From positions 1,736,001 through 1,800,000 of the forward strand of contig CP051229.1 of assembly GCA_017792365.1 (NCBI GenBank): a stretch of 64,000 nt of DNA. The letters are read 5' to 3'. Shown piece after piece: positions 1 to 64,000 of the stretch (its first letter is position 1; each line of letters starts with the position of its first letter). The notes beneath the pieces are model-generated. The model saw only the letters and a list, made by a program, of their open reading frames with translations, did not search any database and had not been told where the DNA came from. Position numbers and translations under genes: made by a program. Source of the stretch: Hyphomonas sp. Lineage in GTDB: Bacteria; Pseudomonadota; Alphaproteobacteria; Caulobacterales; Hyphomonadaceae.

Positions 1-807
1 CTTGGTCGCCTTGGCCCGGAAACGATCGACGAACGACTGCAGGTGGGCGCGTTGCGCATCCTGCTTCGCCTTCATCGACACGAGGTGCGCCTGGCGCTCC
101 GCGCGGCCTTTCAGATAATCATCATAGCCGCCGGTCGACATCACCAGCTTCGTGTCCTCGACCGCCAGGATATGCGACACGCTCCGGTTGAGCAGGTCCC
201 TGTCGTGGCTCACGATGATCAGCGTCCGCGGATACTTGCGAAGGTAACCCTCCAGCCAGCTCGCCCCTTCAAGATCGAGATAGTTGGTCGGCTCGTCGAG
301 CAGCAGCAGGTCAGGCGTCGAGAACAGGACGCCCGCCAGCGCCGCACGCATCCGCCACCCGCCCGAGAACTCCCCCGCTGCGCGCTCCAGATCCGCCTGA
401 CTGAACCCCAGCCCCGCCAGAACGCGCGCCGCCCGCGCCTCGGCCGACCAGGCATCGATGTCGGCCAGCCGCGTATGTGCTTCGGCAATCGCCTCGCCGT
501 CCTCTTCGGTCTCCAGCTGCGCCATCAGCGCGGCGCGCTCCGTGTCCGCCTCCAGAACCACCTCCAGCAGCGGACGGGACGACGCCTCGATCTCCTGTTC
601 GACCACCCCGATGCGCGCGCCCGACTTCAGCCGGATCGCCTCGCTTCCGGCCGCAGCTTCCGTCTGGATCAGCCGTAAAAGCGTCGACTTGCCCGTCCCG
701 TTCCGCCCGACGAGGCCGACCTTCCAGCCATCCGGAATCTGTGCGGACGCGCCCTCGAACAGGGCGCGCGTCTGTATCCGGTAGGTGAGGTCCTGGATCG
801 TCAGCAT
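1..807 (-). CDS. ABC-F family ATPase, N-terminal part (cut by window edge)
   Basis: Reading the minus strand from ATG at 807 gives MLTIQDLTYRI followed by a Walker A (GRNGTGKSTLL), an ABC signature (FSGGWRMRAALA) and a Walker B with LLLLDEPTNYLD, then a charged linker (KAKQDAQRAHLQSF). This is the first nucleotide-binding domain and linker of an ABC-F protein. These are soluble tandem-ATPase proteins without membrane domains, many of which act on the ribosome. The second ATPase domain lies beyond position 1. The frame is open to the window edge. Which ABC-F subgroup (Uup, EttA, YheS-like) it belongs to cannot be settled from this half. Confidence 0.9.
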   Translation of the reverse strand, partial: MLTIQDLTYRIQTRALFEGASAQIPDGWKVGLVGRNGTGKSTLLRLIQTEAAAGSEAIRLKSGARIGVVEQEIEASSRPLLEVVLEADTERAALMAQLETEEDGEAIAEAHTRLADIDAWSAEARAARVLAGLGFSQADLERAAGEFSGGWRMRAALAGVLFSTPDLLLLDEPTNYLDLEGASWLEGYLRKYPRTLIIVSHDRDLLNRSVSHILAVEDTKLVMSTGGYDDYLKGRAERQAHLVSMKAKQDAQRAHLQSFVDRFRAKATK

Positions 808-895
808 ATCTTGATAGCCGGGGGCTTTCGTCTCAAATCGAGACGCTCAAAGCTCGCCCCTCCTCCCTTTCTTAACCGTTCTCGTGTCTAATGGC

Positions 896-1049
896 ATGAT
901 CGCTGAATGGCCCCGCGCCAAAGGGCCGCGAACCTCGCGCCGCTTGCAATACGGCGTCAAGATCGACAAGGAACACCGCGATCGACGAACCCAGCCGGTA
1001 CACGGCCTACGTCACCCGCGGCGTCATGAATAGCGACAGCGCAGCATGA
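896..1049 (+). other. possible broken small ORF upstream of the permease
   Basis: An ATG at 896 opens a frame beginning MIAEWPRAKGPRTS. A second frame ends in SRYTAYVTRGVMNSDSAA with a stop at 1047-1049, overlapping the next ATG as ATGA. Together they look like one small protein of about 50 residues broken by one indel near 970-980. There is no recognisable family. The ATGA junction would couple it to the permease. It may simply be non-coding. Confidence 0.2.
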
Positions 1050-3062
1050 GTTTCATAGATCGAGTGCGAGGCCGTCTTAACGGCAAGAAACGCGACCCGC
1101 TGAACTGGGAGACGTGGCGCCACGCAGCCCCGGGTCGCCGTGCTGGCGTGGGCCGGCGTCGGCGCCGATGGTCTGTCCTCAGCCAATTACGGTCCCGAAG
1201 AAGCCTACAAGGCCATGGCCGGCCACGAACCGCTGGTTCTGTGGCTGGCCCTCGTCACCGCCGTAACGGTCGTCATTATCTCGATGGCCTACGTCCAGAT
1301 CATCGCCCTCTTCCCGAACGGCGGCGGCGGCTACCAGGCGGCCTCACGCCTGTTCCATCCGCTGGCCGGCCTCTTCTCCGGCTCGGCGCTCATCGTCGAC
1401 TACTCGCTGACGATCTCGATCTCGATCGCTGCCGCAACCGACGCGATCCTCTCGCTCACCCACCACTCGAACCTCGGCCTGAAGCCGTGGCTGATGGCCG
1501 GCGGTCTGACCTTCCTTGTCGCCGTGAACCTGCGAGGCATGAGGGAATCCCTCTCGATCCTTGCGCCGATCTTCTTCCTCTTCCTCATCTCCCACGTCTT
1601 CCTGATCGGCGCCGGTCTCTACGTGCGCGGCGACGTGCTGGTTGAAGGCGTCGTCAGCGCCGAGCGCGAGGCGGAAACGGTGATCGCCGAAGGCGGCGTC
1701 TGGATGCTGCTCGCCATCCTCGGCACGGCCTACGCTGCAGGGGCCGGCACCTACACCGGCATCGAAGCGCTCTCGAACAACGCCCAGGCCCTGAAACCGC
1801 CCCGCGCCAAGACCGGCGCGCGCGCGATGGCCCTGATCGCGGTCTCCCTCGCCCTGATCGCCGGCGGCATTCTGCTGCTCTACACCGTCTGGCAACCCGA
1901 TGTCGTCTTCGGAAAGACGCTCAACTCCGTCGTCTTCACGCAGACGCTGGCCGAACTCTTCCCGGAAATTCCGTGGCTGCAGCAGGTCATCATCACGACC
2001 GCGATGTGCGCCGCCGCTGCGCTGCTCCTTGTTGCAGCAAATGCTGGCTTCCTTGGCGGTCCTGCCGTCCTCGCGTCGATGTCCATCGACAAGTGGGCGC
2101 CGCACGGGTTTGCGCACCTTTCTAACAAGCTGGTCGCCCAGAACGGCATTGTCACGATGGCGGCTGGCGCAGTCTTCATCCTCCTGTTCACGGGCGGCGA
2201 CGTCCACGAACTCGTCATTCTCTACTCGATCAACGTTTTCACCACGTTCACACTCTCGCTCACCGGCCTCGTGCGCCACGGCATTCAGCATCGCGGCGAG
2301 CGCCCCGGCTGGCAGCGCCGCCTGCTCATCGCAATGCTCGCCTGGCTGGTCGCGGTCTCGATCCTGATCACCCTCTTCGTCGCCAAGTTCACGCAAGGCG
2401 CGTGGGTCGCCGTCACGCTCACCATGCTGATCGCCTTTGCAGGCTACTGGGTTCGCGACCACTACCGCCGCTTCGACGAGGCCATGGAGAAAACCTTCGA
2501 CAACCTGCTCGTCAGGGACGTGAAGGCGGATCCCGAAGATCTCAAGAACGCGCCCATGAAGCGCCCGGTGGGCATCGTCATGGGCCAGCACGGCGGCGCC
2601 GGCCTCCACGCCCTTATGCATGCACAAAGGCTGTTCCGCGGCCAGTTCGACAGCGTCGTCATCATCTGCGCCGGCGAAGTCGACGCCGAATGCTACGGCG
2701 GCCAACTCGCGCTGGAACGCCTCAAGCAAAACGTTGGCGAACGTTGTGGGAAGATCGTATCGTGGTGCCGCGACCATGGCCTACCCGCCAAGGTGTATTC
2801 CGGCTTCTCGACAGACATGGTCGAAACCCTCGAAACGCTATGCCTCAAGGCGCGCGAGGATCACCCCTCGATCACCTTCGTCACTTCCCGGCCGATGGCC
2901 CGCCCGCACGGCTGGGCGACGACACTGCTGCACGGCGGCGGGTCGCTCAGCCTCCAGCGCCGCCTCCACAGCCACGATGCGCCGCTGATCGTTCTCCCGA
3001 TGCGGATCGAGATCGGCCCGGACACAATGTTCACGATGCCGCCCATCCCGGCGCGCGACTAA
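1046..3062 (+). CDS. APC-superfamily permease with cytoplasmic C-terminal domain (frameshift near 1128)
   Basis: Polytopic inner-membrane transporter of about 670 residues. The N-terminus MSFIDRVRGRLNGKKRDPLNW is read from 1046, but the conserved first segment (VLAWAGVGADGLSS, YGPEEAY) is in the next frame. Removing one C from the CCCC at 1127-1130 joins them smoothly as HAARVAVLAWAG. About twelve hydrophobic segments follow, then a soluble domain of about 190 residues (GIVMGQHGGAGLHAL onward). The GADGLSS/YGPEEA signature is typical of the APC subgroup related to KimA/YdaO-type permeases. The substrate (amino acid or K+) cannot be told from sequence. The frame break is probably a sequencing error. 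Confidence 0.8.
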
Positions 3063-3083
3063 CCCCAGCCCGCACCGTCGCAC

Positions 3084-3120
3084 AAAAAAGAACCCGGCTC
3101 ATCGAGCCGGGTTCAATTTC
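3084..3120 (-). terminator. intrinsic terminator between convergent permease and TPR genes
   Basis: An 11-bp perfect stem (3091-3101 with 3105-3115, GAACCCGGCTC / GAGCCGGGTTC) with a 3-nt loop. An A-run at 3084-3090 becomes a U-tract on the minus strand. It therefore mainly terminates the TPR/exbD side, and may also stop the permease transcript. Confidence 0.8.
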
Positions 3121-3141
3121 ATTTCGCGATTTAGGTTGGTC

Positions 3142-4415
3142 CTACTTGCGCGAGATCAGCGTCCAGTTACGGGCCAGCTCTTCGGCGCCGTTGGTGGCGT
3201 CAACCTCACCCCAGGTCGAGCGGGCAGCAGACGTGTTTCCCGCCATGTGCAGGGCGATGCCTTTGTGAAGCTTCGCCATGGCGAGCTCGTCGGGCTTCAG
3301 TCCGCCCTTGTCGATGCCCTTCTGGATCAGCTCGGCGGCCTTGTCGTACTGGCCGAGCCCGATGTGAGCCTCACCGATCGCGGTGTAGATCACGCCGGTG
3401 CTGGCGGCTTCGGCTTCGGCCATGCTGTCATCCAGACCGCCAGCGCGGTCGGCGTTAGCAGCCTGACGATGCCGTCATAGAGGCGCTTGTTGCGGGTCGC
3501 GTTCTTGTCGTCCGCGCCGCCGATCTCGCCGCTGTCGAACATCGGCTTGATCACGCTTTCCGCTTCGACAGCCATGCCGCGCGTGAACGCCTGCTCGGCC
3601 ATCGCCAGCTTGTCGTTCTGGGTCAGCGAGACGCCGGCAGCCTGCATCGCACGATAGAGGTCATGCGTCATTTGCTGACGGTTGAACTGGGGAGCCTTCT
3701 CGGAACGCGCGATCAGCGCCTTCCAGTAGGTGTCCTTCGGATACACGACTGCGGCCTGCTCCAGAACGCCATAATAGCTGTCCAGGTCTTCGTTGTCGTA
3801 GTGCGCCTTCATGACGATGTTGAAGAGCTGCTCCTTGGGAGCGGCACCTTCAGCGCGCGACTGTTCGATCGCCTTGGAGCCAAAGTTGATGGCCCCTGCA
3901 CGGTCGCCAGCTTTCAGCGACGAGCTGGCCAGATACGCGTACTGCTGCGCCGTACCGCCGTACTGGTTCACGTAGTCCTTGGTCAGCTGAAGCGCCTTGG
4001 CGTCGTTACCTTGCTGAGCGTAAAGGCCCATGATCGTAGCCTTGTGGCTCTTCACGGTCGCCGCGGGCAGACCGCCGAGCGCCAGCTGCGCTTCCAGGGA
4101 CTGGATCAGCTTGCTGGTGTTGTTCGTACCGGCATAAACCGCCGTACGCAGCTGCTCGATCGCCAGCTTCTGCGCGTTGTCAGCAGCGTGGGGAGCAGCC
4201 TTGTCGAGAAGCGGCAGAGCGCCAGAGAAGTTCTTGGCCTGGATCGCCTCACGCGCCTGCGTGTACGGCTCGCCGAATTCGCGCGAAGCCTTGGCTTGTG
4301 CATACGCAGATGGCGTAGCGACGACCGCCGTGGTCGCCCCGATCGCCAATGCGCTGACGAGCCCCAGCCCGACAGCAGGAATGCGCTTTCGCAATGCCTT
4401 GCCGAATGATTTCAT
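3142..4415 (-). CDS. secreted TPR-repeat protein of a TonB cluster (frameshift near 3470)
   Basis: About 424 residues over the full span. It starts at ATG 4415 with a strong GGAGGT site just upstream. The N-terminus MKSFGKALRKRIPAVGLGL plus an alanine-rich stretch ending in SAYAQA is a signal peptide. The body is helical repeats of the TPR kind (for example YTQAREAIQAKNFSGALPLL, and GEAHIGLGQYDKAAELIQKG). The frame breaks after YDGIV; the next frame (RQAANADRAGGLDDSMAEAEAA) carries on the repeats to the stop at 3142. Its place last in an exbB-exbD-exbD cluster suggests a periplasmic partner of the TonB machinery, which is inference. Confidence 0.75.
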
Positions 4416-4440
4416 GATTTATACCTCCACCTTTGATACC

Positions 4441-4468
4441 GATATAATCGGGCCGACGACGCGCTCAA
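4441..4468 (-). promoter_or_regulatory. candidate sigma70-type promoter of the TPR gene
   Basis: Minus strand: TTGAGC (4468-4463), a 16-nt spacer, then TATATC (4446-4441). It ends 25 nt before the start codon at 4415. It would let the TPR gene be expressed apart from the exbD genes upstream. Predicted by eye only. Confidence 0.45.
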
Positions 4469-4511
4469 CTGTTTAAACGCAGATACAACTGCATTTGATC
4501 CGATGCGCCGA

Positions 4512-4539
4512 ACGGCGCCCGATTTACACCGGACGCCGT
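4512..4539 (-). terminator. hairpin between exbD2 and the TPR gene
   Basis: A 10-bp inverted repeat (ACGGCGCCCG 4512-4521 with CGGACGCCGT 4530-4539, allowing one G-U pair) and an 8-nt loop. There is no clear U-tract, so it may be a weak terminator or an attenuating mRNA structure in the 152-bp gap. Confidence 0.35.
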
Positions 4540-4567
4540 TGATTAATGGCCTAAAAATGCGGCGCGA

Positions 4568-4987
4568 TTACGTTCCCCCGATGACGCCAAGCTTTTCCAG
4601 GCCGAGTCTCTGGGCCGACGCCATAACGGCGGCGACGTGTTTGTATTCCGCCAGACGGTGCGGCTCGATGTGAATCTCGGGCTGCTGGTTGCGACGCGCC
4701 TCGATTCTCATCAGGCGTTCCATATCCGCCCGTTGAACGATGGAACCGTTCCAGTAGATCGTCCCGTCGAAGTCGACGAGGATCCGGACCGGCTCGATCG
4801 GGTTTTCCGGCGGCGGCGGCGCATTGTCGGGCGGCGGGATGGGCGTATCGAGCGTCACCGCGTGCCGCTGCGGCGGGATCGCCACAATCAGCATGATCAG
4901 CAGAACCAACATGACGTCGATCAACGGCGTCGTGTTGATGTCAACCATCGGCTCGCCTTCAGCTTTTTCGCCGACTGCCATTGCCAT
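4568..4987 (-). CDS. ExbD/TolR-family biopolymer transport protein (second copy)
   Basis: 139 residues. One N-terminal membrane helix carries the family signature with an acidic residue inside it (DINTTPLIDVMLVLLIMLIV), then a proline-rich periplasmic linker (PPPDNAPPPPENP) and a C-terminal periplasmic domain. ExbD works with ExbB as a proton-driven motor that energises TonB. This is the second of two tandem exbD genes, 37 bp after the first. The two differ clearly in their linkers, so they are diverged paralogs rather than a recent duplication. Confidence 0.9.
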   Translation of the reverse strand: MAMAVGEKAEGEPMVDINTTPLIDVMLVLLIMLIVAIPPQRHAVTLDTPIPPPDNAPPPPENPIEPVRILVDFDGTIYWNGSIVQRADMERLMRIEARRNQQPEIHIEPHRLAEYKHVAAVMASAQRLGLEKLGVIGGT

Positions 4988-5024
4988 GACTTAGGTCTCC
5001 TCTTCGCGCGCGAAGTCGTGCGCG

Positions 5025-5471
5025 TTACTGGCCCCGCATGGGACGAGCGGTGATGAAGGCCACGCGCAGGATGCCTGCACGCTGAGCTTCTTCCACCACG
5101 CGGCCCACATTGAGATACTCGGTGTTCTCGTCGCCCCTGATGTGAACCTCGGGCTGCGGCTGTTGAACAGCCGCAGCACGAAGTCGCTGGCGCAACTCGG
5201 CTTCCGGGATTGCATACTGGTTCCAGTACACGTTCCCACTCGCGTCGATCGAGAGGTTGATGTTGTCCGGCTTCGGCAGAACCAGGCGGTTCTCCTCGGT
5301 CGGCAATGCAACCTCAACGCTACCCACCACAACCGGGACGGTGATCAGAAAGATGATCAGCATCACGAGCATGATGTCGACGAGAGGGGTCGTGTTGATC
5401 TGGGAGTTGAGTGGAGACTCTTCCTCCGAGACCAACTGGATCCCGCTTTTTCCCGTTGAGTCGATTGACAT
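5025..5471 (-). CDS. exbD: ExbD/TolR-family biopolymer transport protein (first copy)
   Basis: 148 residues. The single membrane helix with the conserved aspartate is seen in INTTPLVDIMLVMLIIFLI, followed by the periplasmic domain (VHIRGDENTEYLNVGRVVEE). It lies 28 bp after exbB in the same direction, the standard exbB-exbD order. It acts as the force-transmitting partner of ExbB in TonB-dependent uptake. Confidence 0.92.
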   Translation of the reverse strand: MSIDSTGKSGIQLVSEEESPLNSQINTTPLVDIMLVMLIIFLITVPVVVGSVEVALPTEENRLVLPKPDNINLSIDASGNVYWNQYAIPEAELRQRLRAAAVQQPQPEVHIRGDENTEYLNVGRVVEEAQRAGILRVAFITARPMRGQ

Positions 5472-5499
5472 GATAGATGCTCTCTACCTGGGACTGGGA

Positions 5500-6411
5500 C
5501 TACGACTGGCCAGAAGTCGCCATCAGTTTCTCCACGTCGTAGGCGAAGTGGCGCGCCTCGTCGTAGATGATCTTGTTGCGGCGTCCGAGCAGGTTGTAGA
5601 GGATAACCGCAGGAACCGCGACGGCCAGACCGATAGCGGTCATGATGAGCGCCTCGCCAACCGGGCCGGCAACGCGTTCGATCGAGGCGTCACCGGTCAT
5701 GCCGATGGTCGTCAGAGCGCCAACGATACCCCAGACCGTACCGAACAGACCAACGAACGGAGCGATCGAGCCGACGGTCGCGAGCCAGGCCATACCGCCC
5801 TGCAGACGAACGTTGATGCGCTCCAGCTCGATACCGACCTGGTGAGACATCCGGTCCGACCGGCTGATGCGTGCGCCCAAGCCGCCTTGTGAGCTGTTGG
5901 CCTGCGCGATGGCGCCTTCAGCGATGTTGCGGAACGCGGACTTCTGACCGAGCTGGTCAAGCGCTTCGTCCAGCGAACCAGCTTCCCAGAAGCTGTTCAG
6001 CTTCTTCATCTGGTTGGACAGCACCGTCTGATCGACGAACTTCGTGGCGCCGACATAAACCGTACCGGCGAACATGATGATCATGATGATGAGGGTGCCG
6101 CGCGCAACGATGTCGCCCTGCTCCCACATGTGCTGAACCGTGAACGGGTTCTCGACTTCTTCGCCCTCGATGGCTTCTTCGCCTTCGGCTTCCATTGCAG
6201 GCTCGGGCTCAGCCGGGGGGGCCATTTCCGTTGGCGCCGGCTCTTCGAGGCCAGGGATGGACGTGTCGACTTCAACGTCTGGCAGAGCATCAGGCTCCTG
6301 AGCCATAGCCGTCATCGGCATGAAGATCATTGCTAGGGCGGCAATGAGAATCTTCATCGGCGAAAGATGCCGCTTCAGACCATTACCGAGATACGCCGTG
6401 TTCATAGTCAT
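5500..6411 (-). CDS. exbB: ExbB/TolQ/MotA-type proton channel with long acidic N-terminal region
   Basis: 303 residues. The ATG at 6411 is chosen because GAGGAG lies just upstream. A signal-like segment ends in MTAMAQE, followed by an unusually acidic, proline-rich stretch of about 60 residues (EEPAPTEMAPPAEPEP, EGEEAIEGEEVE). Then come three membrane segments of the MotA/TolQ/ExbB family, including GSIAPFVGLFGTVWGIVGAL and ALIMTAIGLAVAVPAVILYN. It forms the inner-membrane proton channel for TonB. The N-terminal extension is exposed to the periplasm in related proteins. Confidence 0.92.
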   Translation of the reverse strand: MTMNTAYLGNGLKRHLSPMKILIAALAMIFMPMTAMAQEPDALPDVEVDTSIPGLEEPAPTEMAPPAEPEPAMEAEGEEAIEGEEVENPFTVQHMWEQGDIVARGTLIIMIIMFAGTVYVGATKFVDQTVLSNQMKKLNSFWEAGSLDEALDQLGQKSAFRNIAEGAIAQANSSQGGLGARISRSDRMSHQVGIELERINVRLQGGMAWLATVGSIAPFVGLFGTVWGIVGALTTIGMTGDASIERVAGPVGEALIMTAIGLAVAVPAVILYNLLGRRNKIIYDEARHFAYDVEKLMATSGQS

Positions 6412-6664
6412 GTTCTCCTCATCCGGGTTTCCTGTGTCTGCCGTCACCGGTTTGAAGCTATCCCTTCATTCCGGATGAACTCGTGTCAATTCGTTTAGTC
6501 AGAATGCTGTCTGGTCGAAAGACGGGCTCGCGCATGTCGCGAATCGAGCCCTGCCAGTCGTCTCCTCAAGTCTGCGCGACGCGAGGCCGCCTCACCCTTC
6601 ACTCCACTCATAAAGGCAGCGGGCGTCTTGCGCGCCCTTGTCCACCGGCGGCCTTCTTAAAGGC

Positions 6665-7306
6665 CTATCGCGCGTTCTCCAGGGACCACACGTTCTCTAG
6701 CACGTGCCCGCAGATCGCGACGTCCTCGCCATTCGAGTTTTTCGCTGGCGTGAAGCGGTTGCGCTGCCAGTGGCGAAGCGCCGCGTCATCCAGGCGATCA
6801 GACCCGCTGGAACCCACGATCTTGATGTCCGTCACACGGCCGTTTGCATCGACACACATCTCAAGAGAGGTCGTGCCCTCTTCCTGTGCGCGGCGCGCGG
6901 CGGCCGGATAGTCCGGAAGCGTCGCGCGACGGCCAGCCTCAGGGCGGCTGACGATGGTAACTGCCGGGCGCGGAGGAGGCGCCGGCGGACGCTGGACAGG
7001 CTGCTGCACCTGCTCGACCTGCTGGATGGCGTTCGGCGGCGGCGGCACGTCAAAAGTGAACTCGGGAAGCACAACCTGCGGCGGCGGCGGCGGCAGGTCG
7101 ACATCAACCGGAGGCGGCGGCGGCGGCTCTTCTTCCAGCTCGACCTGCTCTTCAATGATGACGACTTCGGTTTCGGTAAGTTCCTGGACGATTCGGGTGC
7201 CAACACCGAAAGCCGTGCCAAGGGCGACGAGTCCGAACGATACACCGACGGCGATGAGGCCGACGACTCGCGAACTGTTGTCCCGTTTCTGCGCGGTTCC
7301 GTACAT
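6665..7306 (-). CDS. tonB: TonB family energy transducer
   Basis: 213 residues. One N-terminal membrane helix (VVGLIAVGVSFGLVALGTAF), an acidic patch (EEQVELEEE), long proline runs (PPPPPPVDVDLPPPPPQVVLP) spanning the periplasm, and a C-terminal TonB fold (RATLPDYPAAARRAQEEG, CVDANGRVTDIKIV, RNRFTPAKNSNGEDV). It couples ExbB/ExbD motion to TonB-dependent outer-membrane receptors, none of which is in this window. It is first in the cluster, with a 253-bp gap before exbB, so exbB may have its own promoter. Confidence 0.92.
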   Translation of the reverse strand: MYGTAQKRDNSSRVVGLIAVGVSFGLVALGTAFGVGTRIVQELTETEVVIIEEQVELEEEPPPPPPVDVDLPPPPPQVVLPEFTFDVPPPPNAIQQVEQVQQPVQRPPAPPPRPAVTIVSRPEAGRRATLPDYPAAARRAQEEGTTSLEMCVDANGRVTDIKIVGSSGSDRLDDAALRHWQRNRFTPAKNSNGEDVAICGHVLENVWSLENAR

Positions 7307-7751
7307 GTCTCTTAATTCTCGCTCTCGACACCCCTGACATCCGGCTCGCCGTTCTTATCGACGTGTCGAGCGGACGCTACGTCCTGTATGCCTTCGTTTC
7401 GCCTCAAAAACCAGACCGCGGCAGCCAAAAATTACAGGCCCGCCACTTACGGTACCGTCGCATATACGCCGCGTCAGATCGATGCAAGCGCGACAAGCCG
7501 GACTTTCGACAAGAATCAATGACTGCACGAATGCGTGCAGACTCGCGCAGCATGTTCGCCGCCCCGTCGACCAGCGCCGCATAAACAGGCTCCGCCCGCG
7601 TCAGTGGTCTGATTCCAAACAAATCCGTCGACCAGCCGCACAAATTCGCCAGCCCTCTGTACGCCATCGCCAGAGGCGTTTAGCGGGTATTCGAAGACCG
7701 TTTTGTGAAGCGCTGACGAACTCAGCCGCACACGCCACAGGAGTAAGACTC
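7307..7751. other. 445-bp intergenic region between divergent tonB and dipeptidase genes
   Basis: It should hold the divergent promoters of tonB and of the dipeptidase lipoprotein gene. No convincing promoter boxes, palindromes or RNA were picked out. It contains one weak minus-strand ORF, listed separately. Confidence 0.4.
7404..7667 (-). CDS. weak hypothetical ORF
   Basis: 87 codons starting MAYRGLANLCGWSTDLFGIR, with the protein-like stretch LTRAEPVYAALVDGA in the first half. The second half loses the GC-rich third positions seen in the surrounding genes, and there is no good ribosome-binding site. It may be the remains of a gene, or chance. No family was recognised. Confidence 0.2.
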   Translation of the reverse strand: MAYRGLANLCGWSTDLFGIRPLTRAEPVYAALVDGAANMLRESARIRAVIDSCRKSGLSRLHRSDAAYMRRYRKWRACNFWLPRSGF

Positions 7752-9071
7752 ATGCGATTCTCGAAGGGAACCCGGCCCCTTGCTGGCGTTGCGCTCGCCT
7801 CGCTCCTCGCTGCCTGCGGCCATGCGCCGCCCATGCAGACGCCGGCCGCGTCCACGCCAAACGAAACAGCATCGTTGCAGTCAGCCGATCAGCCACAGCA
7901 GCCGCTCGGCGCCGACCTCGTCGGCGCGGAAGTCGCAGCCCTCCATCAGGGCTTCTTCACGCTCGACACGCATCTCGACACGCCCGCCTTCCTCGTCTCG
8001 CTGCGCGGCTATGACGTGATGAAGCGGCACCGATTCTTCCGCGAAGGTACGCAGGTCGACGTCCCCCGGATGAACGAAGGCGGGCTCGATGGCGGCTTCT
8101 GGGTCATCTTCACGCCGCAGGGCGCATTGAACGAAGCGTCATATCAAAGCGTCCGCGACGTGGCGCTCCAGCGCTCGCTGGCGATTCACAAGATGGTCGC
8201 AGCCAACCCGGAAACCTTCGAACTCGCCACGACGGCCGAGGACGCCATCCGCATCAACGACGCCGGCAAGAAGGTCGTCTTCCAGTCGATCGAGAACTCA
8301 TACCCGATCGGCGAGGATCTCTCGCTCATCGAGACCTTCTACAAGCTCGGCGTCCGGATGATCGGCCCCGTCCACTCCCGCAACAACCAGTTCGCCGACT
8401 CCTCGACCGACGAGCCGCAATGGAATGGCCTCAGCCCGCTCGGCAAGGAACTGGTCGCTGAAGCTAATCGCCTCGGCATGGTCGTTGACGGCAGCCACGC
8501 CTCCGACGCAGCGCTCGAGGACATGATCGAACTGTCGGCAACGCCCGTCATCCTTTCCCACTCCGGCACAAACGCCATCTACGACCACCCGCGAAACGTG
8601 CCGGACGAGCTGCTCGTGAAGCTCGCGGAAAAAGGCGGCGTCATCCAGATGAACGCGCTCGGCCGCTACCTCGCAGACGTCAGCGACCCCTCGCCTGAAC
8701 GCGTCGCAGCCCTGCAGGCGCTCACCGGAAAATGGCCAGACCCCAACGCCCTGTCCGAAGCCGACTACCAGACCTATCTCGACGAACGCGAAACCCTGAA
8801 CCGCAACTTCCCGCCGCCGAACGCGACCTTCGAGGACGTCATGGAGCAGACGCTCCACGCGCTCGAACTGCTAGGCCCGGATCACGTCGGCATGGGATCG
8901 GACTGGGACGGCGGCGGCGGCGTCATCGGCTTCCAGGACATCTCCTATCTGCCGAAGGTCACCGCCAGCCTGCTCGAAGCCGGGTACTCAGCGGAAGACA
9001 TCGAGAAGATCTGGAGCGGCAACCTGCTGCGCGTCGTGAAGGCCGCCGCCGACCACGCAGCCGCCCAGTAA
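7752..9071 (+). CDS. peptidase M19 (renal/membrane dipeptidase) family lipoprotein
   Basis: 439 residues. The start at ATG 7752 gives a clean lipoprotein signal (GVALASLLAACGH; lipid-modified Cys about residue 20). The metal ligands of the binuclear zinc dipeptidase family are all visible: HLD in FTLDTHLDTP, the bridging Glu in FQSIENSY, His in VVDGSHAS and ILSHSG, and Asp in GMGSDWDG. Members hydrolyse dipeptides, often with D-residues. Being a lipoprotein, it acts in the periplasm. It stands alone. Confidence 0.9.
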   Translation: MRFSKGTRPLAGVALASLLAACGHAPPMQTPAASTPNETASLQSADQPQQPLGADLVGAEVAALHQGFFTLDTHLDTPAFLVSLRGYDVMKRHRFFREGTQVDVPRMNEGGLDGGFWVIFTPQGALNEASYQSVRDVALQRSLAIHKMVAANPETFELATTAEDAIRINDAGKKVVFQSIENSYPIGEDLSLIETFYKLGVRMIGPVHSRNNQFADSSTDEPQWNGLSPLGKELVAEANRLGMVVDGSHASDAALEDMIELSATPVILSHSGTNAIYDHPRNVPDELLVKLAEKGGVIQMNALGRYLADVSDPSPERVAALQALTGKWPDPNALSEADYQTYLDERETLNRNFPPPNATFEDVMEQTLHALELLGPDHVGMGSDWDGGGGVIGFQDISYLPKVTASLLEAGYSAEDIEKIWSGNLLRVVKAAADHAAAQ

Positions 9072-9099
9072 CCGCGCGACAGCTGACGCCGGCCGCGCG

Positions 9100-9483
9100 C
9101 TATCTGACAAGCGGCGCGGCGTCTGCGCTCACCGCACGCGGGAAACCCCAGCTCGACGGGTCTTCGATCACCTGCCAGCGAGCCAGCGCCTGCATGCCCT
9201 GCACGGTCCGGATGATGTACCACACCGCGCCGAACAGGAAGATTAGCACGCCAATAAGGAAGAAGAAGGTGAGCACGCCGACCAGCGAAATGCCGAGCGC
9301 CTTCCAGAAGATATTGATCTGGTTCCGGTAATGATTGTCGACGGCGGGCGGCGCCGCTGCGCGTGCATTATAAGCCAGCACCAGCCCGACCAGTCCTATG
9401 ACCGGCACGGCGACGCCGACGAGGTAGAGAATGTAGATCAGGTTCGCATTCCCGACCTGCCGCGGATCGAAGCTCTGTTCCAT
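9100..9483 (-). CDS. DUF4870-like small membrane protein
   Basis: About 127 residues from ATG 9483 (MEQSFDPRQVGNANLIYILY). Three hydrophobic segments (residues about 13-38, 62-90 and into 100) and a short cytosolic tail. The pattern of a soluble N-terminus, 'LIYILYLVG' and a final helix matches the DUF4870-type (Tic20-like) proteins; their function is unknown. An earlier start in the frame lacks support. Confidence 0.7.
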   Translation of the reverse strand: MEQSFDPRQVGNANLIYILYLVGVAVPVIGLVGLVLAYNARAAAPPAVDNHYRNQINIFWKALGISLVGVLTFFFLIGVLIFLFGAVWYIIRTVQGMQALARWQVIEDPSSWGFPRAVSADAAPLVR

Positions 9484-9555
9484 CCCGCCATCGTTGACCG
9501 ACCCTCCGGCGCAGCGCAAGCTTCCCTCACCCACGCAAGGAAAGGCGGATCAAAA

Positions 9556-9764
9556 TTGGGCGAAGTCATCAATCTCCGCCAGAGGCGCAAGAAGATGGAG
9601 CGCGACCGCAAGGAGCGCGACGCAGACGCCAACCGCGCCAAGTTGGCCGCACGAAAGCCGACAAGGACATGGCGTCGGCAGAAGAAGACCTGCGCAAGAA
9701 GAAGCTCGACGCAGCGAAACGCGAAGATTCCGGTGACGACGATGACGAGCCAACGCCAGCCTGA
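9556..9764 (+). CDS. DUF4169 family protein (frameshift near 9655)
   Basis: A short, highly charged protein starting at TTG 9556 (GEVINLRQRRKKMERDRKER), the hallmark N-terminus of DUF4169. After NRAKLAARK the family sequence continues in another frame (ADKDMASAEEDLRKKKLDAA, ending in DDDDEPTPA at 9764), so one base seems to be missing near 9655. About 69 residues when repaired. Function unknown; it is widespread in Alphaproteobacteria. It overlaps the next gene by 23 bp. Confidence 0.7.
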
Positions 9765-10158
9765 CGACGTCCGCTGGCGCGCCGGCGGCTGTCACTGCGG
9801 CGCCGTCCGCTTCGAAGTCGCCCTCCCCGAACGCATCGAGATCGAGGACTGCAACTGCTCGATCTGCGCGATGGCGCGCAACACCCATGTCATCGTGCCC
9901 GCCAGCCGTTTCCGCCTGAAGCAAGGCGGCGACAAGCTGACGACCTACACGTTCAACACCCACGCCGCGCAGCACACCTTCTGCTCGGTCTGCGGGATCA
10001 AGTCCTTCTACACGCCGCGCTCCAACCCCGACGGCTACGCCGTGACATGGGCCTGCCTCGACCAGCCCAACGACTTCGACGAAGTGAAGGTCAACGCCTT
10101 CGACGGCGTGAACTGGGAAGCCAACGCCGCAGCACTGGCTGACAAATCGAGAGACTAG
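9742..10158 (+). CDS. GFA-family (CENP-V-like) zinc protein, copy 1
   Basis: 138 residues from ATG 9742. The zinc-binding cysteines of the glutathione-dependent formaldehyde-activating (GFA) fold are present: GGCHCGAVRF, CNCSICAM and FCSVCGIKSFY. Family members bind zinc, and a few act on glutathione-S-adducts, but most are unassigned. It follows the DUF4169 gene with overlap, so the two are likely co-translated. It is one of three GFA paralogs within 8.5 kb. Confidence 0.85.
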   Translation: MTSQRQPDDVRWRAGGCHCGAVRFEVALPERIEIEDCNCSICAMARNTHVIVPASRFRLKQGGDKLTTYTFNTHAAQHTFCSVCGIKSFYTPRSNPDGYAVTWACLDQPNDFDEVKVNAFDGVNWEANAAALADKSRD

Positions 10159-10180
10159 GCGCGGAGACAGAAGGCGCGCT

Positions 10181-10222
10181 CACTGTCATCCCGGACCTGA
10201 TCCGGGATCCATTCCTCCAGTT
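10181..10222. repeat. dispersed palindromic repeat (ATCCCGGA...TCCGGGAT)
   Basis: Arms 10188-10195 and 10201-10208 form an 8-bp stem around CCTGA, followed by CCATTCC. This 'GTCATCCCGGA...TCCGGGATCCATTC' element is a very common intergenic repeat in Alphaproteobacteria. It lies 3' of the first GFA gene and may act as a terminator-like hairpin. Confidence 0.7.
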
Positions 10223-10280
10223 TCGCTGTCACAGACTGGAGCGCCCGAACGCAATTGAACCCGATCCGCTCCGAACCAGC

Positions 10281-10760
10281 TCACCCAAAATTCTTCTGCG
10301 CAGCAAACGCCGCCGCCAGACCCGGATAGTCATCCGGCTGCTTCTCGAACTTCCGGCGATCGTCCGGAATGACGACCCACGGCTGCGCGCTGCGCACCCA
10401 GCCATCGCCAACCGGCCGCACCCAACTCGTGTCATCCAGCGTACCGGCGCGCACGCTCAGCACCTTGCCCGCCAGATCGTCCGGCCCCGCGTGCGTGCCA
10501 TGCGCGATCCGCACGCCGCACGACCCGCAAAACCAGCCGAACCGCGTCTTGCCGCTCGTCGCCTGCCACTCCGTCACTGCAGGCTCTTCCGCAGTGAACC
10601 GCAGCGAGTCGCGCGGCGACATCAGCACGGTTGCGAACGCGCCACCGCTGATCGTCTGACAGTTTGTGCAATGACAATTGTAGACCGTTGTCGGCGGCGC
10701 ATTCAGCTCATACCGGACAGCGCCGCACTGGCAGCCGCCAGTCAAAGGCAGATCAACCAT
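10281..10760 (-). CDS. GFA-family (CENP-V-like) zinc protein, copy 2
   Basis: 159 residues from ATG 10760 (MVDLPLTGGCQCGAVRYEL). Zinc-ligand clusters CQCGAVRY, CHCTNCQTISG and FCGSCGVRIAHG are intact. It is longer at the C-terminus than copy 1 and points the other way, so it is not a simple tandem duplicate. Same general family role: zinc-binding, possible glutathione-adduct chemistry, substrate unknown. Confidence 0.85.
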   Translation of the reverse strand: MVDLPLTGGCQCGAVRYELNAPPTTVYNCHCTNCQTISGGAFATVLMSPRDSLRFTAEEPAVTEWQATSGKTRFGWFCGSCGVRIAHGTHAGPDDLAGKVLSVRAGTLDDTSWVRPVGDGWVRSAQPWVVIPDDRRKFEKQPDDYPGLAAAFAAQKNFG

Positions 10761-10778
10761 CTCACGACCTCCCAATCA

Positions 10779-10835
10779 AACTCCTCCCCCTAAAGGGAGA
10801 GGTGGCCCGCCGGGCCGGAGGGGACCGCCCTCCAA
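10779..10835. repeat. intergenic compound palindrome (CTCCTCCCCCT...GGAGGGGA)
   Basis: Nested inverted repeats: CTCCTCCCCCT with AGGGAGAGG, and GGCCCGCCGGGCC, ending GGAGGGGACC. The same style of element is at 28094-28151. It resembles a common intergenic repeat of alphaproteobacterial genomes. It sits in the 94-bp gap between two minus-strand genes. Confidence 0.6.
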
Positions 10836-10854
10836 CCCATCAACCTTCAACCCA

Positions 10855-11528
10855 TCATGAAGGCCCGATACTCAACGCCAGTGTCCGGCTGATCTCAACC
10901 CGCGACTTGCCGGTCTCCTCATGCCACGCATTGAACGCCGCCTGCACCTTCCGCATCGCGGCCTTCCCCGTCGGCGGCTTGTCCACCACGCCCTCGCGCA
11001 CCAGCGCCGCCGCCACATCGCGCGAGATGATGAACCCGTCCCATCCATTGAAGCGCAGGAAATACTGACCGGTATTCCCGCCCATGCGGGCGCCGTGAGT
11101 CTTGAGGTAATCCAGCAGTCCGACCTGATCCTCCTGCGGCCATTGCTTCAGGAATCTCGAGAACGAACCATGCTCCTCTGCCACACGCACGACGAACCGC
11201 GCATTCTCCACCGTCGCGACGATCTTGGGTCCGTGCCGCACGATCCGCGTATCGCCCAACAGCCGCGCAACATCGTCATCGTCAAAGAAGGCCACGCGCT
11301 TGGGATTGAACCCGAAGAACGCCTCTTCGAACCCGTCCCACTTGTTCGCAATCACCTTCCAGTTGAACCCGGACGAGAACACCACCTGCGCCATCCCCGC
11401 CAGGAAGCGGTCGTCCTTGCGGTTCAGGAGTTTCGATCGCCCGGATGCTCCGCAATCTTTACCGCAAGCTTCTTCGACCCGCCGTGATGGCCTGCCGCAA
11501 GCTTCGCGATCTCGGAAAATCTGCGCAT
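10855..11528 (-). CDS. tag: DNA-3-methyladenine glycosylase I family protein (frameshift near 11440)
   Basis: The start at ATG 11528 gives MRRFSEIAKLAAGHHGGSKK. The frame then breaks near EHPG, and the body (GRSKLLNRKDDRFLAGMAQV, FSSGFNWKVIANKWDGFEEA, RHGPKIVATVENARFV) continues in the next frame to 10855. About 224 residues when repaired. The helix-hairpin-helix-type body matches Tag-like glycosylases, which remove 3-methyladenine from alkylated DNA. The N-terminal extension is longer than in E. coli Tag. One indel is the probable cause of the break. Confidence 0.75.
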
Positions 11529-11683
11529 TCCCCAACCTCTTCAGCACGCGGCAACTCAAGCCCTAGCTAGGCTCAAACACCGGCCCAGCCAACGCGGAGA
11601 TCAAAAAACTTCGCCCCAAAGGTTTGACCTCTGGCCACCCAGCCGCCATCTGCAATCCCAACGTAATCAGGGATACACTGCCG

Positions 11684-12793
11684 ATGACCGATGCTGCGCC
11701 GCTGTTCCAGCCCTTCAACCTCGCCGGGCTGGAGCTGAAGAACCGTATCGTCATGGCGCCCATGACCCGAGGTCAGTCCCCGGGCGGCATCCCCAACGAC
11801 GACAACGTCGGCTACTACAAGCGCCGCGCCGAGAACGATGTCGGCCTCATCATCTCCGAAGGCACGCTGATCCCGCGCAAGGGCGCATCCGACAGCCCGA
11901 ACTATCCCCTGTTCTGGGGCGATGAAGCCCTCGCCGGCTGGAAGAAGATCATCGACGCGGTCCACGCCGAAGGCGGCGTCATGGCGCCCCAGCTCTGGCA
12001 CCTCGGCATGTCGCGCAAGCCCGGCACCGGCCATTTCCCCGATGCGCCCTGCGACGGCCCGTCGGGCGTCACCCTCACCGGCAAGAAGGTCGCCGAAGAA
12101 CCCACCGAGGAAGAAGTCCTCGCCTACGCGCAGGCCTACGCCGACGCAGCGGGTGATGCGGCCCGCCTCGGCTTCGACGCCATCGAACTCCACGGCGCCC
12201 ACGCCTACCTTATCGACGAATTCTTCTGGACCGTCACCAACCAGCGCACCGACCGCTTCGGCGGCTCGATCGAGAAGAACGCTGAGTTCGCCGCCGAAAC
12301 CATCCGCCGCACCCGCAAGGCCATCGGCGACCTGCCGCTGATCATCCGCATCTCGCAATGGAAGTCGGTCGACTACAACGCGAAGGTCGCCGTCACGCCG
12401 CAGGAAATGGAGCGCTGGGTCAACGTCCTCGTCGAAGCCGGCGTCGACGCTATCCACTGCTCGCAGCGCCGCATCTGGGAACCGGAATTCCCCGAGGTCG
12501 ACGGACCTGACGGCCTCAACTTCGCAGGCTGGGTCAAGAAGCTCACCGGCAAGCCCACCATCTCGGTCGGCTCCGTCGGTCTCGACGGCGAGTTCACCGA
12601 CAGTTTCCGCGGCAAGGGCGCCGCCAAGGCGGACATCGCCAACGCCGTCGAACGTCTCGAGCGCGGCGAATACGACCTCGTCGCCGTCGGCCGCGCCCTC
12701 CTGCAGGACCCGGAATGGGCCGCCAAGATCAAGGCCGGCCGCCTCGACGAAATCAAGGACTACGACGGCGAGGCGATGAAGACCTATTACTAG
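11684..12793 (+). CDS. Old Yellow Enzyme family NADH:flavin oxidoreductase
   Basis: 369 residues from ATG 11684. FMN-binding TIM barrel: N-terminal LKNRIVMAPMTRG, the substrate-binding HGAHAYLIDEFFW (HxA variant), TDRFGGSIEKN, and the C-terminal phosphate site VGRALLQDPEW. OYEs reduce the C=C bond of unsaturated carbonyls using NAD(P)H. Its end overlaps by 4 bp the convergent molybdenum hydroxylase gene. Confidence 0.92.
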   Translation: MTDAAPLFQPFNLAGLELKNRIVMAPMTRGQSPGGIPNDDNVGYYKRRAENDVGLIISEGTLIPRKGASDSPNYPLFWGDEALAGWKKIIDAVHAEGGVMAPQLWHLGMSRKPGTGHFPDAPCDGPSGVTLTGKKVAEEPTEEEVLAYAQAYADAAGDAARLGFDAIELHGAHAYLIDEFFWTVTNQRTDRFGGSIEKNAEFAAETIRRTRKAIGDLPLIIRISQWKSVDYNAKVAVTPQEMERWVNVLVEAGVDAIHCSQRRIWEPEFPEVDGPDGLNFAGWVKKLTGKPTISVGSVGLDGEFTDSFRGKGAAKADIANAVERLERGEYDLVAVGRALLQDPEWAAKIKAGRLDEIKDYDGEAMKTYY

Positions 12794-15077
12794 GTCATCG
12801 CCGCCTTCACCGCATCGGCTGTGATCGGGATGTGCCGCAGGCGTGCGCCGACGGCGTTGTAGATCGCGTTCCCGATCGCAGGTCCGACAACCGTGGTCGC
12901 CGGCTCGCCGAGACCGACGGGGACCTCCGCGCTGTCGACGAACATGATGTCCAGCTCCGGCGTGTCCGCCAGCCTCAGCGGCGTATAGGCGCCGAGGTTG
13001 AGCTCCCTGACATTGCCGTTCTCGAACGCCGCACCTTCATGCAGCGCCAGCGACAGCCCCCAGAGCGATGCGCCCTCCATCTGCGCCAGCGCGCCATCCG
13101 GATCGACAATCGTCCCTGCGTCGGCGACCAGCGTCAGCTTCTCGCATTTGACGGCGCCGCTCGCGCGATCGACGTTCACCCGCGCCACGCACGCAACCCA
13201 GGTCGGCATGTCCCGCTCCTGACCGAACGAGGTGGCGAGGCCCAGCCCCGTTCCATCCGGCAGGCTCGATCCCCATCCCGCGCGCTGCGCAGCCAGCCGC
13301 ACCACGTTCGCCTGCCTTGATGCGCCGCCAACCGAGTTGGGCGCCGTGCCCGCATTGGCGCCCTCCGCCCGCAGCAGGCCAAGCCGGAACTCCACCGGAT
13401 CGACCCCGCGCGCGTGGGCGGCTTCATCCATGAAGCTCTCAAGCGCCCAGTTGGTGAAGCCCGGCCCCACCGACCGCAGCCAGCCGGGACGGAAGGTCTG
13501 GTTCGCCAGATCGTTCGGAACAGCGCGCACCTTGTGAGCGCCCACCGAATACCAGTGATTGGCGCCATTGATCGCAAACGGATCATACGGCCTGTCGCCC
13601 TCTCCGTTCGGCATGAAGAACGGCGCCATCACCAGCGTCGGCCAGCCGCACGCAACATGCTGCTCCATCGCGACGACATCACCGCCGGCGTCAAAGCCCA
13701 TCTTCATTTTCTGCACGGACGGCGAACGCACGCTGTCGAACTTGGTGTCGTCCTCCCGCGTCAGCACCATCTTCACCGGCCTGCCAATCGCCTTAGAAGC
13801 CAGCGCCGCGCCGACGGCATAATCGCCGTTCAGCCGTCGACCGAACCCGCCGCCAAGGCGATAGGTCCGCATCACCACATCCGTCTCGGGCACCGCCAGC
13901 GCCGTCGCCAGCCATGGCAGCACAAGGCTCTGCCACTGGTTGCCGGTATGGATCTCCCACTTGCCGCCCTTCTCGAACGCAAGGCAGTTCACCGGCTCCA
14001 GTTGGAAGTGCAGCGCCGTCGCCGTCGTATAGGTCGCCTCGATCGAACTGTCCGCATCAGCCAGCGCAGCTTCAGTGTTGGTGTCCGCCGCCGGCAGCAC
14101 GGTGCCGACCGACGCATCGGCGATCAATTCCTCGGCGCGGTCCTGAATATCCTGCTCGGACACGCCAGCCGTTTGGCCGGCGCTCCAGTCCACCTTGACG
14201 AGGTCCGCAGCCTTCTTCGCCGCATACCAGCTGTCGGCGATCACCATCACCCAGCCGGGCACGGTGTTCGACGCATCCTCAAGCACAACGCTCTGCTGAT
14301 AGCCCTTCACCCCGCGCGCTGCGCTGTCATCGACTGAATTGACCGACGAACCATTGCGCGTCGGCGGCAGAACCGGTCGCCCATAGACCATGCCGTCAAC
14401 CTTGGCGTCGATGCCGAACACCGCCGTGCCGTTCGTCTTCTCCGCAATGTCGATGGCCTGAACCGGCTTTCCGATCAGCCTGCGCTCCGACACCGGCTTC
14501 AGCGCCATCGCCAGCAGCTCGTCCTGCGTGAACGTCTTTTCGACGCCGCCCTGAACGATCTCGCCGTACGAGATCGACTGTCCGCCAGACACAACGGCGC
14601 CGTTTACCGCACGACACGAACCGGGCTCGACGCCCATCGCGGCGGCGCCTGCCTCGATCATCGCCATCCTGCCGGCCGCGCCCGGCTGTAGAGCGGATAG
14701 GTCTGCCAGACCGACCAGCTTCCGCCCGTCACCATCAGTCCCCATTTCGGGTCGCTGTCCACGTGATGCACGCGCACATTCTCCCACGGGGCTTCCAATT
14801 CATCGGCGAGAATCCGCGCCAGCGCCGTACCGACATGCTGGCCCATCTCGGCGCGAATGACATTCACGGTCACCACGCCCGCGCCATCCATCGAGAACCA
14901 CAGCGTCGGCTCGTACGGCGCAACATCAGCAGCCTGCGTCGCCGTCGCTTCGCCGTTGTCGGTCGTCGTGCAGGCCGACAGGAAGCTGAAGCCAAGCCCG
15001 GCGCCCGCCGTGCTGACAAGAAAACCGCGGCGCGAGAGTTTCGGAGCACGCGGCGAAAAATCCTGAAGACGTCCCAT
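12790..15077 (-). CDS. molybdopterin-binding aldehyde/isoquinoline oxidoreductase large subunit (frameshift near 14688)
   Basis: About 762 residues. The N-terminal twin-arginine signal ([20 protein letters not shown], then a Cys) exports a folded enzyme. The first frame ends near WQTYPLYSR; the next continues [17 protein letters not shown] to 12790. The molybdenum-domain features [20 protein letters not shown] and [17 protein letters not shown] match the xanthine dehydrogenase superfamily, IorB-type subgroup, which hydroxylates N-heterocycles or aldehydes. The small [2Fe-2S] subunit gene lies directly upstream, 3 bp away. The frame break lies in a G/C run and is probably artefactual. Confidence 0.85.
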
Positions 15078-15080
15078 GAC

Positions 15081-15541
15081 CTAGGCTCCTTCATCGCATC
15101 AGCGGCCTGACGAACCGCGGTGCGTATCCGCGTATAGGTCATGCACCGGCACAGATTGCCGTTCATCGCCGCATCGATCTCGGCGTCCGACATGTCCGGA
15201 TTGGCCTTCAGCGCCGCAGCCGCCTGCATGATCTGCCCCGATTGGCAATATCCGCACTGCGGCACCTGGATATCGCGCCACGCCACCTGCACCGGATGAT
15301 CGCCCTCGGCGTCCAGACCTTCGATCGTCGTGATCTCGGCGCCTTCGACCGCGCTCACCGGCGTAATGCATGACCGCATCGCCTGCCCGCCCATGTGAAC
15401 CGTGCACGCGCCGCACTGCCCGATGCCGCAACCGAACTTGGTCCCCGTCAGTCCTGCCTCATCGCGAATGACCCAGAGCAGCGGCGTATCGCTGTCCACG
15501 TCGACGGTCATCGACTTTCCGTTGAGAGTGAAACTCGTCAT
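15081..15541 (-). CDS. [2Fe-2S] small subunit of molybdenum hydroxylase (IorA-like)
   Basis: 153 residues. The plant-type ferredoxin cluster ligands are in [18 protein letters not shown] plus the nearby Cys in MRSCITP. The second cluster is in [13 protein letters not shown] and NLCRCMTY. It feeds electrons from the molybdenum subunit encoded just downstream. As written, the frame reads past QAADAMKEP into the next gene. A one-base deletion just before the TAG at 15083-15081 explains this, since the family ends at this point, so I place the end there. Confidence 0.88.
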
Positions 15542-15692
15542 GTTGGCTTCCTTGATTTGTGCTCAAGGGCCTTGGCGCGTCGACCGGGACGCTGCCGCCC
15601 GATTGACGCGATGCTCCGCCAATCACGAACGTGTGTCCATCCCTCGGAGCAAGGCGCCGACGCGTAAAGTCGCAAAATTCTTTCACGCGGTC

Positions 15693-17609
15693 TCAATCAC
15701 CGAGCGCGAGCGCAACGATCTCCGCCGGCGCTTCGCCGCTCGCAACCGCAAGCGCGATATACTGCCGCCCATCGAGAATGTAACTCATTGGCAATCCGGT
15801 CTGCGTTCCCGGCAATGCAATCTCGGCCACGATCTCGCCTGTCGCCTTGTCATGCGCGCGCAACACCGGCGCGCCGCCCTCGCCCTCGCCCGCGAACACC
15901 AGCGTTTCCGTCGCCAGCAACCCGGCGCGCGTCGGCCTGCCAGTCCGCTCGACATCGACGCCCGCCAGCGCAGGATGCGCCGCGATCTCGTCAGGCGTGT
16001 CCGCATTCGCAACGCTCCACACACGCCTGCCCGCCGTCATGTCGATCGCGGTGATCCGGCCATACGGCGGCTTCACGATCGGCAGGCCATCCACGCGCGG
16101 CGCCCAGATCGGCGGCGCCACCACATACGGCATCGCCGCATTCCCCGACTCTCGGAGCGCAAGGATCGACATGTCGGTCGCCGATCCGACAAACAGCATA
16201 CCGGTGCCCGGATCATAGGCGCCGCCCTCCCAGTTGCCGCCGCCAGTCAGCCCCGGCAGCGACAACGTCCCGCGCGTGCCATCCTCAGCACTCGCCAGCG
16301 ACGGCGGCGCCATGAACGCGCCCAACCGGTAATCCTTCACAGCCTCCAGCGCATTCGCGCGCAGCTCCGGCGTGAAGTCAATCAGGTCGTCCGCTGACAC
16401 CCCCTGACGCTCGAACGGCTCGGGCAACACCGGCATCGGCTGCGTCGGCCAGCTTTGCTCGCCCGGCACATCCGATTGCGGAACAGCCCGCTCCTCCACC
16501 GGCCACAGCGGCTCTCCGCTGTCGCGATCGAACGCAAACACGAAGCCCTGCTTGGTGATCTGCAACACCGCACGCTTCACGCCGCCATCCCACGGAACAT
16601 CCGCAAGGATCGGCGTCGCCGGCACGTCCCAGTCCCAGATGTCGTGATGAACCAGCTGCTGCGCCCAACGCAGCGCGCCGGTCGCCGCATCCAGGCTAAC
16701 CAGGCTGGACGAATGTGCATTCGCGCCAGGCCGGCCACCGCCATAAAGATCAGACGTACCCGCTTCGACCGGCAGGAAGACCGCGCCCGTCTCCTCATCA
16801 TACGACATCGGCGCCCACACGCCGGCATTGCCCGCCGCCTCCGCCGTACCTTCCGCCCACGTCTCGTACCCCGGTTCACCCTCGGTCGGGATCGTATGGA
16901 ACGTCCACAACAGCTCGCCCGTGCGCACATCATACCCGCGCACATCGCCCTTCACGTTGGCGGTCGACTGCGGAAAGAAGCTCACGATGTGCGCCGGCCC
17001 GACCACCGCGACATCGCCAGCAATCAATGGCGGCGAAGAATTCCCGATATCGGCAAGGCCGTCCTCCGGCGCGCCGCGCAACCCCTCCATGAGATCGACG
17101 ACGCCGCCCCGTCCGAAGCCATCAATCGTCTCCCCCGTTGCCGCATCCAGCGCCACCAGGCGAAAGCCAGGCGTAACGGTCAGGATGCGCTTATCGTCCC
17201 CGTCGCTCCAGTAGCCAACGCCGCGCCCCGTTCCCTTGCGCGGCGCATTTTCGTACCGCTCCGGCGGATCGTCCCCGCGCCACGCCCACTTCAAGGCGCC
17301 GGTGCGCGCATCCAGCGCGACGACAGACCGCGCATCGCCCGCCGTGGCATAGAGCACGCCGCCGACCATCAGCGGCGTCGACGTATTGCGCGCTTCGGGC
17401 GCCGGACCGAAATCGCCGCTCGACCACCGCCACTCGATCGCCAGCTCCCCGACTTTGTCGCGATCGATCTGCCCATGCGGCGCATACCCCGCGCCCCGCC
17501 CATCGCCCCGCCACGCCGTCCACTCACCGCTCGCCAGCGCATCATCCACCGGCGCCGATGCGCAACCAGCCAGCACAAGCGTCGCCAGAAATCCCGCAAT
17601 CCCCTTCAA
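15693..17609 (-). CDS. PQQ-type quinoprotein dehydrogenase lipoprotein
   Basis: 638 residues. Lipoprotein signal (ATLVLAGCAS), so it sits in the periplasm facing the membrane. An eight-bladed propeller is indicated by recurring tryptophan-docking blades (VALDARTGALKWAW, YDVRTGELLWTFHT, VSLDAATGALRWAQ, DRDSGEPLWPVEE, IDMTAGRRVWSV). This matches membrane-type quinoprotein glucose/alcohol dehydrogenases that pass electrons from a sugar or alcohol to the quinone pool. No cytochrome or membrane domain is fused. The substrate is not determinable here. Confidence 0.85.
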   Translation of the reverse strand: MKGIAGFLATLVLAGCASAPVDDALASGEWTAWRGDGRGAGYAPHGQIDRDKVGELAIEWRWSSGDFGPAPEARNTSTPLMVGGVLYATAGDARSVVALDARTGALKWAWRGDDPPERYENAPRKGTGRGVGYWSDGDDKRILTVTPGFRLVALDAATGETIDGFGRGGVVDLMEGLRGAPEDGLADIGNSSPPLIAGDVAVVGPAHIVSFFPQSTANVKGDVRGYDVRTGELLWTFHTIPTEGEPGYETWAEGTAEAAGNAGVWAPMSYDEETGAVFLPVEAGTSDLYGGGRPGANAHSSSLVSLDAATGALRWAQQLVHHDIWDWDVPATPILADVPWDGGVKRAVLQITKQGFVFAFDRDSGEPLWPVEERAVPQSDVPGEQSWPTQPMPVLPEPFERQGVSADDLIDFTPELRANALEAVKDYRLGAFMAPPSLASAEDGTRGTLSLPGLTGGGNWEGGAYDPGTGMLFVGSATDMSILALRESGNAAMPYVVAPPIWAPRVDGLPIVKPPYGRITAIDMTAGRRVWSVANADTPDEIAAHPALAGVDVERTGRPTRAGLLATETLVFAGEGEGGAPVLRAHDKATGEIVAEIALPGTQTGLPMSYILDGRQYIALAVASGEAPAEIVALALGD

Positions 17610-17756
17610 TTACCTCTCCCGACTGACCCGCGCCGCCGCCTCGCCTCGCGAGACCGGACCGCATCCCGCTGAAATTGTCCACCATCGACGGACCAGCCGT
17701 GCACATCCCTCAAAGCGTGCTAGAACTTGCGTCGGTGACAAGCGGGAGTCAGACTG

Positions 17757-18215
17757 ATGCAGGGTGGATGTATCTGCGGCGCAGTGCGCTATCGGCTCAA
17801 GACCGACCCGATGTTCGTCCATTGCTGCCACTGCACGTGGTGCCAGCGCGAAACCGGCTCCGCCTTCGGCGTCAACGCCCTCGTGGAGACCAGCAACATC
17901 GAGATCCTGATCGGCGCGCCCGAACCGGTGGCGACGCCCTCCGCATCCGGCAAGGGCCAGACCATCGTGCGCTGCCAGTCCTGCCGCACGGCCGTGTGGA
18001 GCCATTACCACGGCTCCGGCCCCAAAATCGGCTTTGTGCGCGTCGGCACACTTGACCATCCGCACGACGTGAAGCCAGACGTGCACATCTTCACCGCCTC
18101 CAGGCGGCCCTGGGTCAATCTCGCCAACGAGAAGAACGTCTTCGAGGAATACTACGACCCCGAAGCGCTCTGGCCCGAGGACAGCAAGATTCGCCGCGCC
18201 GCCATCAGCGGCTGA
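17757..18215 (+). CDS. GFA-family (CENP-V-like) zinc protein, copy 3
   Basis: 152 residues. The zinc sites GGCICGAVRYR, CHCTWCQRETG and CQSCRTAVWSHY are intact. It lacks the usual long N-terminal leader; the first Cys is at about residue 5. It is followed 29 bp later by a VOC-family gene, so the two probably form an operon. Role as for the other GFA paralogs: zinc binding, substrate unknown. Confidence 0.85.
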   Translation: MQGGCICGAVRYRLKTDPMFVHCCHCTWCQRETGSAFGVNALVETSNIEILIGAPEPVATPSASGKGQTIVRCQSCRTAVWSHYHGSGPKIGFVRVGTLDHPHDVKPDVHIFTASRRPWVNLANEKNVFEEYYDPEALWPEDSKIRRAAISG

Positions 18216-18244
18216 TCAAAACGACACCTACGGAAGACCACAAC

Positions 18245-18601
18245 ATGCCGCCTGCCCCCATAGTATTCTTCGACATCGCAGCCCCCAGCCTCGCGCAGCA
18301 GACCGAGTTCTACTCCAAGGTGTTCGGCTGGGAGATCGACCAGACAGGCGCCGTGCAGGTCCCCTTCATCGGCGACCCCAAGGTCCATGGCACGCTGCGC
18401 GCTGATCCCAACGAGAAGATGCTCTACCTCGGCGTCGAGGATGTGACCGCCACGCTCCAAGCGGTGGAGGCCAATGGCGGCTCAATCGACCAGCCCCGCT
18501 TCGAGGTTCCCGGCGTCGTCGTGCTCGGCCTCTTCAAGGACCCCGCCGGCAACCGCATGGGCCTCGTCGAAATGGAAGGCGGCCAGGCCAAGGTCCCCTG
18601 A
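18245..18601 (+). CDS. VOC-superfamily (glyoxalase/dioxygenase-fold) protein
   Basis: 118 residues forming one pair of beta-alpha-beta-beta-beta modules: IVFFDIAAPSLAQQTEFYSKVFGW at the start and LGLFKDPAGNRMGLVEME at the end, the hallmark of VOC proteins. Half-size proteins like this usually dimerise. The family includes glyoxalase I, bleomycin-binding proteins and many unassigned members. It is likely co-transcribed with the GFA gene. Confidence 0.85.
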   Translation: MPPAPIVFFDIAAPSLAQQTEFYSKVFGWEIDQTGAVQVPFIGDPKVHGTLRADPNEKMLYLGVEDVTATLQAVEANGGSIDQPRFEVPGVVVLGLFKDPAGNRMGLVEMEGGQAKVP

Positions 18602-18618
18602 GCGCCGACGCTCTGCGC

Positions 18619-19623
18619 CTATGCCGCCCAGGCGATGCCGGTCAGCAGGCCCTGCCCGCTCGCCAGCACACGATTGCCCGACCCGTCCAGCCGCGCGATT
18701 CCGACATCGCCTTCAAGATTGGTCCACGCCAGCCGGTCGCGCTCCAGGTCGATCGCAACCCCGATCGCCTCGCCCAGCCCGCGCAGGATGATCTCCCTGT
18801 CCAGCCGCTTGGCCGGATCGTAACCCTGCGGCGCATCCATCGGCGCGCGCGACACCGTCTCGTCGCCCCGATCCGTCCAGTAGATCGTCCGCGAGTTCAG
18901 ATCGAGGTCGAGGTCAATCGGCTCAGGCAGCCGCGTGAACAGGTTGCGGATGTCGCTCCGCGTATTGGCGCGCTCTCCCGCGGGCATCTCCATGTTGCAG
19001 CGCCGGATCATCCCGCGACCCGAATTGTCCCCGCCCTTCTGCGTCCAGTAGACATGCCCCCGCGCCGGATCGACCGCCATGCCGACACACCACAATGACT
19101 GATCGCCTGCATCGGCCACCGGGTTGCCGGTGACGACAATCGTTTCGATGCCTGCCCCGTCGAGGTTCGCGCGCATCACCGCCATGCCCTCGCGGTCCGA
19201 CCAGTAGAGCTTGCCGGCCATGGAATCGATCTTCAGCTGCTTGGGCGTATGCGTCCCGCCCGGCGCCACGACCGTCACGACATTCTGGCCATCCAGATCG
19301 CAGCGATGGATCGAACCATCCCGCTCGTCCGGCCGCCCCATGTCGGTCCAGTAGATATGCCCGTTGAGCAGGTCGAGCGCGATGCCGTCGTTGATGCCCG
19401 CCTCCCTCGGATTTCCATCCGGCTCCTCGACCAGCGCCACCGGCGCGCCGCCATCGGCCAGCAGCGCGAAGACCTTGGTCCGCCCCAGATAGAAAAGCGG
19501 CGGAGAAATGCCGGGCTCAAGCGAGACAGCGCCGCCGCGTCCCGGCGCACTGGCGCATCCGGCCGCCGCCAGCACGCCTGACCCCGCGGCCACAAGCATC
19601 GCGCGTCGGTTCCAGTGCGTCAT
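18619..19623 (-). CDS. exported YWTD (LDL-receptor-type) beta-propeller protein
   Basis: 334 residues from ATG 19623 (MTHWNRRAMLVAAGSGVLAA, then GCAS: a twin-arginine-like lipoprotein signal). Repeats of the YWTD type are plain: GHIYWTDMGRPDER, GKLYWSDREGMAV, GHVYWTQKGGDN, RTIYWTDRGDETV and DRLAWTNLEGDV. This gives about six blades, a fold known mostly from LDL-receptor relatives and occasional in bacteria. No enzymatic residues are evident, so a periplasmic binding or scaffold role is plausible but unproven. It ends 18 bp from the VOC gene, convergent. Confidence 0.75.
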   Translation of the reverse strand: MTHWNRRAMLVAAGSGVLAAAGCASAPGRGGAVSLEPGISPPLFYLGRTKVFALLADGGAPVALVEEPDGNPREAGINDGIALDLLNGHIYWTDMGRPDERDGSIHRCDLDGQNVVTVVAPGGTHTPKQLKIDSMAGKLYWSDREGMAVMRANLDGAGIETIVVTGNPVADAGDQSLWCVGMAVDPARGHVYWTQKGGDNSGRGMIRRCNMEMPAGERANTRSDIRNLFTRLPEPIDLDLDLNSRTIYWTDRGDETVSRAPMDAPQGYDPAKRLDREIILRGLGEAIGVAIDLERDRLAWTNLEGDVGIARLDGSGNRVLASGQGLLTGIAWAA

Positions 19624-19780
19624 GGCTCTCTCGCTTAACTGCATGCCCTCGCGAAAAGACTACCACCCGCCGACCGGCTGTCGAGAATTTCCCTACCGGG
19701 ATTTCATGATCCACCCCCACACCGCGCTTGACCGCAGGCGCCGTGTCCGCAGAAAGACTAGGAGTAGGACGGGTAGAGTA

Positions 19781-21158
19781 ATGGCGAACGAACTCCTGCC
19801 GCTAACCGGGGAAGTCCTGTCGCGCTCGCGGCGGCCTGGCTTCCAGCTCTGGATACTGGCGGCTGTCGTCGGCCTCGGCGTCGGCTTCCTCGTCGTCTCC
19901 TTCCGCATCTCGATCGTCTATCTCGAAGTCGTCTTCTACGGCGCAACGGGCGACCAGCTCGCGCGCAAGCTCACAGAGCTTCCCGCCCTCCACCGCCTGT
20001 TCGCGCCAATCGTCGGCGGCGCGCTCGTCACGCTCCTGCTGCGCGCAGGCGTCTCCGCTGGCTGGGGACCAACGCCGAAACCATTCGCCCTCAGCGACGT
20101 CGTCGCCGCGCGGCGCCTGCGCACCTCGATCAACGCATCCACGCTCGCCCTGCGCGACGGCTTCATGTCGCTGCTCGCCACCATCATCTCGCTCGGCTCG
20201 GGCGCCAGCGCGGGCCGCGAAGCCGGCCGCCCACGCAGGCGCCTCGATCGGCATGCTGCCGGGCCGTCTCCTCGGCCTCGACCTGGCCACACGGCGCCTG
20301 CTCGTCACCATGGCCGTCGCCGCCGCGCTAGCCGCAGTCCTCCACGCCCCGCTCGCCGCATTGATCCTCACCCGCGAGCTCATGATGCCGCGCCAACGCC
20401 TTGCCCTGATGGGCCCGATCGCGCTGGCCTCGGCCGGCGGCTGGCTGACCTCGCGCGCCATCCTCGGCGACAACCCGGTGATCGACATCCCCGCCGCTGG
20501 CGTCATCCCGCCGGAATTCCATGTCATCGCGCTCATCCTCACCCCGCTCTTCGCCTTCACGGCATGGGCGGCGCTCAGCTTCTGGCGCTGGTCCGAAGAC
20601 CGCGTCCTCGAAGCAGCCGAAAGCTATTCAGCCCCGGTCTGGATGCTGCCCTTCGCCGGCGGCATGCTGCTTGGCCTCATCTGCCTCGTCTTCCCGCACG
20701 CGATGGGCATCGGCTACGGGCAGGTCACCACAGCCCTCGGCGGGGCCTACGCGATCGAGCTGACGGCCATCCTCGTCCTCGCCAAGATCGCCGCATCAGC
20801 GGTGACCTTCGCCTTCCGCTTCGGCGGCGGCCAGCTCGCGCCGCTCTTCTTCATCGGCGCCATGCTAGGCGCCACGCTCGGCACGCCGATCGGCCTCCCG
20901 CTCGGCGACGCCGCCGGCGCCCAGGTCTATTTCGGATTGATCGGCGCGTCGGTGATGATCGCCGTCTACCTGCGCAGCCCCCTCTTCGCCGCGCTCCTCG
21001 CCCTCGAGCTGACCGGCGATGTCGCCGCCGCTGCGGGCGCGCTCGCCTGCGCGTATCTCGGCCTCACCCTCATCCGCCGCTTCACACCCGGGCTCTATGA
21101 ACAGAAGCCCGCCAGCCAGCCGCTGCACGCAGCGCCCGCCGATGGGCCAGTCCGCTAG
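19781..21158 (+). CDS. CLC-family chloride channel/antiporter (frameshift near 20225)
   Basis: About 459 residues, starting at ATG 19781 after an AGGAG site. The first part runs to ISLGSGASAGREA. The conserved next motif (GREGP) is where the frame breaks: two bases appear lost at 20218-20230. The second part (HAGASIGMLPGRLLGLDLAT, then FRFGGGQLAPLFFIGAMLGA and EQKP at the end) is typical of CLC transporters. No CBS domains. The break lies in the chloride-binding loop, so as written the gene would be dead; an assembly error is more likely. Confidence 0.8.
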
Positions 21159-21181
21159 TCCCCGAACCGGCGCATCGCAGC

Positions 21182-21373
21182 CTACCGCCGCCAGGCACCG
21201 ACCTGCCGCTCCACGTCTTCGCGCGCGACGCCATAGCGTTCCTGGATCCGGCCAACCATCTTCTCATAGCTGCCTTCCATGTAGTCGATATCATCATCCG
21301 TGAGCTTCCCCCACTCCTGCCGGATTTCGCCGATGAGCTGTTTCCAGTTCCCCTCGATCTGATCGCGATTCAT
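21182..21373 (-). CDS. CsbD-family stress protein
   Basis: 63 residues from ATG 21373: MNRDQIEGNWKQLIGEIRQE with WGKLTDDDIDYMEG, the CsbD signature. These are small, abundant proteins induced by general stress or osmotic shock in many bacteria. Molecular role unknown. Confidence 0.92.
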   Translation of the reverse strand: MNRDQIEGNWKQLIGEIRQEWGKLTDDDIDYMEGSYEKMVGRIQERYGVAREDVERQVGAWRR

Positions 21374-21496
21374 GTCGTCTCGTCCTCGTGAGAACGCGGC
21401 CGAGGCCAATCCGCCGCCGCAGACTCCCAAAGCGAGCCGGCAACCGCGCCGGTTGCATTACAAGTCCGCGCAGAGCCGCCAGACCCGCCCCATGCA

Positions 21497-21542
21497 AAGT
21501 ACACTTGTCATTCTGCGCCAGATATGCCAAGCATACTTGTCA
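21497..21542 (+). promoter_or_regulatory. two palindromic operator-like sites 32 bp apart
   Basis: AAGTACACTT (21497-21506) is a perfect AAGT-N2-ACTT palindrome followed by GTCA. AAGCATACTT (21529-21538), again followed by GTCA, is nearly the same. The start-to-start spacing of 32 bp is three helical turns. They lie just before a small operon ending in an XRE regulator, so self-regulation by that repressor is the natural inference. Confidence 0.5.
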
Positions 21543-21562
21543 CAACGCCATGGGAGCTTGTC

Positions 21563-21988
21563 ATGACTCTGTCGAAGCACACCAACTGGATCCTCGTCGT
21601 CGCAACGCTGGCGATCGTCGCCTGGCTCGCCTTCGCCGATCCGTTCGGGCCGACCGCCTCAACCATCGCTGGCCTCGCCGTGACGATTGCGCTTGCGGCT
21701 TGGGGCGTGCGCGCCTGCGTGCGCAGCGGCGATGAAGTGGCCAGAGCCGCGAACGCGGCCGGCATGACATGGGGCGCACTTGCTGGAATTGGCCTCTCGG
21801 TCGCCGTCGTCATGACCGTCCGGCACGTTCAGCCCGCAACCGATCTCGTCACGAATCTCGCCAGCCTCGCGACCAACGATATCGGACCCGCCGCCGTCGG
21901 TTTCGCGCTCGGCGTCAGCTTCACCTGCGTCATGGTCTCGCTGTGCGCCCTCGCCGCCATGGGCCTGTGGTGGATGGGCAAGCGCTGA
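21563..21988 (+). CDS. small membrane protein of XRE-linked operon (first)
   Basis: 141 residues from ATG 21563 (MTLSKHTNWILVVATLAIVA). Four hydrophobic helices (residues about 8-25, 30-48, 70-90 and 110-135) with short loops; the last ends WWMGKR. No recognised family. The following gene has a similar size and ending (WIAKR), suggesting the two are distant paralogs forming a hetero-oligomer. The XRE regulator is third in the operon. Confidence 0.7.
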   Translation: MTLSKHTNWILVVATLAIVAWLAFADPFGPTASTIAGLAVTIALAAWGVRACVRSGDEVARAANAAGMTWGALAGIGLSVAVVMTVRHVQPATDLVTNLASLATNDIGPAAVGFALGVSFTCVMVSLCALAAMGLWWMGKR

Positions 21989-21993
21989 CAGAA

Positions 21994-22434
21994 ATGCCCA
22001 AAGGAACCCACGCCGTGTTTACCATCCAGACCCGCAAGACCCGCCGCCTCGTCGGCCTCGCCTCACTCGCTCTTGCGCTGACAATCTTCATCGGCCGCTC
22101 CTACATCCCGACGCCTTTCGCCTGGGCGATCGTTCTCACCGTCTTGGCGCTCGGTGCAGTCTGGACGCGCGCCTACTGGCGCGACATCGGCGAGGTGGCG
22201 CGCGACGGTCAGAAGACCGCATGGCTGTGGGGCGGCGTGCTCGGTCTCGGAACCGCCTTCTTTCTGATGGCCATCCCTGCAGCCTACCCCCTGATCGGCG
22301 CAATCATCGACTGGGTCGACACCAGCCCCGGGGTCGTCAACGCCTCATTCGTCGCCGGCGTCCTCTGGGCTTTCGCCGCCCAGATGATCGGGTTCGCACT
22401 TTACTGGGCATACTGGTGGATCGCGAAACGCTGA
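21994..22434 (+). CDS. small membrane protein of XRE-linked operon (second)
   Basis: 146 residues from ATG 21994, 5 bp after the previous stop. Four predicted helices; soluble N-terminus MPKGTHAVFTIQTRKTRR. A motif with acidic/basic residues between helices 2 and 3 (WRDIGEVARDGQKTAW) parallels VRSGDEVARAANAAG in the first protein, which supports shared origin. Function unknown. Such pairs next to a tiny XRE regulator recur in bacteria. Confidence 0.7.
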   Translation: MPKGTHAVFTIQTRKTRRLVGLASLALALTIFIGRSYIPTPFAWAIVLTVLALGAVWTRAYWRDIGEVARDGQKTAWLWGGVLGLGTAFFLMAIPAAYPLIGAIIDWVDTSPGVVNASFVAGVLWAFAAQMIGFALYWAYWWIAKR

Positions 22435-22447
22435 TCAGGATCGCACC

Positions 22448-22666
22448 ATGAAGAACCGCATCCGCGTCCTCCGCGCCGAACGCAACTGGACACAGGCCGA
22501 TCTCGCATCACGCCTTGGAGTCTCGCGCAACTCCGTCAACGCGATCGAGAACGGCAAATACGATCCCTCGCTACCGCTGGCGTTCCGCATCTCGGACGTG
22601 TTCGAAATGACGATCGAGGAGATCTTCCAGAGAGAAGTCGCTGCAGACAACAAAGCCGCGGAGTAG
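22448..22666 (+). CDS. small XRE-family transcriptional regulator
   Basis: 72 residues, almost only a Cro/CI-type helix-turn-helix: RVLRAERNWTQADLASRLGV, then SRNSVNAIENGKYDPSLPLA and FRISDVFEMTIEEIF. No sensor domain. It begins 13 bp after the membrane-protein gene. Regulators of this size usually bind short palindromes near their own operon; the paired AAGYAYACTT sites at 21497 and 21529 are candidates. Confidence 0.9.
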   Translation: MKNRIRVLRAERNWTQADLASRLGVSRNSVNAIENGKYDPSLPLAFRISDVFEMTIEEIFQREVAADNKAAE

Positions 22667-22668
22667 GC

Positions 22669-23754
22669 CTACCGCGCAGCCTCATGCGCGCGCATCGCCG
22701 CCCGCCACCGCGCCGTCTCGACGAGGTCCTTGAAGATGTTGCGCGCAAACTTCCGGTAGATCAGGTACTCGGGATGGAACTGCACGCCCATCATGAACGG
22801 CGCCTGCTCATGCTCGATCGCCTGCACCAGCGAGTTCGGCTCCCGCGCCGTGATCTTGAAACCCTTGCCGAGCCGCGCGATCGCCTGCGTATGGATCGAG
22901 TTGACGCATTCCTTGTCCCGCGTCGACGCCCGGTCCAGCCGGCTCCCCGGCGTGATCCGGATCGGCTTGCGATAGAAAATCCGCTTGAAGAACGTCTCGG
23001 GAGACGCAGCCCCTTCAAACGCGCTCAGGTCGTGATGCAGCGTCCCGCCGGCAAACACGTTCAGCATCTGCATGCCGCGGCACACGCCCAGCACCGGGAT
23101 CTCGTGCTCCAGCGCCGCCTTCGCCCACGACGTCTCCATGTCGTCGCGCGCCTGGTCGTACGAATACCCCTGCTTCACCTCGCCCTGATACCGCTCGGGG
23201 AACACATCCGCCCCGCCGCCGAACAGCAGGCCGTCGATCGAGTGCGGATCGCGCGGCGCGCGCGAGGTGATCTTCACCGGCTTGCCGCCCGCCAGCCGCA
23301 CCGCAAACGCCATCGCCATCCACGACAGCGTGTCGCCATTGCTCGGCTTGGTGATCCCGATCACAGGATGCCGCGGCGCAAATTCCGCGCTCACCGGTCC
23401 GGCCCGGCGCGACGACGCCTCCGCCGGCTTGGCGTCCTCCTTGACCTCGAACTTGAACTCGGGCGGCAGCTTGCCGTGCCGCACCAGCGACGACAGCGCG
23501 AACAGCACGCCCAGCCCGACATCAGGATCATCGTCCGAGTTCAACTCCGACGGCAGGTCGTCATACTTCTCCAACTCAGCCCTGAACCGCGCCAGCGTCT
23601 CGCCGCCATGCGCGGGAAAGCTCGCCGTCTTCATCAGCTTCGCCAGCGCGCCCAGCACCTCGCCCTTCGAGATCCGCTCGCGCGCTTCCTCCCAGGCAGA
23701 CGCCGATTCCTGCATGTGCTCGTCCGAGGCCGCCACTTCCTGCGCCGCAGACAT
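22669..23754 (-). CDS. peptidase C26 / class-I glutamine amidotransferase-like protein
   Basis: 361 residues. The N-terminal 120 residues are an acidic helical region without known family (SAWEEARERISKGEVLGALA). Then the C26 domain follows: GLLFGGGADVFPERY, nucleophile Cys about 225 in VLGVCRGMQMLN, and the catalytic His/Glu about 327/329 in VQFHPEYL. Relatives (PuuD type) hydrolyse gamma-glutamyl-GABA. It follows an ATP-grasp ligase gene. The frame of MSAAQEV is open upstream (RAPGAWI), so the two could be one fused polypeptide once indels are repaired. Confidence 0.8.
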   Translation of the reverse strand: MSAAQEVAASDEHMQESASAWEEARERISKGEVLGALAKLMKTASFPAHGGETLARFRAELEKYDDLPSELNSDDDPDVGLGVLFALSSLVRHGKLPPEFKFEVKEDAKPAEASSRRAGPVSAEFAPRHPVIGITKPSNGDTLSWMAMAFAVRLAGGKPVKITSRAPRDPHSIDGLLFGGGADVFPERYQGEVKQGYSYDQARDDMETSWAKAALEHEIPVLGVCRGMQMLNVFAGGTLHHDLSAFEGAASPETFFKRIFYRKPIRITPGSRLDRASTRDKECVNSIHTQAIARLGKGFKITAREPNSLVQAIEHEQAPFMMGVQFHPEYLIYRKFARNIFKDLVETARWRAAMRAHEAAR

Positions 23755-24932
23755 GATCCACGCGCCGGGTGCGCGATCGGAAACCCACCTTCACATCCTG
23801 ATCGGCCGCATGGCGCACCGGCAGCCCTGCAGCAATGCGATACGCGATCCATGGAAATCCACGCCCGACGCCGTCGATGAAACAGCCCGGCCCAGTAGCG
23901 CGGATTGATCTCGATCACCTTCGGCTCGGAGTCAGGATTACCATCCCAGCGGAAGTCGATCTCGGCGACGCCATTCCACTTGGTCGCGCGCACCAGCTTT
24001 TCCGTCGCCGCACGGAACGGCGCCGCATCCACGGTTTCGCGAGACGCGCCCGCGCCAGCCTCACGCGGAAACTGCGTCAGGTTGTGATACGCGACCACGC
24101 CGACAAGCTGCCCCTGAACGGCGACAAACGAGACGCAGTAATCCTTCCCCTCAACCACCTCCTGCAGCAGGATCGCATCCTTCGCCCGCGCGCGCGAAAG
24201 ATAGTCCCGCAGCTCCGCCTCATCGTCGATCTTCTCGACACCCCGCCCGCCGACGCCGTCATTCGGCTTTGCAATCAGCGGGAACGTCAGCTCGCCCAGC
24301 GCCTCGATGTCCCGGTCACCGGCGGGCAGCACCTTTGTCGCCGGCGCCGGCACGCCGGCGTCCTCCACGAAGTCGGCGAACACGTCCTTGGGGTGTACCT
24401 TCTCGATCGAGGAGAAGTCCGGCGCCGCCACCTTGATCAGCGGCTCGAACCGGTCGCGATGCTCCGCAAACAGCTTGGCGTCACGAAAGGCCGGTATCAG
24501 CACGTACGGCCGGTCATCCTCAGGCGCATACTTGCGAACCGCCGCCTCAATATCCTTCAACGCCTGCTCGGGATCATCGTCCAGCGACGCATGCGTGAAC
24601 GTCTGCTCGACGTGACGCGAGAACGAAAGCACGGTCATCGCCACGTCATCGCACCCGATGACCTCGACGCCCTGCTCGTCCAGCGATCGCGCGATCACAA
24701 GCGACATCAGCGACCGCCCATAGGTCACGATGGCGCGGCCCGGATGCGGCCGCCCCTCTCGCTCATGCTCGGGCAAACCGCCCGGCTTCTCCTTCGTAAT
24801 AACAGGATCCACGAAGTCCGTCCCTTCTGGTTCCCACAGAAACGGCGTTCGCGGCGCAAGGTTCCCTAGCTCAAGCCGCCGCAAACCAGCCCTTCCGCAC
24901 CGCGAGGGGGCAGGATTGATCTCGATCAACAC
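23755..24932 (-). CDS. ATP-grasp family ligase (several frame breaks near its 3' end)
   Basis: About 390 residues. The N-terminal domain contains VTYGRSLMSLVIARSL and VIGCDDVAMTVLSFSRH. The ATP-grasp core shows LTFPLIAKPNDGVGGRG (ATP-lysine loop), LLQEVVEGKDYCVSF and the metal-binding end AEIDFRWDG / KVIEINPRYW. After RYWAGLFH the sequence is disordered: STASGVD and FPWIAYRIAAGLPV lie in two other frames, so at least two single-base losses occur at 23865-23880, and a third near 23775. ATP-grasp enzymes join a carboxylate to an amine. The initiation site is uncertain (up to 24932). Probably the partner, or the front half, of the adjoining C26 protein. Confidence 0.7.
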
Positions 24933-24991
24933 GGGTGGGGGAACGCAACGCAGGATGGTATAGTTAGGCTTTGCAGCAGTGAGGATGCGCC

Positions 24992-25390
24992 ATGCGCCAC
25001 TTCATCATCCCCCTTGCACTGGCGATAGTCGCCAGCTGCGCGCCGAACGGCGCAGACAGCCCGCCCGCCTCCGCACCCGCCGCGGACAACATCGCCTCAT
25101 CGTCGGAAACGCCGCAGACCACACCTGCGCAGATCGCCGAAGGCAGGCAGATTGTCGAACTGGCCTGCATCAGCTGCCACGAGGACGAGCCCGGCGCGAT
25201 CAGCCCGCACCCGGAAGCCCCCAACCTCACCACCCTCTCAGACGCCTATCCCGTCGAACTCCTCGACGAAGCCTTCGCCGAAGGCATCATGGTCGGCCAC
25301 CCCGACATGCCCGAATTCAAACTCCAACCCAACCAGATCACCGCCCTGATCGCCTACCTCGAATCCATCCAGATCCGACGCGGGATCTAG
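24992..25390 (+). CDS. c-type cytochrome lipoprotein
   Basis: 132 residues. Signal with lipobox-like AIVASCAPNG, a low-complexity Ala/Ser/Pro linker, then one haem motif CISCH (about residues 58-62) and a Met candidate for the second axial ligand in GHPDMPEFKLQ. The domain ends ITALIAYLESI, typical of small class-I cytochromes c. It acts as a periplasmic membrane-tethered electron carrier. It stands alone next to the restriction islet. Confidence 0.88.
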   Translation: MRHFIIPLALAIVASCAPNGADSPPASAPAADNIASSSETPQTTPAQIAEGRQIVELACISCHEDEPGAISPHPEAPNLTTLSDAYPVELLDEAFAEGIMVGHPDMPEFKLQPNQITALIAYLESIQIRRGI

Positions 25391-25419
25391 TCTGGCTCTG
25401 GCGCTCTAAAGCGAACTGC

Positions 25420-26172
25420 TCATATGGCCCCGCGGGACCGCCAGCGCACCATGGCTGGATCCAAGTGGTGCTCAAAGAACTGCTCGAACGAAATGACGTT
25501 TGGCTTCTGATGATAATTTTCCAGCGATAATTTCTGGGGAACGACGACCACAACGCGACTGTTTCGCATCCGATCGAGCTCCGCATTTGAGATCCGCGAA
25601 TCTATTGTCGCGAGAAAAAACTGAGCAGCAATCCCTTCGGTAACAATTTGCCGCCATCTCTCTCGCAAGGTGCGCTTGCACGTGAAGATTATGCAGTCGG
25701 AGGCGTACTCCTGATAGTATCCGATCGAAGGCAGAACGAAGTCGGGACGATCGTCTCCCAGATCTGGCTGGGAAGTATGAGGGTAACGAAGCACACCAAA
25801 CAAATGAGTGACGATTGCCTCGAAGGTCTTACCCGCTCGCGGTCGTCGGCTCTGTGTCATCGAAAGGAACCAGCGATCCAACGAGACAGTGTTGGACGCC
25901 ATAAGCAAAATGACTTCGCCGCGGGTTGCGTTCGCAGGCACAAGCTCTTCGAGGCACTCTCTAAGTGCCAATTCGCACGCCGCCTTCTCATACTCCAAGT
26001 AGAGTTTGTACGCCTCATCCTGTGCACGTTCGACAAGGTCACTGAACCGGCCACGGATCACATCGGGATTGTTTAGATCCTCACCTAGCAGCCTGTGAAG
26101 AGCCTCCGCCGACAGGCTTTCATAGTTAGGTATCTTTGCCTTGGTGGCTTGGAAGAGCTTCTGGTGGTCCAT
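25420..26172 (-). CDS. EcoRII-like type II restriction endonuclease
   Basis: 250 residues. The C-terminal half has the EcoRII catalytic-domain pattern: AGKTFEAIVTHLF (Glu about 118), RPDF (Asp 144), then FTCKRTLRERWRQIV with a T-x-K motif (Lys 166). This corresponds to the P-D...(S/T)xK arrangement of the EcoRII/Ecl18kI/NgoMIV nuclease group. EcoRII itself cuts at CCWGG. The N-terminal part (residues 1-100) is helical and unlike the EcoRII effector domain. It lies 53 bp after vsr and downstream of dcm in the same direction. The DNA is clearly AT-richer than its surroundings, suggesting transfer. Site specificity is inferred only. Confidence 0.75.
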   Translation of the reverse strand: MDHQKLFQATKAKIPNYESLSAEALHRLLGEDLNNPDVIRGRFSDLVERAQDEAYKLYLEYEKAACELALRECLEELVPANATRGEVILLMASNTVSLDRWFLSMTQSRRPRAGKTFEAIVTHLFGVLRYPHTSQPDLGDDRPDFVLPSIGYYQEYASDCIIFTCKRTLRERWRQIVTEGIAAQFFLATIDSRISNAELDRMRNSRVVVVVPQKLSLENYHQKPNVISFEQFFEHHLDPAMVRWRSRGAI

Positions 26173-26225
26173 GTATCATCCTGACAAAGCTCCCGTATGT
26201 TGGAATGTGCGAACATAACTTGCCG

Positions 26226-26651
26226 TTAACAACGATGCTGGTCGCGAACCGCACCTGCGACGCCCTCGAGGAGTTCATTTACCTCATCGGCTGACGTGCG
26301 AAGTTCACACCCCAGACAACGATGCATTTCCATCCCGAGAGCCGCAGACAATGCTCTTACGTCTCGTTCCCTATTTGCGCATATCTTGTCAGCCCAGAAT
26401 TTTTGGCGGGTCTTCGGCCACTTGAACAGCCGACACTCATGTCCGTGCCAGAAACAGCCATGAACGAAGATGACTGTCCGAAATTTTGGAAGCACTAAAT
26501 CGGGTCGCCCGGGCAAACGTCTGTCGTGCAACACATAACGGAATCCTCGTGCGTGAAGTCCACGCCTGATCAGCAACTCAGGCTTTGTGTCTTTCCCGCG
26601 AATTCCGGACATCATCCGGCTGCGAACCTCGGGGGGGACAACATCAGCCAC
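26226..26651 (-). CDS. vsr: very short patch repair (Vsr) endonuclease
   Basis: 141 residues from GTG 26651, overlapping the dcm stop by 8 bp. Vsr features: RSRMMSGIRGKDTKPELLIR, the metal-site stretch GRPDLVLPKFRTVIFVHGCF, then WHGHECRLFKWPKTRQKFW. Vsr nicks next to T:G mismatches left when methylated C deaminates at Dcm-type sites, directing repair to C:G. The usual GWKCIVVWGCEL appears instead as ALGMEMHRCLGCEL. Reading one frame over gives WKCIVVW, so two compensating indels lie at about 26310-26335. Confidence 0.85.
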   Translation of the reverse strand: MADVVPPEVRSRMMSGIRGKDTKPELLIRRGLHARGFRYVLHDRRLPGRPDLVLPKFRTVIFVHGCFWHGHECRLFKWPKTRQKFWADKICANRERDVRALSAALGMEMHRCLGCELRTSADEVNELLEGVAGAVRDQHRC

Positions 26652-27885
26652 TTGCGGCAAATAACTCCAGTTGCGGTTTACGCCCTGGTGCGGCCCTAAC
26701 GGATTTGCGGATGCAAGGCGCCATGTGCTGCGCGATGGCCTCAACGACGGGCACGACAACGGCATTGCCGAACTGCTTATAGGCCTGCGTATCTGACACC
26801 GGGATGCTCCATTCCCGGTCGCCATATTCAAACCCCATCAACCGGGCACACTCTCTCGGCGTCAAACGACGTGGCCGGGTCCGCTGTTGTTTCACGAGAA
26901 TTTCCGAGCCGTCCTTATAGTATCTTGCCGACAGCGTTCGTGTAACGCCGCTCTCATCAAACAAGCTATAGCCAAAACCGTGGCCAGCTTTCTCATGTTT
27001 GGCGCGATAGTCCTGAAGGTACTTCCAAAGATGTTCAGTCAGTGTGTATTTCTGTCCGACCTCGTTGTGGGTTTGCAGAATATCACCGAGGACTGGCCAC
27101 TCACTCTCTGGCGGAATGCGCTTCTCAAATCCTTCGAAGGAGAATCCGACGTCCTCCCGAAACCCAACAATGAATATCCGTTCCCGCTTTTGCGGTACCC
27201 ATGGATGCGAACTGATCACGCGCCACTCGATGTTGTAGCCCAGTTTCTGCTCTAGTGTTTCTTTGATGACCGCGAACGTACGTCCTTTGTCGTGGCGCTC
27301 AAGGTTCTTGACGTTCTCCAGCAGGAAAGCCGCAGGTCGGTGGTGTGCAATGATGCGCTCAATCTCGAAAAACAACGTACCCTGAGTATCGCAATCGAAA
27401 CCGTGAGGTCTGCCCAGCGCATTCTTCTTGGACACCCCCGCTAACGAGAATGGTTGGCAGGGAAACCCTGCCAACAGAACGTCGTGCTCCGGAATGAGCG
27501 ATGGATCCTCTCCAAAAGGCCTGATGTCGCCAACAAGCCGATGACCCGGTCCGTCCGAAAAATTCGCGCGATAGGTCTGGTTGGAATATTTGTCCCACTC
27601 GCTGGTAAAGACGCATTTGCCGCCAATCGCTTCAAACCCCAGACGCAAACCGCCTATTCCGGCAAACAGATCAATGAAGCGAAACGTGGGACGGCGCCTT
27701 TGCTGCGGGTTTGATTTTTGGCCCGCGCGCAGCTTCAAGCCTCGGTGCACCATCGCCGGAACGCGTGTTTCTCCGCTCTCGTATCGTTGGATGGTCCGGA
27801 GCGAAACACCGAAGTATTGGGCAGCCTCGCGCTTTGAAAATCCCGACAGCGCAAGAAGCTCCGGAAAGGCCTCAATCTGTTTCAT
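26644..27885 (-). CDS. dcm: DNA (cytosine-5) methyltransferase with N-terminal HTH (Dcm type)
   Basis: 413 residues. A Cro-type helix-turn-helix comes first (SKREAAQYFGVSLRTIQRYE, residues about 16-35), then all main m5C motifs: FIDLFAGIGG (I, about 70-79), GFPCQPFS (IV; catalytic Cys 143), LLENVKNL (VI, about 189), VPQKRERIFIVGF (VIII), RECARLMGFE and QFGNAVVVPVV (X). N-terminal HTH domains in relatives such as M.EcoRII and M.SsoII repress their own promoter. First gene of the dcm-vsr-REase cassette. It methylates host sites against the nuclease, by inference CCWGG. Confidence 0.92.
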   Translation of the reverse strand: MKQIEAFPELLALSGFSKREAAQYFGVSLRTIQRYESGETRVPAMVHRGLKLRAGQKSNPQQRRRPTFRFIDLFAGIGGLRLGFEAIGGKCVFTSEWDKYSNQTYRANFSDGPGHRLVGDIRPFGEDPSLIPEHDVLLAGFPCQPFSLAGVSKKNALGRPHGFDCDTQGTLFFEIERIIAHHRPAAFLLENVKNLERHDKGRTFAVIKETLEQKLGYNIEWRVISSHPWVPQKRERIFIVGFREDVGFSFEGFEKRIPPESEWPVLGDILQTHNEVGQKYTLTEHLWKYLQDYRAKHEKAGHGFGYSLFDESGVTRTLSARYYKDGSEILVKQQRTRPRRLTPRECARLMGFEYGDREWSIPVSDTQAYKQFGNAVVVPVVEAIAQHMAPCIRKSVRAAPGRKPQLELFAASG

Positions 27886-27915
27886 GGAGCAACCTTGAAC
27901 ATCTGGGAAGCGACG

Positions 27916-27928
27916 CGACAGTTTGTCG
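27916..27928 (-). promoter_or_regulatory. candidate operator of the HTH-methyltransferase
   Basis: A perfect palindrome CGACA-GTT-TGTCG, 31-43 bp before the dcm start codon. On the minus strand the half-site GACAAA appears twice in tandem around it. Position and symmetry fit autoregulation by the Dcm N-terminal HTH, as known for M.EcoRII-type enzymes. Not proven. Confidence 0.4.
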
Positions 27929-28093
27929 TGATTTGTCCCGCCGTCAATCCTGTGTTCTTACATTGTTCTGTGGATGAGATTCTCGGTCTATTGTCCCGTT
28001 GATCTGTAAAAAATCGAATGTGCCGTGCCGCCCGCTTTGCCCCGACCGGCCCCGCACGCTATCTCTCCCCCATGAGAACCAAACGAGAATCAG

Positions 28094-28151
28094 CGGCGCG
28101 CTTCGTCGTCCTCCACCCATCTCAGATGGGGGGAGGTGTCGCGCAGCGACG
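28094..28151. repeat. intergenic compound palindrome (same style as at 10779)
   Basis: CCTCCACCCATCTCAGATGG pairs with itself through CCATCT/AGATGG, followed by GGGGAGGTGTCGCGCAGCGA and CGGAGGGGGG. Same layout as the 10779 element (C-rich arm, GGAGGTG, short hairpin, CGGAGGGG). A dispersed repeat family of the genome. Confidence 0.5.
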
Positions 28152-28226
28152 GAGGGGGGAGACCGCATCAGGCGCAAGCTCAGCGCCCCCCCCGCTCCGA
28201 CCCGCCGCTTCGCGTCGAGCCGGCCG

Positions 28227-30767
28227 ATGACTGGCGATCCTGCTGACGACATCCCTTTCCCGGACGACGACGATCCCGGCCCGCAGGCGCGCAACGGCGC
28301 CGCCCGCGCCGGAGGTGGACACGCGCCGATCTCCCAGCGCGCCATGGCCCGTCCCCCGGGCGCGGCCAGCCATCCCGCGCCCGACGTCGACTACCTAGCC
28401 GGCCTCAACGCCGAACAGCGCGACGCCGTGCTCACCACCGAAGGCCCGCTCCTCGTCCTCGCCGGCGCCGGCACCGGCAAGACCCGCGTCCTCACCACCC
28501 GCGTCGCCCACATCCTGCGCGAGAAGCGCGCCTGGCCGTCGCAGATGCTGGTCGTCACCTTCACCAACAAGGCCGCCCGCGAAATGCGCGAGCGCACCAT
28601 GCAACTCGTCGGCCCGGACGCAGATGGCCTCCGCTGGCTCGGCACCTTCCACTCCGTCTCGGCCCAGATGCTGCGCCGCCACGCCGAGCTGGCGAAGCTC
28701 AAGTCATCCTTCACCGTCATCGACACCGACGACCAGATCCGCCTCATCAAGCAGATCCTCGATGCGGAGAACATCGACCCCAAGCGCTGGACGCCGCGCT
28801 ACCTCGCCGGCCTCATCGACACGTGGAAGAACCGCGCCATCACGCCGGAAAAACTCCCCGCCGACATGTCCCAGCAATTCGCGGGCGGAAAGGGCCAGAA
28901 GCTCTACGAGATCTACCAGCAGCGCCTCGCCACGCTGAACGCCGTCGACTTCGGCGACCTCCTGCTGCACACGATCCGCATCTTCCAGGAGAACCCCGAG
29001 CTCCTCGCCGACTATCACAAGCGTTTCCGCTACCTGCTGGTCGACGAATACCAGGACACCAACGTCGCCCAGTATCTCTGGCTGCGCCTCTTAGCCCAGG
29101 GCAATGGCAACATCTGCTGCGTCGGCGACGACGACCAGTCGATCTACGGCTGGCGCGGCGCCGAGGTCGACAACATCCTGCGCTTCGAGAAGGACTTCCC
29201 CGGCGCGAAAGTCATCCGCCTCGAACAGAACTACCGCTCCACCGGCCACATCCTCGCCGCCGCCTCGAAAGTCATCGCCGGCAATGAAGGCCGACTCGGC
29301 AAGACCCTGCGCACCGACGCCGGCGACGGCGACCTCGTGAAGGTCCGCGGCGTCTGGGACGGCGAAGCCGAAGCCCGCCTCATCGCCGACGACATCACCG
29401 ACTGGCTGCGCGAAGACAAATCCCACCGCCACGACGACTGCGCCGTGCTGGTCCGCGCCTCATGGCAGATGCGCGCGTTCGAGGAACGCTTCATCCTCAC
29501 CGGCACCCCCTACCGCGTCATCGGCGGCCCCCGCTTCTTCGAGCGGGCAGAAATCCGCGACGCCCTCGCCTACCTCCGCCTCATCCGCTCGCCCGCCGAC
29601 GACCTCGCCTTCGAGCGCGCCGTCAACCAGCCCAAGCGCGGCGTCGGCGCCACCTCCATCCAGAAGCTGCAGATCGAATCCCGCGCCATGCAGCAGCCTC
29701 TCACCGTCGCCGCCGACATGATGCTGCGCGGCGACGAGATCAAAGGCCCGGCCAAGACCGGCATCCGCCGCTTCCTCATCGACCTCGAGAACTGGCGCGC
29801 CCTTTATTACACCGCTGACGAAGACAAACGCATCGAGCCCGCCCGCCTCCTCGAAACCATCCTCGAGGAGTCCGGCTACACGGACATGCTCCAGAAGGAC
29901 AAATCCCCGCAGTCGCAAACGCGCCTCGACAACCTCAAGGAGCTTGTCCGCGCCGTTAGCGCCTTCGACACGCTCGAAGCCTTCCTCGAACACGTCGAAC
30001 TCGTCATGGACGTCACCTCCGGCGAGGACGGCGAGGACCAGGTGCAGATCCTCACCCTCCACTCCGCCAAGGGTCTTGAATGGCCGATGGTCTTCCTTCC
30101 CGGCTGGGAGGAGGAGGTCTTCCCCTCCCGCCGCTCGCTCGATGAAAGCGGCCAGAAGGGCCTCGAGGAAGAGCGCCGCCTCGCCTACGTCGCCATCACC
30201 CGCGCGCGCCGCCGCTGCTACATCTCCTTCGTCGCCAACCGCCAGATCTACGGCCGCTGGACCTCCGTCCTGCCCAGCCGCTTCATCGACGAACTCCCGC
30301 CCGAACACGTCGAAGCCGTCTCCGACACCGGCTACGTCTCCCCCGGCGGCATGTTCTACGGCTCCGAAGTCGTCTCCCCGCTGGAAGGCGGCGCCGACCC
30401 CGGCCCGCGCGGATCAGGCGGCTACACTGCAAGCGGCTCCGGCGCCTCCCCCACCGCTCATTCCGGCGAAAGCCGGAATCCAGCCGGATTTAAAGACAAC
30501 TTCCGCTCCACCTACGAAAGCCCCGGCTGGAAGCGCGCCCGCGCCGCCGTCTCCCGCCCGTCGACGCGCCCGCCCGACCTCGACGCCAACGGCAAGCTCC
30601 TCACCAGCGCCTCCCAATCCTCCGGCGGCCTGGCCCTCAACCAGCGCATCTTCCACCAGAAATTCGGCTACGGCCGCATCAAGCACATCGAGGGCACAAA
30701 GCTCACCGTCGACTTCGAAAAGGCCGGCGTGAAGAAGGTGGTGGAGACATTCGTCGAGCGGGTTTAA
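28227..30767 (+). CDS. pcrA: ATP-dependent DNA helicase PcrA/UvrD (SF1)
   Basis: 846 residues from ATG 28227; the Asp/Pro-rich first 55 residues are poorly conserved. Helicase motifs in order: GLNAEQRDAV (Q), LAGAGTGKTRVL (I, Walker A), TFTNKAAREM (Ia), LLVDEYQDTN (II), GDDDQSIYGWRGA (III), RLEQNYRST (IV), LTLHSAKGLEW (V), and EERRLAYVAITRA (VI). It unwinds DNA 3'-5' in repair and replication restart. Near residue 745 the string HSGESRNPA is the translation of an inserted palindromic repeat (30460-30479). The C-terminal NQRIFHQKFGYGRIKHIEG is the usual PcrA tail. Confidence 0.95.
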   Translation: MTGDPADDIPFPDDDDPGPQARNGAARAGGGHAPISQRAMARPPGAASHPAPDVDYLAGLNAEQRDAVLTTEGPLLVLAGAGTGKTRVLTTRVAHILREKRAWPSQMLVVTFTNKAAREMRERTMQLVGPDADGLRWLGTFHSVSAQMLRRHAELAKLKSSFTVIDTDDQIRLIKQILDAENIDPKRWTPRYLAGLIDTWKNRAITPEKLPADMSQQFAGGKGQKLYEIYQQRLATLNAVDFGDLLLHTIRIFQENPELLADYHKRFRYLLVDEYQDTNVAQYLWLRLLAQGNGNICCVGDDDQSIYGWRGAEVDNILRFEKDFPGAKVIRLEQNYRSTGHILAAASKVIAGNEGRLGKTLRTDAGDGDLVKVRGVWDGEAEARLIADDITDWLREDKSHRHDDCAVLVRASWQMRAFEERFILTGTPYRVIGGPRFFERAEIRDALAYLRLIRSPADDLAFERAVNQPKRGVGATSIQKLQIESRAMQQPLTVAADMMLRGDEIKGPAKTGIRRFLIDLENWRALYYTADEDKRIEPARLLETILEESGYTDMLQKDKSPQSQTRLDNLKELVRAVSAFDTLEAFLEHVELVMDVTSGEDGEDQVQILTLHSAKGLEWPMVFLPGWEEEVFPSRRSLDESGQKGLEEERRLAYVAITRARRRCYISFVANRQIYGRWTSVLPSRFIDELPPEHVEAVSDTGYVSPGGMFYGSEVVSPLEGGADPGPRGSGGYTASGSGASPTAHSGESRNPAGFKDNFRSTYESPGWKRARAAVSRPSTRPPDLDANGKLLTSASQSSGGLALNQRIFHQKFGYGRIKHIEGTKLTVDFEKAGVKKVVETFVERV
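30452..30490. repeat. palindromic repeat inserted within the pcrA coding sequence
   Basis: ATTCCGGC (30460-30467), GAAA loop, GCCGGAAT (30472-30479): an 8-bp perfect stem. 'CATTCCGGCGAAAGCCGGAATCC' style elements are very common between genes in Alphaproteobacteria. Here one is in frame in the variable linker of PcrA, coding for HSGESRNP. Confidence 0.75.
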
Positions 30768-30789
30768 ACTGAGCGCCGAGGGGGGGCGC

Positions 30790-31248
30790 ATGCCAACAAC
30801 ATTCATCAGCCTAGACACCGCACTTTCGCTATCTGCAGCGCTCACCGGCGCAGTCACGATGTTGATTGCGATAGTTGCACTCTTCATCGCCCGAAAACAG
30901 ATCCGTTCGACTCGGGAGGTTGAAGCACTCAATGCCTACGAAAAGTATCATCACCTCTGCCTACTGTATCCCGAACTTGGGTGTGGCGAGTTCGATTACG
31001 CGAACAGTTCGATAGAAGAGCGGCGGCGATATATCACTTTCGCGCTCTCCATGCTCCTCACCGTCGAACGCATCTTGGTTCTATTTCCTCGTAACAAGGT
31101 TTGGAGAGCTTCATTCTTCGACGATTTCGCTCAGCATGAAGCTTTCCTGCGATCATCAGATTTTGACGAGTTCAGACCAACCATGGATCGTGGTCTGCTC
31201 AAACTGATAGACAGCTTCCTAAGATCGTCGACTGCCTCTAGGGGGTAG
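30790..31248 (+). CDS. membrane-anchored protein of unknown function (low-GC islet)
   Basis: 152 residues, ATG 30790 after a GAGGGGG site, 22 bp past pcrA. One N-terminal membrane helix (residues about 12-34, ALTGAVTMLIAIVALFIARK), then a cytosolic helical domain (VEALNAYEKYHHLCLLYPEL, RYITFALSMLLTVERILVLF). No known family was recognised; the layout (one TM, then a 'YLCxxYPEL'-like helical domain) is like other orphan proteins of genomic islands. Base and codon use are AT-richer than in pcrA, suggesting acquisition. Neighbouring islet genes make a defence-related role possible, not shown. Confidence 0.65.
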   Translation: MPTTFISLDTALSLSAALTGAVTMLIAIVALFIARKQIRSTREVEALNAYEKYHHLCLLYPELGCGEFDYANSSIEERRRYITFALSMLLTVERILVLFPRNKVWRASFFDDFAQHEAFLRSSDFDEFRPTMDRGLLKLIDSFLRSSTASRG

Positions 31249-31262
31249 AGACAACAGTGGCT

Positions 31263-31526
31263 TTACACACCACTACGCAGCCATTTCAGCGCCCCGGCCT
31301 CCATGCCCTTGAACTTGGGATCGCCCGCCAGCGGCGCCACCAGAAGCGCCTCCGGCCTGCTCGCCCACTTCACGGAATGATAAACCTTCGAGCGCGACTG
31401 CGCCGACCGCAGCAGGAACAGATCATCCGCCAGCCGCGCCATCCCCGGAAACTCGTCCGGCGCCACAGGCGTCTCCGCCCCCCGCACGTAAATCAAAAAA
31501 AGCCGCTTGCCGCTGTCATCCGCCAT
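31263..31526 (-). CDS. hypothetical protein, 87 residues
   Basis: Starts MADDSGKRLFLIYVRGAETP and contains RLADDLFLLRSAQSRSKVYH. High-GC codon use like the chromosome core, unlike the ORFs on both sides. No family recognised; no signal or membrane segment. It is convergent with the preceding gene (14-bp gap) and sits between pcrA and the decayed pcrA-end copy. Confidence 0.55.
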   Translation of the reverse strand: MADDSGKRLFLIYVRGAETPVAPDEFPGMARLADDLFLLRSAQSRSKVYHSVKWASRPEALLVAPLAGDPKFKGMEAGALKWLRSGV

Positions 31527-31586
31527 GCGGGATAGACGTCAGAGGGCCCCCGCGGTTCCCCGAACTTACGCCCGCCGCCCCGACCG

Positions 31587-31697
31587 CGCATCTTCGACCG
31601 GAAGTTCGGCTACCGCCGCATCACCCACATCAAGGGAGCCAAGCTCACTGGCGACTTCTAGAAGGCTGGCGTGAAGAAGTTGCTGGAGCGGGCCTAG
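31587..31697 (+). pseudogene. decayed copy of the pcrA/uvrD 3' end
   Basis: CGCATCTTC...AAGTTCGGCTACCGCCGCAT matches the last about 120 bp of pcrA (30647-30767), with roughly 80 % identity by eye. It encodes RIFDRKFGYRRITHIKGAKL. Then a stop replaces the Glu of DFEKAGVKK (GAC TTC TAG AAG GCT GGC GTG AAG AAG), and a short in-frame deletion precedes the final TAG at 31695. No gene body lies before it. It marks one edge of the islet after pcrA: either an old duplication, or the end of a displaced helicase allele. Confidence 0.75.
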
Positions 31698-31735
31698 TCC
31701 AACTTGGGTGAGTATTCAGTACGCAACCATCACTC

Positions 31736-33484
31736 TCAAATCCATCCAGACAGAAGACGTTGCACAAATTCCCGTGCCTCTCTCAATTCTGGATCGGACT
31801 TTATATCCCGCTCTAGGACCTGAGCGACCCATACCGGCCCGTGACTCGCCACGGACTTACAAAATCCTTCGAGTTCTCCGACCTCGACGATGAAAATTCC
31901 GATCGCTCGTAGACCATCATTTAGTCGGTTGAACGCGGCTGACTGCTCGCCATTAGGTACGAAACTCTTCCCAACTTTTTTGGCCTCTCCCCAAGCAGAG
32001 CTACGCTTTAGAATGTCCCTCAACTCAGCAAGCTTCTCGGAAGGAATAGTATCGCTAGCAACGCTACTCAATGTCGCTCCGATCGAACTTTTGACGTCGA
32101 CCAACTTGAGTTCAGGTCGTTTCTGTTCAACGGCGGCCTTTACGATCCGAAAATCGCTCTCAAATTCGGCCCAGTCGCCGCCCATAACCTCGACAATTCT
32201 CTTCAAATCGTGTTCTGACGACAGTACATCGAAATCTAGCACTGCTCGCACGGGAACGCGCACAGCTCTCAATGATTCGACTATGGTCGCAATCCGACTC
32301 TTGCCGGCCGCGTACAGCCAAGAGATGTCTCTAGGGATCTCTCTATCTTCCAATACATCCGAGATTGCAGAGTAGAATCTGCAATCTCCGTCTGCCTCAC
32401 AAACGACAGCACCCTGATGGAACAGGCCGTCGAGTACTTTCGAAAACCTTAGTAAGGGATCACTCCAAACTCGTCGAACTTGCGCAGGTTTTAGCTCGGT
32501 TGTTCTATTAGATTGGCCGTCGCGTTCGATACGTAGCACCCTGACCCGAGAATTGGGCTGGTCAATGAGGCCCCTAAGCAGATCTGAGCTGTGGGTTGCG
32601 ACGATAAGCTGTTTGCTAAGGGGTGTTCGTTCGGCCAGAAATCTGCCTAGAGCGTGCGCCTGTGGCGGATGGAGGAATGCTTCAGGTTCATCGACAAGAA
32701 GGATGTCGGTATCCTTCACAAGCACAGAAACCACCACTCCAACGAAGGCTCTGACACCATCCCCTTGTTCATGCAGCGGCGGTAGCAGGTGGACTGCATC
32801 GCGGAACGACTTCGACAGCCGATCCTCGCCCGCTTTCGGCTTTGGTCGCTCTCCGACGTGAAGAAGGACTTGGTTGCCAGCGCTACGGTTCACGACAAGA
32901 TCAAACTTAAATGTCGAAGACACTAGCTCGCTGATTTCCATCTCAAGCTCTTCTTCGTCATAGAGCTTGTGAAGAGCGTGCTGTGCGTGATCCGTCCGAG
33001 CGTTCAAGGACTCTGTCGGACTTGCAGCGCTTAAGCGACCCTCAGTCGATAGATGTTGCGCGACAAATGGGGTCAACGTTTGGAACCCGCGCTGATCCGA
33101 CGATTGCCATTGTGAGGAAAGGTCTACTGGATTTTGAGGGCCGGCGAACGGCAACGCGTGGTGGTTACTATTGCGCTTTGGGAAACTCGATACCCAATCC
33201 GCGACCTGTTTCTCGGTACCTTCTTTGACAGTCCTTAGGCCAGAAATCGTGAGCGGATGAGCCTTCTTTCCCCTTTGCAGAGCTGAGAACAGATCGCGTA
33301 GGAGAAGGCTCTTGCCGGAGTTATTGGGCCCCACAACAACTAATATCTCGCCTGGCTCAAGATTTGTGCGCAGTCCGTTCCTGAATTCAATTTCTTGAAT
33401 CCAGACGGTCGGTTTAGTCGGCTTGGATTCCTTCGGATCGTCGATCGACTCTTGGCTAGCTGACTCGTCTTGCGGATTGGTCAC
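31736..33484 (-). CDS. OLD-family ATPase-TOPRIM endonuclease
   Basis: 582 residues from GTG 33484 (AGGACA site upstream). An N-terminal ABC/SMC-like ATPase: Walker A VVGPNNSGKSLLL (about 51-59), Walker B DILLVDEPEAFLHPPQA (about 260) and the His-switch region LIVATHSSDLLRG. Then a TOPRIM nuclease: the metal-binding Glu 363 in VVCEADGDCRF and the D-x-D at 417-419 in AVLDFDVL. This is the OLD (overcoming lysogenisation defect) architecture, shared with GajA of the Gabija system. No dedicated helicase partner adjoins it; pcrA is 1 kb away on the other strand. AT-rich, so probably acquired. A phage-defence role is inferred. Confidence 0.8.
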   Translation of the reverse strand: MTNPQDESASQESIDDPKESKPTKPTVWIQEIEFRNGLRTNLEPGEILVVVGPNNSGKSLLLRDLFSALQRGKKAHPLTISGLRTVKEGTEKQVADWVSSFPKRNSNHHALPFAGPQNPVDLSSQWQSSDQRGFQTLTPFVAQHLSTEGRLSAASPTESLNARTDHAQHALHKLYDEEELEMEISELVSSTFKFDLVVNRSAGNQVLLHVGERPKPKAGEDRLSKSFRDAVHLLPPLHEQGDGVRAFVGVVVSVLVKDTDILLVDEPEAFLHPPQAHALGRFLAERTPLSKQLIVATHSSDLLRGLIDQPNSRVRVLRIERDGQSNRTTELKPAQVRRVWSDPLLRFSKVLDGLFHQGAVVCEADGDCRFYSAISDVLEDREIPRDISWLYAAGKSRIATIVESLRAVRVPVRAVLDFDVLSSEHDLKRIVEVMGGDWAEFESDFRIVKAAVEQKRPELKLVDVKSSIGATLSSVASDTIPSEKLAELRDILKRSSAWGEAKKVGKSFVPNGEQSAAFNRLNDGLRAIGIFIVEVGELEGFCKSVASHGPVWVAQVLERDIKSDPELREAREFVQRLLSGWI

Positions 33485-33647
33485 GTTCGAACTGTCCTAA
33501 ACTGATCGACCTACACTCTGGCGAATAACTGACGAACTCCAACCGGTTGGATCCCAAAACAACCGCCACACAATGGTTCGCAATCTAAACGCTGGGAAGC
33601 AAGCGAGGCCTTGACGTTCCTGTTTTGTTCCAATACCCGCCTCTCCC

Positions 33648-34055
33648 ATGCCAAGCGCCTTGCTCACCCGGGAGGAACTCGAAGCCCTGATCGACGGGGT
33701 GGTGCGCGAGGCGCGCGCGCCGCTTGAGCTCAAGGCCACCGGCGCCTTCCAGCGCGAGCATGACGAGTTCGCCCGCCGCCTCGCCCAGCGCGTCAACTCG
33801 GCCCTCGACGCCGCCGGCTATGCCTGGGCGCGCCGCCCGAGCGACGGCGATGCGCTCTACCTCCTGCTGGTCAACGCCATCCACAACGCCGGCTTCGCCA
33901 ACCGCGTCGGCCTCGCCTCGGGCGACGAGGACATCTCCGCCCTCTCCCGCCACGTCATCGCCAACTGCATGTTCGAAGCCTTCCACGCCTCCGGCACCGC
34001 CATCGTCCGCCGCCGCCCGCCGGAGAAGAAGAGCCCCCTCACCCGCGCCGGCTGA
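33648..34055 (+). CDS. hypothetical protein, 135 residues
   Basis: MPSALLTREELEALIDGVVR, later HVIANCMFEAFHASGTAIVR. All-helical by eye, soluble, no signal peptide. GC-rich codon use of the core genome, so it lies outside the islet. No family recognised. Confidence 0.7.
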   Translation: MPSALLTREELEALIDGVVREARAPLELKATGAFQREHDEFARRLAQRVNSALDAAGYAWARRPSDGDALYLLLVNAIHNAGFANRVGLASGDEDISALSRHVIANCMFEAFHASGTAIVRRRPPEKKSPLTRAG

Positions 34056-34153
34056 CCGCCCTTGCGCGCCCCTCCGGCAACCCCTCCCGCCTTTGCGCGT
34101 TGCAACCTTACCGATCTGCAACGAGTCCAAACCGCAAAGAGCACTGTCAGGTC

Positions 34154-34387
34154 ATGAGCCTCCGCACCCTGAAATCGCTGGTCATGTTCATGCCGTTCAA
34201 CGCCGTGATCTTCGGCCTGATGGCGTCTGTGGTCCTGCTGTCGCCGGCCCTCAGCGCCCATGCGGAATGGCTGCTCCCCGCAGCCCTCGCCCTCAGCCTG
34301 ATCGCGGCACCGCTGGTCTGGTTCGTGATCCCGCAGATCCACGACGCCTACACGCGCGCCGTCGGCGGACGCGCGCCAGCCGCCTGA
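34154..34387 (+). CDS. small two-helix membrane protein
   Basis: 77 residues from ATG 34154. Two hydrophobic helices (residues about 8-32 and 40-62: MFMPFNAVIFGLMASVVLL, WLLPAALALSLIAAPLVWFV). Similar in size and style to DUF2798-type proteins, but the match is uncertain. No functional clue from neighbours. Confidence 0.6.
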   Translation: MSLRTLKSLVMFMPFNAVIFGLMASVVLLSPALSAHAEWLLPAALALSLIAAPLVWFVIPQIHDAYTRAVGGRAPAA

Positions 34388-34442
34388 GCCTCACCCGAAA
34401 CCCACCCTGGAACCTGCCTGGAAGAGCGGCGCTAGAAGCGGC

Positions 34443-34931
34443 CTAGAAACGACCCGCAATCTTGTCGAGGCCGGCCTGCGCGCACACCTCGTCCTGCTCG
34501 GCCGTCGCGCCCGACACCGCCAGCGCCCCCACCATCTCGCCGTCGCGCTTCAGCACGACGCCGCCGCCATAATGGATCCAGCGGGCGTTGGCCTCGACCT
34601 TCTCCTTCATGGCCGGGTCATTGTCGATCAGCCCCTGCGTCGCCGAGGCGTTCTGGCCGGTGATGCTCATCGTCACGCCCTTGCGCATCACGAAGTCGCC
34701 CACGAAGTAGCGCGCGCCCTCCGGCACGGTGAGGAAGATCGGATTGCCCGCCGCGTCCACCACCCCTGCGCCCACTGTCAGGCCCTGCGCCTCACAATGC
34801 GCAATCGCCGCCTCGGAGGCCTCCTGCGCAAGCTCGGTCGAAATCCGTTTCGGCGGCTCCCGGTCCTGCGCCAGCGCCGGCATGGAGAGCGCCAGCGGCG
34901 CGAGAAGGGAAAGCATGATCTTGTGTTTCAT
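34443..34931 (-). CDS. secreted GlcG/HbpS-family protein
   Basis: 162 residues. Signal peptide ending PALAQDR. The mature part shows the family pattern: ASEAAIAHCEAQGLTVGAGV, VVDAAGNPIFLTVPEG, and the glycine-rich end GGGVVLKRDGEMVGALAVSG. The family includes the haem-sensing HbpS and the glycolate-operon GlcG; members bind small ligands or haem. As it is exported, a periplasmic binding role is likely. No operon partner. Confidence 0.8.
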   Translation of the reverse strand: MKHKIMLSLLAPLALSMPALAQDREPPKRISTELAQEASEAAIAHCEAQGLTVGAGVVDAAGNPIFLTVPEGARYFVGDFVMRKGVTMSITGQNASATQGLIDNDPAMKEKVEANARWIHYGGGVVLKRDGEMVGALAVSGATAEQDEVCAQAGLDKIAGRF

Positions 34932-35104
34932 GCGCGAACAAGACGCCGCCCGCCACGCGCGGTCAAGCCGGTTTTGCCAGCGCTCTCCAAACCGTGTCCG
35001 CCTGCCGTCCGCGTCAGCCTTGCGCGCCGCCGTGGGATTGCGCGAAAGGTGTGTTCAGACAAGGATGAACGTTAAAAGCGTCGCGTCGAGGAGACCGCAC
35101 GACC

Positions 35105-36196
35105 ATGCACCACACAAGACTTCTGTTCGCCGCCGTCAGCCTCGCCGCGCTGTCCGCTCTCGCCCCCGCCGCCATAGCCCAGACCGCGCCAGACGCTGAG
35201 GCCGCCCCCACCGGGCTCGACGCCCAGCGCTACATCCGCGCCGGCTTTACCCCCCCGCGCACCGAGACCGGCAGGCCCGACTTCCAGGGCGTCTGGACCA
35301 ACGCCTCCGTCACCCGCCTGACCCGACCCGACGGCTACCCCCTCGTCCTCAGCGATGAGCAGGCCGACCAGCTCGAAGGCGGCTCGCTCTTCAACCAGCG
35401 CCTCGAAAACGAGGCCTCCTTCGTTGACCCCGATGAGGGCGCCCCGGAAGCCGGCCGCGCCCTCCCCCCGGTCGGCAATTACGACGTCGCGTGGACCGAT
35501 CCCGGCTCCACCGTCGCCAACATCAACGGCGAGCTGCGTTCGTCCTTCCTCGTCTACCCCGCAGACGGCCAGGTCCCCGCGCTGACTGAGGCCGGCCGCC
35601 AGGCCCGCCAGGCCGCCCCGCGCCGCCGCGGCACCGGCTACGACCACCCCGAAGAGCGCGGCCTGTCCGAACGCTGCGTCGTCATTGGCGTCGCCGGCCC
35701 GCCGCTCGGCCAGTACCTCTACAACAACAACCTCCAGATCGTGCAGACCGGCTCCGATCTCGTCCTCATGACCGAGATGATCCACGACGCCCGCATCATC
35801 CGCATCGGCGAAGACGAACAGCACGTGCCCGAAGCGATCGAACCCTGGATGGGCGACAGCATCGCCCATTGGGACGGCGACACGCTGGTCGTCGAAACCG
35901 CCAACATCCACCCCGAACAGCGCACCGGCGCCACCTTCATCTCGCCCACCGGCAAGATCACCGAGCGCTTCACCCGCATTTCGGAAAGCCAGCTGCTCTA
36001 CCAGTTCGAGGTCAACGACCCGGCCTACTACACCGACGTCTGGCGCGCCGAGATGCCGCTCTACCGCCTCAACGAGCGCATCCACGAATACGCCTGCCAC
36101 GAAGGCAATTACGGCCTCGAAAACATCCTGTCCGGCGGCCGCTGGAACGACCGTATGGGTATCGATCACACGGGTGGAGAAGACCGCGGAGAATAG
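35105..36196 (+). CDS. secreted protein of unknown function, paralog 1
   Basis: 363 residues. Signal peptide to PAAIAQTA. Conserved blocks include RPDFQGVWTNASVTRL, GNYDVAWTDPGSTVANINGE, GTGYDHPEERGLSERCV, YLYNNNLQIVQT, PWMGDSIAHWDGDTLVVETA and ITERFTRISESQLLYQFEV. All of these recur in the gene at 48114 (over half identical by eye). The family is widespread in Proteobacteria and Acidobacteria as a periplasmic protein without known function. The second copy lies directly before a copper-monooxygenase gene, which hints at oxidative metabolism of a hydrophobic compound. Confidence 0.8.
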   Translation: MHHTRLLFAAVSLAALSALAPAAIAQTAPDAEAAPTGLDAQRYIRAGFTPPRTETGRPDFQGVWTNASVTRLTRPDGYPLVLSDEQADQLEGGSLFNQRLENEASFVDPDEGAPEAGRALPPVGNYDVAWTDPGSTVANINGELRSSFLVYPADGQVPALTEAGRQARQAAPRRRGTGYDHPEERGLSERCVVIGVAGPPLGQYLYNNNLQIVQTGSDLVLMTEMIHDARIIRIGEDEQHVPEAIEPWMGDSIAHWDGDTLVVETANIHPEQRTGATFISPTGKITERFTRISESQLLYQFEVNDPAYYTDVWRAEMPLYRLNERIHEYACHEGNYGLENILSGGRWNDRMGIDHTGGEDRGE

Positions 36197-36303
36197 GGCT
36201 GCGCAGCGCCATTTCGCTGCGTCACATACCCCCGAAGTTTTTCTGAAATTCTTCGGAACCCATGCAGGGGACTGGCGTTTCTGGTCTGTACGACACGAAA
36301 TAG

Positions 36304-36345
36304 TCCCTTGCCCATCACCGTCCCCCCCGACCCCGAGGCAAGGGA
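36304..36345. ncRNA. hairpin 1 of a possible structured leader or small RNA
   Basis: TCCCTTGCC (36304-36312) pairs perfectly with GGCAAGGGA (36337-36345) across a 24-nt C-rich loop. It lies immediately before a second, stronger hairpin in the 232-bp gap before astB. It could be part of a small RNA, an attenuator, or a terminator of the upstream gene. Confidence 0.3.
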
Positions 36346-36350
36346 TTAAA

Positions 36351-36390
36351 GCAAACCGCCCTCACTCCCGTGGGGCGGTTTGCCGCTTTA
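36351..36390 (+). terminator. strong hairpin before astB
   Basis: GCAAACCGCCC (36351-36361) pairs with GGGCGGTTTGC (36373-36383): an 11-bp perfect stem with an 11-nt loop, followed by CGCTTTATGG. The U-tract is poor. It probably terminates transcription from the gene ending at 36196, or attenuates astB. Confidence 0.55.
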
Positions 36391-36428
36391 TGGGATGATT
36401 TTCCCCAAATCCGGTGTAAGCCGCCCAG

Positions 36429-37748
36429 ATGGCTCACCATGAAGTCAACTTCGACGGCCTGATCGGCCCCACCCACAACTATTCCGGCCTCGCGCTCGGC
36501 AATCTTGCCGCAGCAAAGAATGCCGGCGGGACCTCGAACCCCAAGTCAGCCGCGCTGCAGGGCGTCGCAAAGATGCGCGCAGTCGCAAGTCTCGGACTGA
36601 AGCAGGGCTTCATCCCGCCGCACGACCGCCCGCATCTCTCGACCCTGCGCGCCCTCGGCTTCGCGGGCCCCGACGAACGCATGCTGGCGCAGGCCGCAAA
36701 GCTGGCGCCCGACCTCCTCGCCAACATCTCATCCGCCTCGCCCATGTGGACCGCCAACGCCGCAACCGTCGCACCCTCGATCGACACCGCCGACCGGAAA
36801 GTCCACTTCACCCCCGCCAATCTCGCCGGCAATTTCCACCGCTCCATCGAAGCCGACACCACAGCCCGCCTCCTCGCCGCGATCTTCCCTAAAGGCGACG
36901 TCTTCACGCACCATGCTCCGCTTCCGGGCGGCGTACATTTCGGCGACGAAGGCGCGGCCAACCACGGCAGGCTGTGCGAGGCGCACGACCAGCCCGGCGT
37001 GCATCTCTTCGTCTACGGTGAGGACGGCGAACGCTTTCCCGCCCGGCAGAAACAGCGCGCATCGCAGGCCGTCGCCCGCAACCACCAGCTAGGCCCTGGC
37101 CACACGCTGTTCCTGCAACAATCGCGAACCGCTCTGGACGCAGGCGCCTTCCACAACGATGTCGTGTGCGTGGCCAACGGACCCGTCCTCTTCTGCCACG
37201 AACACACGTTCGAGAACCGCGACGAGGCGCACGCCGCCATCCGCGCCGCCGCCCCCTTCACCGAGATCATTGAAGCCGAAGCCAGCGAAGTGCCGCTCGC
37301 TGACGCGATCACGTCCTACCTCTTCAACTCGCAACTGATCAGCCTGCCCGAAGGAGAAATGGCGCTCGTGCTGCCCACGGAAACCGAACAGAACCCCGCC
37401 ACCAAGGCGTTCGTCGACAAGGTCCTCGCCGCCAACAACCCCATCAACCGCGCGCTCTATCTCGACGTCCGCGAAAGCATGCGCAATGGCGGCGGCCCCG
37501 CCTGTCTGCGTCTGCGCGTCCCGCTCTCGGATGACGAATGCGCGGCAGTAAAGCCCGGCTTCCTGCTCGACGAAACCGGGTTCACAAAGATCGAAGCATG
37601 GGTCGAGCGTCACTACCGCGACCGGCTCTCACCCGCCGATCTCTCCGATCCATCGCTTATGCGCGAAAGCTTCACCGCGCTGGACGAGCTGACGAGCCTC
37701 TTCGGTCTCGGTTCGGTCTACGACTTCCAGCGCAGCCCCGCGCCCTAG
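36429..37748 (+). CDS. astB: N-succinylarginine dihydrolase
   Basis: 439 residues, the family length. Typical start EVNFDGLIGPTHNYSGLALG. The guanidine-modifying fold shows ANAATVAPSIDT, HHAPLPGGVHFGDEGAANH, catalytic His in AFHNDVVCVANG, and catalytic Cys in MRNGGGPACLRLRV. Second step of the arginine succinyltransferase pathway: it converts succinylarginine to succinylornithine, CO2 and two ammonia. The other ast genes are not in the window. Confidence 0.96.
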   Translation: MAHHEVNFDGLIGPTHNYSGLALGNLAAAKNAGGTSNPKSAALQGVAKMRAVASLGLKQGFIPPHDRPHLSTLRALGFAGPDERMLAQAAKLAPDLLANISSASPMWTANAATVAPSIDTADRKVHFTPANLAGNFHRSIEADTTARLLAAIFPKGDVFTHHAPLPGGVHFGDEGAANHGRLCEAHDQPGVHLFVYGEDGERFPARQKQRASQAVARNHQLGPGHTLFLQQSRTALDAGAFHNDVVCVANGPVLFCHEHTFENRDEAHAAIRAAAPFTEIIEAEASEVPLADAITSYLFNSQLISLPEGEMALVLPTETEQNPATKAFVDKVLAANNPINRALYLDVRESMRNGGGPACLRLRVPLSDDECAAVKPGFLLDETGFTKIEAWVERHYRDRLSPADLSDPSLMRESFTALDELTSLFGLGSVYDFQRSPAP

Positions 37749-38356
37749 TTCTCCATCCCCAGCAGCGACCGCACCGGCGCCTCCGAGCGCAGGTTCATGG
37801 CCTCGGCCTGCGCCAGCGCATCCTCCATCGACAGGCCCTTCTCGCGCACGAGATACGCCGCCCACATGTGGCTCGCCCGCACGCCCGATCCGCAATGCAC
37901 CAGCACCTTGCCGTCGGCTTCCGCCATCGCCGCTGCGAACGCATCCAGCGCCGCCGGAGTCAGCGTCTCCTCGGGGCCCTGCTCGATCAGCACGTAATCC
38001 ATGCCCAGCGCGGAAACCTTCCCAGCCTCATCGAATGACACGGGCTCCAGGTTCGACATCTCGTCCGCTGTCCGCAGGTTGATGACGGTCGACACGCCCT
38101 CCGCGTCCATCGCCTCCAGCGCCGCCTCGGTCGGCTGGCCCGCAATGTAGACCGGCCCCGCATCGGCGATCATCACCGCAAAGCCTTCCCGGTCGAGCGT
38201 TACCGGAAGCGGGTCGCCCGTCTCCACCGGCTCAGCCTGCACAGCCTCTTGAGAGGCCTCCGCGACCTCCGCCGCCGGCTCAGCCGCCTGCTCCGCCGAA
38301 CACGCCGCAGCCACTGCAATCGCCGCCGCTCCGGCAAGGTTCATCATCAGACGCAT
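37745..38356 (-). CDS. DUF442/dual-specificity phosphatase-like lipoprotein
   Basis: 203 residues. Lipoprotein signal (AIAVAAACSAEQ) and an Ala/Glu-rich linker. The phosphatase-like domain runs GPVYIAGQPTEAALEAMDAE, STVINLRTADEM, and the P-loop VHCGSGVRASH (HCxxGxRA, close to the C-x5-R protein-tyrosine-phosphatase loop). Relatives are 'beta-lactamase hydrolase-like' proteins. The loop keeps Cys and Arg, so phosphatase activity in the periplasm is possible. It overlaps the astB stop by 4 bp, convergent. Confidence 0.8.
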   Translation of the reverse strand: MRLMMNLAGAAAIAVAAACSAEQAAEPAAEVAEASQEAVQAEPVETGDPLPVTLDREGFAVMIADAGPVYIAGQPTEAALEAMDAEGVSTVINLRTADEMSNLEPVSFDEAGKVSALGMDYVLIEQGPEETLTPAALDAFAAAMAEADGKVLVHCGSGVRASHMWAAYLVREKGLSMEDALAQAEAMNLRSEAPVRSLLGMEN

Positions 38357-38532
38357 GTCAGCACCTCCCTGTCAGGCCGCACCCGGCGCGTCCGGGGATC
38401 TGCCCCCGACCATCTGCTCAAAGTCGAGGCGCCTCAAGAAACCGCGCCCCAACATCCGTCTTGGGCCATTCCATCCACTCGATTGGTTGGTATAGCACCT
38501 GCCGGACACCACGAAAGACTGTGAGAGACGTC

Positions 38533-39437
38533 ATGTATCAGGTGCACGCCCGGCTCGATCGCGCAGAGGCCGAACGGCTGTCCGATATCCTCGCCGAACT
38601 CGAGCCATCGCCCGCCTCAGCCGTCTCGATCCGAAATGACCCGCACCCTGTGGAGCCTCGACGCGTTCTGCCTCGATGAGGAATCGGCCGAGGGCGCAGC
38701 ATCGATCATCCGCCTCGAATCCCCGGCGCAGAGCCCTCGGTCCAGAACTCGAAGACAAGGACTGGGTCACCGAAAGCCTCAACGGCCTGCCCGCCGTCGA
38801 GGCCGGCCCGTTCTACGTCGCCGGATCCCACGAACTCGCCGGCCTCTCCGGCGGCCGCCTGCCGGTCTGGATTGAAGCCGGCCCGGCCTTTGGAACCGGC
38901 CACCACGGCACCACGAAAGGCTGCCTTGAAGCGCTCGCCGAACAGATGCGCACCCGCCGGTTCGCCAACGTGCTCGACATCGGCACCGGCTCAGCCGTCC
39001 TCGCCATCGCCGCCATCAAGGCGGGCGCAACCCGCGCCTTGGGTACGGACATCGACGAGGAATCGATCCGGGTCGCCAACGAGAACCGGGTCAACAACCG
39101 CGTCGGCCGGTCCCTCAAGCTGCTTGTCGCGAACGGCGCAAACCATTCGGAAATCCGTGAACGCGCGCCCTACGATCTGGTGATGGCCAACATCCTCGCG
39201 AACCCGCTGGTCAGCCTGTCTAGCGACATCGCAGCACTCACCGCCCCCGGCGGCAGGATCATCCTCTCGGGGCTCCTGAACTTCCAGGAGCCGCAGGTCC
39301 GCTCAGCCTACCTGAACCGCGGTCTCAAGCTGATCGGTCGGCGCCGGTTGAATGGCTGGTCGACGCTCGTCTTCGCCCGGCCGAAGCGCCGCGCGACCTC
39401 AACACCTTCGGCCCGGTCCACACGGCGTCAACCCTAA
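38533..39437 (+). CDS. prmA: ribosomal protein L11 methyltransferase (two or more frame breaks)
   Basis: About 300 residues. The N-terminal domain MYQVHARLDRAEAERLSDIL...ASAVSIR is read from 38533. TRTLWSLDAFCLDEESAEGA is in a second frame. From ELEDKDWVTESLNGLPAVEA onward the protein is in a third. The methyltransferase core is intact: GPAFGTGHHGTTKGCLEAL, VLDIGTGSAVLAIAAIKAGA (SAM site) and VMANILANPLV (NxxxNP-like catalytic loop). PrmA trimethylates L11. Breaks near 38630 and 38720-38750 in a conserved single-copy gene argue for sequence errors. Confidence 0.85.
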
Positions 39438-39512
39438 TCTATATATATTCCCACGACTTGAGCTTCACACAGCGTGGTGCTTTTTTGTCTGGGGGACTCG
39501 CAAGGGATATAC

Positions 39513-41323
39513 ATGCGACAGACATTTGATGTCATCGGCGGCGCCCAGATGGGGCGGGATCACCTGCCGCGCCTTCGTGCAGAAATGAAGTTGTTGGGAA
39601 TGGATGGCTTTTTCATCCCCCACGACGACGAGTTCCAGAACGAATACCTCCCGGCCGCCAACGAGCGCCTCTCGTGGGCGACAGGCTTCAGCGGCTCGGC
39701 AGGCGCCGCGATCGTTTTCCAGAACTTCGCCGCCCTGTTCGTCGATGGCCGCTACACGCTTCAGGCCGCCATGCAAGTCGACAGCGACCTGTTCGAAATC
39801 GTCGACCTCATGGACCCCGGCCCCTTCGGCTGGCTCAAGACCCGCAAGATCTCCGGCATGCGCATCGGCTACGATCCGCAGGTCATCGCCCCCGACACCC
39901 TCGAACGCCTGCGCGCAGCCGCAGCCAGCGCCGGCGCCGAGATCGTCCATTCGAACACCAGCCCCCTCGATGCGGCATGGACAGATCGTCCCGAGCCGCC
40001 GATGGCGCCGATCGTTCCGCACGACATCGCCTGGACCGGACAGTCCAGCTTTAAAAAGCGCGAAGCCATCGGCAAGCAACTGGCCGAACAGGGTGTCGAT
40101 GCGCAGATCATCACCTCGCCAGCCTCGATCGCCTGGCTGTTCAACATCCGCGGCGGCGATGTCGCCTGCTCGCCCCTGCCGCTCGGCCGCGCCATCCTGT
40201 TCGCTGACGGCACCGCCGATCTCTTCGTCAACCGCAACAAGGTGACGGACAAGCTGGCCAGCCATCTCGGCAACGAGGTCGCCCTCCGCCCGGAATCGGA
40301 ACTCGATCGCCGCCTGGCAAAGCTGCAGGGCAAGACAATCGGCCTCGACGCCTCGCAGGCGTCCGCCTGGTTCTTCGCAACGATGGAAAAGGTCGGCGCC
40401 GAAGTGAAGCGGGTGTCCGACCCAATCGCCCTGCCGCGCGCACGCAAGAATCCGGTCGAAGTCCAGGGCGCGCGCAACGCCCACAAGCGTGACGGCGGCG
40501 CCCTGTCCCGCTTCCTCCACTGGATCGACGTCGAGGGGCCGACAGGCAACATCACCGAGATCGACGCCGCAATGCGCCTCGAATCCTTCCGCGAGGAAAC
40601 CACCGAGCTGCGCGACATCTCATTTGAATCGATCTCCGGCGCCGGCCCCAACGGCGCGGTCATCCACTACCGCCCCAACGTCGACACCAACCGCAAGCTC
40701 GAAAAGGGCAGCCTCTATCTGATCGACTCAGGTGGCCAGTATCTCGACGGCACAACCGACGTCACCCGCACCATCGCCATTGGCGATCCGACGCCGGAGA
40801 TGATCGATCGCTTCACCCGCGTCCTGAAGGGTCACATCGCGCTGGCCCGCGTGCGCTTCCCGAAAGGCACGACCGGCTCGGCGCTCGACGTCCTCGCCCG
40901 CCTTGCGCTCTGGGAAGCCGGCCTCGACTACGATCACGGCACCGGCCACGGCGTCGGCTCATTCCTCGGCGTGCACGAGGGTCCTCACCGTATCTCGAAG
41001 GCGCCCAACAACGTGCCGCTCGAACCCGGAATGATCGTCTCCAACGAACCCGGCTACTACAAGCCCGGCGAGTACGGCATCAGGATCGAGAACCTGCAGG
41101 TCGTCACCGAGCCAAAAGCGATCCCCGGCGGCGAACGGCTCATGATGGGCTTCGAAACCCTCACCCTCGCCCCGATCGACCGGCGTCTTATCGAACCCGG
41201 CATGCTGACCGAGCAGGAATGGGTCTGGATCGACCGCTACCACGCCCGCGTGCTGCAGGAGGTTGGCCCCCTGCTGCCGAAGGATGATCTCACTTGGCTC
41301 GAAGAAGCCTGCGCGCGCGCTAG
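39513..41323 (+). CDS. M24 family Xaa-Pro aminopeptidase
   Basis: About 603 residues from ATG 39513. Three parts: two creatinase-like N-terminal domains (GFFIPHDDEFQNEYLPAANE; IAWLFNIRGGDV) and the pita-bread metallopeptidase. Its metal ligands are seen in LIDSGGQYLDGTTDVTRT (two Asp), TGHGVGSFLGVHEGP (His), VSNEPGYY (Glu) and IRIENLQV (Glu). It removes N-terminal residues before proline. As written the frame runs to 41420. Family proteins end just after WLEEAC, and a TAG one frame over at 41321-41323 fits if one base is lost in the CGCGCGC run. Confidence 0.9.
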
Positions 41324-41613
41324 GCTGACGAGGATTCAGCCCCGCCGTAAGCGTCGCCCAGCGCGGACTTTCCGCTGTCATTGTGGAGGCCCATCAGGCT
41401 GTCGCCGGCATCGTTGTTGAACTTCGTAGGGCTGCAGACCTGCTGCTTCCGCACGCGCGAGCCGGTTACGAATTCCGTGCGGCAGACCATTTCCGGTCCC
41501 TCCGACGGCCCGCCCGCCAGTTCCTGCGCGCCAGCCGTATCCGCGACAGGCGCGGACTGGCATGCGACCAGAAACGCGCTGCCTGCGAGCGCGATCATCG
41601 TCAACGATTTCAT
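41320..41613 (-). CDS. small lipoprotein of unknown function
   Basis: 97 residues. Lipobox AGSAFLVACQS. The mature part PEMVCRTEFVTGSRVRKQQV carries two cysteines that may form a disulphide, and a glycine/serine-rich tail. The VCRxExxTGSR...C pattern recurs in small exported proteins of Alphaproteobacteria; function unknown. Tail-to-tail with the aminopeptidase gene. Confidence 0.7.
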   Translation of the reverse strand: MKSLTMIALAGSAFLVACQSAPVADTAGAQELAGGPSEGPEMVCRTEFVTGSRVRKQQVCSPTKFNNDAGDSLMGLHNDSGKSALGDAYGGAESSSA

Positions 41614-41773
41614 AGGCTTAGTCCCCTCGGAGAAGTATCACACACCGCCGATAATCTACACATCGGCGAAAAGTTGAAAAGAGAATTCTAAGAGTCCCGC
41701 CATTTGGGATAGGATCAACCCCAAGGCGCGCCGAGACGGCCAGACCATCCGGAACAACGAGGGGACCGACAGC

Positions 41774-42238
41774 ATGAAAACCCAGCTTTCAGCGATCGGC
41801 CTCGCGCTCGCCGCTGCATGCGCGAACGCCCCCCAGCAGCAAACTGCATCCGCCGCCTTCGAGGATTGTGCGGCCTACAACCCCGCGATGGAAATCACCG
41901 ACCGCTTCATGCAGACCTTCAACGCGCGCGACATGGAGGGATGGGAGGCGACCTACCACTTCCCGCACGTCCGCATCGCTTCGGGCGAAGTCAGCGTCCT
42001 CCCGGAAGCCGGCATGCGCACCGATACCTTCGACCGTCTGGTCGAAACGGGTTGGGACCGCTCCGCGTGGCTCTCGCGCGAGGTCGTCCAGTGCGGGCCG
42101 GACAAGGCCCACCTCGCAACCGTGTTCGTGCGCTATCGCGCCGACGGCAGCGAGCTCTCACGGTTCGATTCGATGTACATCGTGGAATTCAAGAACGGCC
42201 GCTGGGGCATCACCGGACGCTCCAGTTTCGCGCCCTGA
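41774..42238 (+). CDS. exported SnoaL/NTF2-like protein
   Basis: 154 residues. Short signal ending AAACANAPQQ (possible lipobox), then MEITDRFMQTFNARDMEGWE and FDSMYIVEFKNGRWGITGRS. The 'NARDMEGWEATYHFPHVRI' helix and the final strands resemble the NTF2-like (SnoaL/DUF4440) fold. No catalytic residues can be assigned. GAGGGG site 9 bp before the ATG. Confidence 0.65.
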   Translation: MKTQLSAIGLALAAACANAPQQQTASAAFEDCAAYNPAMEITDRFMQTFNARDMEGWEATYHFPHVRIASGEVSVLPEAGMRTDTFDRLVETGWDRSAWLSREVVQCGPDKAHLATVFVRYRADGSELSRFDSMYIVEFKNGRWGITGRSSFAP

Positions 42239-42243
42239 TCAGC

Positions 42244-43137
42244 CTAGCCGCCGCACAGCTCATCGCCTTCATATGACGGCGCATACGCAACGCAGGCGAC
42301 GTTCATCACATACGGCCCGCCGTCCAGGTCCAGCCGACCGGCCCAGGCCTCCAGCCCGCGCGTTCCCGTCAGGCTGACGTGCAGCTTCTGCTCACGCCGC
42401 AACCGCTCGACCACAGGCCCGGTCGCCTCGTGAACCATCACCCCGTCGATATACCAGCGCACGGCATCCGGCGCCCATTCGAAACCATAGGTGTGAAAGC
42501 CGTCGGCGGCATCAAAGCCCAGCTCGACAGTCTTGTGCGTCTTGCGGCCCTCGGCATGAACGGTGAGTTCGACGCGGTCAGTCGACCGGCCGAGGATCTC
42601 CACGTCGATCTCGTTCCAGGTCTTCTGCGAAGCCCCGTCCCTCGCGAATGTGAAGAACCCCGTGACAATCCCCTCGCCGCGCGCTGCGCGCATCCGCGTT
42701 TCGAAATAGCCGTACTGGAACGTCTCGCCATGGATGATCTCGCCCGAGCTCATCGGCGCGGCGCCTTCGATCCTGGATCTTTCCAGCACCAGTTCGATGC
42801 CGTCCTCGCTCCCGCGAACATGGTCCGCGCGCCAGTCGTTCTCGGCCCACCATCCATTCGATCCGCGGTCGGAAAGCCACCAGTTGGCGAGGCGTTGATC
42901 GACACTGAAGTCCTCGACGCGGGCCGCCGGTCCGACCTGCCGCGACCACACCGGCGCGCGCGTCGCGCTGAAGGCGACATTCATCAACTTGGCGCGTTGC
43001 GGCGCGGAATAACTGGGCGCGGGCGAGCCCAGCACCGACAGTGCGGCCTCAGCCGGCCCCTCGGCCATCGAAGGCGCGCCGCCGCAGATCGCAGCAGCGA
43101 CAAGTCCAATTCTGGTAAATCTACGCCAGTTCAACAA
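42244..43137 (-). CDS. glycoside hydrolase family 16 (beta-glucanase/agarase-like)
   Basis: 297 residues. Signal peptide to PSMAEGP. The GH16 catalytic motif appears as NEIDVEILG (E-x-D-x-x-E; nucleophile and acid/base Glu), preceded by YGYFETRMRAARGEGIVTGF and followed by FHTYGFEWAPDAVRWYIDG. These enzymes cut beta-1,3/1,4-glucans, laminarin, agar or carrageenan. Exported. The N-terminal 60 residues are unassigned. Fits a marine or polysaccharide-using life style, but the substrate is not determinable. Confidence 0.9.
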   Translation of the reverse strand: MLNWRRFTRIGLVAAAICGGAPSMAEGPAEAALSVLGSPAPSYSAPQRAKLMNVAFSATRAPVWSRQVGPAARVEDFSVDQRLANWWLSDRGSNGWWAENDWRADHVRGSEDGIELVLERSRIEGAAPMSSGEIIHGETFQYGYFETRMRAARGEGIVTGFFTFARDGASQKTWNEIDVEILGRSTDRVELTVHAEGRKTHKTVELGFDAADGFHTYGFEWAPDAVRWYIDGVMVHEATGPVVERLRREQKLHVSLTGTRGLEAWAGRLDLDGGPYVMNVACVAYAPSYEGDELCGG

Positions 43138-43244
43138 CGTCTGCGTCTGCCAGCCAGCTCGGTTTAACCAATAACGCAGAGATCACCGCAAACTTCGCGC
43201 CAGCGTTCAGGCGGCATGGTTAACCGATTGAGAGGCCGACTGCC

Positions 43245-43736
43245 TCACGCGCCGGCGGCCAGCTCCTCAGGCGTCAAAGGCACCGTGCTGAGGCTCATCT
43301 TGGCTGACCCTTCGACCAGCCGCCGGGAATAGACGACATAAAGCAGGGCGCGGTTTTCGCGGTCCAGGATTCGGCGCACGGCAACGTTCTTGAAGAACAG
43401 GCTCTGCCTCTGGGAGAACACTTCCTCCCCGTCCTTGCCGTCCGCGATGCCCGAGATGTCGATCGGCCCCGCCCGCTGGCAGTCGATCGAGGCGTTGGAA
43501 GGATCCTCGAACCAGTTGCCCTTGCCGATCCGGTCCCACACGCCGCGATCGAAGTGCGTGAAATGGCAAACCACGCCGGGCGCGCCAGGGTCCTTCAGCG
43601 CCTCGACCTTGATCTCGTTGCCAAGCCAGTCGTTCTTGAATTCCCCGACCTCGTCAGCGTCGTTCCCACAACTCGCCAGGGCCATCAGCCCGGCCGCCAC
43701 GATGCCGATGCGAAACCAAGCGACCGACGAAACCAC
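43245..43736 (-). CDS. creA: CreA family lipoprotein
   Basis: 163 residues. The start at GTG 43736 has GGAG upstream and avoids overlap with the preceding gene. Lipobox GLMALASCGN. The family body: EFKNDWLGNEIKVEALKDPG, GVVCHFTHFDRGVWDRIGKG, FEDPSNASIDCQRAGPI and LYVVYSRRLVEGSAKMSL. CreA is a conserved periplasmic protein of unknown function. 14 bp after the VOC gene, probably one operon. Confidence 0.85.
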   Translation of the reverse strand: MVSSVAWFRIGIVAAGLMALASCGNDADEVGEFKNDWLGNEIKVEALKDPGAPGVVCHFTHFDRGVWDRIGKGNWFEDPSNASIDCQRAGPIDISGIADGKDGEEVFSQRQSLFFKNVAVRRILDRENRALLYVVYSRRLVEGSAKMSLSTVPLTPEELAAGA

Positions 43737-43750
43737 AGCCAGCTTCTCCG

Positions 43751-44128
43751 CTAGTGCCGGGAGGAGCACTCGATGCAGTTGCCGTCCGGGTCGGAAACCT
43801 GCGCCATGTAAGGCGCCGCAGACCCAAACGCATCGGAAGGCGCCGGATAGCGAATGTCCTGCCCGCCCGCGCGCAGCGCCTCGCGGAAGAACGACCGCAC
43901 GATCCTGCCATTCGCCGCCTCGAGCGCCACCAGTGTCGGGCGCGTTTCGGGCTGTTCATCCAGCCCCGGATTGCGCGACGTGACCGAAAGTACAGCGCCG
44001 CCGTTTGCGGAGCCGATCGTAAACCCATCGGCGCTGTCCTGCATCGACAAGCCAAGCGAACGCGCCGCTGCGCCATAGAACCGGCGCGCTGCAATCAGGT
44101 TTCTTGAGACAATCTGGGCGTGAGTCAT
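43751..44128 (-). CDS. VOC-superfamily protein
   Basis: 125 residues. Single VOC domain: AQIVSRNLIAARRFYGAAAR at the start, YMAQVSDPDGNCIECSSRH at the end, with a metal-type Glu in CIECS. Catalytic role unassigned. Cotranscribed with creA by spacing. Confidence 0.8.
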   Translation of the reverse strand: MTHAQIVSRNLIAARRFYGAAARSLGLSMQDSADGFTIGSANGGAVLSVTSRNPGLDEQPETRPTLVALEAANGRIVRSFFREALRAGGQDIRYPAPSDAFGSAAPYMAQVSDPDGNCIECSSRH

Positions 44129-44318
44129 CTGATGATCCGTCCTTGTGCTGAAACCACAACGCGCTTTGGCATTTATGGTTTCCTAACCATGTCCCTCTCG
44201 TCGACGAATCAGGTCTGGGCTGGTTCGGCGACGGCGCCATGACGGAATTGGGGCGGATTGACCGAATTCATTAAGATGAACGGCGCGCCACCATCGCGCG
44301 AAAGCCCCCGGAAAAGAA

Positions 44319-44352
44319 AAACGGGACCGGCAGGGCGGCCGGTCCCGTTATG
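44319..44352 (-). terminator. intrinsic terminator after the small lipoprotein gene
   Basis: ACGGGACCGGC and GCCGGTCCCGT form an 11-bp perfect stem with a 6-nt loop. The A-rich AAAAGAAAAA just before it becomes the U-tract on the minus strand, so it serves the gene ending at 44410. Confidence 0.75.
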
Positions 44353-44409
44353 GAAGACCTGGAGAAGGTCGGGGGGAAAAACATCTCCAGTCTTCGATCT
44401 GAAAGTGCG

Positions 44410-44539
44410 CTAGTCGAGCTCGTCTACCGCCTCGTCCATGTCTTCTGCGGCTTCTTCCAGCGGACCGTCATTGTCCTCGCAAGCGGCCACACCGCCCAGA
44501 GCGCCAAGTCCCACGGACCGCCATGATCTGTCTTTTCAT
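44410..44539 (-). CDS. very small entericidin-like lipoprotein (frameshift near 44505)
   Basis: About 42 residues, too short and broken to show as one frame. ATG 44539 gives MKRQIMAVRG. One base later GLGALGGVAACEDNDGPLEE continues as AAEDMDEAVDELD to the stop at 44410. The total span is 130 nt, one more than a multiple of three, matching an extra G in the GGG at about 44510. The lipobox GVAAC and acidic amphipathic tail resemble entericidin-type peptides. A good terminator follows. Confidence 0.55.
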
Positions 44540-44699
44540 ATCTACACCCGTGCCTTTGCGTAACATCCCAGCCCGCAAGCGCCTGTCAGCGCCCATCCGG
44601 GGCGGGTATTCTGCACAACGAGCCAACTAACATACGGTTCCCACAGGGTGCGGCGCTTTCCCGTTGGCGCTCCCCGCACGCTCTGCTAAACGCCCGCAA

Positions 44700-46505
44700 A
44701 TGACCGCCCGGGACAAGATCAGAAACTTCTCCATTATCGCCCACATCGACCACGGAAAGTCGACGTTGGCCGACCGCATCATCCAGATGACGGGCGGCCT
44801 CACCGAGCGCGAAATGAAGGAGCAGGTGCTCGATTCGATGGATATCGAACGCGAGCGCGGCATCACCATCAAGGCCCAGACCGTCCGCCTCGACTACAAG
44901 GCGCGCGATGGCGAGCAATACGTCCTCAACCTGATGGACACGCCCGGCCACGTCGACTTCGCCTACGAGGTCTCCCGCTGCCTCGCCGCCTGCGAGGGCT
45001 CGCTCCTCGTCGTCGACGCCTCCCAGGGCGTCGAGGCCCAGACCCTCGCCAACGTCTACAAGGCGATCGACCAGGACCACGAGATCGTGCCGGTCCTCAA
45101 CAAGATCGACCTTCCGGCTGCGGAACCCCAGCGCATCAAGCAACAGATCGAGGACGTCATCGGTCTCGACGCTTCAGACGCCGTGGAATGCTCCGCCAAG
45201 TCCGGCCTCGGCGTCGAGGACGTCCTCGAAGCCGTCATCACTCGCCTGCCCGCGCCCAAGACCGGCGACCGCGACAAGCCGCTCAAGGCCATGCTCGTCG
45301 ATGCCTATTACGACCCCTATCTGGGCGTCGTCGTCATCGTCCGCATCGTCGACGGCGTCATGAAGAAGGACCAGAAGGTCAAGATGATGCGCACCGGCGC
45401 ATCCTACGAGCTCGACCGGGTCGGCGTCTTCCGCCCCGGCAAGCTCGCCACGGTCGACGAACTGGGACCCGGCGAAGTCGGCTTCCTCACCGCCTCGATC
45501 AAGACGGTTGCAGACTGCTCCGTCGGCGACACCATCACCGAGGAACGCAAGCCCACCAGCGCCCCGCTCCCCGGCTTCCGCGAAGTCCAGCCGGTCGTCT
45601 TCTGCGGCCTCTTCCCGGTCGACGCAGCAGATTTCGAAGACCTGCGCGCCGCCATGGGCAAGCTCCGCCTCAACGACGCCTCCTTCTCGTTCGAGATGGA
45701 AACCTCCGCAGCCCTCGGCTTCGGCTTCCGCTGCGGCTTCCTCGGCCTCCTCCACCTCGAGATCATCCAGGAGCGCCTCTCCCGCGAGTTCGACCTCGAC
45801 CTCATCGCGACGGCGCCGTCCGTCGTCTACGAAATGCAATTGCGCGACGGCTCGAAGATCGAACTGCACAACCCGGCCGACATGCCGGACGTCATGCAGA
45901 TCCTCGAAATCCACGAACCGTGGATCGAAGCCACGATCCTGACGCCAGACGAATACCTCGGCATCCTCAAGCTCTGCCAGGACCGGCGCGGCATCCAGAA
46001 GGAGCTGTCCTACGCCGGCGCCCGCGCCATGCTGAAATACGAACTGCCGCTCAACGAAGTCGTCTTCGACTTCTACGACCGCCTCAAGTCCATCTCGAAA
46101 GGCTACGCCTCATTCGACTACGAGATGATCGGCCACCGCGAGGGCGACCTCGTGAAGATGTCGATCCTCGTCAACGACGAACCGGTCGATGCGCTCTCCA
46201 TGCTGGTCCACCGCGGCCGCGCCGAAAGCCGTGGCCGCGCCATGTGCGAAAAGCTGAAAGAGCTGATCCCGCGCCACATGTTCAAGATCCCGATCCAGGC
46301 CGCCATCGGCGGCAAGGTCATCGCCCGCGAAACCCTGTCCGCCATGCGCAAGGACGTCACCGCCAAATGCTACGGCGGCGACGCTACGAGGAAACGCAAA
46401 CTCCTCGACAAGCAGAAAGCCGGCAAGAAACGCATGCGCCAGTTCGGCAAAGTCGAAATCCCGCAGGAAGCGTTTGTCGCTGCGCTCAAGATGGATGACG
46501 ACTAA
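44700..46505 (+). CDS. lepA: elongation factor 4 (LepA)
   Basis: 601 residues from ATG 44700, the family length. GTPase motifs: AHIDHGKST (G1), RGITIKAQT (G2), DTPGH (G3), NKID (G4). EF-G-like domains and the LepA-specific C-terminal domain ([40 protein letters not shown]) follow. LepA acts on ribosomes, helping initiation/assembly and back-translocation under stress. No frame break is visible here. Confidence 0.97.
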
Positions 46506-46511
46506 GCGCCC

Positions 46512-47039
46512 TCACCGCGCATCCATGATCGCCTGGTGCACGATCCGCCACCCTTCCGGCTGCCGCTCCAGTACGAAGTGAAGGTGGGTGCGTCGCATCT
46601 CCTCGCCACCATTTCGTGACGGACCGCGCCGGCCATCGGCGTAGACGTGAAGGATCGCCACATCGTCACCCACGTAGCGCACTGAAACCTGTTTCATGTT
46701 GGCCGCTTCTTCGCGCGAGACCGCAGGATCGAAGGCAGGAAACATCCGGTCCGCCATGAACGCCCCCAGGCTCTCGGAACTCTGGAAGATGCGCGCATAG
46801 GCGTTCGTCCACTCGACGTCGTCAGCATGCAGCGCGATCAGCGCGTCCACATCCTGCGCGGCCCACGCCTCCCGAAACGCAGCCAGCACGCCCGCCACCG
46901 CTTCTGCATCAGCCGCCGAAGCCGGCTCTCCAAACGTCTGGAAAGCGGGAATCTCGCGCCGCTCCTGCGCAATTGACGGCGCCGCCAGCGCGACAAGAGC
47001 TGCTGCGGACACCGCCGCCAGTTTCACAAATCGGGTCAT
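46512..47039 (-). CDS. exported DUF4440/SgcJ-type NTF2-like protein
   Basis: 175 residues from ATG 47039. Signal peptide ending APSIAQER. NTF2-like fold: FREAWAAQDVDALIALHADD, then RRTHLHFVLERQPEGWRIVH. Family members are mostly ketosteroid-isomerase-like proteins of unknown role. Convergent with lepA (6-bp gap). Confidence 0.8.
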   Translation of the reverse strand: MTRFVKLAAVSAAALVALAAPSIAQERREIPAFQTFGEPASAADAEAVAGVLAAFREAWAAQDVDALIALHADDVEWTNAYARIFQSSESLGAFMADRMFPAFDPAVSREEAANMKQVSVRYVGDDVAILHVYADGRRGPSRNGGEEMRRTHLHFVLERQPEGWRIVHQAIMDAR

Positions 47040-47075
47040 TGGAGGAATTCCTGTTCTGTTGCCGTATCGATCGTC

Positions 47076-48038
47076 ATGACGCAAAACCCGACAAGGCCGG
47101 CTCGCGTCACGCCATCGCCTAGACGGGAGAAACCCTTGCTGAAACAGGCGCATCGCGAGATGTCCTTGAATGTCGCGAACGGTCGGCGACCCCAGCCGGA
47201 AATCGGCGTGCGCCTCTTTGGCGTGACGCGCCGCGAACTGATCGGCTACCTCGCAGGCGCCGTCCTGCTCGCCATCCTCCTTTCAACCGCCGGCGCCTTC
47301 GACAGCGATGAAGTCGGTTTCGGTCACAGACTGGCGTTGTGGCTCGTCGTCAGCCTCCTCGCAGTCACCCAAACCCTGGCTCTCGACGGCCTGATCGCGC
47401 CTCGTCTGCCGCAGACGGCGCCAGGCCGCACCATGGCCGCTGCACTCAGCATCCTCGGCGTCATCGCCCTCATGACGATCGAGCTTCACCTCCTGAAGTT
47501 CACGCCCCTCCTGACCTACGCGCGCGACCCCCTGCTCGACTTCTTCCTGTTCCTCGCGCCCCCTGTCGGCGCCATCGCCACCATCATCGTGCTCACGCGC
47601 ATTCTTGCACCGGAGGGTCTCGCCCCGCGCCGCCTGCCCCTAGACGCGCCCGAACAGACCCGCCTGCTCGAACACAAATCACCCATCGCCGGCTACCTGC
47701 CTGCGCCAACCCGCCTTGCCGACTGGCCGAGCGAGCCGGTCACGCGCGTGCGCGCCGCCGATCACTATCTGGAGGTCTTCACGGCGACCGGCAGGCGCTT
47801 CATTCGCGGGCGCATGAAGGACGCACTTCGCGAACTGTCCGGCGCGGAAGGGATCCAGCCCCATCGCTCATGGTGGGTTGCAACGTTCACCATCAAGGGC
47901 ACGAAGCGCACCGGCCGCGATCTTGTGTTCGTGACGCACGACGGCGCCGAGATACCGATTGCACGAACGCGCATCCCAACGCTTCGGGGACAGGGCGTCC
48001 TCCATCCCCACGACGAGAAGCCACAACCCACCGCTTGA
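47076..48038 (+). CDS. membrane-bound LytTR transcriptional regulator
   Basis: Up to 320 residues. Four membrane helices (about residues 52-72, 82-102, 118-138, 150-172) then a C-terminal LytTR DNA-binding domain: VTRVRAADHYLEVFTATGRR, then FIRGRMKDALRELSG and IQPHRSWWVATFTIKGTK. The DNA-binding domain is unusual in being fused directly to a membrane sensor with no receiver domain, seen in LytTR proteins often paired with a membrane inhibitor. The start is uncertain: 47076, a TTG at 47136 with a GGGAGA site, or ATG 47160. It may control the secreted-protein and monooxygenase genes that follow. Confidence 0.85.
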   Translation: MTQNPTRPARVTPSPRREKPLLKQAHREMSLNVANGRRPQPEIGVRLFGVTRRELIGYLAGAVLLAILLSTAGAFDSDEVGFGHRLALWLVVSLLAVTQTLALDGLIAPRLPQTAPGRTMAAALSILGVIALMTIELHLLKFTPLLTYARDPLLDFFLFLAPPVGAIATIIVLTRILAPEGLAPRRLPLDAPEQTRLLEHKSPIAGYLPAPTRLADWPSEPVTRVRAADHYLEVFTATGRRFIRGRMKDALRELSGAEGIQPHRSWWVATFTIKGTKRTGRDLVFVTHDGAEIPIARTRIPTLRGQGVLHPHDEKPQPTA

Positions 48039-48113
48039 TTCTCTCGTACGTCCTGCGAATGTCTGCAGAACACACCCGCCGCCAGAGCGGGACAGCTCGG
48101 GAGGCGCCAGACA

Positions 48114-49133
48114 ATGCAACGGACAACCACAATCATCGCGCTGCTCACGGCAGCCGCCGCACTCACCGCACACGCGCAAACCGCAACCGACTACAACCCG
48201 CCCCGCACGCCCGACGGCAAACCGGATCTGCAGGGCGTCTGGTCCACCGCAACCGCCACCAGCCTCGAACGACCCGAAGGCTACCCGCTCGTCATCACCC
48301 CAGAACAGGCGAGCGAGATCGAAGGCGGCACGCTCTTCAACCGCCGCCTCGCTACAGAGGCCAGCTATGTCGACCCCGAAGAAGGCGCGCCGGAGAAAGG
48401 CGCCGCCCTGCCGCCCGTCGGCAATTACGATGTCGGCTGGACGGACCCCGGCGCCTACGTCACCCACATCAACGGCGAGCTGCGCTCGTCATGGATCGTC
48501 TATCCCGAAGACGGCCAGATCCCCGAGCTGACGGAAGCCGGCCGCGCCCTCGAAGCGACCAGTCCCCGCCGCCGCGGCACCGGCTACGACCACCCGGAAG
48601 AACGCGGCCTCGGCGAACGCTGCGTCCTGATGAACGGCGGCCCGCCCCTGCGCTCGGGCCTCTACAACAACAATGTCCAGATCGTTCAGACGCCCGACCA
48701 CGTCATGATGATGAACGAGATGATCCACGAAGTGCGCATCGCCCCGTTCGGCGATGACGCCGCCCCGCAAGCGATCGAGCCATGGATGGGCGACCAGAAG
48801 GCAAGCTGGGACGGCGACACGCTTGTGATCGAAACCACAGGCATCCACCCCAGCCAGCGCCTCGAGCGCCTCCTCCTCTCGAAGGATGCAAGGATCACCG
48901 AACGCTTCACCCGCATCTCCGACAGCCAGATCCTCTACCAGTACGAGATCGACGACCCGGCCGTGTACACCGATGTCTGGCGCGCGGAATCGGCCATGAA
49001 CCTGCTCGATCACCGCATCTACGAGTTCGCCTGCCACGAAGGGAACTACGGCCTCGAGAACATCCTGCAGGGCGGCCGCTGGAACGATCGCAACAACATC
49101 GCGCACACCGGCGGCGACAAGCGCGAGGAATAG
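48114..49133 (+). CDS. secreted protein of unknown function, paralog 2
   Basis: 339 residues. Signal peptide to LTAHAQTA. Shares all blocks with the protein at 35105: KPDLQGVWSTATATSLERPE, GNYDVGWTDPGAYVTHINGE, GTGYDHPEERGLGERCV, LYNNNVQIVQT, PWMGDQKASWDGDTLVIETT, and ITERFTRISDSQILYQYEID. Between the LytTR regulator and the redoxin/copper monooxygenase gene, 168 bp apart from the latter. Likely periplasmic; may work with that enzyme (inference from position). Confidence 0.8.
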   Translation: MQRTTTIIALLTAAAALTAHAQTATDYNPPRTPDGKPDLQGVWSTATATSLERPEGYPLVITPEQASEIEGGTLFNRRLATEASYVDPEEGAPEKGAALPPVGNYDVGWTDPGAYVTHINGELRSSWIVYPEDGQIPELTEAGRALEATSPRRRGTGYDHPEERGLGERCVLMNGGPPLRSGLYNNNVQIVQTPDHVMMMNEMIHEVRIAPFGDDAAPQAIEPWMGDQKASWDGDTLVIETTGIHPSQRLERLLLSKDARITERFTRISDSQILYQYEIDDPAVYTDVWRAESAMNLLDHRIYEFACHEGNYGLENILQGGRWNDRNNIAHTGGDKREE

Positions 49134-49300
49134 CCCCACATCCGCTGCGTCACCCGCCTCCCGTCATCATGTAACGGTGATCGCCGGCGCCGGGCCTGCG
49201 AATTGCGCAATCCGGGTGGTCCCTGTACCTTCAGACGATAACAATTGACCGCGCCGGGCCTTTCCGTCGCGCGCGGCGCATCAACTGGGAGGCATACCTG

Positions 49301-51295
49301 ATGAAGACCCGCACACTCGGCATCGCTCTCGCTGGCGTCGCCACGGCCGCGCTGATCGGCGTGACCGCCAACGGCCAGACATCGCGCAACGCCGCGGTCG
49401 TCACCCAGGTCACCGTTCCGGCGACCGCGGAGAATTTCCGCCTCGTCGACAACAAGGCCTTCGGCCACGAGCTCTACTACTTCAAGAATTCCAAGGCCGT
49501 CGTGCTGATCTCCCACAAGGTCGGGTCGAAGCACATCGCCGCCGCCGCCGACACGATCGAGAAGATCGCCGCCGACTATGCCGATCAGGATGTCGAGGTC
49601 TTCCTCATAAACTCCAATCCGGCCGACTCGCGCGAAGCGATCAACGCCGATCTCAAGGCCATCGGCCTTGAAGGCGTCCGCGTCCTCCAGGACGACACCC
49701 AGCTGATCGGTGAAAGCCTCGGCATCTCCCGCGAAGCCGAAGCGCTCGTGATCCAGCCCGGCAAGTCCTTCGCCGTCGCCTACCACGGCCCGATCGACAA
49801 CCGCTTCGCAGGCGAAACGCCCAAGGCCAACGCCAAGGTCAAGGCCGCCTACGTCACCGACGCGCTCGATGCGATCGCCGGCGGCAATGCCGTGAAGGCT
49901 TCGTCAGCCGAACTCAAGAGCCCGGCGATCGCCTTCCCCAACCGCGCCCGCAAGGCCGAGTTCGCAAACATCTCCTATTCGGAAACCGTGGCCCCGCTGA
50001 TCGCCGAGAACTGCGCCGCATGTCACGCCGAAAACGGCATCGCGCCATTCGCGCTCAACAGCTACGAGATGGTCAAGGGCTTCGCCCCGATGATCCGCGA
50101 AGTCATCCGCACCGATCGCATGCCGCCCTACAACGCCGACCGCCACATGGGCGAATACAAGGACGACATGAACCTCACGGCCGGCGAGATGCAGACGCTG
50201 GTGCACTGGATCGAAGCCGGCGCGCCACGCGGCAGCGGACCGGACATCCTGAAAGCCGAGGTCAAGCCCGCACCCGAATGGCCGCTCGGCGAGCCTGACG
50301 CCATCGTCACGATGCCCGAATACGAAATCCCGGCGACCGGCATCGTCGACTACCAATATCCCAAGGTGCAGAACCCGCTGACCGAAGGCCGCTGGCTGCG
50401 CGCCTCCACTGTCAATGTCGGCGACCGCCAGGCCGTCCACCACCTGCTCTCCACCGTCGGCAACTACGCCGTCGGCGCTGAAACCACCGTCTATCCGGAG
50501 GATACAGGCGTCTGGATCGAACCCGGCGCCGACGTCAGCGCCCAGCTCCACTACACGCCCTACGGCAAGGCCACGACGGACATCTCCCGCGTCGGCATGT
50601 ACTTCTACCCCAAGGGCGAAGAGCCGAAGTACATCCGCCGCAGCGCTGTGGTCGTGAACTCCGGCATCGAGATCCCGGCCGGCGAAGCGCGCCACAAGGA
50701 AGTCGCCTATATGACCTTCCCGGCGGACGCGACGCTCTACACCGTCTATCCGCACGCTCACTATCGCGGCGATTCCATGCAGATCTTCCTGCAGAAGCCG
50801 GGCGGCAAGGAAGAGCTCATCCTCTCCCTGCCAAAGTACGACTTCAACTGGCAGCGCGGCTATGACTTCGCCGAGCCCATCCAGGTCAAGCCGGGCACGA
50901 AAATCATCACGCGCTACGTCTACGACAACTCGGTGCACAATCCGGCAAACCCGGATCCGACCGAAACCGTCACTTGGGGCGAGCAATCGCACGAGGAGAT
51001 GCAGTTCACGTCCTTCAGCTACCGCTGGAACGATGAGACCGTCGAGAACCAGACGCCGCAACACCAGGAGGCTCTGCAGGCCTCGCTGATGATCGGCGCC
51101 CTCGACAAGAACATCGACGACAAGCTGCAGCGTGCAGAGATCAAAGGCCGCATGGGCCAGATGCTCCTCGCCCAGTTCGACAAGCTGGACGCCGATACCG
51201 ACGGCGCCCTGTCCCTTGAAGAGCTCAAGCCCGTCGCCTCCATGATGAACCGTGGCCGGCGCCGCGCCGAAGCTGACGGCGTCGCCCCCAGCTAG
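49301..51295 (+). CDS. redoxin - cytochrome c - copper type II monooxygenase - EF-hand protein
   Basis: 664 residues, exported (signal to about 26). Domains in order: a thioredoxin-like redoxin domain (about 40-190; RVLQDDTQLIGESLGISREA) without the usual active-site cysteine (ISHKVGSK); a haem c site CAACH (238-242); and a PHM-like copper monooxygenase (about 340-580). All six expected copper ligands appear: HH 380-381, H417 in QLHYTPYG, H485/H487 in YPHAHYRG, and M567 in SHEEMQF. A C-terminal EF-hand pair ends in DADTDGALSLEEL (630-642). It should hydroxylate a C-H bond in the periplasm, with electrons passed through its own haem. Confidence 0.8.
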   Translation: MKTRTLGIALAGVATAALIGVTANGQTSRNAAVVTQVTVPATAENFRLVDNKAFGHELYYFKNSKAVVLISHKVGSKHIAAAADTIEKIAADYADQDVEVFLINSNPADSREAINADLKAIGLEGVRVLQDDTQLIGESLGISREAEALVIQPGKSFAVAYHGPIDNRFAGETPKANAKVKAAYVTDALDAIAGGNAVKASSAELKSPAIAFPNRARKAEFANISYSETVAPLIAENCAACHAENGIAPFALNSYEMVKGFAPMIREVIRTDRMPPYNADRHMGEYKDDMNLTAGEMQTLVHWIEAGAPRGSGPDILKAEVKPAPEWPLGEPDAIVTMPEYEIPATGIVDYQYPKVQNPLTEGRWLRASTVNVGDRQAVHHLLSTVGNYAVGAETTVYPEDTGVWIEPGADVSAQLHYTPYGKATTDISRVGMYFYPKGEEPKYIRRSAVVVNSGIEIPAGEARHKEVAYMTFPADATLYTVYPHAHYRGDSMQIFLQKPGGKEELILSLPKYDFNWQRGYDFAEPIQVKPGTKIITRYVYDNSVHNPANPDPTETVTWGEQSHEEMQFTSFSYRWNDETVENQTPQHQEALQASLMIGALDKNIDDKLQRAEIKGRMGQMLLAQFDKLDADTDGALSLEELKPVASMMNRGRRRAEADGVAPS

Positions 51296-51329
51296 GCGCC
51301 GACAGCCCGAATAAGGCTGATGAAACTGC

Positions 51330-51360
51330 GCAGGCGGGCCCTTTCGGGTCCGCCTGTTTG
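51330..51360 (+). terminator. intrinsic terminator after the copper monooxygenase gene
   Basis: AGGCGGGCCC and GGGTCCGCCT flank TTTC (51332-51355), a stem of 10 bp with one G-U, followed by GTTTG. 37 bp past the stop. Confidence 0.7.
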
Positions 51361-51458
51361 CATACTGGCCGCTTGAATTAAGCCGGTATCCACGTTTCAA
51401 CGGCAACACAAACAGGCTCGCAGACGTCTCCCACCGATAAGCGAAAGATGCGCCCGCT

Positions 51459-52265
51459 GTGACAACCGCCCCCGTGAACGCCACGCCCCCCGCCCCGGAC
51501 GCGCTCCGCCTCTCCGGCCTCACCAAGCGGTTCGGCGACAAGACTGCGGTCGACGCCATCGCCTTCCATGTCCGCCCGCGCGAAATCTACGCCCTGCTCG
51601 GTCCCAATGGCGCCGGCAAGACCACCACCTTGCGCATGATCGCCGGCCTGCTCGCCTCCGACGGCGGCGACATTTCGATCTTCGGCGTCGACGCGATCAA
51701 GGACCCGCTCGCCGCCAAGCAGATCGTCGCCTGGCTGCCAGACGAGCCGCTCCTCTACGACAAGCTGACGGCGTGGGAATACCTTGAATTCATCGCCGGC
51801 CTCTGGCGCGTCGACACCAAGCTGGCCGAACAACGCGCCGAAGACCTGCTCAGGCTTCTCGGCCTCTGGGACAACCGCAACGATCGCTGCGAAACCTTCT
51901 CGCGCGGCATGAAGCAGAAGGCCGTCCTCGCCGGCGCCCTCATCCACGACCCCAGGCTCCTGATGCTCGACGAGCCGCTGACCGGCCTCGACGCCGCCGC
52001 CTCCCGGCAGGTGAAGGACCTCCTTCGCCAGAAGGTCGCCGACGGCGCCTCCGTCATCCTGACGACCCACATCCTCGAAGTCGCCGAACGCATGGCCGAC
52101 CGCATCGGCATCATCCAGTCCGGCCGCATCCTCGTCGAAGGCGCGCTCGGCGAACTGCAGGCCCGCGTCGGCGCCGAAGGACAGTCGCTCGAAGACGTCT
52201 TCCTGTCCCTCACGCGCCAGGCCGAGGCCGAAGCCAGATCGGCAGAACCTGAACCCCAGACATGA
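51459..52265 (+). CDS. ABC transporter ATP-binding protein
   Basis: 268 residues from GTG 51459. LLGPNGAGKTTTL (Walker A), TFSRGMKQKAVLAGALIHDP (signature), LLMLDEPLTGLDA (Walker B), ILTTHILEVAERMAD (H-loop). Subgroup with single-domain ATPases that pair with a multi-spanning permease; the permease gene follows with a 4-bp ATGA overlap. Export substrate unknown. Confidence 0.93.
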   Translation: MTTAPVNATPPAPDALRLSGLTKRFGDKTAVDAIAFHVRPREIYALLGPNGAGKTTTLRMIAGLLASDGGDISIFGVDAIKDPLAAKQIVAWLPDEPLLYDKLTAWEYLEFIAGLWRVDTKLAEQRAEDLLRLLGLWDNRNDRCETFSRGMKQKAVLAGALIHDPRLLMLDEPLTGLDAAASRQVKDLLRQKVADGASVILTTHILEVAERMADRIGIIQSGRILVEGALGELQARVGAEGQSLEDVFLSLTRQAEAEARSAEPEPQT

Positions 52266-53800
52266 ACCTGTTCCGGCCCGAACCCGGCGGCGCGCTCTGG
52301 CTGCTCCGCAACGAACTCAGACTGTTCTGGCGCAAGGGCGACAAGAAGACGTCCCTGCGCGCCGTCCTGTCGCAGTCGCCGTCGGCTGGCCGGATTCTTC
52401 CGCTCATCTTCCGCCCGCTTTCGGAAGTCGTTCCCCCGCCCCCGCTGGGTTCCGCCCCAATGGAGGCGCTCGCGCTCGCTGCGACCTCCGTGATGATCGC
52501 CTTCATCGCCACCCTGATCATCTCGCAGGGCTTGCAACGCACGATCGAAGCGATCTACCTGCGCAACGATCTCGATCTCCTGCTCTCAGCACCGCTAAAG
52601 GGCTGGACGATCCTCATCGTTCGCTCCGCCGGCGTCGCGATCTCGACCCTGCCGCTCTACGTCTTCCTCCTCGGCCCGCCGATACTTTGGCTCACCCTGC
52701 TGAACTCCCCGCTCTGGCTCACCGCCATCCCGACCGTTCTGGCTCTGGCGTTCGGCGGCACGGGCGTCGCCCTCCTGCTCGTCACCGTCCTCTTTCGCCT
52801 GATCGGCCCCAAACGCACGCGCATCGCCGCCCAGATCCTCAGCCTCGTGATTGGCGCGGCGATCTTCATCCTGTTCCAGCTGCCCAACTTCAATCGCCGG
52901 TTCCGCGAGATCGACGAGGACGAAATGCTGGAAGGCTTCGAGGCGCTGCAGGTGGACGCCGACGCCTTCTACTTCTTCCCGCGCGCGCCGTCACAGGCGA
53001 CGCCCCTGCAATGCTGCTCGTCACGCTCATCTGCGCCGGTCTGTTCTCGCTCGGCGTCTGGGTCTTTTCCCGCCGCTTCGTCACGGACGCAGCCGCCGTC
53101 TCAGCCATGGAGCCGCGCCGCAACACGGCCGCGATCGCATCGCGCGGCATGCGCGCCGGCCTGCTCGCCTCAATCGTCCGCAAGGAGCTGCGCCTCCTCC
53201 TTCGCGACACCGTCCTCCTCTCGCGTATCGGCCTGCAGATCGTCTACCTCATCCCCGTCGCCTATCTCCTGATGATGCCGGGCAACGGACAGGCCCGCCC
53301 TTCCGGCCTTCGCCCCGGTGCTCACGATGCTGGCCACCTCGCTCGCCGGCAGCCTCGCGTGGATCACCATCTCCGCCGAAGACGCCCCCGACCTCGTCGC
53401 ATCATCCCCGGCCGGCAAGAAGCTGATCGAACGCGGCAAGATGATCGCCGCCATCGCACCCGTCGCCGTCCTGATGACCATCCCGGTGGCGATCCTCTTC
53501 TGGCGCGATCCCGTTGTCGCCGTCTGGTGCGCGCTCGGCGTCGCCGCCGGCTCGACCTGCGCTGCACTCATCGGTCTCTGGCGACAGGTGCCCGGCAACC
53601 GCAACAACATCATGAAATCGCGCGGCAAGGGCTCCTTCGCCGTCGCAATGGGTCAGACCTTCGTGGCCCTCGGCCTCTCGGCCACTGTCGGCCTCGGCGC
53701 CTATGGCTATCCGTGGCTCGCGATCATTCCCGCCATCCTTTCGGCCGCCGTTTTCGCAGCCGCTTACAAGCCGGCCGACCAGGCCGCCGCCCTCCAGTAG
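52262..53800 (+). CDS. ABC transporter permease (two frame breaks)
   Basis: About 513 residues over three frames. 52262 to about 52990: MNLFRPEPGGALWLLRNELR to DAFYFFPRAPS. Then GDAPAMLLVTLICAGLFSLG to YLIPVAYLLMMPGN. From about 53300, ALPAFAPVLTMLATSLAGSL to PADQAAALQ. Eight to twelve membrane helices. The pieces join without loss of sense, so single-base errors near 52992 and 53301 are likely. Partner of the ATPase encoded just before. Confidence 0.8.
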
Positions 53801-53828
53801 CGCTTCGCCCAGCCGTTATCACGTCCAC

Positions 53829-53866
53829 AAAAGATAAGAGGCCGGGCGCCGCCCGACCTCTCATCG
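53829..53866. terminator. bidirectional terminator between convergent genes
   Basis: AGAGGCCGGGC (53837-53847) and GCCCGACCTCT (53851-53861) form an 11-bp stem with one mismatch and a 3-nt loop. AAAAGATA before it gives a U-rich tail on the minus strand. Confidence 0.6.
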
Positions 53867-53905
53867 AAACTTTCAGCGCCGCCTAAGCAGCGGCGCAGCC
53901 CGGAC

Positions 53906-55197
53906 CTAGCTTGTGAACTTCGATCCGTCCGCCGCCTTCTTGCGCAGGAGGTCAGACACGATAATCGACGGCACGGCCTCCGAAACCCGCTCGACAACCT
54001 TCAGCACGCGGTCCGCGCCGACATGGTCGCACAGATACATCGGCCCGCCCTTGTCGGCCGGCCAGCCATACCCGTTCAGCCACACCACATCTATGTCGGA
54101 TGCGCGCTGCGCCATGCCTTCCTCGAGAATGCGGGCGCCTTCGTTGATCATCGGGAACACACATTCCTCGATGATCTCCTCCTGCGTCACGGTCCGCTGC
54201 GGAAGTCCCGACTGCTCGGCGAATTCCTTCACGATCGCCGCGACTTCTTCCGACGGCGAACCGTTGCGCTGTTCGTCATAGTCGTAATACCCGGCGCCCG
54301 ATTTCTGGCCGCGGCGGTCCGTGCGCTCGCAGATCATGTCGCGAAGCGGGTTGGCCGTCTTCGCGCCCGGCTTCCAGCCGATGTCGAGACCGGCGAGGTC
54401 CGACATCTGGAACGGGCCCATGCGGAAGCCAAACGCGTTGAACGCAGCGTCGACATCCCACGGCATCGCGCCCTGCTTCACCAGCTGCTGCGCCGGCAGG
54501 CCGCGCGCATACAGGATCCGGTTGCCGACAAAGCCCGGGCACACGCCAACCAGCGCCGCCACCTTGCCGATCTTCTTGGCGAGGTCCATCGACGTGGCGA
54601 TCACCGTGTCCGACGTCTTGGCCGCGCGCACGATCTCCAGCAGCTTCATCACGTTCGCCGGCGAGAAGAAGTGCAGCCCGATCACGTCTTCAGGCCGCTT
54701 GGTCACCGAGGCGATCTCGTTGATGTCCAGCGCCGACGTGTTGGTCGCAAGGATCGCGCCCTGCTTGCAGACCGAATCCAGCTTGGTGAAGATCTCCTTC
54801 TTCACACCCATGTCTTCGAACACGGCCTCGATGATCAGGTCGCAATCCGCCAGGTCATCCATGCTCAGCGACGAGGTAATCCGCGCCATGCGCTCCGGCA
54901 CTTCCTCCATCGGGAACCGCCCGCGCGAAGCCGAACGCTCATAGTTCTTCTGGATGACGCCGGGCCGCGATCCAGCGCTTCCTGCTTCGTCTCCACGATG
55001 TGCACCGGAATGCCGACATTCACGAAGTTCATCGAGATGCCGCCGCCCATCGTCCCGGCCCCGATGATCCCGACCTTCTTGACTGGCTTCAGCGGCGTAT
55101 CCGCCGGCAGGCCTTCCACCACCCACGCCTTCTTCGTGGCGGCCGCAATGTATTCGGCGACGGCTTCTTTGGGTTCGATCGGATCAACAAGCGACAT
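53906..55197 (-). CDS. 3-hydroxyacyl-CoA dehydrogenase (frameshift near 54963)
   Basis: About 430 residues. Starts [20 protein letters not shown]; the NAD site is [20 protein letters not shown]. The frame breaks after [24 protein letters not shown] continues. Then [56 protein letters not shown], and a second C-terminal 3HCDH domain. It oxidises 3-hydroxyacyl-CoA in beta-oxidation. It matches only the dehydrogenase half of FadJ/FadB-type fused enzymes. The hydratase half is absent, and the start lies where the linker would be. Confidence 0.85.
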
Positions 55198-55402
55198 GGG
55201 GCTTCCTCAGGACTTCACGGCTGAAATTTCGAGACTTCCGTGCCGTGAAGCACCCTGATCGTCAACCTGACGCGCGCGCATACTGCCAGGCGGCGCAGAG
55301 GCCGATGCAGCGGAATTTTCATCCCCCGTGAACCAGCCGCCGCCCTCCGGCGTTCAATCGCACACGCCCGCGCCCCGCGGGCGTCCTTATCGGAGATGTG
55401 CA

Positions 55403-55619
55403 ATGAGCAGAACTCGGATGCTGGGTACCGGCCTTGCCCTGACAGGCGCGGGCCTCCTCGCCGCCATGGCGCTGAGAAAGTCGGCGAACCGTCGCCAGCA
55501 GCTGGCAAATACCAACGTACGGGACGCAGGCGTCGACAACATGCAGGACCCGCCTGAAAAGTGGGACCGTGTCGATGAAGCCAGCGACTTTCCCCGCCAG
55601 CGACCCGCCGGCCTACTGA
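55403..55619 (+). CDS. small protein with C-terminal SFPASDPP-type motif (frameshift near 55593)
   Basis: About 72 residues from ATG 55403 (GGAG upstream). A hydrophobic segment (GTGLALTGAGLLAAMALRKS), then NTNVRDAGVDNMQDPPEKWD and VDEASD. As written the frame continues FPRQRPAGLL to 55681. Removing one C from the CCCC at 55592-55595 gives FPASDPPAY and a stop at 55619, the classical '(D)SFPASDPPA' ending of this small-protein family. Function unknown. Confidence 0.7.
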
Positions 55620-55717
55620 CCGGCCGATCCCGCTTGACCGGCAGGATCGTTCCCCCACACTTCTCCCGGCGCAAGTTCTGAGATCGCAAAACCGCGACCG
55701 CGCGCCGGGAGGATTCC

Positions 55718-56290
55718 ATGAGACTGAAATTTCCCCGTATCGCGGCGCTGCGCGACAGCGAGATGTCCGAAGACCAGAAAGAGCGGATGGCCAAGGCGCG
55801 CACCGCCACCGGCGATACGCTCAACATCTTCCGCACGCTCATCCGCGCGCCCGACGCTTTCCGCGCCTTCCAGTGGTGGGGCGGCTACGTGCTCGGCCGC
55901 AACCATCTCTCGCCGCGCGATCGCGAGATCCTGATCCTCAGAACCGGCTGGCTCTGCAAGTCCGGCTACGAATGGACCCAGCACCACCGCATCGGCCTCG
56001 AATCCGGCCTGAACGCCGATGAAATCGAGGCCATCAAGACCGGCGCCCGCGCCGAGAACTGGACCCCGGAAGAACGCGCCCTCCTGCTCGCCGCCGATGA
56101 ACTCCACCGCGACCAGTTCATCACCGACGACACCTGGGCCCAGCTCCACGGCCATTTCAACGAGCGCCAGCTGATGGACGTCGTCTTCACCTGCGGCCAG
56201 TACACGCAGGTCTCCATGATCCTCAACTCGTTCGGCGTGCAGCTCGACAAGGGCCAGAAGCTCGATCCAGACCTCGACCACACGGCCTGA
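55718..56290 (+). CDS. carboxymuconolactone decarboxylase family protein
   Basis: 190 residues. All-helical CMD/AhpD-like fold: NIFRTLIRAPDAFRAFQWWG, LSPRDREILILRTGWLCKSG and EWTQHHRIGLESGL (His at the conserved place; the AhpD CxxC is absent). Substrate unknown. GCCGGGAGG site before the ATG; 7 bp before an SDR gene, so likely an operon. Confidence 0.88.
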   Translation: MRLKFPRIAALRDSEMSEDQKERMAKARTATGDTLNIFRTLIRAPDAFRAFQWWGGYVLGRNHLSPRDREILILRTGWLCKSGYEWTQHHRIGLESGLNADEIEAIKTGARAENWTPEERALLLAADELHRDQFITDDTWAQLHGHFNERQLMDVVFTCGQYTQVSMILNSFGVQLDKGQKLDPDLDHTA

Positions 56291-56297
56291 CCCCGTC

Positions 56298-57101
56298 ATG
56301 GCTGCGAACGGACGACTCAAAGGCAAGACCGCCATCATCGTCGGCGCCGGCCAGACCGCGGGCGACACGATCGGCAATGGCCGCGCCATGGCGATGCGCT
56401 TCGCCCAGGAGGGCGCAACTGTCCTCTGCGCCGACCGCAACCTCGAAAGCGCCCGCGAAACCGTCGAGAAGATCGAAGCCCTTGGCGGCAAGGCCATCGC
56501 CTGCGAAGTCGACGTGACCGAGACAGCGCAATGCGCCGCCCTCGCTCAGACCGCCCTGGAAAAACTCGGCCGCATCGACATCCTCGTAAACAATGTCGGC
56601 GTCGGCCACGGCGACGCCCCGCCCCACGCCATCGACGAGGACACGTGGGATCGCATCATGGACGTCAACCTCAAGTCCATGGTCATGACCATCCGCCACG
56701 TCCTGCCCGTCATGCGCCAGCAGAAATCGGGTGCAGTCCTCAATATCTCTTCGCTGGCCGCCATCGCGGGCCACCACATGGTCAGCTACGAGGTCTCGAA
56801 GATGGGCGTGAACCGCCTGACGACCGTCACGGCCGGCGGCAACGCCAAGTACAATATCCGCTGCAACTGCATCATGCCCGGCCTCATCGACACGCCAATG
56901 GCGATCAATTCCATCTCGAAGACCCGCGGCATTCCGGCCGAACAGCTGCGCGAGGAGCGAAACGCCCGGGTTCCCATGGGTCACATGGGCTCCGCCTGGG
57001 ACATCGCCAACGCCGCCCTCTTCCTCTGTTCGGACGAAGCCAGCTTCATCACCGGCGCGATCCTGCCGGTAGATGGCGGCATGTCGGTAAGGATCGGCTA
57101 G
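56298..57101 (+). CDS. short-chain dehydrogenase/reductase
   Basis: 267 residues. NAD(P) site IIVGAGQTAGDTIGNGRAMA (TGxxxGxG variant), NNVG, catalytic Ser in LNISSLAAIAG, and Tyr-x3-Lys in VSYEVSKMGVN. Ends DGGMSVRIG as usual. Oxidises or reduces an alcohol/ketone; pairing with the CMD protein and the acyl-CoA dehydrogenase nearby suggests degradation of a carboxylic compound, which is inference. Confidence 0.92.
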   Translation: MAANGRLKGKTAIIVGAGQTAGDTIGNGRAMAMRFAQEGATVLCADRNLESARETVEKIEALGGKAIACEVDVTETAQCAALAQTALEKLGRIDILVNNVGVGHGDAPPHAIDEDTWDRIMDVNLKSMVMTIRHVLPVMRQQKSGAVLNISSLAAIAGHHMVSYEVSKMGVNRLTTVTAGGNAKYNIRCNCIMPGLIDTPMAINSISKTRGIPAEQLREERNARVPMGHMGSAWDIANAALFLCSDEASFITGAILPVDGGMSVRIG

Positions 57102-57202
57102 GAACGGCTATCCCCCATAATCGCGGTCCGGCTTGACCCAGTTTATTTTCAATCAATGTAAACCGGTGAAAGCTACAGTCTTGGTTCGATTGGTAGTTCG
57201 CG

Positions 57203-57553
57203 ATGTTCAAGAAGAAGAACCAAGGGGGAAGTGCATTATCAGACAGGATCAAGGCCGTCTCCGGCCACGATACGTCTGAAGAGCGGAGCTATGTCGACAC
57301 CCACATCCGCAAGGGCGACCGCGCCAAGCGTGATCCAACCTACAAGCAGGCGACCATCCAGCTGCGCGGCGGCGAGCGCCTCCCGGTCGTCGTGAAGAAC
57401 GTCTCGGACACCGGCGCCCGCATCGAATTCTTCAAGGACATACCCCTCTCCGACGTCGTGTACCTGATCGAACCGACCCTCAACATCCAGACCTGGTGCG
57501 ACGTGGTCTGGGAAGAGGACAACAGCGCCGGCCTGCACTTCATCGAAAGCTGA
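57203..57553 (+). CDS. PilZ domain protein
   Basis: 116 residues. Lysine-rich start MFKKKNQGGSAL. PilZ features: RAKRDPTYKQATIQLRGGE, NVSDTGARIEFFKDIPL (the D/N-x-S-x-x-G box), and CDVVWEEDNSAGLHF. The RxxxR part is weak (KGDRAKRD), so c-di-GMP binding is possible but uncertain. Single-domain. Confidence 0.85.
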   Translation: MFKKKNQGGSALSDRIKAVSGHDTSEERSYVDTHIRKGDRAKRDPTYKQATIQLRGGERLPVVVKNVSDTGARIEFFKDIPLSDVVYLIEPTLNIQTWCDVVWEEDNSAGLHFIES

Positions 57554-57610
57554 CCCCGTGCGGCGACGCCGCAGCTGTACAATCAGGTCCGCAATCCCCA
57601 GTTTCGGGGC

Positions 57611-58009
57611 ATGGATCAGCCAGAACACCCCCCGAAACCGGATACCTGGACCACCATCAAGCGCGGCCTGCGCATCCGGTGCCCCAATTGCGGAAACGGC
57701 AGGCTGCTCGCCGGCTACCTGAAACCGGCTGACAGCTGCTCGTCATGCCATGAAGACTTCACCAGCCTGCGTGCCGACGACGGCCCGGCCTGGGCTACGA
57801 TCATCCTCGTCGGCCACCTCGTCTCGCCCTCATTCCTGCTGTTCGCGACGCCGGACGACACGCTGCGCCTGATCGGCTTCATCATCGTCGTGTCGATCAT
57901 GCTGGGGCTGACGTTCTTCTTCCTGCCGCGCATGAAGGGTCTCTTCATGGCGCTGATCTGGCGCAATAACGCAGGCGCCGCCGCGATCGACGCGACGACG
58001 CCCGACTAG
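57611..58009 (+). CDS. DUF983 family membrane protein with zinc-ribbon
   Basis: 132 residues. RGLRIRCPNCGNGRLLAGYL and CSSCHEDFTSLRADDGPAWA: two Cys pairs (zinc ribbon) then two membrane helices (about 72-90, 92-112). DUF983 proteins are often found near cytochrome oxidase genes, but not here. Function unknown. Confidence 0.88.
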   Translation: MDQPEHPPKPDTWTTIKRGLRIRCPNCGNGRLLAGYLKPADSCSSCHEDFTSLRADDGPAWATIILVGHLVSPSFLLFATPDDTLRLIGFIIVVSIMLGLTFFFLPRMKGLFMALIWRNNAGAAAIDATTPD

Positions 58010-58046
58010 TCTTCTCAAGTCTCGATCGCCCTGCGAAAGCGGCGGT

Positions 58047-61000
58047 CTAGAAGTCGCCGCTCTTCAGCAGCGCCTTGTCGTCCTCGGTCAGCGGCGTCGC
58101 CAGCTTTCCAGCCTTCGGCTTGATCCACTGCTCGACGCTGTCCACGATCGAATAGATCGCAGGCACGATGATGAGCGACAGCACGGTCGACGAGAACAGC
58201 CCGCCGATCACCGCCACAGCCATCGGCTGGCGGAACCCGGCGCCCTCGCCAATACCGAGCGCCGTCGGCAGCATCCCTGCAGACATCGCAACCGTGGTCA
58301 TCACGATCGGACGCGCCCGTTCCTTACAGGCCGCGATGATCGCATCGTAGGTAGAGGTCGTGTACTCCTCCGCCTCGATCGCGAACTCCACCAGCAGGAT
58401 CGAGTTCTTCGCCGCAACCCCAAGCAACAGCACGCAGCCGATCATCACCGGCATGGAAATCTCCATACCCGTAATGTGCAGCGCCACGAACGCGCCAAGG
58501 AAGCAGAGCGGCAGCGACAAGAGGATCGTGATCGGCCGGAAAATCGACCGGAACAGCAGCACCATGACCGAGTAGATCAGCGCAACGCCCGAAAGCAGCG
58601 CCACGATGATGCCGCCGAACATTTCCGCCTCGGCCTGCTCGTTGCCGATCCGCGAACGCTCAACGCCCTCCGGCAGGTTCTGCATGGTCGGTGTCCCGTC
58701 CACCGCAGACGTCGCCTGTCCGGACGTGTAGCCCGGTCCGAAGTCCGCCTGCACAGACGCGCTCCGCTTGCGGTCAAGACGCGTGATCTTGCCCGGACCA
58801 GCCTCGAAGCTGATATCGGCCACCGCGCCCAGCGTGGTCGTCCGCCCGTCGAGCGTCGGAACCCGCAGCTGCGCCAGTTCGGCAAGGTTCGTGCGAACCT
58901 CATCCGGCAGGCGCACCCGGATCGGCAGGCGTTGCTCGCCTTCCGAATACTTCGGCGTGTTGGCTTCGATATCGCCGGTGGTTGCAATCCGCGCCACCTG
59001 GGCGATCGCCGCCGTGCTGACGTTCAGCCGCGAGGCCTCGCCCGGCTTGGGCCGGATCACCAGCTCCGGTCCCGGAGGCGCCGGGAACATCCGCGGGTTC
59101 CGGATCTCTTCGAGCTGACGCATGTCGCGCAGCAGCGCCAGCTGCGTCTCCTCAAGGAGTTCGCCGTCATCGCTGGTCAGCAGGATGTTGACGTCCGATC
59201 CGCCCGGTCCGCCGCCCGTCATGAGCGCCGTAACGCGGATGTCGGGGATCTGCTTCAGCTGCGGACGAATGTACTGCTTCAGCTCCTCGGTCGACATCTC
59301 ATGGCCATCGACCATCACCAGCGTCGCTGATCCCGACGTCACGCCGGAACCCATGCCGGTCATCGCCGCCTCGGATCCGCCGCCGCCAATGGCGATGAAG
59401 ACATCCTCGGTATCCGGCTGCGCCAGCAATAGCTCGTTCAGGTCCGCCGCGGCCCGCTCCATCTGCGCAACCGTCGTGCCCGGAGGCGCGTCGATCTGGA
59501 ACTGGATGTAGCCGGGATCCTCTGTCGGAATGAACCCCTGCGGCAGCGTCGCGGCTGCGGCGACCATCGCCAGGAACGAACCCGTGCCGATGACGAAGAA
59601 CGTGAAGAAGCGATGCTTCAGGCACCAGTGCAGCGGCTTCTCGTAGAACGCCGGCAGCTTGCGCGCATCGTGCGAATGCTTCGGCGTCTTCATGAAGTAG
59701 GCGCACATCAAGGGCGTCACGAATCGCGCAATCGCCAGCGAGAACAGGACAGCCACCGCAACGGTGATGCCGAACTCGATGAAGAACTGCCCCGGAATGC
59801 CCGGCATGAACGACACCGGCAGGAACACCACCGCAATCGCCGCTGTACACGCCACAACCGCAAGCCCGATCGCATCCGCGCCCTCAAGCGAGGCGCGGAA
59901 CGGCGTCTGCCCCGCCAGCGTCCGCTTCTGGATGTTCTCGATCTCCACGATGGCGTCATCGACGAGAATCCCGATCACCAGCGTCAGCGCCAGCAGCGTC
60001 ACCACGTTGAGGCTGAAGCCCAGCAGCGAGATCACGAAGAAAGTCGGGATCAGCGACAATGGCATCGCCGTCGCCGCAATCAGCGTCGCACGCCAGTCGC
60101 GCAGGAACAGGAACACAACCAGCGCCGCGAGGATCATGCCCTCGATCAGCACCGCCTCGGTCGCATGGAAGTTCGCGCGCGTATCATCCGTGATCGAGAA
60201 GATCTTGGTGATCTCCAGCCCCGGATACTGCGCCTCCAGCTCCTCGATCGACTCCAGCACGCCATCCTCGACATCGACCTCGGACGCCGTATCCACCTTG
60301 ACGATGTTGAAGCCGGCGACCGGCCTGCCGTTCAGGCGCGCAAACCCGCGCACCTCGCCCGTCCCGTCGCCAACGCTGGCGACGTCCGCAAGACGCACAT
60401 AGGTGCCGTTGCGGATCGGGATCTGGAGATCGCGAATGCCCTCGACCGAAATCGACTCGCCAATCACCCGCAGCGTCGTTTCAGCCCCGCCAACCTCGGC
60501 GCGGCCGCCGCCATAATTGCGGAAATACTGCCGCAACGCGCCGTTGACCTCCGCCGCGATCACGCCAAGCGACGCCATCCGCACAGGGTCCAGCGTCACG
60601 TTGATCTCGCGATCGACGCCGCCCACGCGCTGCACCTGCCCTACGCCGCGAACGGCCTGAAGATCGCGCGAAATGCGGTCGTCGATGAACCAAGACAATT
60701 CGCTCGGCGTCATCTGCGGCGCGCTCACCGCAAATGTCATCAGCGTGCCGCCGGTGAAGTCCGGCGCCGAAATGATCGGCTCCTGGATATCGGCCGGCAA
60801 CTCGATTCGGATCTGGTCGATGCGCGATTGCACATCGTCCTTCGCCTTCTGCAGGTCTGTTCCGATCTCGAACTGCACGATCGTCGTCGACGCGCCAAGC
60901 GACACGTCCGACTGGATGATGTCGATATTCGGCAGCGTGGCGATGGAGTTCTCCACCAGCCGCGTGACCTGGTTTTCCAGCTCGGTCGCCGCCGCGCCTT

Positions 61001-61160
61001 CCTGCGGCACGGTCACGATCACCGCCGGGAAGGCGATGTTCGGGAATTGTTTGATGGGAAGCTGCGTGTAGGAAAAGATCCCTGCAATCGTCAGCAGCGT
61101 GAATGCGACGACGACCGGAATGGGATTCCGGATCGCCCAGCTCGAGACGCGAAGGTTCAT
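58047..61160 (-). CDS. RND-type efflux transporter (HAE-1/AcrB-like)
   Basis: 1037 residues, full RND length, 12 membrane helices with two large periplasmic loops. VVAFTLLTIAGIFSYTQLPI at the start; the proton-relay Asp pair in VIGILVDDAIVEIENIQKR (helix 4); GFIPTEDPGYIQFQIDAPPG; and a helix-12 end ATPLTEDD. It exports drugs or lipophilic compounds, driven by protons. Its ATG overlaps the adaptor stop by 4 bp. No outer-membrane channel gene is present here. Confidence 0.94.
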   Translation of the reverse strand: MNLRVSSWAIRNPIPVVVAFTLLTIAGIFSYTQLPIKQFPNIAFPAVIVTVPQEGAAATELENQVTRLVENSIATLPNIDIIQSDVSLGASTTIVQFEIGTDLQKAKDDVQSRIDQIRIELPADIQEPIISAPDFTGGTLMTFAVSAPQMTPSELSWFIDDRISRDLQAVRGVGQVQRVGGVDREINVTLDPVRMASLGVIAAEVNGALRQYFRNYGGGRAEVGGAETTLRVIGESISVEGIRDLQIPIRNGTYVRLADVASVGDGTGEVRGFARLNGRPVAGFNIVKVDTASEVDVEDGVLESIEELEAQYPGLEITKIFSITDDTRANFHATEAVLIEGMILAALVVFLFLRDWRATLIAATAMPLSLIPTFFVISLLGFSLNVVTLLALTLVIGILVDDAIVEIENIQKRTLAGQTPFRASLEGADAIGLAVVACTAAIAVVFLPVSFMPGIPGQFFIEFGITVAVAVLFSLAIARFVTPLMCAYFMKTPKHSHDARKLPAFYEKPLHWCLKHRFFTFFVIGTGSFLAMVAAAATLPQGFIPTEDPGYIQFQIDAPPGTTVAQMERAAADLNELLLAQPDTEDVFIAIGGGGSEAAMTGMGSGVTSGSATLVMVDGHEMSTEELKQYIRPQLKQIPDIRVTALMTGGGPGGSDVNILLTSDDGELLEETQLALLRDMRQLEEIRNPRMFPAPPGPELVIRPKPGEASRLNVSTAAIAQVARIATTGDIEANTPKYSEGEQRLPIRVRLPDEVRTNLAELAQLRVPTLDGRTTTLGAVADISFEAGPGKITRLDRKRSASVQADFGPGYTSGQATSAVDGTPTMQNLPEGVERSRIGNEQAEAEMFGGIIVALLSGVALIYSVMVLLFRSIFRPITILLSLPLCFLGAFVALHITGMEISMPVMIGCVLLLGVAAKNSILLVEFAIEAEEYTTSTYDAIIAACKERARPIVMTTVAMSAGMLPTALGIGEGAGFRQPMAVAVIGGLFSSTVLSLIIVPAIYSIVDSVEQWIKPKAGKLATPLTEDDKALLKSGDF

Positions 61161-62326
61161 TGCTGGCCCGCCTGCCCCACATTGGCGACGCCGCGCGCTT
61201 CATCGTTCTCGACAGGCTGGATCACATCGCCTTCGAGCTGGAAAGCAGCCCCGGTCGCCAGCACACGCGTACCCGCCGGCGGCCCTTCGACCACCTGCAC
61301 GTACTCGCCAATCCGTTCGCCAAGTTTCACCGGCGCACGCTGCAGCACGTTGTTCTCGTCCACGCGCATCAGCACCGGGCCGCCCGCTTCATAGCGCACG
61401 GCGCCCGCCAGCACGGTCAGGATCTCGTCCTGGTTGCCGGCAAACCGCGCCTCGGCAAAGCTGCCGGCGCGCAGCGCTTCATCATACGGCAGCTCGATCC
61501 GCGCGCTGCCCAGACCCGTGCGCTCATCGACGCGCGGGCTCAGGAAGCGGATCTCGCCCTCGAACACTTCGCCAGTCGGCAGGCTCACAAACGCCTTCTC
61601 GCCAACCTCGAGGTGCGCCAGCTGGATATCCGGCAGCTCCGCATCCAGTTCGACAAGGCCCTCGCGCGCAATCCGGAAATACGGCGCCATCGAGCCGGCC
61701 GTTGCGATCTCGCCCGGACGCAAATTCCGCTCGAGGATCACGCCCGCAACCGGCGCACGAAGCGTCATCCGCGACTGCCGCACGCGCATCTCGTTGACCG
61801 CAGCCTCCGAAGCGTTGACCGCAGCCCGCGCCTGCGCCGCTTCCATGCGGCGCATCTCGATCATCTCGGCCGACATCGCGCCGGCTTCGCCAAGGCTCTC
61901 GGCGCGCGCCAGCTGGCTTTCCTTGAACTCCGCCGTCGCAGCCTGCGTCGCCATTGTGGCTTCGGCCTGCGCGATCTGGGCCTGCAGCAACGCGCCGTCC
62001 AGACGCGCCAGACGCGCGCCCTTCTCGACCTGGTCGCCTTCGTCGACATAAACCTCGGCCACGCGGAAGCCCGAAAGCTCCGAACCGACAGCCGCTTCCT
62101 CGCGCACGACGAGGCGTCCCGTCGCGACGATTTCTTCCGACAGGCTGCGGCGCTCGATGCGCGTCACGCGCATGCTCTGCTCACTGCCCTCAGTCGCCCT
62201 GGCCGCCTGAGTCGCCTCGCCCTGCGGAGCTTCCGCCGCAGGCGCGGGCTTCTGGCCGCAGGCGCCAAGCGCCAGCGAGAGCGCGACCACGCCGACGCCC
62301 GTTTTCATCAGATTGCGCGAATGCAT
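61157..62326 (-). CDS. RND efflux periplasmic adaptor (membrane fusion protein)
   Basis: 389 residues. Lipoprotein signal LSLALGACGQ. Lipoyl half-motifs VGSELSGFRVAEVYVDEGDQ and LRAPVAGVILERNLRPGEIA flank a helical hairpin (about residues 105-165); beta-barrel domain AELPDIQLAHLEVGEKAFVS. Bridges the RND pump to an outer-membrane channel. Divergent from a tetR gene that probably represses it. Confidence 0.93.
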   Translation of the reverse strand: MHSRNLMKTGVGVVALSLALGACGQKPAPAAEAPQGEATQAARATEGSEQSMRVTRIERRSLSEEIVATGRLVVREEAAVGSELSGFRVAEVYVDEGDQVEKGARLARLDGALLQAQIAQAEATMATQAATAEFKESQLARAESLGEAGAMSAEMIEMRRMEAAQARAAVNASEAAVNEMRVRQSRMTLRAPVAGVILERNLRPGEIATAGSMAPYFRIAREGLVELDAELPDIQLAHLEVGEKAFVSLPTGEVFEGEIRFLSPRVDERTGLGSARIELPYDEALRAGSFAEARFAGNQDEILTVLAGAVRYEAGGPVLMRVDENNVLQRAPVKLGERIGEYVQVVEGPPAGTRVLATGAAFQLEGDVIQPVENDEARGVANVGQAGQQ

Positions 62327-62353
62327 GTTTTGTTATCCTTGCGCGTTTCGGGG

Positions 62354-62371
62354 AGTATTTATCTAGTATTT
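62354..62371 (-). promoter_or_regulatory. AT-rich direct repeat at the adaptor promoter
   Basis: AGTATTT at 62354-62360 and again at 62365-62371 (11-bp period), in the only AT-rich stretch of the 284-bp divergent region, 28-45 bp before the adaptor start. Likely covers the -10 region; could bind a regulator. Confidence 0.35.
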
Positions 62372-62468
62372 TGTTTTATATTGCGTTTCCGGCTGTCCCG
62401 CCGGTTGCTCAGACCACTGCGTCAATTTCGCCGTCCACTGACGTTTCATCGGCGAACGATATCGACCT

Positions 62469-62517
62469 CACTGCTCCGATACACTACTTCAGCAGTGTTG
62501 GAAACTCCAGCGTTTCC
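62469..62517. promoter_or_regulatory. two palindromes, candidate TetR operators
   Basis: CACTGCT (62469-62475) with AGCAGTG (62491-62497), 15-nt spacer; and directly after it GGAAAC (62500-62505) with GTTTCC (62512-62517), 6-nt spacer. Both lie between the divergent RND operon and tetR, where TetR regulators usually bind. Which one (if any) is the operator is not known. Confidence 0.45.
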
Positions 62518-62610
62518 ATATCTCACGCCCCTATGGCTCGAAAAGGTGGTCATCGCGTTAAATGGATCAAGTTTTCGCGCGCAATTGCATGAACGTGTGG
62601 CCTTTCTGAC

Positions 62611-63219
62611 ATGGTTACAGCCGCTACTCCCGCCGAGGATAACGACCTGCGAGACCGTATCCTGTCAGCAGCGAAACGAATCTTTCTCGAAGGCGCCCCC
62701 GAAACCGCAACCATGGACGCCGTCGCCCAGTCGGCCGGCATGTCGAAGAAGACCATCTACCGCGAGTTCAAGAGCCAGCTTGAGCTCATGATCGCGCTGA
62801 TGAAGGAAAACCGCACCGACTTCGGCCAGATCCCGCCGCCCGACCCCAACGAACCGCTCGACGAACAACTCACCCGGCTCATCGTCCGCGTCGTGTCCTA
62901 CGTCATGGCGCCAAACTCGATGGCGCTGATCCGCCTGATCGTCTCCGAAATCCGCCGTTACCCCGAACTCCTCAAGGAGCACAAACAGCGCGGCCTGCCC
63001 GTGGAAGTCGTCGCCGACTGGTTCCGCCACGACATCGTGAAAGCGGCCTACGACTTCGACGATCCCGAGGACGCCGCCGCCATGGTCATCGGCATGGTTG
63101 TCCAGGATGCCCCGTTCAAGCTGATCTTCCTGCCGACCGAAACGCTGCCGGACGAAGAACTCGAACGCCGCGCGCGCACTGGCGTCAGGATTTTCCTGCG
63201 CGGCATCGCCAAGGCCTAG
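62611..63219 (+). CDS. TetR/AcrR family regulator
   Basis: 202 residues. The N-terminal HTH: RDRILSAAKRIFLEGAPETA, TMDAVAQSAGMSKKTIYREF. The C-terminal ligand domain is of the AefR-like type (LTRLIVRVVSYVMAPNSMAL, IRLIVSEIRRYPELL). Divergent from the RND pump, so probably its repressor, released by a pump substrate. Confidence 0.92.
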   Translation: MVTAATPAEDNDLRDRILSAAKRIFLEGAPETATMDAVAQSAGMSKKTIYREFKSQLELMIALMKENRTDFGQIPPPDPNEPLDEQLTRLIVRVVSYVMAPNSMALIRLIVSEIRRYPELLKEHKQRGLPVEVVADWFRHDIVKAAYDFDDPEDAAAMVIGMVVQDAPFKLIFLPTETLPDEELERRARTGVRIFLRGIAKA

Positions 63220-63231
63220 CCTTCCGCCCGC

Positions 63232-64000
63232 CTACCAGCGCTTCTCCAGCTTCGACCGCAGCCAGATCGCTGCGCCGTTGATCACGATCATGAACGCCAG
63301 AAGGATCAGGATCGCAGCCGACGTGCGCTCCTCCCACGCCACTTCCGCGCTGTCCGACCACAGGAAGATCTGCACCGGCAGCGCGCTCGCCGGCTCGGTG
63401 ATGCTGGACGGGATCTCGGTCACGAACGCCACCATGCCGATCATCAGCAGCGGCGCCGTCTCGCCCAGCGCCCGCGCCATGCCGATGATCGAGCCCGTGA
63501 GGATGCCCGGCGCGGCGTTCGGCAGCTTGTGGTGGAACACCGCCTGCGTATGCGACGCGCCAAGGCTCAGCGCCCCGTCATAGATGCCGCTCGGCACAGC
63601 CTTCAGCGCAGCCCTCGTCGCAATCATGATCGTCGGGAAGGTCATGAACGCCAGCACGATCCCGCCCACCAGCGGCGCAGACCGCGGCATGCCGAAGAAG
63701 TTCAGGAACACCGCCAGGCCAAGCAGGCCGAACACGATCGACGGCACCGCCGCCAGGTTGTTGATGTTGATCTCGACGAAGTCCGTCATCCGGTTCTTTG
63801 GCGCATATTCTTCCAGATAGACCGCCGCGCCCACGCCCAGCGGGAACGCCAGCACAAACGTCACCAGCATCGTCAGCAGCGAACCGACAATTGCGCCCGC
63901 AACGCCCGCCAGCTCAGGGTCACGGCTGTCAGGCGCGGTAAACAGCGTCCAGTTGAACTGCGACTTGATCTCGCCGCTCGCCTTCAGCTCCTGCGCCCAG
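63232..64000 (-). CDS. pstA: phosphate ABC transporter permease PstA (start beyond window)
   Basis: The frame is open from 64000 (WAQELKASGEIKSQFNWTLF...) to the stop at 63232, about 256 codons. Permease features: LAFPLGVGAAVYLEEYAPKN, INNLAAVPSIVFGLLGLAVF, the EAA loop DGALSLGASHTQAVFHHKLP, and GMARALGETAPLLMIGMVA. It is one of two membrane subunits of the high-affinity phosphate importer. The periplasmic segment before GAIVGSLLTM is of the long alphaproteobacterial type. pstB would lie off the left (lower-coordinate) side, but tetR is there, so the operon order is unusual or split. Confidence 0.93.
   Translation of the reverse strand, partial: WAQELKASGEIKSQFNWTLFTAPDSRDPELAGVAGAIVGSLLTMLVTFVLAFPLGVGAAVYLEEYAPKNRMTDFVEININNLAAVPSIVFGLLGLAVFLNFFGMPRSAPLVGGIVLAFMTFPTIMIATRAALKAVPSGIYDGALSLGASHTQAVFHHKLPNAAPGILTGSIIGMARALGETAPLLMIGMVAFVTEIPSSITEPASALPVQIFLWSDSAEVAWEERTSAAILILLAFMIVINGAAIWLRSKLEKRW

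Follow-up and report, generated by a model that had tools for sequence, protein, structure and literature searches.

A predicted PHM/DBH-type dicopper monooxygenase from Hyphomonas that joins redoxin, haem c and EF-hand domains in one chain

The window, a stretch of 64,000 nucleotides from contig CP051229.1 of Hyphomonas sp., contains a single unbroken reading frame that encodes a protein of 664 amino acids followed by a stop codon. From the N- to the C-terminus, the chain comprises a likely signal peptide, a redoxin, a haem c domain, a copper core of two beta-sandwiches and a helical pair with two EF-hand loops (Table 1). In 36 of 114 relatives, as counted with a regular expression, a lipobox-like motif replaces this type of signal peptide. 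The neighbouring gene upstream encodes a secreted PDLxGVW protein, for which no Pfam or NCBIfam match was obtained.

Table 1. Features of the copper gene and its upstream neighbour, in positions of the window; residue numbers refer to the 664-residue protein.
Feature	Position	Strand	Basis
Secreted 339-residue PDLxGVW protein	48114..49133	+	Same strand as the copper gene, 168 bp upstream
Whole gene, redoxin-haem c-dicopper core-EF-hand	49301..51295	+	Intact frame; full-length homologs
Likely Sec signal peptide, MKTRTLGIALAGVATAALIGVTANG	49301..49375	+	Read by eye; disordered in the AlphaFold model
Redoxin (AhpC/TSA-like), residues 42-200	49424..49900	+	Pfam; PDB relatives 3u5r, 2ywi and 2cvb by profile and fold
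c-type haem domain, residues 218-318	49952..50254	+	Cytochrome_CBB3 model in 40/60 members; alignment
CAACH haem-attachment motif, residues 238-242	50012..50026	+	C, C and H invariant 60/60
M264, alternative axial haem ligand	50090..50092	+	Invariant 60/60
M274, in the invariant MPP motif; probable axial haem ligand	50120..50122	+	Invariant 60/60
N-terminal CuH-type beta-sandwich, ~residues 334-452	50300..50656	+	Predicted strands; PHM/DBH fold match over ~300 columns
H380 H381, CuH ligand pair	50438..50443	+	Invariant 60/60
H417, third CuH ligand	50549..50551	+	60/60; aligned with DBH EVHYH
C-terminal CuM-type beta-sandwich, ~residues 465-576	50693..51028	+	Cu2_monoox_C; predicted strands
H485-A-H487, CuM ligands	50753..50761	+	Invariant 60/60; aligned with DBH HTH
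M567, CuM ligand, EEM context	50999..51001	+	Invariant 60/60
EF-hand loop 1, DKNIDDKLQRAE, residues 602-613	51104..51139	+	D602 and E613 invariant 60/60
EF-hand loop 2, DADTDGALSLEE, residues 630-641	51188..51223	+	D630 and E641 59/60; Pfam EF-hand 45/60

When the protein was compared with Pfam as a single sequence, all matches scored weakly (AhpC-TSA 0.005, cytochrome c 0.007, Cu2_monoox_C 7e-5, EF-hand 0.002), so that homologs were needed to read its domains. Across 60 family members, and at a cut-off of E <= 0.01, the AhpC-TSA model was matched in 56, Cu2_monoox_C in 47, EF-hand in 45 and cbb3-type cytochrome c in 40. An AlphaFold2 model built from the 60-row alignment reached a pLDDT of 90.4 and a pTM of 0.86, the latter value suggesting that the four modelled domains hold a fixed arrangement. 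Searching this model against the PDB, we found PHM (3mll, 1.1e-12) and human DBH (4zel, 1.3e-12) to lead the fold matches, over ~300 columns, with the redoxin part matching SMc02350 (3u5r) at 4e-11. An earlier, sequence-only reading of this DNA had placed all four parts in one chain, and the intact frame, the motifs, the ligand order and the fold search all agree with that observation.

The copper core carries the six ligands that define the PHM/DBH superfamily, in the order HH, H, HxH, M that had been read from the sequence: H380 H381, H417, H485xH487 and M567. The two-domain PHM fold was likewise recovered, with a Foldseek E of ~1e-12 to PHM/DBH and a TM score of ~0.6 by PHM length, and a profile of the core alone retrieved a single sequence from the PDB, human DBH (E 3e-4), with the CuH histidine (HY) and the HxH motif in register. 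Of 45 members whose domain was searched in isolation, 44 matched Cu2_monoox_C; against the 23-bit cut-off of PF03712, the isolated core scored 24.5, the genome scan 25.6 and the full chain 22.8, just under it, and the N-domain model PF01082 was not reached. The equivalence of M567 to M314 of PHM and M487 of DBH rests on its order, its EEM context and the fold. Two second-shell glutamines also have counterparts. Q415, conserved in 56/60 members, precedes H417 by two residues, the same spacing as Q170 and H172 of PHM, and Q518 aligns with PHM Q272 by the human DBH profile. The 60/60 conservation of Gln518 and Trp517 is partly by construction, as both lay inside one of the search patterns of the scan, though both are also invariant in the 16 sequences that were not picked by pattern. 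In PHM, Q170 and Q272 belong to the active-site water network (PMC6123673).

A loop of ~15-24 residues that directly follows the HH pair in 56 of the 60 sequences is missing from the window protein and the three sequences closest to it; this loop-less stretch lies at 50447-50460 and may alter access to CuH. Two residues before HxH, where PHM has R240, the anchor of the peptide carboxylate, the window protein has Y483, and the commonest residues among the 60 sequences (register counted from HxH) are F (30), Y (11), V (10), T (5) and Q (2). The peptide anchor of PHM is probably missing from this core, and we rejected peptide amidation of the PHM type (peptidylglycine hydroxylase) because the anchor position is not Arg.

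The disulfides of the PHM/DBH core are absent as well. In 111 of 114 members the chain is free of cysteine beyond the haem motif, and the window protein has two cysteines in total, both in CAACH, whereas 14 of the 15 cysteines of DBH are in disulfides (PMC4846438). Judged by its sequence, the core is a disulfide-free variant of the PHM/DBH fold. With PHM (3mll, 1phm), its top fold match, the window protein has in common the two-sandwich core, the ligand series and the equivalents of Q170 and Q272, but PHM carries a PAL lyase and the window protein instead has fused haem c, redoxin and EF-hands. DBH, tyramine beta-monooxygenase and MOXD (4zel) have the same core and likewise an N-terminal domain fused to it. 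In DBH this is a DOMON domain, which has the fold of the cytochrome domain of cellobiose dehydrogenase and a metal-ion site but no haem or haem pocket (PMC4846438), in contrast to the putative covalent haem c (CxxCH) of the window protein, and the place of the C-terminal dimerisation helices of DBH is taken by the EF-hand pair. The DBH-like fusion of a cytochrome-type domain to a copper core appears to have been solved in bacteria with a putative covalent haem.

The haem site, confirmed as CAACH at residues 238-242, belongs to a CxxCH motif kept in 114/114 family members and is followed by a distal Met, the combination by which c-type cytochromes are recognised; the genome also holds the cytochrome c maturation gene CcmH. 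M274 would probably be the axial ligand, opposite H242, giving a haem of the His/Met type, an assignment for which we presume the usual practice with c-type cytochromes. CxxCH with a downstream MPP is also common to the small c-type cytochromes resembling cbb3-type subunit III (PF13442), from which the window domain differs in being fused inside a copper monooxygenase chain.

In the redoxin, position 76 is Ser, bearing out the remark that this domain has lost its redox cysteine. Related redoxins of the SMc02350 type (3u5r, 2ywi, 2cvb) are similar in fold and sequence (25% identity), and many copper-family members keep an NGCPxVR motif, but the cysteine is gone from the clade to which the window protein belongs. 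Column 76 of the 60-sequence alignment holds C in 24, S in 18 and D in 17 cases, and 42/70 members are devoid of any cysteine in the redoxin segment, while 28/70 still have one. A quick tree of these 70 members, with support by SH-aLRT only, requires five or more changes of cysteine state on the strength of its well-supported branches.

This variability stands against the constancy of the metal-binding residues. H380, H381, H417, H485, H487, M567, C238, C241, H242, M264 and M274 are invariant in 35/35 sequences collected by a whole-protein search with no motif selection, and again in all 60 rows of the larger alignment, so that the ligand conservation on which the sequence-only reading had staked its proposal held. 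Because the copper ligands, CxxCH, M264 and M274 are identical in these unselected sequences, the combination of domains and motifs lies far beyond chance. A fusion that arose by chance or has degenerated, and is no longer active, is scarcely credible to us: the marginal single-sequence domain scores and a frameshifted paralog in the same genome could be read that way, but ligands are perfectly conserved in more than 100 homologs at 40-60% identity, which rules it out for the family as a whole. With the redoxin cysteine absent in 42/70 members and its state changed at least five times, constraint acts on the haem and the copper and not on the thiol; the redoxin thiol appears dispensable and the haem does not, which makes the haem a better candidate than the redoxin for the internal redox partner of the enzyme.

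The same observations bear on a role in copper or peroxide handling with no organic substrate, as a copper store, a derivative of a thiol peroxidase or a redox sensor. The redoxin fold and the cysteine retained in 28 of the 70 members recall peroxiredoxins and TlpA-type proteins, and paralogs are many; but six PHM ligands with a second shell exceed what copper binding needs, the redoxin thiol was repeatedly lost, and no copper-resistance genes were seen near copper-family loci in the gene neighbourhoods inspected. We consider such a role very unlikely.

At the end of the chain, the canonical EF-hand pointed out before is present as D630-E641, and a second loop, D602-E613, lies beyond the one described in the text of the sequence-only reading (whose title spoke of EF-hands in the plural); both are 12-residue loops with D at position 1 and E at position 12. 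The loop ends are conserved, and the proposed control function of calcium finds no support beyond that conservation; calcium may as likely be structural as regulatory. One paralog in the same genome (L005, G000:C1:902637-904541) stops at a TAA before the second EF-hand and has lost the second calcium loop.

Contrary to the impression of a singular four-part chain, the gene is one of a family. In its own genome (G000, one contig of 3.4 Mb) we counted seven copies, which share 45-49% identity with the one in the window; one is frameshifted. Full-length homologs with the same domain order were found in other genomes, and scanning the genomes of bacteria and archaea returned at least 585 matches. 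The best 80 of these came from Hyphomonadaceae, Caulobacteraceae (mainly Phenylobacterium), Parvularculaceae, Kordiimonadaceae and gammaproteobacteria (e.g. HTCC2143, Exilibacterium and Wenzhouxiangella), and where named were alpha- and gammaproteobacterial only. Among 101 genomes of relatives, its own included, 25 carry the family, with 1 to ~11 copies each. The distribution is patchy: among 299 genomes sampled from the phylum the family is rare, full-length members occurring only in Hyphomonadaceae-like genomes and one neighbouring family, next to one partial match. No relative was found in the plasmid records searched. Three matches that begin at residue 215-255 (in G038, G041 and G020) were considered as natural variants devoid of the redoxin and rejected, as all three run off contig ends. 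A search of open-licence papers found no description of a redoxin-haem c-dicopper architecture, which is weak evidence of novelty. Within the PHM/DBH superfamily, these proteins form a widespread and apparently undescribed branch in bacteria, marked by a haem c domain of its own. The frameshifted paralog (L007/L008, G000:C1:3021794-3023703) is split between residues 479 and 482 and is either a pseudogene or a sequencing error.

Weighing this evidence, we lean towards a periplasmic, non-coupled dicopper monooxygenase of the PHM/DBH type in which haem c replaces ascorbate as the entry point for electrons. Such an enzyme would reside in the periplasm, in some relatives probably with a lipid anchor. 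O2 and substrate would meet at CuM (H485, H487, M567), with electrons relayed by CuH (H380, H381, H417), and the haem c, standing in for ascorbate, would accept electrons one at a time from a c-type cytochrome of the periplasm or a different donor of the respiratory chain and hand them to CuH. The redoxin fold, having no cysteine, would now serve as a structural or docking domain, the EF-hand pair would bind calcium and stabilise the C-terminus, and the paralogs would differ in the substrates they hydroxylate, which would be small, probably hydrophobic and taken up from outside the cell. The proposal first made from the sequence, of an enzyme fed with electrons by its own haem, has become more likely, since the repeated loss of the redoxin cysteine contrasts with a haem that is kept throughout. 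Against a haem-fed monooxygenase, gene neighbours are not conserved family-wide, and invariance of the haem is equally expected if it carries electrons away from the copper or only holds the fold.

PHM and DBH, moreover, take ascorbate as their donor and function with no haem (PMC4846438), and the DOMON domain of DBH, a cytochrome-like fold devoid of a haem pocket, implies that redox activity is not required of a cytochrome-like domain in such a fusion. The window protein might by the same token be a monooxygenase driven by ascorbate or another small reductant, with the haem c serving structure, docking or the sensing of oxygen or redox state. We rate this as unlikely: the haem motif and both candidate axial Met residues are invariant, unlike in DBH DOMON, and had the domain a structural role alone, CxxCH should have disappeared from some of the more than 100 divergent members, yet all 114 keep it. 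We also know of no bacterial periplasm with millimolar ascorbate.

Electrons might also flow the other way, with the copper core oxidising a substrate and the haem feeding the respiratory chain, as in a dehydrogenase or oxidase. A His/Met haem c is a common electron outlet of periplasmic dehydrogenases, and one paralog adjoins genes for a molybdenum dehydrogenase of the IorA/IorB type, but the window protein keeps the full PHM/DBH ligand set, including the CuM Met and the second-shell Gln, and this set activates O2 in all characterised members. We consider this direction clearly unlikely.

A haem-fed monooxygenase would be of interest on several counts. PHM/DBH chemistry has to our knowledge been studied almost only in the animal enzymes, which make noradrenaline and amidated neuropeptides; these need ascorbate, and the route of electrons between their two coppers, 11 Å apart, is still debated. 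The window protein may draw its electrons from the respiratory chain rather than from vitamin C, and in a fusion of this kind, found in nature, a covalent haem would report their entry to CuH by its colour, electron by electron. It would also add to marine and soil bacteria a class of respiration-coupled oxygenases outside the cytoplasm, with several paralogs per genome.

New here is the co-occurrence of the copper family with the PDLxGVW family across the 101 genomes. PDLxGVW proteins are present in 25/25 genomes with the copper family and in 2/76 of those devoid of it (Fisher p ~1e-21, not corrected for relatedness); the window genome has ~27 copies, a second one in the window at 35105-36196. 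Two cases are nearly independent of clade: the only genome of its listed genus with either family (G033) has one of each, not adjacent, and a genome in another family (G077) has two PDLxGVW and two copper genes, none adjacent. Linkage within the window genome is marginal, 2/7 copper genes lying within 2 kb of a PDLxGVW gene (permutation p 0.04). A shared lifestyle could account for the co-occurrence, which, strict as it is, offers a concrete lead to a pathway. The low-confidence model of the PDLxGVW protein (pLDDT 66) shows a barrel resembling retinol- and fatty-acid-binding proteins, with a weak match (E 6e-4) that hints at hydrophobic ligands. In its widest form, which we hold to be possible but doubtful, the proposal is that oligotrophic proteobacteria use self-sufficient, ascorbate-independent periplasmic dicopper monooxygenases, driven by the respiratory chain and with up to ~11 paralogs per genome, to degrade hydrophobic organic matter together with co-expanded PDLxGVW proteins, perhaps carriers with a barrel of the fatty-acid-binding type.

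The surroundings of the copper genes vary. The paralog L003 (L130 2378-10592; G000 at ~1.648 Mb) follows the IorA/IorB-type molybdenum dehydrogenase genes and precedes two PDLxGVW genes, and in the relative L051 an IorB-like gene lies upstream of the copper-family gene. An operon with the ABC transporter downstream of the window gene was rejected because neighbours are not conserved across loci. The ABC-type permease that follows the copper gene (52262-53797) spans two or three frames, suggesting frameshifts or assembly indels. Further downstream, on the reverse strand, a 3-hydroxyacyl-CoA dehydrogenase (53909-55197) lies in two frames here and in a single frame in the relative L040 (8581-9924), which points to an indel in either genome or assembly.
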